This document shows positions 1 through 24,814 of a stretch of DNA of 24,814 nt, piece by piece. This DNA is from a virus. A model generated the notes under the pieces. The model was given only the letters and a program-made list of their open reading frames with translations. It had not been told where the DNA came from and did no database searches. A program made the position numbers and the translations under genes. The DNA lies in IMG/VR virus record IMGVR_UViG_3300025671_000494, positions 1-24,814 of that record. One strand, 5' to 3'. Numbering within the stretch: position 1 is the first letter of the stretch; every line of letters starts with the position of its first letter.

Positions 1-20
1 TACGCTATTAGAAGGTAGTG

Positions 21-1613
21 ATGGAATTAAACGAGTTGTTGTGGGAACGTGAATGGCGTTCCTGTAAAGGTGGCGACACGCCAGATGAACAGATCCAAGG
101 GTTCTTTTATTTTTGTGAGAACTATTGGTTTATCCGTCACCCTGAGCGGGGACGGATTCTGTTTGATTTGCGTGAAGCCCAGCAACAAACCATTGAAGCA
201 TGGCACACTGAACGTTACAACATTGTTCTAAAGGCACGTCAGATCGGGTTCTCTACGTTGGCGGCGGCATACTGTTTTTGGCTGGTGTTTTTTTGGCCTG
301 ACAGGTTTATTGTCATGCTGTCTAGGACGGAACGTGAAGCGGCAAAGTTGCTACAGAAATCTAAGTACGGGTATCGTTGGCTACCTCAGTGGATGAAGGA
401 GCGGGGGCCACGGCAGATTACAGACCACCAGTTGAAGATGGTGTTTGATAACGAGTCTGCTATAGAGTCGTTGCCTTCCAGTAATGATCCTGCTCGTGGT
501 GAGTCGGTGTATTTGGTTGTGGTGGATGAGATGGCGTTCTTGCCTAACCCTGAGGAAGCGTGGGCTTCGATTGAACCTATTGCTGACGTGGGCGGACGAA
601 TCATTACCCTCAGTACCGCTAATGGTTCTGGTAACTTCTTTCACCAGATGTGGGTTGGTTCTCAGACAGGAACCAACCTGTTCAAAGGTTTGTTCTTTCC
701 TTGGTCTGCTGGTGACCGTGACGAATCATGGTACGAAGTTAAGGCACGTAACACCCCGTTGTGGCAGTTGCACCAAGAGTACCCTAGGTCACCTGAGGAA
801 GCGTTCATCAAATCAGGTAACCCCGTATTTGATGTAGACATCCTAGAGGGTTTTATCACAGTTGATCCCGTGGTGGGAGATCTAGTGTTTGATACTGAAA
901 GTCCTACTTATTTGAAACCGCACAGGGACGGCTCTTTCAAGGTTTGGGCTGAACCAGAACATGAGGGCGTGTATGTGATCGGTGCTGACGTTGCCGAAGG
1001 TTTATCTTACGGTGACTATAGTTCTGCCCATGTGATTGATGCTACGACGGGGAATGTGGTCGCTCATTGGCATGGACACATTGCTCCAGATTTGTTTGGC
1101 ATACTATTGGGATATATGGGCTGGTGGTACAATAACGCTCTTGTAGGTGTAGAGAATAACAACCATGGTCTTACAACGCTGAAAGCGTTGCAGGGTACTG
1201 GTTACCATAATATCTATAAACAGCGCAGGCTCGCACAGGTGCGTGCCAAGCAGACAGATATTTTAGGTTGGAGAACAACAGCGTCCACAAAGCCGTTGAT
1301 GATTGACGAGTTGGCCGCTGTCATCAGGACAGAGAATATTGGTTTGTTTTGTTCTAATACTATTGGTGAGTTGCGAACGTTTGTTCGCAAGTCGAATGGA
1401 AAGATGGGTGGTTCTCCGCACGACGACCGTGTGATTTCGTTGGCTATTGCTAATCAGATGTTAAAGTTTGTGTGGCTTCCCGAGTATGATGCGGGTACTC
1501 CTGTTCCTGCAAATAGTTTGATTTGGTGGGAACAGTTCCTTATGCGGGAGGAATCTCCCGCAAAAACTCCTCTAGGCGCGTATAATACTAGAAATTTAAA
1601 TCATTTAGGTTAG
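21..1613 (+). CDS. terL: Terminase large subunit
   Basis: This is the ATPase/nuclease motor that packages DNA into the prohead through the portal. In the 530-residue product the ATPase part shows a variant Walker A around residues 71-79 (KARQIGFST), a hydrophobic Walker B ending in DE (163-170, YLVVVDE) and a coupling motif TLSTAN near 196-201. The nuclease part shows GADVAEG near 321-327, an acidic strand VGVENNNHG near 376-384, and a late HDD near 467-469, as expected for an RNase H-fold nuclease. GTG at 18 is in frame, but ATG at 21 lies at better spacing from AGAAGG (10-15), so 21 is chosen. Its stop codon is also the first three bases of a TAGAACG motif. No small terminase gene is visible; it may lie upstream of the window. 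Confidence 0.95.
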   Translation: MELNELLWEREWRSCKGGDTPDEQIQGFFYFCENYWFIRHPERGRILFDLREAQQQTIEAWHTERYNIVLKARQIGFSTLAAAYCFWLVFFWPDRFIVMLSRTEREAAKLLQKSKYGYRWLPQWMKERGPRQITDHQLKMVFDNESAIESLPSSNDPARGESVYLVVVDEMAFLPNPEEAWASIEPIADVGGRIITLSTANGSGNFFHQMWVGSQTGTNLFKGLFFPWSAGDRDESWYEVKARNTPLWQLHQEYPRSPEEAFIKSGNPVFDVDILEGFITVDPVVGDLVFDTESPTYLKPHRDGSFKVWAEPEHEGVYVIGADVAEGLSYGDYSSAHVIDATTGNVVAHWHGHIAPDLFGILLGYMGWWYNNALVGVENNNHGLTTLKALQGTGYHNIYKQRRLAQVRAKQTDILGWRTTASTKPLMIDELAAVIRTENIGLFCSNTIGELRTFVRKSNGKMGGSPHDDRVISLAIANQMLKFVWLPEYDAGTPVPANSLIWWEQFLMREESPAKTPLGAYNTRNLNHLG

Positions 1614-1634
1614 AACGGGGCGCACTTTAGTATG
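1611..1634 (+). promoter_or_regulatory. TAGAACG motif, copy A
   Basis: TAGAACGGGG begins on the terL stop codon, and TAGTAT sits at motif positions 18-23. TA at positions 21-22 is at the same distance from TAGAACG in all four copies. The ATG of the next gene is at motif position 22. A phage promoter is inferred, not proven. Confidence 0.4.
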
Positions 1635-1853
1635 GGTAGTCTTAACTGTGAACAATGTGGGAAAGTTTTTACGTTCGATGTGATTCCGCGTCGGGGTGCT
1701 ATTTGTTTTGGTTGCCACGTTAAGGGAGTCAGATTGGGTTTCACTCATGGTCAGGAAACGTTTCATGGTGCTACGTTCAAGGAACGTGAGCGTGAAATTA
1801 TTGGCAATGCCATTGCTCAGGGTCGCGACATAGAATATGTGGGAAACAAGTGA
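1632..1853 (+). CDS. Small zinc-ribbon protein
   Basis: This 73-residue protein has two CxxC pairs (Cys6/Cys9 and Cys25/Cys28), which look like a four-cysteine zinc ribbon. A basic, glutamate-rich tail follows (KEREREIIGNA near 50-60). Small zinc-ribbon proteins between the terminase and portal occur in actinobacterial and related phages, where their role is unknown. A part in packaging, for example as a terminase partner, would fit the position but is only inference. The start ATG lies inside the end of the TAGAACG motif, with a G-run about 11 nt upstream and no strong ribosome-binding site. The next gene follows after 6 nt. Confidence 0.75.
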   Translation: MGSLNCEQCGKVFTFDVIPRRGAICFGCHVKGVRLGFTHGQETFHGATFKEREREIIGNAIAQGRDIEYVGNK

Positions 1854-1859
1854 TCTGAT

Positions 1860-2063
1860 ATGTCTAATGTTGTTGCGGTTATCCTAGCGATCCTAGCACC
1901 TAGCGGTGTCATTGTCACGTTGCTAGAGCGAACTAGGAAAGAAAATAATCGTGACCACAACAGTAACAGGGAACTGCTAGAACAAATTGATGTTAAGGTT
2001 GATGGCATCGACAACAGGCTAGATCACCACATTGAGTGGCATCTAGATAAGGAGACAAAATGA
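1860..2063 (+). CDS. Small membrane protein with C-terminal helix, possible holin partner
   Basis: This 67-residue protein has one N-terminal membrane segment (about residues 4-22, VVAVILAILAPSGVIVTLL). A charged turn follows, then a heptad-like helix (LLEQIDVKVDGIDNRLDHHI) ending in a WHLDKE tail. This layout resembles the small membrane proteins next to holins in actinobacteriophages (DUF2746-like), though the family is uncertain. No good ribosome-binding site is visible, so translation may be coupled to the gene upstream. The stop overlaps the next start in an ATGA (4 nt), linking it to the holin-like protein. An antiholin or second-holin role is inference. Confidence 0.7.
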   Translation: MSNVVAVILAILAPSGVIVTLLERTRKENNRDHNSNRELLEQIDVKVDGIDNRLDHHIEWHLDKETK

Positions 2064-2236
2064 ATTATCGTGAAGCGTTTAACAAGGCGGTAGCAACGTT
2101 TGTGGCTGGTGCTACTGCGGCACCGATTACTGCGGCTGTGGCGGATATCTCGTTTTTTAAGGCGGCTGGTATTGCTGGTTTGGTTGCTGTGTGGAACTGG
2201 TTGGGTCGTGTTGCTCAGGTGTGGGTAAAGTCCTGA
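2060..2236 (+). CDS. r1t-type holin-like protein
   Basis: This short gene encodes 58 residues starting MNYREAFNKAVATFVAGATA. Its pattern is a short amphipathic start with an xxAVxTFxAG signature, a first hydrophobic segment, a short polar hinge (ADISFFKA) and a second hydrophobic segment (AGIAGLVAVWNWLGRV). That matches the two-helix layout of r1t-like holins, which form the membrane lesion that releases the endolysin. AAGGAG at 2049-2054 sits 5 nt before the ATG, and the start overlaps the previous stop by 4 nt. The endolysin is over 16 kb away, so the lysis genes are split. Length and composition fit the family, but a different small membrane protein cannot be excluded. Confidence 0.7.
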   Translation: MNYREAFNKAVATFVAGATAAPITAAVADISFFKAAGIAGLVAVWNWLGRVAQVWVKS

Positions 2237-2237
2237 T

Positions 2238-4010
2238 ATGGCTCGCCCATCTAATAATGAACTGCTTGCGAAGTATCGTAAGAAGATGACTACCTCCCGT
2301 CGTTGGCGACGGGAGGAACATTACGACGACACTTGGAAACGTCTAGTTGACTTGTATCGTGGACGGCACTACGATTATTTCACTGACGAAGATCGTGTGC
2401 TTGTGAACCTTGCGTTCTCAACAATCAACGTTATTGCACCTTCGATTGCTGTTAACTATCCTAAGATTACTGTTAATGCTGTTAATCCTGAAAATGCGGC
2501 TAACGCTGTAATTGCTGAAGCAGTAACAAACTATTGGTGGCGGCATCGCGACTTCAAGGAACAGTTCCGTCGTGCAGTAAAAGACTTCCTTATTGTTGGT
2601 CACGGATGGCTGAAGGTTGGCTACCGCTACGTTGAAGAAGAACGTGTTGGGGAACACGAAGATATTTCTGACCCGAACGTTGAAGATAATGTAACGTCCA
2701 CAACTCTGGTCGTGTTGCAGGACGAGCCGTTTGTCGAACGTGTTTCACCGTTCGACGTGTTTGTTGATCCAGACGCTACGTCAATGCGTGATGCCAAGTG
2801 GATTGCTCATCGTGTACGTCGTACAGTGAATGATGTCAGGACAGACAAGCGTTATGCGGCTAGCGTGCGGAAGGACGTAGGTGCGGTTACTTACGCTAAA
2901 TATACTGACGATCCTTCGTCACGTAAAATCTACGACAAAGACGAAGGCTACGCTGATGTCTACGAGTTTTATGATCTAAAGAACAACACGGTTAGCGTGT
3001 TCTGTGATTCGGGTGATGGCTTCCTAATTAAACCGAAGAAGCAACCGTACTCGTTTGGTCATCCGTTTGTGATGCTACGCAACTATGATGTGCCAGACCA
3101 GTTCTACCCTATTGGCGAGTTGGAGGCTATTGAGCCGCTACAGCGAGAGTTGAACGAAACTCGTACACAGATGATGAATCACCGTAAACGGTACGCACGT
3201 AAGTATCTGTACCGTGAAACCAACTTTGATTCTAATGGTCGGTCTGCGTTGGAATCTGATGATGACAACGTGATGGTTCCTGTGCAGGGCGACAACCCTC
3301 TCGGTGATGTGGTCGCTCCATTCCCTGCTTTGATTAACCCTCCAGAGTTTTACAATCAATCTGAACTTATTCGTACAGATATTGAACTTGTGTCAGGTGT
3401 CACAGAGTTTATGCGTGGCGGCGTATCAGAGATTCGCCGCACCGCAACAGAAGCCGCACTTATTCAGGATGCGCAGAACGCACGTACAGCAGACAAACTT
3501 GCTGTCATTGAGAAGTCTGTTGCCGAAGTTGGACGCAGAGTTCTCATGCTTGCACGCCAATACATGAGCGGTGAACAGGTGGCACGTGTTCTGGCTAAAG
3601 ACGGTGAACCAATGTGGGTAACGTTTGATCGTGAATATCTAAACGGCGACTTCGATTTCGAGGTGGCGGCTGGATCAACTCAGCCGTCCAACGAAGCGTT
3701 CCGTCGCCAATCTGCTTTGCAGATGGTAGACGCTATGGCACCGTTTGTTTCCGCTGGTGTTGTGGATGTTCAGAAACTAGGTGCATACGTGTTGCAATAT
3801 GGTTTCAATGTGAAGAATCCTGAAATGTTTATGACTGAGCCTCCACAAGCAGAGATGCAACCACAAGGCCAGCAACCCCCTGTGCCGCCGATCCCTATGG
3901 ATCAGGCGGCTCCCATGATGGCTCAACCTCAGATGGCTCCCGCAGGGGATATCCCACCTGAGTTGCAGGCTATGTTAGCGGCGGGTATCCCGCCGTCGCC
4001 AACAATATAA
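2238..4010 (+). CDS. Portal protein
   Basis: This 590-residue protein should form the dodecameric ring at the capsid vertex through which DNA enters and leaves. The assignment rests on its size, its position between terminase and scaffold, and its sequence pattern. It has a basic N-terminal helix region, a conserved-looking core (RVSPFDVFVDPDAT near 170; PFVMLRNYDVPDQFYPIGELE near 277-297; ETRTQMMNHRKRY near 308-320), and a long helical wing (EIRRTATEAALIQDAQNARTAD region). The last 50 or so residues are rich in Pro, Gln and Met and look disordered. It starts 1 nt after the holin stop with only a weak ribosome-binding site, so coupling is likely. A 10-bp hairpin lies 55 nt inside the gene and a 7-bp one near its end. 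Confidence 0.9.
   Translation: MARPSNNELLAKYRKKMTTSRRWRREEHYDDTWKRLVDLYRGRHYDYFTDEDRVLVNLAFSTINVIAPSIAVNYPKITVNAVNPENAANAVIAEAVTNYWWRHRDFKEQFRRAVKDFLIVGHGWLKVGYRYVEEERVGEHEDISDPNVEDNVTSTTLVVLQDEPFVERVSPFDVFVDPDATSMRDAKWIAHRVRRTVNDVRTDKRYAASVRKDVGAVTYAKYTDDPSSRKIYDKDEGYADVYEFYDLKNNTVSVFCDSGDGFLIKPKKQPYSFGHPFVMLRNYDVPDQFYPIGELEAIEPLQRELNETRTQMMNHRKRYARKYLYRETNFDSNGRSALESDDDNVMVPVQGDNPLGDVVAPFPALINPPEFYNQSELIRTDIELVSGVTEFMRGGVSEIRRTATEAALIQDAQNARTADKLAVIEKSVAEVGRRVLMLARQYMSGEQVARVLAKDGEPMWVTFDREYLNGDFDFEVAAGSTQPSNEAFRRQSALQMVDAMAPFVSAGVVDVQKLGAYVLQYGFNVKNPEMFMTEPPQAEMQPQGQQPPVPPIPMDQAAPMMAQPQMAPAGDIPPELQAMLAAGIPPSPTI
2293..2316 (+). other. Perfect intragenic hairpin, 10 bp
   Basis: CCTCCCGTCG pairs perfectly with CGACGGGAGG around a TTGG loop, within codons 19-27 of the portal gene. 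There is no T-tract, so it is not a standard terminator. It belongs to a window-wide series of intragenic hairpins. Confidence 0.8.
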
Positions 4011-4011
4011 T

Positions 4012-4035
4012 TAGAACGGGATAAACATATATATA
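4012..4035 (+). promoter_or_regulatory. TAGAACG motif, copy B
   Basis: TAGAACGGGATAAAC followed by ATATAT begins 1 nt after the portal stop. The invariant TA is at motif positions 21-22. Unlike the other copies, no start codon abuts it; the scaffold start is about 36 nt further on, which would leave a short leader. Promoter function is inferred. Confidence 0.45.
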
Positions 4036-4070
4036 AGAGCAACCTTTTGGACTCTAGATTGGAGACATTC

Positions 4071-4850
4071 GTGTCTGAAGAAAATATTAATGTTGATGTG
4101 GAAAGTCCAGCAGTGGACACCGAAGCACCAGCAGTGGCGGAAGATACTACATCTTACGAATATGTAGACCCTAGTGCTTTCGACGGAAAGTATGTGAAGG
4201 TTAAGGTAGATGGGACAGATATTGATGTTCCATTTAACGAAGCCATTCAAGGGTATCAGCGTCAGGCTGATTATACACGTAAGACGCAGGAACTTGCGGC
4301 ACAAAGAGAGCAGTTGGGCTACGCCCAAACTTTACAACAAGCGTTAGAAACAGATCCTCGGGGAACCATTGACCTGTTGACACGCCATTATGGTGTGGCT
4401 ACAGCAAATCAGATGGTTGCCGATGCACAGAACGAACCGCAGGTTCCAGAGTTTGATGATCCTTTGGAGAAACGAATTTGGGAAACTGAGCAACGGATTC
4501 AACAGTATGAGCAGGAGCGTGCTAACCAACAGTTGCAAAGCGAGATTAGTAGACTGCAATCTACATACGAAGATTTTGACCCGAAAGAAGTTGTCCGTGT
4601 GGCGTTGCGAAACAACACTACGGACTTAGAGGGAACATACAAGATGCTGGCTTTTGACAGGCTTAGAGCGGCTAGGGCTAATGCTCCAGAAGTTCTAGCA
4701 CAACAAGAGCAGGCTGTAACTGATGCGAAACGTGACGCTGGATTTGTTGAAGGCGGCACACGAGCAAACAGTCCTTCTGCTACTAACGAGTTTAAACCTT
4801 CTAGCGTTGCTGAAGCGTGGGCGCTCAGCAAGCAACAACTCGGCATGTAA
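4071..4850 (+). CDS. Scaffolding protein
   Basis: This 259-residue, acidic, largely helical protein lies just before the capsid gene, the usual place of the scaffold that guides prohead assembly. The N-terminus is acidic and Ala/Pro-rich. A short beta-like part (YVKVKVDGTDIDVPFNEAIQ) leads into a KTQELAAQREQL helix. A coiled coil (KRIWETEQRIQQYEQERANQ) follows, and the C-terminus ends in AEAWALSKQQLGM. TTG at 4047 is in frame, but GTG at 4071 has GGAGA (4061-4065) at good spacing and is preferred. The capsid gene starts 27 nt downstream with its own AGGAGA. No protease domain is visible. Confidence 0.85.
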   Translation: MSEENINVDVESPAVDTEAPAVAEDTTSYEYVDPSAFDGKYVKVKVDGTDIDVPFNEAIQGYQRQADYTRKTQELAAQREQLGYAQTLQQALETDPRGTIDLLTRHYGVATANQMVADAQNEPQVPEFDDPLEKRIWETEQRIQQYEQERANQQLQSEISRLQSTYEDFDPKEVVRVALRNNTTDLEGTYKMLAFDRLRAARANAPEVLAQQEQAVTDAKRDAGFVEGGTRANSPSATNEFKPSSVAEAWALSKQQLGM

Positions 4851-4877
4851 TTTATTCAATTTAGTTAGGAGACTAAA

Positions 4878-5819
4878 ATGGCTGGAAACTCAAGTTTCGA
4901 TTCATTGCTGTCAACTACTCTCGCGAATTATCGCGATCAGTTGACGGACAACATTTTCACTGCACGTCCGCTCACGAACCATCTCATGGAGAATGGTCGT
5001 GTGCGTATGCTTGATGGTGGCACAAAGATTGTGGAACCATTGATCTACGGGCAGAACTCAACCGTCGGTTCATACGCTGGATACGACACTATTTCACTTA
5101 CCGCACAAGAAGGCATCTCCGCCGCAGAGTACGACTGGAAGCAGTACGCCGCTTCTATCGCAATCAGCGGTATCGAAGAAGCCAAGAACAACGGTGAAGC
5201 CGCAATCATTAACCTTCTCGAAGCAAAAATTATGCAGGCAGAAGAGTCAATGCGTGAAAGTTTCAACCAGATGTTCTTCTCAGATGGCACTGGTAACAGT
5301 GGCAAAGACTGGAACGGTCTTGGTAACCTCGTTGATGCAACGACCGCTGTTGGCGGTATTGATCCTACTGCAACTGGCAACAGTTGGTGGGGTTCATACG
5401 AGGAAGGCACCGCTGGTGCCCTTTCGCTTGCTGACATGGCAACCGCATACAACTCAGTGTCGGTCGGCAACGACCATCCTGACATGGTGCTGACCACGCA
5501 GACATTGTTTGAGAAGTACGAGTCACTTCTTCAGCCACAACTCCGTTACACGGATGCAAAGACGGCTGATGCAGGTTTCCAAAACCTTCTCTTCAAGTCG
5601 GCACCTGTTGTTTATGATGTGCACGCTCCAGCAGGAACGATGTTCTTCATTAACTCCAAGTACCTGACCCTCGTTGGTCACTCAGGTAAGTGGTTCTCGC
5701 AGACAGAATTTGTTCGTCCAGAGAACCTTGATGCGCAGTATGCACTCATCATGTGCTACGGCAACTTGACCGTTCGCAACCGTGCGAAGCAGGGCAAGTT
5801 GACGGGTCGCACCGCCTGA
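4878..5819 (+). CDS. Major capsid protein
   Basis: This 313-residue protein is assigned as the HK97-fold capsid subunit. Evidence is its position after the scaffold, the strong ribosome-binding site (AGGAGA), the family-like N-terminal helix (SFDSLLSTTLANYRDQLTDNIF), the central region (AEYDWKQYAASIAISGIEEAKNN, then an EAKIMQAEESMRESFNQMFF spine helix), and the beta-rich C-terminus ending NLTVRNRAKQGKLTGRTA. Codon use differs from its neighbours: it favours C-ending codons (AAC, TTC, CTC, ATC). The gene contains no CTAG by my reading, although that tetramer is common elsewhere in the window. Both fit a very highly expressed gene. A strong hairpin lies immediately downstream, which should set the 3' end of its message. 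Confidence 0.92.
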   Translation: MAGNSSFDSLLSTTLANYRDQLTDNIFTARPLTNHLMENGRVRMLDGGTKIVEPLIYGQNSTVGSYAGYDTISLTAQEGISAAEYDWKQYAASIAISGIEEAKNNGEAAIINLLEAKIMQAEESMRESFNQMFFSDGTGNSGKDWNGLGNLVDATTAVGGIDPTATGNSWWGSYEEGTAGALSLADMATAYNSVSVGNDHPDMVLTTQTLFEKYESLLQPQLRYTDAKTADAGFQNLLFKSAPVVYDVHAPAGTMFFINSKYLTLVGHSGKWFSQTEFVRPENLDAQYALIMCYGNLTVRNRAKQGKLTGRTA

Positions 5820-5828
5820 TAGTATTGT

Positions 5829-5864
5829 TGTGTGGTGGGGGTGCACCCCCGCCCCCACCACACA
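5829..5864 (+). terminator. GC-rich hairpin after the capsid gene
   Basis: TGTGTGGTGGGGG (5829-5841) pairs perfectly with CCCCCACCACACA (5852-5864), giving 13 bp and a 10-nt loop. A weakly T-rich stretch (CTTTACTTCGTATTT) follows. It lies 10 nt after the capsid stop and is probably a partial terminator or 3'-end stabiliser. The inner 14 bases GGGGGTGCACCCCC (5837-5850) are a perfect palindrome that could form a competing hairpin. Confidence 0.7.
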
Positions 5865-5900
5865 CTTTACTTCGTATTTGGAAATTAGATAGGAGTAACA

Positions 5901-6371
5901 ATGCCTAAAGGTGGAAAGAAATCTGCAATCGAACTAGGTAACGGCAGTTCGGTTAGTCGCAATGCTAGGGCTACTACTGGTGATCCTAATACGACTCGTC
6001 CTGCTCGTCGCAATCGTCCTCGTCGTCCTGCTAGCAATGCTAACAATTCGGGGAATAATTGGTGGGATTCTCAAACCCAGTTTTATTTGTACCCATCTAG
6101 CGATGGGTACGGCATTGGTTCTTCTCGTGGTAGCGCACACAACGATGGGCTAGATCCTAGGGCGTTGACGCAGACTGGTGTTGGACATTACTATCCGCGT
6201 GGTCTTACTCCGATTCCTGCTCCTGTGGTTGGTATGCCTTACACCCCGAAGTGGACTCTGCCTGAACCTCAGGGTACTTCTCCTCGTCGCCCTCGTCCTC
6301 GTACTCCTATCCGTGGAGGCAGTGGCCCTGTCGTTGGAGAGCACTTCAGGTTCTTGCCGCCTACGCTCTGA
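5901..6371 (+). CDS. Basic disordered protein, putative virion component
   Basis: This 156-residue protein is not recognised. It starts with a strong AGGAG site 8 nt upstream. The sequence is low in complexity and very rich in Arg, Pro, Gly and Asn (RRNRPRRPASNANN near 36-49; SPRRPRPRTPIRGG near 127-140), so it is probably disordered and may bind nucleic acid or line the head. It shares two short motifs, in the same order, with the 395-residue protein at 10931-12118: SRNAR near the N-terminus and a W-T/N-L/M-P motif (KWTLPEP, 117-123). It overlaps the next gene by 1 nt (TGATG). The position after the capsid suggests a minor head protein; this is inference. Confidence 0.7.
   Translation: MPKGGKKSAIELGNGSSVSRNARATTGDPNTTRPARRNRPRRPASNANNSGNNWWDSQTQFYLYPSSDGYGIGSSRGSAHNDGLDPRALTQTGVGHYYPRGLTPIPAPVVGMPYTPKWTLPEPQGTSPRRPRPRTPIRGGSGPVVGEHFRFLPPTL
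6089..6110 (+). other. Perfect intragenic hairpin, 9 bp
   Basis: GTACCCATC pairs with GATGGGTAC around a TAGC loop, inside the gene at 5901-6371. No T-tract follows. Confidence 0.75.
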
Positions 6372-7537
6372 TGGCACCTGTGATTCCTCCAACCAGTTAT
6401 GTTACTGGTGACAACATGTATGAAAACATGTTGGACTTGTTGGTAGAGGCAAAGTTAAATCGAAACAATCCTGCTCGTGGAGAATCAATGCGGTTCTTCA
6501 ATAAGGCTTACGATTCTGGTGCAATGAAAGATTTCATTGAACCAGATTATCCTTTAAACGCTAGTGCTAGAGAAGTAGATTTTTCTGTTTTCGATCAGAC
6601 AAGAAATGATCCAGCAATTCAGAATCTTGGTGCTGATGACATTCTGTTTACTTTGTCTGAAAATTCTCCTAGTTGGCATCCTGTAGGTTATGCTTCATAT
6701 TATCCTACTGAGGGTTGGGCTTTACATCAGGTGCAGTTGCCGCAAAATGAATTTCTTCGTGCGATGGCGGCGGCTTCTAGCACCTACAACATTCCTGCTG
6801 TAGATATGAACATGCAAGGTTTGTTGCAAGATTTTGGTAGCGGCAAGCCGAAACCTATTTACGATATTTCAAAGTCTGTTTCTCAGATGCCTGAGTCAAT
6901 TCGTCCAGACGTTTTAAACTTTTTAGATCGACCATGGGATGATGCGGCGGGATGGGTTGCTACTGGCGATAGTGCTGGCAAATTTGCTTTAGATTCTGAC
7001 CAAGCAATCTATTTCAATCAGGATTTTATGAAATACGGAACGGGCGGCTGGGATAGTATTGCCAATCATGAAGCAGGACATATTCTAGACAGGGGTCTTG
7101 CTGGTGTTCAGCAAGGCCGAGGGGCAACCGACTGGCTTCCGTTTGTTTATTCTGAAGATAATAAACGTGACTTTATGTCTGAACAAGATGAGTATAGAAA
7201 TGCTATTGAAAGGGATCAGGCACTAGGTTCGATGAAGGACAGATTCCCTGTCAGTTCTAATGATTTGTTTATTTTTAATTCTGGCGGTGAAACCCTAGAC
7301 ATTACTGGTGATTTTATTACTGGTTACTCAAAGAGCAAATCGCATGAAAATGTGGAAGATTTTGCGGAAAGATTTATGCTTTATTTGAATGATAAAGAAG
7401 ATGGATGGGTGGTGCAGGATCTTATAAGTGGGCAAAGACTAACATTTGCTGAGTTGTATCCTGAAACGTCTAAGTATTTTGACAACCTGTTAAGAAGGAA
7501 CGCAGTCATGGACGCTTTGATTCCGTCTAGGGCGTAG
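6371..7537 (+). CDS. Putative zincin metallopeptidase in the head module
   Basis: This 388-residue protein carries HEAGH at residues 233-237, within SIANHEAGHILDRG. This is the HExxH zinc-binding motif of zincin metallopeptidases, where both His bind zinc and Glu is the catalytic base. About 95 residues later, HENVEDFAERFMLYL (325-339) has the ExxDFAE pattern that supplies the third ligand (Glu) in gluzincins such as the anthrax-lethal-factor-like group; Glu333 is the best candidate. The N-terminal 200 residues are unassigned and no signal peptide is seen. It starts by a 1-nt overlap with the previous gene. No other prohead protease is visible, so it could process head proteins, or be a virion-borne effector. 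The fold rests on motifs only. Confidence 0.7.
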   Translation: MAPVIPPTSYVTGDNMYENMLDLLVEAKLNRNNPARGESMRFFNKAYDSGAMKDFIEPDYPLNASAREVDFSVFDQTRNDPAIQNLGADDILFTLSENSPSWHPVGYASYYPTEGWALHQVQLPQNEFLRAMAAASSTYNIPAVDMNMQGLLQDFGSGKPKPIYDISKSVSQMPESIRPDVLNFLDRPWDDAAGWVATGDSAGKFALDSDQAIYFNQDFMKYGTGGWDSIANHEAGHILDRGLAGVQQGRGATDWLPFVYSEDNKRDFMSEQDEYRNAIERDQALGSMKDRFPVSSNDLFIFNSGGETLDITGDFITGYSKSKSHENVEDFAERFMLYLNDKEDGWVVQDLISGQRLTFAELYPETSKYFDNLLRRNAVMDALIPSRA

Positions 7538-7558
7538 AACGAGAAGGCATATTGTATG
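7535..7558 (+). promoter_or_regulatory. TAGAACG motif, copy C
   Basis: TAGAACGAGAAGG begins on the stop codon of the zincin-like gene, with TTGTAT at motif positions 18-23. The ATG of the next gene is at position 22. AGAAGG (7542-7547) inside the motif also serves as that gene's ribosome-binding site. Confidence 0.4.
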
Positions 7559-7804
7559 AGTGGAGTACCAGCATATTCTTTTTATGGCAGACCAGCGAAC
7601 GATGCACGTCTAGCCCACATGGACGGAGCACGCCTAGCGGCTCCGTCTGCACCATATCTAGGTAGAGGCAATCTGTGTGCCGCTAATGAAGATACGTGCA
7701 CAGGCCGCAAGGCCAAGGGCACGGATTATTGTTTCGGTCACGCTAGGTCTATGGGTTTAATCAAGAAAGGCAAGGAGACTGATGGCACGACTGACGTTAA
7801 GTGA
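7556..7804 (+). CDS. Small Cys/His protein, unknown
   Basis: This 82-residue protein is not recognised. Its second half has three cysteines and a histidine spaced like a zinc knuckle (Cys42, Cys48, Cys59, His62 in CAANEDTC...YCFGHAR), with basic residues around them (GRKAKG, LIKKGK). The first half is rich in Ala, Pro and Tyr. AGAAGG precedes the ATG. Its 3' end overlaps the adaptor gene by 23 nt, so the adaptor ribosome-binding site lies inside it. It may help head completion, since it sits between head and connector genes, but nothing in the sequence proves this. An 11-bp hairpin with one bulge covers its codons 23-31. Confidence 0.65.
   Translation: MSGVPAYSFYGRPANDARLAHMDGARLAAPSAPYLGRGNLCAANEDTCTGRKAKGTDYCFGHARSMGLIKKGKETDGTTDVK
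7622..7647 (+). other. Intragenic hairpin, 11 bp with one bulged A
   Basis: GACGGAGC, a bulged A and CGC pair with GCG and GCTCCGTC around a CTA loop. It lies inside the small Cys/His protein gene. Confidence 0.7.
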
Positions 7805-8456
7805 CATCCGTTCACGGGCGCGTGAAGTCGCAGAAGTTTCTTCTGCTGACGTTTCCGATGCTTTAATGGATTTGTTTATCCGTGACGGCTACAACAGGAT
7901 TATTGATTTGGAACGGCGTTGGCCGTTCCTAGAAGTGTCGTTCACTATGAACACTGTTGCCGATCAGACAGCGTACACAATCGATGACTATACGGATCAC
8001 ACTATCCGTGAGGTTGTCAGCATTGTTGACCCCGACCATGTGCGTCTAGATTTTGTTTCGTATGAGATCGCTGAGGAAACGTTTGTAACTAACGATGCTC
8101 CTAGTGGTCGCCCAATGTTTGCTTCACATTGGGCTGACCAGATACATTTGTTCCCCACACCTAAAGAGGTGTATACGTTGAATGTGCGTGCCTATCGTGA
8201 ACCTACCGATTGGATCACGGCTGGCACTGCTCCTGACGGGGTGGAAGCGTTTGATTTGGCGTTGATTGATTATGCTGTGTCTAGGTCGTATAAGATGCAG
8301 GAAGCGTTTCAACCTGCACAAGAGTTTGAACGTTCGTTTAATGACACAGTGGCGTTTGCTAGGCGTGATGTGATGAAGGCTGATTCGTATGCGCCTGTGC
8401 AGTTATCTAGTGGCGGTCATGTGAAGTCTTGGGGTCGTCATCCGAGGTTCCGATGA
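7782..8456 (+). CDS. Head-tail adaptor protein
   Basis: This 224-residue protein resembles the adaptor (T7 gp11 / P22 gp4 role) that joins the portal to the tail nozzle in podoviruses. The N-terminus (LTLSDIRSRAREVAEVSSADVSDALMD and the following helix DGYNRIIDLERRWPFLE) is the helical pattern usual in these proteins. A beta-rich middle follows (SFTMNTVADQTAYTI; VRLDFVSYEIAEE), then a long C-terminal helix. Length is close to T7 gp11. AAGGAGA precedes the ATG, which lies inside the previous gene. The stop overlaps the nozzle start in ATGA. Perfect hairpins occur at 7910-7929 and 8110-8134. Confidence 0.75.
   Translation: MARLTLSDIRSRAREVAEVSSADVSDALMDLFIRDGYNRIIDLERRWPFLEVSFTMNTVADQTAYTIDDYTDHTIREVVSIVDPDHVRLDFVSYEIAEETFVTNDAPSGRPMFASHWADQIHLFPTPKEVYTLNVRAYREPTDWITAGTAPDGVEAFDLALIDYAVSRSYKMQEAFQPAQEFERSFNDTVAFARRDVMKADSYAPVQLSSGGHVKSWGRHPRFR
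7910..7929 (+). other. Perfect intragenic hairpin, 8 bp
   Basis: GGAACGGC pairs with GCCGTTCC around a GTTG loop, inside the adaptor gene. Confidence 0.7.
8106..8139 (+). other. Intragenic hairpin, 13 bp with one bulge
   Basis: GCCCAATGT (8110-8118) pairs perfectly with ACATTGGGC (8126-8134) around a 7-nt loop. Four more pairs (GGTC/GACC) lie outside a single bulged T. It is inside the adaptor gene. Confidence 0.8.
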
Positions 8457-10105
8457 CCAGCGTTTTTGCTGTTGAAGATTTTACTGGCGGATTGAATTTG
8501 CGTGCCGATGTGTTTAACATCGGCAAGAATGAGACACCTGATTTGTTGAATGTGGACATTGACCCTAGAGGTGGTGTTCAACAGCGTGCTGGCACAGAGT
8601 ATATGAATGATACTGCTGTTGGTGGTTTTGCTGATGGTGCGTTTGCTCCGCATCGCCTGTTTCACTGGCGGCGGGCAAACCAACAGTTGATGTTAGCCGC
8701 TAACGATAAAGTGTTTTACGGTACAGAAAACAATTTTACTGATACTGGGATTGTTACGACACAGGAGTATGGTGCGGAGTTTGCCGAGTGGATTGGTTCA
8801 GACGACTATCTGTATGTTTCTTGTGGTGCTGGTACTAACTCCGTGAAGTGGGATGATACGCTGGTTACGTCGTTGACTCCTAGTGGTAGTGGTGCTTGGC
8901 AAGATGACTTGCTTTCCCCTAGCGGTACACACATGCCGACTGCCGATCATGTTGCCACTCATATTGATCGTTTGTGGGTTGCTTCTACGCAGGAAGATAG
9001 TGTTGATTATCCTGACAGGGTGCGTTGGTCGCACCCGTTGTTCCCTGAGTCGTGGCGTGAGAACGACTATATTGATGTTGTTGGTGGCGGTGTCGGTATT
9101 CGTGCGCTGATTCCGTTCTCTAATCATATTCTTGTGTTTAAGGATCGTGCCGTGTTTGCGATCCATGGTTACAATGAGAACACGTTCCAGTTGATTCCTT
9201 TAACACAGGAGTTGGGTACGTATTCGTCGCAGACTGTTGCGGCTAGCGAACAGGCTGTGTATTTCTTTTCGTGGCCTGACGGTTTGTTCCGTTATAACGG
9301 TTCAAGTATTGAAGATGTTTTCACTCAGTTACGTCCCATGATTGATCGTAACGAAATTAACCGTAACGCTTTGGATGCTGTCCATGTGAATTGGGTTGGC
9401 CGTCGCATCTTTCTCAGTTTGCCTGTAGGTACCAGCCCTGACGATTTTGAAAACTATGATGACACTGATCTTAGCGGATCTGTGTATGACGACTATCTAG
9501 TTAAGTATGACGGCTACGAACGTCCACCTATTTCTACCGCCAGTTTCGTGTACGATCCTAGTGTTGGTAAGAACGGTGCGTGGACTAGGTACCGTCATGC
9601 TGACGGATATGGAATGGTTTGTGGCACCGACTACACCACTCCTTCTGGTGTGTCTAGCGGATATTTTTGTTCTCCGTATGAGGCTAGGGTGTTGCGGTTT
9701 AATTCCGAATTGCACACCGATCCTGTGAACGCTGTGGCCACTAACTTTGATGGCTACTATACGATGGGTTGGCAGGATTTGGGTCAGCCGCAAGCCAAAA
9801 AGTTTTGGCGTTCACCAGAATTTATTGTATCCAGAGTGTCATCTAGTTACACGTTGGATGTTGATGTGTTCCACGACTGGAACACATTCAACTATGACCG
9901 CACGTTCACTGTTCCTTTTGTGGCGAACACAGAGGGAACACCTGATGACATCGAACAGTGGACAGATTTCTATGGGTCTGACACGGTGCGTGGCGACACG
10001 TTAGGTTCGGCACGTTCCGTGCAGGTCAGGTTCGGGTCGTCTGGTGCTAAGTGGGGTGTGAATGGTGTTGTGTTCCGCTATTCGTTCCGTAAGGTGCGTG
10101 TGTGA
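8453..10105 (+). CDS. Tail nozzle protein
   Basis: This 550-residue protein fits the nozzle / tail tubular protein B role (T7 gp12, P22 gp10), which extends the portal and gates DNA exit. The start FAVEDFTGGLNLRADVFNI, followed by NETPDLLNVDIDPRGGVQQRAGTEYM, is the usual opening of these beta-propeller-like proteins. The remainder is rich in aromatic and beta-forming repeats (HILVFKDRAVFAIHGY; VYFFSWPDGLFRYNG). An in-frame TTG exists at 8429, but ATG at 8453 has GAGG at good spacing and a 4-nt ATGA overlap with the adaptor, so it is chosen. The stop overlaps the next start by 1 nt. Confidence 0.8.
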   Translation: MTSVFAVEDFTGGLNLRADVFNIGKNETPDLLNVDIDPRGGVQQRAGTEYMNDTAVGGFADGAFAPHRLFHWRRANQQLMLAANDKVFYGTENNFTDTGIVTTQEYGAEFAEWIGSDDYLYVSCGAGTNSVKWDDTLVTSLTPSGSGAWQDDLLSPSGTHMPTADHVATHIDRLWVASTQEDSVDYPDRVRWSHPLFPESWRENDYIDVVGGGVGIRALIPFSNHILVFKDRAVFAIHGYNENTFQLIPLTQELGTYSSQTVAASEQAVYFFSWPDGLFRYNGSSIEDVFTQLRPMIDRNEINRNALDAVHVNWVGRRIFLSLPVGTSPDDFENYDDTDLSGSVYDDYLVKYDGYERPPISTASFVYDPSVGKNGAWTRYRHADGYGMVCGTDYTTPSGVSSGYFCSPYEARVLRFNSELHTDPVNAVATNFDGYYTMGWQDLGQPQAKKFWRSPEFIVSRVSSSYTLDVDVFHDWNTFNYDRTFTVPFVANTEGTPDDIEQWTDFYGSDTVRGDTLGSARSVQVRFGSSGAKWGVNGVVFRYSFRKVRV

Positions 10106-10470
10106 TGGATAAGGCTGGGCGTAGGTGGATGTCTCCCGTTCTTCCTAGTTACACGGATCAGAACTCTAAGGCGATGACTGATACTGCTTTGTCGTTGACC
10201 GAGTTTTTTAATCAGACTGTGGGTGTTTGGGGCGAGTTTCATGGTACGACTGATGGTGTTGGGGAGTTAACGGTGGCGCATGGCGCACCGTTTACTCCTA
10301 GTTGTATTCTGATTACTGAACATTTTGAGGGCATAGCGACCCACAGTCAGGGTGGTTTCCATATTGATTCTTGGGATAAGGATAATGTGACAATACATTT
10401 TCTTACTGCAACTAGTGGTAACGATAGGGCTAGTACGCCTGTTGGGTTTTTTATGTTGTGTTTACCGTGA
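10105..10470 (+). CDS. Small beta-rich virion protein, unknown
   Basis: This 121-residue protein is not recognised. It has a short polar N-terminus (MDKAGRRWMSPVLPSYTDQN), a helix (DTALSLTEFFNQTV) and a beta-rich C-terminal domain (GELTVAHGAPFTPSCILIT; DNVTIHFLTATSG; GFFMLCLP). The pattern resembles small tail-fibre tip or knob domains and minor tail proteins. GTG at 10102 is also possible, but ATG at 10105 overlaps the nozzle stop by 1 nt (TGATG) and is preferred. It is the only candidate for a fibre-like protein in the late module, so the true receptor-binding protein may lie outside the window or be unusual. A TAGAACG motif follows directly. Confidence 0.65.
   Translation: MDKAGRRWMSPVLPSYTDQNSKAMTDTALSLTEFFNQTVGVWGEFHGTTDGVGELTVAHGAPFTPSCILITEHFEGIATHSQGGFHIDSWDKDNVTIHFLTATSGNDRASTPVGFFMLCLP
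10271..10290 (+). other. Intragenic hairpin, 8 bp with one bulge
   Basis: CGGTG, a bulged G and CGC pair with GCG and CACCG around an ATG loop, inside the gene at 10105-10470. Confidence 0.55.
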
Positions 10471-10471
10471 C

Positions 10472-10495
10472 TAGAACGAGATAGGGTATAGTAAT
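10472..10495 (+). promoter_or_regulatory. TAGAACG motif, copy D
   Basis: TAGAACGAGATAGGG, then TAGTAA at motif positions 18-23, lies in the 23-nt gap before the next ATG (motif position 23). This copy also contains TAGGGT (10482-10487), 6 nt before the ATG, which could act as a -10 for a leaderless message. The other copies lack it. Confidence 0.45.
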
Positions 10496-10922
10496 GGCAG
10501 ATATTTCTTTTGCAGAGACAGATTATAATTTGGGTCGTAGGCGTGCGCAAAGTGCGTTTGATTTGGGTATGGCTAATTTAGATCGTCAGCGTGCAAACTT
10601 GGGTCGTCAAACAACACGCAACTACGAAAATCTGGCAAGACAATATAGGCAGGCGGCTCCGCAACAGATCACACAGTTCACTGGCCGTGGCTTGGGTAGG
10701 TCTGGTTTGTTTAAGAAGTCGATGACAGATTTTGCTTTACAGCAGGAACGTGACCGTGCAGATGTTTTGCGTCAAATGACAGAACAGCAGGCTTTGTATG
10801 ACATACAGCAAGCAGGTTACGATCAGGCTTTGAATGACGAGATTGCTAGGTTAGAGCAAGCCAAGTTGCGTCAGATTGCGGCGGATGCGGCGGCATTAAA
10901 GAATGCCGCCCCACTTATCTAG
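10494..10922 (+). CDS. Putative internal virion protein, small (coiled coil)
   Basis: This 142-residue, almost wholly helical protein is rich in Gln, Arg and Ala (RRRAQSAFDLGMANLDRQRA; ALQQERDRADVLRQMTEQQA). A glycine-rich hinge (QFTGRGLGRSGLFKKSM) sits in the middle. Size, composition and position after the nozzle are like T7 gp14, the first of three ejected core proteins. In T7-like phages such proteins leave the head with the DNA and form a channel across the cell envelope. The match is by architecture, not by clear motif. The ATG follows an AGGG-containing site within the TAGAACG motif. A perfect 9-bp hairpin closes the gene. Confidence 0.6.
   Translation: MADISFAETDYNLGRRRAQSAFDLGMANLDRQRANLGRQTTRNYENLARQYRQAAPQQITQFTGRGLGRSGLFKKSMTDFALQQERDRADVLRQMTEQQALYDIQQAGYDQALNDEIARLEQAKLRQIAADAAALKNAAPLI
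10889..10910 (+). other. Perfect hairpin at gene 3' end, 9 bp
   Basis: GGCGGCATT pairs with AATGCCGCC around an AAAG loop, ending 12 nt before the end of the gene at 10494-10922. No T-run follows, so it is a terminator-like but not canonical structure. Confidence 0.75.
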
Positions 10923-10930
10923 GAGTTATT

Positions 10931-12118
10931 ATGGCTATTCAATACAGTCAATTCAGTAGTCCTTTATCTAGGAACGCTAGAAAACCTAGTGTTGTTATCA
11001 ACGACGGCAGTTGGAACCCCAACGACACTGTGGATTATGCTACTGGACAAAAGTTGATTCCTACTTGGAACATGCCTGAGGTGCAGTTTCCTAGCGCAAC
11101 CCAGCCTTCTAATTGGAATACTGGTACTTGGAACATGCCTGATGTTGGTGGTTACACTGCGCCCGCTCGACCCGCCCAACAAACAATAAATTTCACTGAG
11201 GGTTTGCCTAGTTGGACGATGCCCAATATTACGCCTACGTCTACGCCTGCGCTTACACCTACATCTCCTACTGCAGATAATGCTTACGCTTTGGCGGATC
11301 AATCTATTTCTACATCTACTGGTGATCGCACTATGGTACCATTTCGCCCCATGGCGATATTTGGTATTGATACGGCGGTGGACGCAGATTGGTGGGCTAG
11401 CCTTTCGACAGAAGAAATGGTTCAATGGTATCAACAGAACGGGTTGACTTTAGCACAAATTCAACAGTTACTCGGAGGTGGACAACAAGGTACCCCTACA
11501 AGTGGTGGTAGTGGGGTTGATCCCGCATACGCAACAGCGTTGCGTGAATACATTGCTGGCATACAAGGATCTGGTTTAGATTACGGGAAACTGATTGAAG
11601 AAGCACAGGCACGTTATGGTGGTTATGGTGACACGTTGACTGCTGATGTTGCCGCCGCTACTGCGAAACAGCAGGCGGCGGCACAGCAAGCAAGGCAGGC
11701 TCTTCTAGGTTTGATACCTACTACTGTTTCTAATGTTACACCTACAGATATTGGGGCTGGCTCTGTCGCAGGATATTTGCAAAACATTGGAGCGTCCACA
11801 AGAGATGTGGATGCTGTGCGCGCTATGGAACAACAGATGTTGAATCAATCGTTGGCTAGCACGCAGGCTTACACCCAGCGTCTAGCCGCTGTGGATGAGG
11901 CTAACCGTTTGGCTCAGCAGGCGGCTGTTGAAACTATTCTTCAGGAGGCTTCTAGCGGTTTGGCTACTAATGAGCAGGTTCAACGTCGTCAGTATGCTGA
12001 GGCGTTGGCCGCAGAGGTTGAACGTTTGCGTGCCGCAGAGCAGGCACAGCAAAATGATTTGGCTACCAAGTTACTAGAAGCCCGTTTGATGGCGGCGCAG
12101 TCAGGAGTGACACTCTGA
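10931..12118 (+). CDS. Putative internal virion protein with Trp-Pro repeats
   Basis: This 395-residue protein is not matched to a known family. Residues 1-120 are disordered, rich in Pro, Thr, Ser and Asn. They contain three copies of an S/T-W-N/T-M-P motif (TWNMPEV 45-51, TWNMPDV 66-72, SWTMPNI 94-100) and an N-terminal SRNAR. The C-terminal half is helical and coiled-coil-like, with many Ala and Gln (KQQAAAQQARQALLGL; EALAAEVERLRAAEQAQQ). AGGAG lies 6 nt before the ATG. It sits between two other internal-protein candidates and is probably part of the ejection apparatus. The repeats may bind a shared partner. Function is inferred from position and build. Confidence 0.6.
   Translation: MAIQYSQFSSPLSRNARKPSVVINDGSWNPNDTVDYATGQKLIPTWNMPEVQFPSATQPSNWNTGTWNMPDVGGYTAPARPAQQTINFTEGLPSWTMPNITPTSTPALTPTSPTADNAYALADQSISTSTGDRTMVPFRPMAIFGIDTAVDADWWASLSTEEMVQWYQQNGLTLAQIQQLLGGGQQGTPTSGGSGVDPAYATALREYIAGIQGSGLDYGKLIEEAQARYGGYGDTLTADVAAATAKQQAAAQQARQALLGLIPTTVSNVTPTDIGAGSVAGYLQNIGASTRDVDAVRAMEQQMLNQSLASTQAYTQRLAAVDEANRLAQQAAVETILQEASSGLATNEQVQRRQYAEALAAEVERLRAAEQAQQNDLATKLLEARLMAAQSGVTL
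11650..11683 (+). other. Intragenic hairpin, 13 bp with a 2-nt bulge
   Basis: TGCCGCCGC (11650-11658) pairs with GCGGCGGCA (11675-11683). Inside it CTGC pairs with GCAG around a 6-nt loop. It lies in the gene at 10931-12118. Confidence 0.7.
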
Positions 12119-13116
12119 TGGATGAGCAAGCATTACTGTTTTATCTACTTGGTCAAGGTGCAATGAACCCGATGTTGCAGGCACCACTTCAGGCTGGTGT
12201 CGGTCGCACCGACATTGCTCCTTTGTTGGACGACACGGGTTTGGGTGCTGTTACTGGCGGTATTAATCCTGCCGCTATTGAGCAGGCGATGTTGGCTGAG
12301 GTGGAGCGTCAGCGACGTTTGTATGAGGCTGAACAGAACTATCAGCGTGCTCAGATTGTTGCTGGTATTCCGCAAGCACCTACCGAGAAACAATATTTTG
12401 GTGCTTTAGGTGAACAGGCAGTCAACCTTTTAGGTTCTATGACTGATCCTACACTTCAAGCCGAATTTACACGACTTAGTGGTCTGGTTCAAAATGGTTC
12501 TTTAGATCCGCTTACAGCAAACTCACAGTTGGCGACTGTCGCTCCAGAAGAAGATGCTTACGATACGATCACAGTCAACAATTATTTTGAGGCGTTGGAA
12601 AAAGCGGGTGAAGATTTCCGAAAGGCCGAGTCGGATTATTCCGCAAAGTTTACTGCGGCTGTTCCGTTGCTGGAAACGTTAGGTTCTCAATACGATACTA
12701 AGACTGGACAGTGGAGTCACAGTTGGGAGCCGTTTAACCAGCAGGAAGCGATGCGTCAATACTACGATGATGCTGGTGTTCCTAACATGGCGTACATGCC
12801 TAGTCCATCAGAGAAGTTTGATTTTGATGTTAGTGAAGGTTGGAATCAATCTATTGAAGATATTCGGAAGTCGTTAGAAAAGAATATGATTGAAGAGCAA
12901 CCTGCTCCTTTGAACCCTGCTTTTACTGGTACTGAATCAGCGGCGACGATGGCAAGACGCTTACAGCAACAACACATAAATAAAAAAATTGCTAGGCAAC
13001 AAGACGTTAGAGATAGAACTTCTGAGGCTTTCAATACGTATCTGGCTTCGATGGGGGTAACTCCTTATAATGCTAGTTTGCAATCCATGTTGAACTTTGC
13101 TGTAGGTGGAGCATAA
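12118..13116 (+). CDS. Putative internal virion protein, middle
   Basis: This 332-residue protein has a hydrophobic N-terminal stretch (EQALLFYLLGQGAM) and then mostly helical, Gln/Ala-rich sequence (EVERQRRLYEAEQNYQRAQI). A short negatively charged region and a basic helical C-terminus (TMARRLQQQHINKKIARQQD) follow. No enzymatic motif was seen. Its position between the 395-residue and 1787-residue proteins matches the middle ejection protein of T7-like phages (gp15 role). It starts by a 1-nt overlap with the previous stop, with AGGAG about 10 nt upstream. Homology to gp15 was not shown; this is an inference from gene order. Confidence 0.55.
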   Translation: MDEQALLFYLLGQGAMNPMLQAPLQAGVGRTDIAPLLDDTGLGAVTGGINPAAIEQAMLAEVERQRRLYEAEQNYQRAQIVAGIPQAPTEKQYFGALGEQAVNLLGSMTDPTLQAEFTRLSGLVQNGSLDPLTANSQLATVAPEEDAYDTITVNNYFEALEKAGEDFRKAESDYSAKFTAAVPLLETLGSQYDTKTGQWSHSWEPFNQQEAMRQYYDDAGVPNMAYMPSPSEKFDFDVSEGWNQSIEDIRKSLEKNMIEEQPAPLNPAFTGTESAATMARRLQQQHINKKIARQQDVRDRTSEAFNTYLASMGVTPYNASLQSMLNFAVGGA

Positions 13117-13120
13117 AATA

Positions 13121-16100
13121 ATGGCAGTAATTCGTAGCCCGTTCTCTTCTGACGATAGCGACTGGACATTAGAGGATTATCTTAAATCAGGGGGGCAGGG
13201 GCAAACCCCTACCCCAGTCAATACTGGTAATGTTCTTCCGACGCAAGAGAACGTACAGAACCGTTCCCCCATAGAGTTGGCTGTGTTCGATGCGTTGCTG
13301 GAACGCAACGAAGTTGATCCAGACAAATGGGGAGAAACAATCAGCAACGTTTACGGTTTGGCTGAGCAACGCAAAGATACTCCGTGGTATCTGAAACCTT
13401 TGTCTTTGGCTTTGGAAGGGATGTCGGCAGGTTCAAGAGCGGCTTCGTCTGGAGTTGTAACTGGAATTGGTGCGGTCGAACAGTTATCTAGGGCTATTTC
13501 TAGCGGTCAACTGGGTGAATCTAGGAATCCTTTGGATGTTGCACGAGCAGTATCTAGCCAGCCTGCCACTATTGCCAGCAAGTTTGTTGCAGTTGAAAAT
13601 CCTGACTTGCAAGAAAAAATTAAACAAGGGTACATGCCTAGTTGGGGCGAACTGTACGGTGACCCAACGTTCCATGTGACTGTACCTAACATTCGTGACA
13701 AGGTTGACACTCCAGATATTCCTGTAATCGGTTGGCTTTCACGCGCAGGCTTGTGGACGCTAGATGCCAGTATCGAACTTGCCGCACAGTCCGCTGTTGA
13801 TCCTTTAAGTTACGTGTCGTTTGGTGCAGGCAAGTGGGCAGGTCAGGCTGGACGTGCCGCTCTTGCGTCACGTCTGCTACAGAAAGACGCGGTTCAAGTC
13901 CTAGAGAACGCAGTTCAGCAAGGTCTTATTAAAGCGATTGACTATGGCAAGATTTATCGCCTAGGAGAGTTCGGTTTGGACAGGGCGCAACGTCGCCTGT
14001 TGGCGAACGCTGGCATCATTGAACATGCTGGTATCTCTTTGAACTTTGGTCAGCGTTCCACAATCCGAGGCACAGGTTTCTTGTCTAACACGATTGGTCG
14101 TGGAGCATCTTACGCTAGGTATGGTGGTAGTCGTCTGCTGAGGCAGAACGACAAGATCAACGAGTTCTTTACCACTAAGAGTTTGCGGAGTTTGCGTTCG
14201 CTTGCCAGCAACAAGGCGACCAGTGCTGAGGCCAAGTCGATGATCGCACACTACAATGCGAGTCTTGCGGCTAAAGCCGAGTTCGGCAAGATGCAACAGA
14301 TCATAGGTTCACGGTACTATGATTTGATTCACCGTCTATCTAGGTCTGAGTTCGATGGTGACCTGCATTTGGCGATTGAGACTGGTACTGTCGGAAACAT
14401 TTTTGATCCTACTGCTAGAGCCTTGGCCGAGGAAACACAGTTGGCGTTTGCTGAGATCCGCCAAATGTATAACGACGCTGTGGAACGGATCACCAAAGAG
14501 TACGGTTTAACTCCAGAGTTTGTTTACAACATCAACGATATTGACAACTATTTTTCTCACACGATTACTCGTGATGCGGCTGACTGGTTGAAGAAGAATG
14601 GCGATGACAGCCCGTTCAAGTCAATGTTTAACGAAATGTTTGAGGAGTCTATTGCTGACATGAAGCGTGGCGTAGGTGCTTTGCGTGCACGTAAACTTGT
14701 TAAGGATGAAAAGTTTTTTGGTGTTGAACTGAAGGAAGGCACGATTGAGGAAATCAACCGTGTGTTCCGTGAGCAGGCTGATGTGGATTTCGACTGGTTT
14801 AACACCGATGCTTCAACTGTGTTGTCTAGTTACATTGACACGGCGGCAAGAAACTTCCGCCGTATCAGATATATGGACAAGTTGTTTGAGCATGGTGACG
14901 ATGTTATCCGTGTCATTCTGCCCAAGTACGTGAACAACAAACAGGCTATGAACAGTGTGCAGTCTACGTTGAAAAGTTTGAACTCTAAACGTAACAAACT
15001 AGTTCGCATGATTCAAGACTCTGCACGCAACACTGTTAAGGGTAATCAAAGAACTTTAGCCAAGGAAATGCAGGGCACCAAGAATCGTTTGGCTAAGGCT
15101 GTGTCTAATGGAACTGCAATGTTGGAGGACACGGAAGAGTCTATTGCTCAGATGACTAAAGAGTTGGATGCGATAAAGAAGCATATTGACACAACTAAGA
15201 AGCAGTTGGCAAAGAACGCTGACGCTTCCAAGATGGAGTATGAGACTGCTATCGCTCCGTTAGAGATGCGGCTAGAAGCGTTGAAGAAATCTATTGCTGA
15301 TGGCAATGCGAAGCGTGAAGCGGCACGTCAGGCGTTGGTTGAACAGCATGTTCAAATGTTCCCTAACAGGGCTAAGCGTCCAACCGATATGAAGGTGTTG
15401 GCTGATGAGATCGTTGGCGCAAAACGTAAACGTTTTGAGCAACGATTGAAGTTATTGGAAACTAGACAGGCTAAGGCTGAAAGCAAGAAGGCTGGAGCGG
15501 CCACACGTAGGGTCGATGCTGAGGCTGAGATGGCTGTGGTTGAAGAGTCGCTAGTTGCTACGAATGAAACAAAGTATTTGTTGCGGGAAATGGTTGACAT
15601 TGACTATGACCCTGAAGTGTTCCCTGATGGAATGATGTATACATCTAAGGCGCATTTGGAAAGTCAGCCTGCTAACGACACGGTGTTTTTCTACGATACT
15701 TTCGATGAGATCCCTGACCCCGTGGCGTTGCCTGCTCCAGACATTCAGCAAACCTACGATCTAGGATTGCGTCTAGAGGACGTTCAGGAGATCATTGTTG
15801 GTTTGCCTTCCAGTATTGCTGACAACATTGTGGCCGCTACTGGTGACGATGCGTTGGGTGAATACATCGTGCGGGAAACTTCACGTCTGTTGCGTTCCCC
15901 TTTGGGAACGGACGTTGACCCTAGGGTGCCTGAAGATTTGCATGGTTTGATTGCTACGATCGAAGGATGGGGGCGTTCTGCTGAAACAAGCCCTGAAGTG
16001 GTAGAGGTTTACTTGAATGAGTTGGCGGATCAGGTCAACACGGTTCTGTCTGCTAGGTCGTTGGAACCGTTTGATCCTGAGGATGCTTACGCTATTGTTG

Positions 16101-18484
16101 ATGACTCTATCAGGGCGGCGGCGCAAGCCGCCAACCCTGAGGGCGCGCGTGTGACTGTTGTTCTGCCTGACATAGAGTACGGCATGGGTAACAAGTTGCT
16201 TGTTTCTAGCACAGAAGCACAGAACCTTTTCAGGGGAACCACTGACGATGTGTTCGCTGGTATTGAGATGGGTTCTTCTAAGTGGGATGCTGTTGTTCCT
16301 GAGAGCGGCATTGAGCCTACTGATCCTTTTGTTCGTGAAGCACAGATCCAGCAGGAGTTTGAGAATCTGTTGAACCAGCGTCAGCGGGTTCAGGCAACTA
16401 TGGATAGGGCTGACACGGATATTATGGCCGCTGATGAGGTAATCGCTCAGGTTGGTCGTGACGTTACGGGTGCTAGGTCGGGGCTTACTAGGTCTGAACG
16501 GGGCGTACAACGCAATCTAGAGGCGTTTGAGCCTACTCCAGAGTTGAAGGCGCAATACAAAGAACGTTCCGTTTTGAACAAGAAGGTTGCGGCAGAGAAA
16601 CGCAAGTTCGATGCCGCTGTGGAGAATGATCCTCTGGTCGAATATATTGCTGACACGGAGAAGCAGGTCACCACTATTGCTACCAACATGGACACCGCTA
16701 ATGCGCTGTCCGTAGATCAGAACACTTGGCTCACTACTGTTGGTGCAGAGTATGAGGACAAGATTAAACGTCTAGATGATTTGTTGAAGAGCAAACCGAC
16801 TAAGGGTACTAGCGAGCAGGCCACAAAGGATTGGTTCGATCAGGTTGAAAGCATCACTCAACAGATTAACGATCCTAATATTTTGGACAACAAGCAACGT
16901 GCGGCGTATGACAGGGTGTTCAAACAGTTGCATGGTCTAGAAGCAGACCTAGCAATTTTGGATGGTGAGATAACAGTGAACGAAGGGATTTTCGCACAGT
17001 TGTCTGCCGCCCATTTGCAGAAGATGGAGAAAGATATTCTTCAGGGTTGGACTGAACTGCAAGGTTTGGGTGTTCAGGTTCCGAAGGAAATCATGGACGA
17101 GTGGATGTCTGGCATCCGCAAGGTGATGGATCGTGACGGCTGGAGGGATACCTTAAAATACTATCGTGCTTACACTAGGTTCTTCAAGGCGTGGGCTATC
17201 GCAACCCCAGGATTTACAGTGCGTAACGCTATGACTGCGGCGTTCAACAACGCTGTGGCAGACGTAGGTTTTAAGAACACTCAGATCGGCATTGAGTTCG
17301 CTGGCAAACTGGCAAGGATCAGAACTAGCAACACCGAGAAAGGTGGTTTAACTTACGCTTTGGATTGGGCTGAACGCAAGTACGGCAAGAAGATGCGTGA
17401 CGATCTGGAGCAAGCGTATGAAGCGGTGCTGATTTCTGGTGGCGGTCAAGCCATCGACGAAGTGTTGCCTTTGCTTAAACGTGTCAAGCCGCAACCTGTG
17501 GTTGGCGGCAAGGCTAAACGAAACTGGGATTGGACTTACAACAATGCGCTCACACGCGGACAGCAACGTGTCAACGAAACAGTTGAAATTGCGGCACGTA
17601 TGGGTATGGCTCTAGATGCTGTGCAAAAAGGTTGGGACATGAACGCTAATGCGGCACGTATCCGACGCTACCATTTCGACTACTCTGACCTTAGCGGGTT
17701 CGACAGGACGATGAAGCAGATCATTCCGTTCTGGACTTTTGCTAGCCGCAACGTCCAGTTGCAGATGGTGAACATGATTACACGGCCAGCAATGTACCGT
17801 GCCTATGAACGTGTTGTTGATGGCGGCGGAGACTACGACACCATTCTTCCAGAATGGATGTCGAACCGCAACCCGATCATGCTAGGGGCAGACAAGGTTC
17901 TGATGCCAGACCTGCCGATGGTTGGTTTGCAGGAACAAATCAACCAGTTAGGTGGCGGCGGTCTTTCTAGGGTTGCCGCCCAATCTAACCCTCTGATCCG
18001 TGCGGGTATCGAACTGTTATCTGGCGAGTCCGCCATGTTCGGTAGCAACTTGCGCCGACCTGTTGAAGATCCTGTCGGCATCACCGATCGTCCAGCGCAA
18101 GCGTTACAAAACATCACTAGGTTGTGGCGAGGCGAAGAACCTGAGTTCAACAAATACTGGCAGGAACTTCTACCTAGTTTGCTACCTCCGTTGTCACAGT
18201 TGCAACGCTACTTGCAACCGACGTTGGGTGCTGTCGGGCTGGAAGGTGCACAAGATTTTGTCGGTGGCCCCGAGCGGTACAAGTCGCGTGACTTCCTGAC
18301 AACGTTCGCCAACTATCTAGGTATCCCGTACCGTGATCTAACCGATGAAGAACTAAGGAAAGCGGTAGACTCTACGGTGTATCAAATCGAAAAGATTATG
18401 CGTGAAGCAAAGGCGGAGTACCAAACTCCAGAAGAAATCATTAAAGCCGCAAGAGAAGAAATGAAAGAAGAGTTAGGGTTATGA
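13121..18484 (+). CDS. Giant internal virion/ejection protein
   Basis: This 1787-residue protein is the largest in the window and the best candidate for the gp16-like ejected protein. The first 550 residues are mixed alpha/beta with no recognised enzyme. Coiled coils run at about 610-745 (SLNSKRNKLVRMIQD onward) and 768-810, and a second helical zone at about 1070-1300. A well-defined C-terminal region begins near 1345 (YYRAYTRFFKAWAIATPGFT, then VRNAMTAAFNNA). The basic, aromatic IIPFWTFASRNVQLQMVNMI is near 1535. Both resemble stretches in large internal proteins of other podoviruses. An in-frame GTG at 13106 is possible, but ATG at 13121 with GGTGGAG upstream is preferred. The lysozyme domain of T7 gp16 was not found. 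The stop overlaps the endolysin start (ATGA). Confidence 0.65.
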   Translation: MAVIRSPFSSDDSDWTLEDYLKSGGQGQTPTPVNTGNVLPTQENVQNRSPIELAVFDALLERNEVDPDKWGETISNVYGLAEQRKDTPWYLKPLSLALEGMSAGSRAASSGVVTGIGAVEQLSRAISSGQLGESRNPLDVARAVSSQPATIASKFVAVENPDLQEKIKQGYMPSWGELYGDPTFHVTVPNIRDKVDTPDIPVIGWLSRAGLWTLDASIELAAQSAVDPLSYVSFGAGKWAGQAGRAALASRLLQKDAVQVLENAVQQGLIKAIDYGKIYRLGEFGLDRAQRRLLANAGIIEHAGISLNFGQRSTIRGTGFLSNTIGRGASYARYGGSRLLRQNDKINEFFTTKSLRSLRSLASNKATSAEAKSMIAHYNASLAAKAEFGKMQQIIGSRYYDLIHRLSRSEFDGDLHLAIETGTVGNIFDPTARALAEETQLAFAEIRQMYNDAVERITKEYGLTPEFVYNINDIDNYFSHTITRDAADWLKKNGDDSPFKSMFNEMFEESIADMKRGVGALRARKLVKDEKFFGVELKEGTIEEINRVFREQADVDFDWFNTDASTVLSSYIDTAARNFRRIRYMDKLFEHGDDVIRVILPKYVNNKQAMNSVQSTLKSLNSKRNKLVRMIQDSARNTVKGNQRTLAKEMQGTKNRLAKAVSNGTAMLEDTEESIAQMTKELDAIKKHIDTTKKQLAKNADASKMEYETAIAPLEMRLEALKKSIADGNAKREAARQALVEQHVQMFPNRAKRPTDMKVLADEIVGAKRKRFEQRLKLLETRQAKAESKKAGAATRRVDAEAEMAVVEESLVATNETKYLLREMVDIDYDPEVFPDGMMYTSKAHLESQPANDTVFFYDTFDEIPDPVALPAPDIQQTYDLGLRLEDVQEIIVGLPSSIADNIVAATGDDALGEYIVRETSRLLRSPLGTDVDPRVPEDLHGLIATIEGWGRSAETSPEVVEVYLNELADQVNTVLSARSLEPFDPEDAYAIVDDSIRAAAQAANPEGARVTVVLPDIEYGMGNKLLVSSTEAQNLFRGTTDDVFAGIEMGSSKWDAVVPESGIEPTDPFVREAQIQQEFENLLNQRQRVQATMDRADTDIMAADEVIAQVGRDVTGARSGLTRSERGVQRNLEAFEPTPELKAQYKERSVLNKKVAAEKRKFDAAVENDPLVEYIADTEKQVTTIATNMDTANALSVDQNTWLTTVGAEYEDKIKRLDDLLKSKPTKGTSEQATKDWFDQVESITQQINDPNILDNKQRAAYDRVFKQLHGLEADLAILDGEITVNEGIFAQLSAAHLQKMEKDILQGWTELQGLGVQVPKEIMDEWMSGIRKVMDRDGWRDTLKYYRAYTRFFKAWAIATPGFTVRNAMTAAFNNAVADVGFKNTQIGIEFAGKLARIRTSNTEKGGLTYALDWAERKYGKKMRDDLEQAYEAVLISGGGQAIDEVLPLLKRVKPQPVVGGKAKRNWDWTYNNALTRGQQRVNETVEIAARMGMALDAVQKGWDMNANAARIRRYHFDYSDLSGFDRTMKQIIPFWTFASRNVQLQMVNMITRPAMYRAYERVVDGGGDYDTILPEWMSNRNPIMLGADKVLMPDLPMVGLQEQINQLGGGGLSRVAAQSNPLIRAGIELLSGESAMFGSNLRRPVEDPVGITDRPAQALQNITRLWRGEEPEFNKYWQELLPSLLPPLSQLQRYLQPTLGAVGLEGAQDFVGGPERYKSRDFLTTFANYLGIPYRDLTDEELRKAVDSTVYQIEKIMREAKAEYQTPEEIIKAAREEMKEELGL
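14840..14863 (+). other. Intragenic hairpin, 10 bp with one bulge
   Basis: ACGGCGG, a bulged C and AAG pair with CTT and CCGCCGT around an AAA loop, inside the giant protein gene. Confidence 0.65.
16110..16140 (+). other. Intragenic hairpin, 12 bp with GCAA tetraloop
   Basis: TCAGGG pairs with CCCTGA and, past a small internal loop, GGCGGC pairs with GCCGCC around GCAA, a GNRA-type tetraloop that is very stable in RNA. It lies in the giant protein gene. Confidence 0.7.
17488..17509 (+). other. Intragenic hairpin, 9 bp with one bulge
   Basis: GCCGCAACC pairs with GGTTG-CGGC (one bulged G) around a TGT loop, in the giant protein gene. Confidence 0.6.
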
Positions 18485-19188
18485 GAAAGTATGTAGGGTT
18501 CGACGGGTACGCAACGAAGAAGCGTGCAGGAACCGAACAGTTCATCCGAGAGTTCGTGAAAGCCACAGGCGGGGCGTTCTTTAATAATGGTTCCTATGGA
18601 CGGAGAGCGATCCGTGGCGGCTCTAAGCCTAGTATTCACGGGACGGGTAGGGCTTGTGACTTGAGTTACCGTGGGTCACCACACTCAGGGTGTGGTGACC
18701 GCAAGGTGGCAGAGAAGTGGATCAACTGGCTAGCCGATAACGGTGACCGTCTGATGTTGACGATGGTGGTGGACTATCAGCCCAAGCCTTTCGGCAGGGC
18801 GTGGCGTTGTGACCGTGGCTGGAAGAAGTATCTGGTTAAGACGGTGACTGGTGGCGGTGCATCATGGTCAGATTGGATTCATGTGGAGGTTGATCCTTCG
18901 GTGGCTGATGATGCAGAGTTCTTTAAGCAGGCGTTTGCCGAGTTGAAGGGAGCGGACACAACCCCGCCTAAGAGGAACTTTGTTCCGTTCCGTGGCAAGC
19001 CGATTCGTCGTGGCGAGAAAGACAAGGAACTTGTCAAGAAGATCCAGAAAGTTGTGGGCGCTAAGGTTGACGGGATCTTTGGTCGTAAGACCGAGGCGGC
19101 ACTGATGCGTTGGCAAGGCAAGAACGGTTTGCAGGCTGATGGTTGGATTGGTGCACAGACTTGGCCTGTGATCTCTAGATACTTCTAG
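18481..19188 (+). CDS. Endolysin: M15-type peptidase plus peptidoglycan-binding domain
   Basis: This 235-residue lysin should cut peptide cross-links in the host cell wall at the end of infection, after the holin opens the membrane. The N-terminal domain has SIHGTGRACDLSY with His53 and Asp60, and later DWIHVEV with His134. These are the spacing and residues of the zinc site in the M15 (VanY/L-Ala-D-Glu endopeptidase) family. The C-terminal domain (about 170-235) has the PG_binding_1 pattern: KELVKKIQKVVGAKVDGIFG, then KTEAALMRWQGKNGL and WIGAQTW. No signal peptide is present, so a holin is needed. It overlaps the giant protein gene by 4 nt. Its stop interleaves with the stop of the opposing gene. 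A perfect 11-bp hairpin lies in the catalytic region. Confidence 0.88.
   Translation: MRKYVGFDGYATKKRAGTEQFIREFVKATGGAFFNNGSYGRRAIRGGSKPSIHGTGRACDLSYRGSPHSGCGDRKVAEKWINWLADNGDRLMLTMVVDYQPKPFGRAWRCDRGWKKYLVKTVTGGGASWSDWIHVEVDPSVADDAEFFKQAFAELKGADTTPPKRNFVPFRGKPIRRGEKDKELVKKIQKVVGAKVDGIFGRKTEAALMRWQGKNGLQADGWIGAQTWPVISRYF
18674..18700 (+). other. Perfect intragenic hairpin, 11 bp
   Basis: GGTCACCACAC pairs with GTGTGGTGACC around a TCAGG loop, in endolysin codons 65-74. It shares the arm CACCACAC/GTGTGGTG with the capsid terminator. There is no T-tract. Confidence 0.8.
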
Positions 19189-19418
19189 TCGATGTAACCT
19201 ACTTCTTCCTTCAGGACATCTATTAGTTTTTTCATTTCTCCCATGAGGCTGTAGACGGCGGTGGTATCACCGCTCGTCGCATCCTCCCAACATTCGATAA
19301 GTATTTCTGCGTCGTACTGAGAGATGTCAAACACAACCTCGAACACGGTTTGCATTTTTTCTTCAGCCACGTCCATCCTCCATGTCATTTCTTCCATGTC
19401 GGGGTGGTCATCGGACAT
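19185..19418 (-). CDS. Small acidic helical protein, unknown
   Basis: This 77-residue acidic protein (MSDDHPDMEEMTWRMDVAEE...) has no recognised motif and is predicted by eye to be mostly helical. ATG at 19418 overlaps the upstream 53-residue ORF by 11 nt and has GAG at fair distance; a TTG at 19451 would add 11 residues. It is the last gene of the leftward operon. Its TAG stop interleaves with the endolysin stop on the other strand, so the two transcripts must overlap or end inside each other. A hairpin of about 10 bp with one bulge lies inside it (19254-19278). Confidence 0.6.
   Translation of the reverse strand: MSDDHPDMEEMTWRMDVAEEKMQTVFEVVFDISQYDAEILIECWEDATSGDTTAVYSLMGEMKKLIDVLKEEVGYID
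19254..19278 (-). other. Intragenic hairpin near the convergence point, 10 bp with one bulge
   Basis: On the plus strand GACG plus GCGGTG pair with CACCGC, a bulged T and CGTC, around GTAT. It lies about 65 nt from the point where the two operons meet. It could slow transcription on either strand, but no T-tract is seen. Confidence 0.5.
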
Positions 19419-19569
19419 TGCCTTTCTCGACTTTCTCTTTGAGTTTGACAACGGCTTGCCGTGTTGACTGTATGTCTAGTAAATATTTTTTGGCTAGACC
19501 GTTGCGTATGACTGAGGCTTCCAACTTGTCTAGTGCTTCTGCGATTTGGTTGACTTCATAAAGTTTCAT
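19408..19569 (-). CDS. Small helical protein, unknown (53 residues)
   Basis: This short ORF starts MKLYEVNQIAEALDKLEASV and ends EKVEKGNVR. It is charged and helical with regular hydrophobic spacing, like a small coiled coil. Its ATG overlaps the stop of the Nmad-like gene as ATGA (4 nt), and its end overlaps the next gene by 11 nt. It therefore fits exactly into the packed operon and fills what would otherwise be the only gap there. No function can be assigned. Confidence 0.65.
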   Translation of the reverse strand: MKLYEVNQIAEALDKLEASVIRNGLAKKYLLDIQSTRQAVVKLKEKVEKGNVR

Positions 19570-20075
19570 CCTAGTTCCAATCTGAAAGTGTCGTTCAGTA
19601 ACATTCCTGCGATGACGGCGTAGCCTACGATGTCCTCGTAGGTGTCTCGCAATGGTTCGTTAGCGGCATCGGTGCCACGTTCAGTCAGGTTCTTCAGCCG
19701 TGCGATCTTGTCGGACATGCGTACCGCTACACCTAGTAGTCCGAACGATGTGATGTTGCCATGCCCATAGTCGTGTTGCTTGCGTGCTAATAGCATCCCC
19801 ATGTGTTTGCTGTTCCATGTGCCGTCGTCGTGCATTTTGCGTGCGGCAATGTTGCCGCACGCCATCAGCATGTACGCTAGGTGACGTTGCCACTGTTCGG
19901 TAACGCCTTCAAACATTTCGTGCACTAGGTCAGCGATCCATTCAGACCTGATGGATAGTTCGTTTACTAGGTCGGCACTCTTATCGTAGTCTAGGATCGG
20001 GATGTTACTTTCGATCACATTCAGTTCGTTGCGTGCGGCTTCTTGCCATGTGGTTGGTTCAGTTTTTGTTATCAT
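19566..20075 (-). CDS. Nmad1/MazG-like nucleotide-associated protein
   Basis: This 169-residue, all-helical protein has the pattern KQHDYGHGNI (99-108), RMSDKIARLKNL (119-130) and NEPLRDTYEDIVGYAVIA (139-156). It resembles the nucleotide-modification-associated domain 1 group (DUF1599), which is related to the MazG/dUTPase-like all-alpha NTP pyrophosphatases. The acidic and basic residues in these three blocks would bind metal and nucleotide. In phages such proteins are proposed to cleave or hand over (d)NTPs, sometimes for base modification; no modification enzyme is visible here. TAAGGA precedes the ATG, and the start overlaps the sigma-like gene by 17 nt. Family assignment is fairly good; substrate unknown. 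Confidence 0.7.
   Translation of the reverse strand: MITKTEPTTWQEAARNELNVIESNIPILDYDKSADLVNELSIRSEWIADLVHEMFEGVTEQWQRHLAYMLMACGNIAARKMHDDGTWNSKHMGMLLARKQHDYGHGNITSFGLLGVAVRMSDKIARLKNLTERGTDAANEPLRDTYEDIVGYAVIAGMLLNDTFRLELG
19839..19862 (-). other. Perfect intragenic hairpin, 10 bp
   Basis: GCGTGCGGCA pairs with TGCCGCACGC around ATGT. The 24 bases are almost one continuous palindrome. It is inside the Nmad-like gene. Confidence 0.8.
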
Positions 20076-20442
20076 ATTTTTTCCTTATGGTGGGATCTAT
20101 TGTCAGTATTTCTTCCAGCATTTTCAAAGCCTTTTGGACATGATACCATGTGTGCGACTTGGATGAGTAGCCCATTATCTCTGTGATTCTGTTGTACGAA
20201 TACTGGTCGAAGAACCTGAGTTTCAGCAGAGTGCGGTGAGGTTCTGGCACTTGATCTAAGCAGGACTCTACGATGTCAATGATGTTCCAATCTGCTTCTT
20301 CTGGAGTGGGGTATTCACCCCACTCCATCATCCTTTCTGTTTCGGATGTCGGCTTGTGCGGGTGTAGTTCTCCTGTGCGTAGCACACGCTCTTGTATGTC
20401 TTTGGCTATTTCTTTTCCCACGGTTAGACTAGAAGGGGTCAT
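20059..20442 (-). CDS. Sigma-region-4-like regulator
   Basis: This 127-residue protein has a polar N-terminal half and a C-terminal helix-turn-helix of the sigma-factor region 4 type. DQVPEPHRTLLKLRFFDQYS (63-82) is the usual 'lead helix, then LxLRxxxxxS' pattern, followed by YNRITEIMGYSSKSHTWYHVQKALKMLEEIL (83-113). Region 4 contacts the -35 element, so it could redirect host RNA polymerase to late genes or act as a small transcription factor. No region 2 is seen, so it is not a full sigma factor. It might recognise the TAGAACG motif of the late module; this is speculation. It overlaps both neighbours (14 and 17 nt). A perfect 11-bp hairpin covers residues near 40-48. Confidence 0.65.
   Translation of the reverse strand: MTPSSLTVGKEIAKDIQERVLRTGELHPHKPTSETERMMEWGEYPTPEEADWNIIDIVESCLDQVPEPHRTLLKLRFFDQYSYNRITEIMGYSSKSHTWYHVQKALKMLEEILTIDPTIRKKYDNKN
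20302..20327 (-). other. Perfect intragenic hairpin, 11 bp
   Basis: TGGAGTGGGGT pairs with ACCCCACTCCA around ATTC. It sits in the sigma-like gene and is among the longest perfect stems in the window. Confidence 0.8.
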
Positions 20443-20881
20443 TGCTCGGGAAGTTTTCTATTGGTAGTGACCAGTAAGGTTTATTGTTATCCTCGAACCT
20501 AGACACTGTTCCATGAGCGTGACACAAAGCACCCCACACTGCGATGCGTTCACATGTGTACCGCTTCTTAGCGGAGTCCCACACCCACAGGTATGTGTCT
20601 CCGAAAGTGTCCCACAAATTCAGGATCTCCAGTTTCTCAAACTTCAGTTTCAACGTAGGGTTCTTAGCCCTAGATGAAACACCCATCACCTCATAGGCTC
20701 CGTTGGGTAGCAGGAAGTCTGGTGCTTGTCTAAAGAACACGGGGAGTTTAGCGACGGAGAAATCTGGTCTGTCTATGCCTAGTCGGTGGGCGTGCGGATA
20801 ACTTTCTAGGAACGCTGTCTCCGCTGTGCTACCCATCTTTTGGTAGCGTGCACCCCACGATTGTTGATGGAACTCTGTCAC
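20429..20881 (-). CDS. PD-(D/E)XK-like protein, unknown
   Basis: This 150-residue protein follows the layout of a conserved actinobacteriophage family: an E near 21 in STAETAF, GIDRPDF, then APDFLLPNGAYEVMG (53-67), LKLKFEKLEILNLW (77-90) and YLWVWDSAKKR (97-107). PD54-55 followed by E64 looks like a PD-(D/E)XK nuclease core. The usual Lys two residues after the Glu is Met66 here; Lys78 or Lys80 might replace it. Activity is therefore uncertain. It overlaps the RusA gene by 4 nt and may act with it in DNA recombination or packaging. This is inference from context. Confidence 0.6.
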   Translation of the reverse strand: MTEFHQQSWGARYQKMGSTAETAFLESYPHAHRLGIDRPDFSVAKLPVFFRQAPDFLLPNGAYEVMGVSSRAKNPTLKLKFEKLEILNLWDTFGDTYLWVWDSAKKRYTCERIAVWGALCHAHGTVSRFEDNNKPYWSLPIENFPSNDPF

Positions 20882-21246
20882 TGTTTTTCTCCTCGGATCA
20901 CCATGACCGCCTTGTCATCAGGGTATGCGACACCGTTCAGTGCGTCGCATACCAGTTTCAGATAGTTGTCGGTGTCACCACGTAACTTGGATGTGTGGCT
21001 AGGATCTAAAGGTGTGATAGTTATTTCTGTTGATGTCGGTGTGAACACTGCTTCCAGCATCACAGGTGTCTCGTAGTATGGTGCACGTTCCTTGCGCCAC
21101 TGGTCAGCAATAAACTCTTCCGCCATCAGGGTGCGTTCAGGTGTGAACACACGTCCCCTGCGACCTAGGCGTGGTCTACCTTTCACCACTGGGCGTTGCT
21201 CCACTTTTATGGTGAAAGGTTTCTTGGGGGATTTGCGTCTAGCCAT
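20878..21246 (-). CDS. rusA: RusA-family Holliday junction resolvase
   Basis: This 122-residue protein has the RusA signature. KGRPR (22-26) and TPERT (35-39) are followed by GDTDNYLKLVCDALNG (90-105) and YPDD (108-111). The aspartates Asp91, Asp93, Asp101 and Asp110/111 match the metal-binding set of the dimeric resolvase. It cuts four-way DNA junctions made during recombination-dependent replication so that linear DNA can be packaged. Length is typical. AAGAG precedes the ATG. It follows the transglycosylase gene after 13 nt and overlaps the next gene by 4 nt. An inverted repeat with 11-bp arms (21178-21188 and 21210-21220) covers its N-terminal codons. Confidence 0.88.
   Translation of the reverse strand: MARRKSPKKPFTIKVEQRPVVKGRPRLGRRGRVFTPERTLMAEEFIADQWRKERAPYYETPVMLEAVFTPTSTEITITPLDPSHTSKLRGDTDNYLKLVCDALNGVAYPDDKAVMVIRGEKQ
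21178..21220 (-). repeat. Inverted repeat, 11-bp arms
   Basis: ACCTTTCACCA (21178-21188) and TGGTGAAAGGT (21210-21220) are perfect inverted copies around a 21-nt loop. It is in the first third of the rusA coding region. Confidence 0.6.
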
Positions 21247-21259
21247 AACTCTTATTGTA

Positions 21260-21643
21260 TCATAGACCCCAAGGATCTAGACCAGCCCTAGTTACTAGGT
21301 GGCTAGCGAAACAGATGTTTCGCCAACCGATCAGCAAGTCACCTGTGGTTGTGACCCGACATCTCTCTACACCAGCCCATCTATCTGGATGCAACTTGAC
21401 ATCTTCTAGGTGGATAGAGTTGATCTGCAGTAGCCCGAACGAACCCTTGTGCGGATCATCCTCGTTCACTTGCCATGCTTCGCATCGTGATTCACGCCAC
21501 ATGATAGGCGAAAACACCTCGGGATCTAGACCGTGCATTTGCATTGTTGCGTTCCAATTATCACACCGTCCTTCCTCCGAGTCAATCCACATGGATGTAA
21601 TGCCTAGGTAAATCATCATAAATATTTTCAGTATCATCATCAT
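21260..21643 (-). CDS. Secreted lytic transglycosylase-like protein
   Basis: This 127-residue protein has an N-terminal hydrophobic segment (MMMILKIFMMIYLGITSMW), a signal peptide or signal-anchor. After it come the blocks of an SLT/lysozyme-like domain: IMWRESRC with catalytic Glu51, GSFGLLQIN (67-75) and a WRNICFASHLVTRAG helix (107-121). Four cysteines (27, 54, 95, 111) fit a disulfide-bonded, exported protein. It should cleave glycan strands outside the membrane. It overlaps the primase gene by 4 nt (ATGA), so it is made with the replication genes, not with the endolysin. Possible roles are a second lysis enzyme, a signal-arrest-release type lysin, or wall opening during infection. Confidence 0.75.
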   Translation of the reverse strand: MMMILKIFMMIYLGITSMWIDSEEGRCDNWNATMQMHGLDPEVFSPIMWRESRCEAWQVNEDDPHKGSFGLLQINSIHLEDVKLHPDRWAGVERCRVTTTGDLLIGWRNICFASHLVTRAGLDPWGL

Positions 21644-22533
21644 TGGTATGCCCTCACAATCATCTTGTCGATCTGTTCGTCACCGTCAGGTCTGTCGTAG
21701 AACTTGCCCCAACGTCGGTCAGCGTCACGCACCACCATCGTTGCCGCCGATGGCGGCATACCTGACTCGGCACAGATGTGTGCCAGTCGTGCCAACGTGG
21801 TGGATCTGTCACGTCCTTCCAGTGCACCGTCACGCCAGATCACATAACCCAACGGTGACACGGTACGTAGCCCTTCGGCTAGGTCTGTTGAAGGATCGAC
21901 AACATCCCATGATGCTACTTGTCTGGTGGTTGGAGGTTGATACATGGAAGCCAGCCTATCTATGAGTTCAGGGTCAGCGAACTGTACGGTGTCTAGGAAT
22001 GTTTGTAGTGGTACTGGTGTGTCGTTGTCATCTATGATGACACGACGCTCAGGTGTGCTGTCTATGCCACCCACGTAAGGCAACCGTACATAGTTGCCGT
22101 ACTTGTGTGCGCTTACGTCTGTCTGCTTAGGGTTGACTTCGATGGGTCGCATGTCTGCCACTTGGTGTGCGGCTAGTTGCATGTCACGCATTGACTGAGC
22201 GGACACAGGTTGGTCAGCGAACACCCAAATGTGGTAGCCCTTGGAGCGGGAACGCTCTACGTATGCGGGGATGCCTGCGACCTGCAACGTTGACTGTAGT
22301 AGTCGTGTTGCTTCTAGGTCATTCGTGTCGATGTCGGTACACCCCCAAGCGCAAACAACACTTCGGGCAGGTGTGGGAACGGCAGGGTAAATCCCGATAC
22401 CTGACCTGCCTGCTAGATGATCTGCCCAATGGTCGTCGGTTAGTTTCTCTTTGACGCATCGCCCTTCGTCGTGACCCCATACGTCGCCACGTCCTCTGAA
22501 GATACGTTTGAATTGTTCTAATGTTTGGTGCAT
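21640..22533 (-). CDS. AEP-type primase/primase-polymerase
   Basis: This 297-residue protein has the three motifs of archaeo-eukaryotic primases. CAWGCTDIDTND (61-72) holds the metal-binding Asp67 and Asp69. SRSKGYHIWVF (95-105) is the nucleotide-binding sxH block with His101. NYVRLPYVGG (147-156) matches the downstream motif, with a preceding Lys-rich strand. The C-terminal third (about 220-297) is helical and may be a primase-C-type domain. It would make primers for replication next to the helicase. GAGGAGA precedes the ATG, 9 nt after the helicase stop. No DNA polymerase gene is in the window. The family call is good; polymerase activity is unknown. Confidence 0.8.
   Translation of the reverse strand: MHQTLEQFKRIFRGRGDVWGHDEGRCVKEKLTDDHWADHLAGRSGIGIYPAVPTPARSVVCAWGCTDIDTNDLEATRLLQSTLQVAGIPAYVERSRSKGYHIWVFADQPVSAQSMRDMQLAAHQVADMRPIEVNPKQTDVSAHKYGNYVRLPYVGGIDSTPERRVIIDDNDTPVPLQTFLDTVQFADPELIDRLASMYQPPTTRQVASWDVVDPSTDLAEGLRTVSPLGYVIWRDGALEGRDRSTTLARLAHICAESGMPPSAATMVVRDADRRWGKFYDRPDGDEQIDKMIVRAYQ
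22021..22046 (-). other. Intragenic hairpin, 11 bp with one bulge
   Basis: On the plus strand GTCGT, a bulged T and GTCATC pair with GATGAC and ACGAC around a TAT loop, in the primase gene. Confidence 0.65.
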
Positions 22534-22542
22534 TGTTTCTCC

Positions 22543-23610
22543 TCACCAGTCGTCACCCAATACTGTTTGGGCATCATAGTCGTCGTCGTTAGTTTCGGTC
22601 GTTGTTACACCGAAACCGTTGAGTCTCAGCAGTCTACCTGTGCCCTGCTCAATCTCGAAGTCAATGTCGTCTAGCAGGTGTGCATCTTGACGCTTGCACT
22701 TCACAAGGTTCACAGTCACAGTGTTCTCATGCAGTTGTTGTTCGTAACGCAACTGATCTAGCCGTTCCAACATACGTTCGTTAGCGGTAGACTTGTTCAG
22801 TTTCTCTACGATGTCACGCATCTGTCGGTCGATCTCAAACTTCTTACGTCGTACACCGATGATGTGTGACGCTTGTTGTTCTCCACCGTAAGCACCCGAA
22901 GAGATCGTCTGCTTCTGACCATCCGAACCTGCGGTTCGTGATGACTGGTGCAGTACGATCAACGGAATGTTATGACGCTTACCGAACGCTTTGATTGTGT
23001 TCGCTTTAGCAGGCACAGTCTCGTCACCCGATAGCAACTCTAGATAGTCGAACACCATCAACGCTGGTGTACCTAGGTGCCTATCCACCTCAATCATTGC
23101 TTTCTCCATGTCACTCAGTGACATGAACTGGTCGAACACTGCAAGGTTAGGGAACCATTCTCGTGCTGTAGATTCCAACAGTTCAATCCCTTCGGGATCA
23201 CCGTCGGAGATCATCTGCTCCAACCTGCGCCCTTCCACCTTGTGAACTAGGCACGCCAACTTGATTAGCGTCAAGGTGCGTGGCTCATCAGGACAGAAGT
23301 AGACAACGTTCTTGTCACGGTTAGCGACAAGGATCTGTAGCAAGAACAGTGTCTTACCTGAGTGGGAGAACCCGTTGACTAGGCACATCTCTGATGGTGC
23401 AACACCACGTACCTGTTCGTCTAGGTCAGGGAACCCGAAGTAAATACGTTCGTTAGGATGTTGCGCCCAATGCACGTATTCGTCAATGGAATCCGATAAC
23501 GGTTTGTAAAGTGCAGGTCTAGCAAGTGTGGCCGTAGACGAATCAGGCGGGGAGATGTTCTCTCCCCGCCCTAACTTCGCCCACCGCTCTTCTAGAGTGG
23601 CGGTGTCCAT
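22543..23610 (-). CDS. DnaB/RecA-fold ATPase, replicative helicase
   Basis: This 355-residue protein has Walker A GFSHSGKT (80-87), a CPDEP block after the second strand (106-110), Walker B LMVFDYLE (184-191, Asp188) and IVLHQSSR (218-225). Those match the RecA-fold core of DnaB-type helicases, where H/Q near 221-222 senses the nucleotide. A helical RRKK-containing part follows the core. The N-terminal helical domain of full-length DnaB is absent; only about 55 residues precede the core, so it may be a minimal helicase or a loader-like ATPase. It begins 5 nt after the gene upstream and is followed by the primase. A 10-bp perfect hairpin sits 40 nt into the gene. Confidence 0.8.
   Translation of the reverse strand: MDTATLEERWAKLGRGENISPPDSSTATLARPALYKPLSDSIDEYVHWAQHPNERIYFGFPDLDEQVRGVAPSEMCLVNGFSHSGKTLFLLQILVANRDKNVVYFCPDEPRTLTLIKLACLVHKVEGRRLEQMISDGDPEGIELLESTAREWFPNLAVFDQFMSLSDMEKAMIEVDRHLGTPALMVFDYLELLSGDETVPAKANTIKAFGKRHNIPLIVLHQSSRTAGSDGQKQTISSGAYGGEQQASHIIGVRRKKFEIDRQMRDIVEKLNKSTANERMLERLDQLRYEQQLHENTVTVNLVKCKRQDAHLLDDIDFEIEQGTGRLLRLNGFGVTTTETNDDDYDAQTVLGDDW
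23107..23125 (-). other. Perfect intragenic hairpin, 8 bp
   Basis: CATGTCAC pairs with GTGACATG around TCA, inside the helicase gene. Confidence 0.6.
23546..23570 (-). other. Perfect intragenic hairpin/dyad, 10 bp
   Basis: GGCGGGGAGA pairs with TCTCCCCGCC around a 5-nt loop, 40-65 nt downstream of the helicase start. It could be an RNA hairpin limiting translation or a dyad operator. Confidence 0.75.
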
Positions 23611-23615
23611 CTAGG

Positions 23616-24098
23616 TCACCGACCCCTTGGAGGCCAGAACGCCATGTCGTCACCACGTGCGTTCTTCGTGCCGTCAGCCGCCTTGAACCAAGGCCGCTTC
23701 GGGTTCTGTGCCAGACCGTCACGGTTGTCCCACACTTGTGTGACACCTGCGGCGGCACACTGTGCCACCAACCAGTCAGGCAACTCGCCATGCTGTGTGC
23801 CCTTAACCTGAACACCCATGTTCGTGGGTGCCTGACCGTACTGCTGTGGTGCAGGTGCCATCGTTGCGGTTGGGAACACATCCTGAATCTGTTGCATCGG
23901 GATGTCCGTGATGTGGCTAGGTGCAGGGCTAGGTGCTGGTGCACTGCCAACTGCGTTGAAGATGCTGTCACGAACGATCTCGAACGCGACCGCCCAATCA
24001 GCAGTGGCTAACTCAATGTTGTCGGGCTTCACCGACGTTGCTAGTTCTGCCGCAATTTTTGCGGCAACTTGCGTGATGATTGACTCATCTTTATTCAT
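23616..24098 (-). CDS. Replication-operon protein of unknown function
   Basis: This 160-residue protein is not recognised. The N-terminal 50 residues are helical. A Pro/Ala/Gln-rich linker (about 53-95) follows, and the C-terminal 60 residues form a compact domain (LPDWLVAQCAAAGVTQVWDNRD, then KRPWFKAADGTKNA, ending MAFWPPRGR). That last part resembles the zinc-ribbon-like ends of some phage DNA-binding proteins but lacks the paired cysteines. Being first in the operon with helicase and primase suggests an ssDNA-binding or helicase-accessory role; this is inference. AAAGGAGC precedes the ATG at good spacing. An 8-bp hairpin with a TTT loop (24048-24066) lies early in the gene. Confidence 0.7.
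   Translation of the reverse strand: MNKDESIITQVAAKIAAELATSVKPDNIELATADWAVAFEIVRDSIFNAVGSAPAPSPAPSHITDIPMQQIQDVFPTATMAPAPQQYGQAPTNMGVQVKGTQHGELPDWLVAQCAAAGVTQVWDNRDGLAQNPKRPWFKAADGTKNARGDDMAFWPPRGR
24048..24066 (-). other. Perfect intragenic hairpin, 8 bp
   Basis: TGCCGCAA pairs with TTGCGGCA around TTT, near the 5' end of the gene at 23616-24098. Confidence 0.65.
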
Positions 24099-24136
24099 GT
24101 GTATTGCTCCTTTGTGTTTGTTGGTATGGAGAAGTT

Positions 24137-24237
24137 TCTTGGAGGGCAGGTTTGCAGACCACCCTAGGGTGAAAGAAATATGGTATTGACTTCTTTCTAT
24201 GTTAGTTGTTTATGTTGTTAGGGTTTGCCCTCCAAGA
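24137..24237 (-). repeat. Long inverted repeat in operon leader, 12-bp arms
   Basis: TCTTGGAGGGCA (24137-24148) and TGCCCTCCAAGA (24226-24237) are perfect inverted copies separated by 77 nt. The loop holds a 12-bp perfect palindrome, CACCCTAGGGTG (24160-24171). It lies between the leader promoter and the first gene of the replication operon, so a leader RNA could fold here. It may be a regulatory switch, an operator or part of an origin. Confidence 0.65.
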
Positions 24238-24308
24238 TTTTCGGGAAGGCGGCGGAGAAACATTTGCAGGTACACCACTCCTGCGACACCGCCTTCCCTT
24301 AAGTTCAT
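24210..24308 (-). CDS. Candidate leaderless 32-residue leader ORF
   Basis: A 32-codon ORF begins MNLREGGVAGVV and ends GGQTLTT before TAA at 24212-24210. Its ATG lies 7 nt after the last base of a good -10 hexamer, so the transcript could begin on the ATG itself, a leaderless start common in Actinobacteria. It has no ribosome-binding site. It spans the whole 24243-24298 hairpin and one arm of the longer inverted repeat, as a regulatory leader peptide would. It may instead be a chance reading of structured RNA. Function unknown. Confidence 0.35.
   Translation of the reverse strand: MNLREGGVAGVVYLQMFLRRLPENLGGQTLTT
24243..24298 (-). ncRNA. Structured leader hairpin, candidate cis-acting RNA
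   Basis: GGGAAGGCGG (24243-24252) pairs perfectly with CCGCCTTCCC (24289-24298). Inside it GCAGG (24266-24270) pairs with CCTGC (24280-24284), giving a nested two-stem structure. It lies in the untranslated region between the nuclease gene and the replication operon. No T-tract follows in either direction. A regulatory RNA element is inferred from structure and position only. Confidence 0.5.
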
Positions 24309-24314
24309 GTAAAC

Positions 24315-24343
24315 ATCATATCAGATGTAACAACGTCGGTCAG
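24315..24343 (-). promoter_or_regulatory. Sigma70-type promoter for the replication operon leader
   Basis: Read on the minus strand, CTGACC (24343-24338) matches the -35 consensus at four of six positions. After a 17-nt spacer comes TATGAT (24320-24315), one base from TATAAT, with TG one base upstream (extended -10). The predicted start is at about 24308, on the ATG of the 32-codon ORF. It overlaps the stop codon of the nuclease gene and would drive the operon down to 19185. Confidence 0.55.
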
Positions 24344-24814
24344 CAAGACCCTTTGCAGATCGACCAGTAGTTACACCAAGTCGCTGAACAGAGGGTACCT
24401 TGGTCGTTCATCGGCCAAGCACTGGTGATGCCAGACTGAAGGGCGTTGTTCACGATGACCTGTGTCTGACGGTTCAACCAACGGTAGTCCGACTCGGTGC
24501 GTGTGATGTCTACCACCTGACCCTCTGGCTTTTCTTTCCGAATCATCACACCGTACTTGAAAGTCTGTGTGTCGCTAGTGGAGTGACCGTTACGCTTAGC
24601 GAACTGACAGTAGACCGTAGGCTGGTACGCTTTGTTCTGTTTCTCGTTGGCATAGTATTTTCTGCCAGCAGTTTTCCAATCCCAAATGGTACCATTAGGA
24701 TCTATGTAGTCCATAGTACCTTCGTACCATATTTCGTAACCATTACTAGCCAATAGACCTGAGGGATAACGGAACCCTAGTTCCGTTGTCCCACCCCATT
24801 CTACATCTATTGCT
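24340..24814 (-). CDS. Cas4/RecB-like exonuclease (partial, 5' end outside window)
   Basis: The reading frame is open to the window edge, so the true start lies upstream; 157 residues are visible. A PD-(D/E)XK core is seen: YEGTMDYID, then TIWDWKT, where the final Asp-x-Lys is the catalytic pair, and a Gln-containing helix (KAYQPTVYCQF) like the QxxxY motif of RecB-type nucleases. The last 20 residues have four cysteines (C-x4-C-x5-C-x3-C) around NYWSIC, like the iron-sulfur cysteines of Cas4/AddB nucleases; such enzymes usually take one ligand from the N-terminus as well. It would resect DNA ends for recombination or degrade host DNA. It is upstream of the replication operon on the same strand. 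Confidence 0.75.
   Translation of the reverse strand, partial: AIDVEWGGTTELGFRYPSGLLASNGYEIWYEGTMDYIDPNGTIWDWKTAGRKYYANEKQNKAYQPTVYCQFAKRNGHSTSDTQTFKYGVMIRKEKPEGQVVDITRTESDYRWLNRQTQVIVNNALQSGITSAWPMNDQGTLCSATWCNYWSICKGSC

Follow-up and report, generated by a model that had tools for sequence, protein, structure and literature searches.

A predicted exported SLT-type wall enzyme encoded with the replication genes of an uncultivated phage, and its exchange with Rpf genes in related phages

What a wall-cutting enzyme might do among the replication genes of a phage, apart from its endolysin, is the question raised by a small gene lying between the primase and rusA genes of a 24,814-base virus record, the whole of which was analysed and is called here the window. 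Terminase, portal, scaffold, major head and tail genes and the endolysin gene are found on its plus strand, and the replication operon on the minus strand, opposite the structural genes. The features of the replication side are as follows:

21260..21643, minus strand: gene for the SLT/lysozyme-fold enzyme, predicted to be exported, 127 aa, ATG start (ORF, SLT profile, fold model, dN/dS)
21640..22533, minus strand: archaeo-eukaryotic-type primase
21640..21643, minus strand: ATGA overlap of the primase stop and the SLT gene start
20878..21246, minus strand: RusA-like Holliday junction resolvase
22543..23610, minus strand: DnaB-like helicase, in the same replication operon as the SLT gene
24340..24813, minus strand: exonuclease-like protein of the replication operon, open at the window end
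20059..20442, minus strand: sigma-70 region 4-like regulator of the replication operon

Two relatives, L003 with a protein 88% identical and L007 with one 52-57% identical, likewise have the ATGA shared by the primase and the SLT gene, consistent with the coupling to the primase claimed in the original prediction, and rusA comes after the SLT gene, with its start at 21246. Strand, spacing and overlap suggest that helicase, primase, SLT gene and RusA form one transcription unit, and early expression of the SLT gene is suggested solely by its position in this operon. A promoter scan of the operon gave no excess of sites over shuffled sequences (3 found, 5.2 expected), one site falling within the SLT gene. 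The sigma-70 region 4-like protein (20059-20442) is a candidate early-to-late switch; its homologue in L057 shares one ORF with a DUF1599-like part.

The small wall enzyme with four cysteines and Glu51, which had been read from the letters of the sequence, was confirmed by the ORF, by the SLT matches of its family and by a predicted lysozyme fold. The window protein matched the SLT Pfam model (PF01464) at E 5e-4 and 20.0 bits, just under the curated cut-off of 21.3, and among the 35 rows of the family alignment 32 matched SLT at E <=0.01, 31 matched SLT_3 and 13 matched C-type lysozyme (PF00062). The predicted active site comprises:

21491..21493, minus strand: Glu51, predicted catalytic acid, invariant in 35/35 rows
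21416..21448, minus strand: SLT motif KGSFGLLQINS, residues 66-76

Six residues (Glu51, Ser52, Gly70, Leu71, Gln73 and Asn75), which make up a Glu-Ser pair and a G-L-x-Q-x-N motif, were invariant in 36 rows. When a profile of 35 rows was compared with solved proteins, the best matches were C-type lysozymes and EtgA (from 8e-11), and half of the family shares the Asp found at the Asp52 position of C-type lysozymes. Unlike these lysozymes, the window protein, as the other half of its family, has a Ser (Ser68) at that position, and thus does not have the Glu35/Asp52 pair; this residue would suit a transglycosylase rather than a lysozyme. The residue aligned by profile at this position was strictly Asp (n = 18) or Ser (n = 17) in the 35 rows, as if the family mixed lysozyme-type and transglycosylase-type active sites.

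A first structure model rested on six sequences and was discarded for its low quality (pLDDT 62); the second AlphaFold model (pLDDT 89.5, pTM 0.78) had a lysozyme fold. Foldseek found no match for the second model in the PDB at E <=0.001, and the fold assignment is based on realignment of the model (Slt70, Z 10.8 over 86 residues with rmsd 1.9; MltE, Z ~10; C-type lysozymes, Z ~9.7), together with viral matches and the profile search, not on plain Foldseek. Motif and fold point to a lytic transglycosylase of lysozyme fold, in which Glu51 would cut glycan strands. The dN/dS of the SLT gene was 0.17 against L003, its nearest non-identical relative, indicating purifying selection; the same comparison gave 0.13 for rusA and 0.32 for the sigma-like gene, both from the operon that holds the SLT gene. 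The value of 0.17 and the invariant catalytic motif argue against a degenerate or non-catalytic wall-binding remnant, which the Pfam score just under the cut-off would favour, and which we consider highly improbable.

Three further features of the protein bear on its location:

21584..21643, minus strand: hydrophobic N-terminus, codons 1-20, signal peptide or anchor (Kyte-Doolittle)
21482..21565, minus strand: Cys27-Cys54, predicted first disulfide pair
21311..21361, minus strand: Cys95-Cys111, predicted second disulfide pair

The export signal that had been claimed is consistent with a 13-residue Kyte-Doolittle peak of 2.19 at the N-terminus of the window protein, and peaks of at least 1.6 were found in 36/39 non-redundant family members, compared with 12% of 733 control ORFs. 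Its cysteines stand at residues 27, 54, 95 and 111, and the number of cysteines between Cys27 and Trp125 was even in 34/36 rows (four in 29, two in 5). A hydrophobic N-terminus combined with paired cysteines is the pattern expected of an exported, disulfide-bonded protein. Both traits argue against a virion-associated entry enzyme, carried into the particle, as does the strand of the window gene, which is not that of the structural genes. Phages of the same morphology frequently have an internal virion protein with an SLT domain, and in seven relatives the gene lies near head genes, which counts towards such a role; on balance we regard it as very unlikely.

When viral contigs were scanned with six query sequences, 390 relatives came up and the best 80 were retained, and a search of 50,697 annotated phage records with the window protein gave one match. 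The placement of the gene was followed in a set of 44 phage-group records, composed of the window, 40 of 44 contigs identified through primase or helicase, and L057, L071 and L080, which entered through the SLT gene itself and are therefore biased. The 16.8-kb contig of L002, with an identical SLT gene, was left out, as were L025, L026 and L046, on whose short contigs no SLT gene match was found in the DNA searched. All are contigs of uncultivated viruses, many of them incomplete, with inferred hosts.

The SLT gene was present in 16/44 records, always as a single copy, lying on the replication strand in nine; in the other seven it is on the structural strand, immediately ahead of the terminase. 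The slot between primase and rusA holds it in the window, L003 and L007; in L057 it comes after a rusA-like gene (so named by eye) with an ATGA overlap, in L008 it stands at the end of the replication operon, and in L042, L044, L071 and L080 it precedes a nuclease. In a tree of the 16 proteins a single, weakly supported branch (41/26) separated the replication-strand from the terminase-side copies, so that repeated moves of the gene between strands are not demonstrated. The window-type protein sits on a long branch, and given the long branches that part window-type from terminase-side proteins, the function of the two may differ. No SLT gene was found in 28/44 records, and 18/44 had neither SLT gene nor Rpf, many of these being fragments. 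In seven loci with neither gene (L006, L018, L028, L029, L030, L036 and L045), the replication-strand proteins with a strongly hydrophobic N-terminus were all short, indicating that the exported-enzyme trait is accessory.

Some further relatives lie near SSB, ThyX or WhiB genes, and the WhiB genes adjoining SLT relatives in L079 and L080 suggest actinobacterial hosts. A genome scan found four bacterial relatives, one of them titled Acidimicrobiia MAG, with the match confined to the core. The host of the window phage is probably an actinobacterium. A cassette recurs on contigs 4-14 kb long, L077, L110 and L124 among them, in which tail-type genes, a membrane protein, an endolysin homologue and a predicted exported SLT are followed by nuclease-type genes; one cassette-type SLT had no match among the 50,697 phage records.

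Operon position and export signal would also accommodate, in no specific way, superinfection exclusion, with the wall altered against injection by further phages, or remodelling that keeps the wall plastic. The terminase-side copies in relatives speak against both, and none of the four window proteins compared with PADLOC models matched (0/4), leaving this explanation rather unlikely in our judgement.

An M15 endolysin and a holin had been expected on the other strand, where two features were found:

18481..19188, plus strand: endolysin with peptidoglycan-binding domain (PHROG), convergent with the replication operon
1860..2063, plus strand: 67-aa membrane protein, sole holin candidate in the window, matching only a PHROG of unknown function

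The endolysin therefore stood, by its PHROG match and peptidoglycan-binding domain, and its M15 class received no Pfam confirmation; the holin was not confirmed. Strong membrane segments were detected in only two of the 28 listed window proteins, the 67-aa protein and the SLT protein, and those of terminase and portal were weak. No holin was identified in the window, which is incomplete: the stretch ahead of the terminase, in which terminase-side relatives have small membrane proteins, lies outside it. A 68-aa membrane protein of L154 was rejected as a holin, its matches occurring in 10/44 records, with six of the seven terminase-side records among them and none of window type. GH25 was rejected as a general partner of the SLT gene, being present in 2/44 records only. 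A GH25 muramidase (L008:11697-12725) takes the endolysin position and replaces the window-type endolysin in L008, and L006, which has neither SLT gene nor Rpf, carries a GH25 gene. A 1792-aa protein (13106-18484) is probably an internal virion protein and has no PHROG match; its counterparts adjoin the endolysin in several relatives. In one terminase-side record the genes run terminase, SLT gene, VanY-type peptidase and then a protein with weak likeness to r1t holins. Of the 78 loci L056-L133, 29 have a gene homologous to the window endolysin immediately upstream of the SLT gene, on the same strand.

We hold with moderate confidence that the SLT protein is an early-made, exported lytic transglycosylase, harmless until the membrane is de-energised and then an aid to the endolysin, a reading favoured because Kayvirus Tgl, the nearest studied case, is reported to work so. 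According to PMC7150955, Tgl is exported, active in zymograms and transcribed by the host RNA polymerase like early genes, and it lyses S. aureus only if nisin permeabilises the membrane. The window protein resembles it as an exported lysozyme-fold transglycosylase encoded apart from the main endolysin, Tgl being transcribed like early genes in that same source. It differs in that Tgl, encoded three genes away from lysK, has 230 aa (PMC7150955), while the window protein has 127 aa, four cysteines and a place in the replication operon; moreover, Rpf replaces the SLT gene within the window phage group. The likeness to Tgl is drawn from the described properties of the two proteins. Lys44 of Oenococcus phage fOg44, as described in PMC7150955, is a secreted endolysin that is ineffective until the membrane is de-energised; Lys44 is the main endolysin of its phage, and the window has an endolysin gene separate from the SLT gene.

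In the mechanism that we propose, the SLT gene would be read in one unit with helicase, primase and RusA; the protein would cross the membrane via the host export system, as its N-terminus suggests, its two disulfides would form outside the cell, as the paired cysteines suggest, and Glu51 would cut glycan strands, as motif and fold suggest. Most likely the enzyme would accumulate in the wall from early infection and be restrained, or the harm it does be mended, as long as the membrane stays energised; de-energisation by a holin would then let it act with the cytoplasmic endolysin. This role of helper to the endolysin is favoured by the motif, the fold and the conserved Glu, by the export signal and cysteine pairs across relatives, by purifying selection and the conserved ATGA start, and by the terminase-side placement in 7/16 records, the VanY and holin-like neighbours in one record and the upstream endolysin homologue in 29/78 loci. 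Against it stand the replication strand in 9/16 records, which is unexpected for a purely late job, the non-universal presence of the SLT gene (28/44 without it), the lack of a holin in the incomplete window, the long branches between window-type and terminase-side proteins, and the Rpf replacement and fusion, which point to a growth-linked role. Holin-independent lysis, as put forward in the original prediction, is disfavoured by the need of Tgl for a permeabilising agent (PMC7150955) and by the structural-strand copies in seven relatives, one beside the VanY-type peptidase and weakly holin-like protein. The early exported glycan-cutter had also been called unusual: its position with the replication genes, apart from the endolysin, was upheld, and its rarity is tempered by the Kayvirus Tgl precedent (PMC7150955) and by 390 viral relatives.

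The Rpf genes extend the findings beyond the original prediction, which had foreseen neither their exchange with the SLT gene nor their fusion to it. An Rpf-domain match above the Pfam cut-off was detected in 10/44 phage-group records, and SLT gene and Rpf never occurred together in any of the 44. The chance of zero overlap was 0.005 for the 44 records, and 0.012 for the 41 that remain without L057, L071 and L080 (SLT gene in 13/41, Rpf in 10/41), both values treating as independent records that are not. The Rpf gene lies upstream of the helicase, on the helicase strand, in eight of the ten; in G009 and G010 it lies near contig ends without terminal repeats. The Rpf frames in the loci examined open with a hydrophobic stretch. 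The features are:

L010:4349-4918, L016:4229-4792 and eight further records: phage Rpf-domain genes, most in the replication operon
L098:6446-7549 and L062:7335-8300: phage fusion proteins, each with an Rpf and an SLT domain

After the Rpf gene in L010 and L016 come a small gene and then a nuclease; after the SLT gene in L044 and L042 come a gene homologous to that small one (E 9e-6 to 6e-9, with the similarity mostly in the N-terminal part) and then a nuclease, and the nucleases of L010 and L044 are 43% identical. By gene order and homology, the SLT and Rpf genes thus share one position ahead of the replication nuclease, in two records each. Mostly in other phages, Rpf was above the cut-off in 9/31 SLT-domain records; both domains are held by one protein in the two that were tested with Pfam, and in the other seven they lie in frames of matching length. 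Five further SLT-domain records gave a weak Rpf match, and in all five the gene that follows falls into a single protein cluster, of which the one member tested matches Rpf weakly. The L098 fusion adjoins a ThyX gene. That two different lysozyme-fold wall enzymes swap at one locus and join elsewhere supports, from the sequence side, a shared wall function.

These patterns bring in an Rpf-like explanation, in which the early exported enzyme would trim the wall so that a dormant or slow actinobacterial host resumes or keeps growing, supporting phage replication; we judge it unlikely, albeit credible. The replacement of the SLT gene by Rpf in 10/44 records with both in none, the position upstream of the helicase in 8/10, the shared slot in L044/L042 and L010/L016 and the in-frame Rpf and SLT domains in 9/31 records of other phages all favour it, together with the finding that, of six host rpf genes, four rose when phage WC1 infected Rhodococcus, a rise which the authors suggest the phage may drive to prevent dormancy (PMC10986025). 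Like actinobacterial Rpf, the window protein is a small lysozyme-fold wall enzyme with a predicted export signal; unlike it, the protein matches SLT and gave no match to the Rpf Pfam model (PF06737) at E <=1. Terminase-side placement in seven relatives also fits lysis better, and the zero overlap may come from shared ancestry. Phages use such motifs for wall cutting elsewhere too: according to PMC1796659, mycobacteriophage tape measure proteins have Rpf-like and hydrolase motifs, one of which aids infection of stationary cells, but there the motifs lie inside a virion tail protein. No early exported phage Rpf was found in a literature search limited to open-licence papers; by term search, PMC6802176, PMC10202952, PMC7771536 and PMC10611076 make no mention of transglycosylase, Rpf or resuscitation, nor PMC12090717 of phage or virus.

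As a tentative and bolder proposal, to which we give the same low probability as to the Rpf-like explanation, the replication-operon wall enzyme of actinobacterial phages, whether SLT-type, true Rpf or fused, would be a resuscitation factor that, made as infection begins, rouses dormant or slow hosts and perhaps neighbouring cells into growth that can sustain the replication of the phage. The exchange of SLT and Rpf at one locus makes a direct test of host wake-up by a phage possible with two small proteins. Should these phages share a strategy of exporting an Rpf/SLT-class enzyme early, this would tie lysis to wall growth and host dormancy among phages whose bacterial hosts are poorly cultured.

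What the first reader, a model, noticed from the sequence alone, without database searches (positions are those of the whole stretch)
24099..24343. Structured leader of the replication operon with promoter and two long inverted repeats
The largest non-coding stretch holds, in order on the minus strand: an extended -10 promoter with 17-nt spacing, a nested hairpin (24243-24298), a long inverted repeat with 12-bp arms (24137-24237) whose loop contains the 12-bp palindrome CACCCTAGGGTG, and a strong ribosome-binding site for the next gene. This is far more structure than a phage gap needs. It could be a cis-regulatory RNA, an operator region or a replication origin.
Basis: partly seen in the sequence, partly recalled or inferred. 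Interest (0 to 1): 0.65.

Follow-up and report, generated by a model that had tools for sequence, protein, structure and literature searches.

The report
Phage leader hairpin with antisense loop
In a family of uncultured aquatic phages, the mRNA for DNA replication begins with an RNA hairpin whose loop is complementary to the ribosome-binding sites of several early phage genes, which suggests an RNA switch that turns those genes down when replication starts.

Summary
The gap on the minus strand contains an extended -10 promoter, a nested hairpin (24243-24298), a 12-bp inverted repeat (24137-24237) and a ribosome-binding site; the leader folds far better than shuffles (z -5.5).

In relatives, cas4-leader-g2-helicase synteny is kept. 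Twenty-eight diverged leaders (about 20 independent) have a hairpin about 14 nt after the -10 box. Stem sequences change freely but keep pairing. G-U outnumbers A-C 28:9, so it works as RNA. The unpaired part carries CCUCC (window: UGUUUCUCC), complementary to Shine-Dalgarno (SD) sequences.

The loop's flanks do not match the SD of the next gene (g2). They do match SDs of early genes within 8 kb upstream in the same genome, with other clades as control (p<0.003). Downstream replication genes show nothing and late genes at most a weak signal. In the window, the primase SD matches over 9 nt; a near-identical record has five such genes.

Best explanation: the leader displays an antisense loop that blocks ribosome binding on a set of phage genes. 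Closest precedent is P1/P7 c4 RNA. No Rfam match. Nothing was tested in the laboratory; one clade shows no signal. The second inverted repeat is in only one relative. A replication origin is not supported.

The parts
24338..24343 (-). -35 box CTGACC
   Evidence: promoter scan
24315..24320 (-). extended -10 box (TGA)TATGAT
   Evidence: best -10-like boxes lie a median of 14 nt before the hairpin in 28 relatives, 19 of 28 with p<0.1 against shuffles
24243..24298 (-). 5'-terminal nested hairpin: outer stem 24287-24298 with 24243-24254, inner stem 24280-24284 with 24266-24270, unpaired 3' bulge 24255-24265
   Evidence: architecture conserved in relatives
24254..24262 (-). antisense seed UGUUUCUCC (equivalent of CCUCC in relatives), mostly unpaired
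   Evidence: CCUCC in 15 of 20 independent leader hairpins against 6 of 116 others; match to SDs
24137..24237 (-). second, long inverted repeat (12-bp arms), with inner stem 24189-24197 / 24171-24179 and palindrome 24160-24171
   Evidence: only in L007 besides the window's twin record
24107..24113 (-). Shine-Dalgarno AAAGGAG of g2
   Evidence: sequence; no matching of loop flanks to the g2 SD across relatives
23616..24098 (-). g2, conserved protein of unknown function, first gene after the leader
   Evidence: no PHROG or Pfam family; one unnamed viral structure hit, no PDB fold
22534..22542 (-). primase ribosome-binding site GGAGAAACA, perfect 9-nt complement of the seed
20886..20892 (-). ribosome-binding site GGAGAAA of gene 20429-20881, 7-nt complement of the seed
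24340..24813 (-). Cas4-like PD-(D/E)XK nuclease, cut by the contig end
   Evidence: PF12705; synteny
22543..23610 (-). DnaB-like replicative helicase, used to find relatives

Best explanation
The 5' end of the replication-operon mRNA folds into a stable hairpin that displays an antisense seed. The seed pairs with the Shine-Dalgarno region of a set of other phage genes, mainly early genes encoded 1-7 kb upstream; in this lineage it also matches the primase gene of the same operon. When the replication promoter fires, leader copies accumulate (whole or as a processed hairpin), cover those ribosome-binding sites and reduce their translation, as c4 RNA does in phages P1 and P7. Shown by computation: the promoter-hairpin-SD layout, conservation as RNA, the SD-complementary loop, and its genome-specific match to upstream SDs. 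Inferred: that the RNA is made, that pairing happens, that it acts in trans, and that it represses.
For: CCUCC is the top of all 1024 5-mers in leader-hairpin interiors, 15 of 20 independent hairpins against 6 of 116 others, Fisher p 2e-11. RNA: compensatory changes; G-U 28 against A-C 9 under a strand-neutral helix rule. Match to targets with the core excluded, one genome per clade, swapped genomes as control: excess of about 1 nt for upstream early SDs, median p 0.002 or less; downstream genes p 0.64-0.85, late genes p 0.09-0.23. It survives removal of any clade, and of the three strongest together (p 0.002). Sites with at least 8 nt: 44 against 16 expected. The window clade has an odd seed (UGUUUCUCC) and correspondingly odd SDs (AGGAGAAACA): five genes in the twin record, three early genes plus primase in L007's genome, reversed-pattern control 0. 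A search for any hairpin whose loop fits two or more early SDs returns the leader hairpin in G026, G022, G014 and G003, and in hairpin-less G004 a hairpin before cas4.
Against: The matching tests were designed after other tests on the same data (one search was negative), so p-values are post hoc. One clade (G013, G015, G031) and some single genomes (G001, G020) show no match. In one search late-strand genes gave a weak signal too (p about 0.03), so part of the excess may be composition. Pairing is short (8-10 nt) and shares the SD core with every SD. A-rich sequence after an SD is common, which lowers the surprise in the window clade. Relatives without the hairpin keep similar early ribosome-binding sites, so these have some other use too. 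Gene calls were simple ORF rules. The window lacks its own early region.
Confidence: 0.55

Rival explanations
1. Cis translational switch: the loop pairs with the SD of g2 on the same mRNA (hairpin-SD pseudoknot), tuning the first gene of the operon.
For: The hairpin lies 25-63 nt before the g2 start in most relatives, and a second hairpin of the same design precedes another early gene by a similar distance. CCUCC can pair with GGAG(G).
Against: Loop flanks do not fit the own g2 SD better than those of other phages (mean -8.68 against -8.67 kcal/mol, p 0.46); in the window only 4 bp (CUCC-GGAG) can form, over 142 nt.
Confidence: 0.15
2. Protein-binding site: the hairpin shows a copy of the 16S rRNA 3' end (ACCUCC) to a host or phage protein (bS21, Era or the g2 product), for autoregulation or titration.
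For: OLE RNA carries an anti-SD mimic bound by bS21 (PMC12054373). CCUCC is the fixed core.
Against: No bS21 gene in 30 phage records; no gene tracks the hairpin except a lysozyme-like one; the flanks vary with upstream SDs, which a fixed protein site would not require; g2 shows no known RNA-binding fold.
Confidence: 0.12
3. 5' stabiliser or processing signal: the stem protects or matures the mRNA end and the loop sequence is secondary.
For: The hairpin starts at the 5' end of the transcript and strong hairpins without CCUCC precede other genes in these genomes.
Against: It does not predict CCUCC in 15 of 20 loops nor the match to SDs.
Confidence: 0.13
4. Replication origin or operator working as DNA.
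For: Position before helicase and primase; palindrome 24160-24171.
Against: G-U over A-C excess, position right after a promoter, repeat and palindrome found in one relative only, hairpin absent in at least six groups of relatives.
Confidence: 0.03

Closest known systems
c4 antisense RNA of phages P1 and P7 (reviewed in PMC12197685; named in PMC8201110)
   Same: Phage-encoded structured RNA, complementary bases in loops, pairing around a ribosome-binding site of phage genes
   Different: c4 controls the ant operon for immunity in temperate phages. Here the hairpin is the leader of a replication operon, has several candidate targets and no Rfam match.
6C / B11 sRNA of mycobacteria (PMC10470900)
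   Same: C-rich loops that can pair with G-rich 5' regions of several mRNAs
   Different: A chromosomal sRNA with two C-rich loops; not a phage leader
T4 gene 32 translational operator (PMC535899)
   Same: Structured element at the 5' side of a less structured leader of a phage replication gene, conserved in layout more than in sequence
   Different: Acts through binding of gp32 to its own mRNA; here the own SD shows no match and g2 has no known ssDNA-binding fold
Anti-SD mimic of OLE RNA bound by bS21 (PMC12054373)
   Same: An RNA that carries the 16S anti-SD sequence CCUCC
   Different: There it is paired within P6 and bound by bS21; here it is unpaired, its flanks vary by phage, and no bS21 is encoded by these phages

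Membership tests
c4 antisense RNA | match to a known RNA family model (all of Rfam, gathering threshold) | tested here: not met
   no family in the window; in five relatives only a tRNA
c4 antisense RNA | unpaired loop bases complementary to a ribosome-binding site of phage genes | tested here: met
c4 antisense RNA | target is the ant/icd antirepressor operon | tested here: not met
   candidate targets are small early genes, primase and others; the c4 target is taken from PMC8201110
c4 antisense RNA | loop mutations abolish repression | not testable with these tools
   needs a reporter assay
6C sRNA | match to a known RNA family model (all of Rfam, gathering threshold) | tested here: not met
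gp32-type autogenous operator | leader controls its own gene through a ssDNA-binding product | tested here: inconclusive
   g2 has no fold or family match; no matching of loop to own SD
Intrinsic terminator or attenuator | stem followed by a T run | tested here: not met

The most novel reading that the evidence does not exclude
A whole family of aquatic phages runs an RNA-based early-to-replication switch: a hairpin at the head of the replication transcript and the ribosome-binding sites of a regulon of early genes (often themselves small hairpins with the SD in the loop) co-evolve as lock and key that differ from phage to phage, so that the sequence is never conserved although the circuit is.
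Probability: 0.4. Interest if true: 0.85.

Novelty: new variant of a known kind. Interest (0 to 1): 0.7.

Why it matters
If true, it is a phage post-transcriptional regulon that no sequence-family search could see, because stem, seed and targets all change together. It gives a testable explanation of how such phages may time early and replication genes, and a search recipe (hairpin loop against the genome's own SDs) for other phages.

Tried and rejected
DNA similarity search of the leader in 50,697 phage records: only short chance matches. Pattern CTTGGAGGGCAAACCCT: besides the twin record, three contigs without matching context, a number expected by chance. Pairing of loop and own g2 SD: no signal. 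bS21 in the phages: none. Gene presence tracking the hairpin: only a lysozyme-like gene, likely kinship. Structure of g2: moderate model, no informative fold match. The related phage record MW202803 has a hairpin before its helicase but no CCUCC loop. A covariance model was not built because a sequence aligner cannot align hairpins that share only CCUCC; helix scans in Python were used instead. GC skew was not used, as gene blocks on two strands would dominate it.

Full report
What the window is. The window is an entire virus record of 24,814 bases. The minus strand carries a replication operon: Cas4-like nuclease (cut by the contig end), leader, g2 (unknown), DnaB-like helicase, primase, a transglycosylase-like protein, RusA-like resolvase, a gene of unknown function, a sigma-like protein and a DUF1599 protein. 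Its only annotated relative in the phage collection is distant: MW202803, a podovirus from a Florida spring, helicase 42% identical.

Observation. Promoter, both inverted repeats and the ribosome-binding site are present at the stated places. The fold is well beyond shuffled sequence (z -5.5). The long repeat is supported by one relative, L007, with one compensatory change, one wobble change and a paired deletion; a scan for its core found only that relative and the window's near-identical twin.

Relatives. Helicase searches gave 80 loci. In most, cas4, leader, g2, helicase and primase are in the same order. Most leaders longer than about 90 nt contain a strong hairpin; leaders shorter than about 75 nt have promoter and SD only. 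On a helicase tree the two states are intermixed: at least six groups lack the hairpin. In 28 leaders the hairpin starts 5-30 nt (median 14) after the best -10 box, often an extended one, so it should be at the 5' end of the RNA. The stems have unrelated sequences. Within three alignable sets every cell of the stem pairs, with one, two and three pairs changed on both sides. Under a rule that treats both strands alike, stems hold 28 G-T and 9 A-C oppositions, as expected for RNA on the transcribed strand.

The loop. Strong hairpins (helix score 30 or more) were collected from all loci and clustered. CCTCC was in the interior of 15 of 20 leader clusters and 6 of 116 others, the highest of all 5-mers. 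It sits in a 3' bulge next to the closing stem, in an apical loop, or rarely in a 5' bulge. The window and L007 are outliers with UGUUUCUCC.

What the loop matches. CCUCC is complementary to SD sequences. Flanking letters of the loop did not fit the SD of g2 itself better than those of other phages. When all genes of each genome were ranked, better matches appeared at other early genes. Three tests with swapped genomes as control were then run. Contiguous match and duplex energy to SDs within 8 kb upstream: p 0.003 or less with one genome per clade, 16 clades; downstream genes no signal, other-strand genes a weak one, p about 0.03. The anchored version, in which only letters outside the CUCC/GGAG core count: excess about 1 nt, median p 0.002 or less for upstream genes; 0.64-0.85 for genes downstream and 0.09-0.23 for genes on the other strand. 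Leaving out single clades, or the three strongest together, did not remove the signal. Sites with 8 or more matching letters: 44 against 16 expected, concentrated in the window clade and in the groups of L017/L030/L068, L075 and L086-L097. One clade (L029, L031, L101) has none. These tests were designed while looking at the data.

The window's own case. The window's early region lies outside the contig, but the primase start inside it has AGGAGAAACA-ATG, a 9-nt complement of the seed. In the near-identical record L170 five genes have the same 9 nt (97, 63, 78 and 42 aa, and primase), and cas4 has 7. L007's genome has three early genes with 8-9 nt and primase.

Early ribosome-binding sites. Many early genes of the family have the SD in the loop of a small hairpin, such as UUACAAC-UGGAG-GUUGUAA, AAUUUAC-UGGAG-GUAAAUU or AUGAAC-UGGGAG-GUUCAU. 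In the L075 and L086-L097 groups the leader loop contains ACCUCCAGU, the exact complement of ACUGGAGGU; in the L017/L030/L068 group AACCUCCC matches GGGAGGUU. Phages without the leader hairpin have such sites too, so the sites must have another role as well. One of these phages, G004, has a 26-bp hairpin before cas4 whose loop fits two of its SDs.

Mechanism. The simplest reading is that the replication leader displays an antisense loop which covers ribosome-binding sites of early genes and of some operon genes. Pairing, direction of effect and action in trans are inferred. Known precedents make it plausible: c4 RNA of P1 and P7 probably has its complementary bases in loops and blocks the ribosome-binding site of the ant mRNA (PMC12197685); mycobacterial B11 uses C-rich loops (PMC10470900). 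Rivals are an own-SD switch, a protein site, a 5' stabiliser, and a DNA origin; each fails to predict the genome-specific match. No Rfam family matches.

Noticed in passing
window 23546-23570 (minus strand), helicase codons 14-22: A hairpin inside the helicase coding sequence (GGCGGGGAG-AGAACAT-CTCCCCGCC). Across 12 distinct helicase genes the mean stem is 11.4 bp against 1.9 (maximum 2.8) when codons are drawn synonymously; changes such as Pro to Ser come with matching synonymous changes.
   Followed up: partly
L103:560-604, L089:431-473, L086:552-592, L075:1359-1409, L014:1361-1394: A second leader hairpin of the same design, 3-4 kb upstream of the first, between two early genes and without an evident promoter; loops such as UUAUCCUCCG or UUAUUCCUCCG. 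In G022 its loop matches two SDs.
   Followed up: partly
early regions of G009-G031, for example G018 and G026: Early genes carry SD sequences in the loop of small perfect hairpins (AC-UGGAG-GU core with variable stems), with or without the leader hairpin present.
   Followed up: partly
L008:3448-3512 (G004, about 1.5 kb before the helicase): A phage without the g2-leader hairpin has a 26-bp hairpin before cas4 whose loop UAUGUCUCCUUGU fits two of its early SDs.
   Followed up: no
window 5829-5864: A 15-bp perfect hairpin about 36 nt before a structural gene start; similar G-rich hairpins (AATGGTGGGGG...CCCCCACCATT) lie before a gene on the late strand in most relatives.
   Followed up: no
L037-L050: The C-terminal half of g2 occurs in short, otherwise unrelated virus contigs next to a transglycosylase-like gene.
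   Followed up: no
L005:1226-1270: A second hairpin after the leader hairpin (GGGGAGGGAGAG...CTCTCCCTCCCC), in the same place as the window's long repeat but unrelated in sequence.
   Followed up: no
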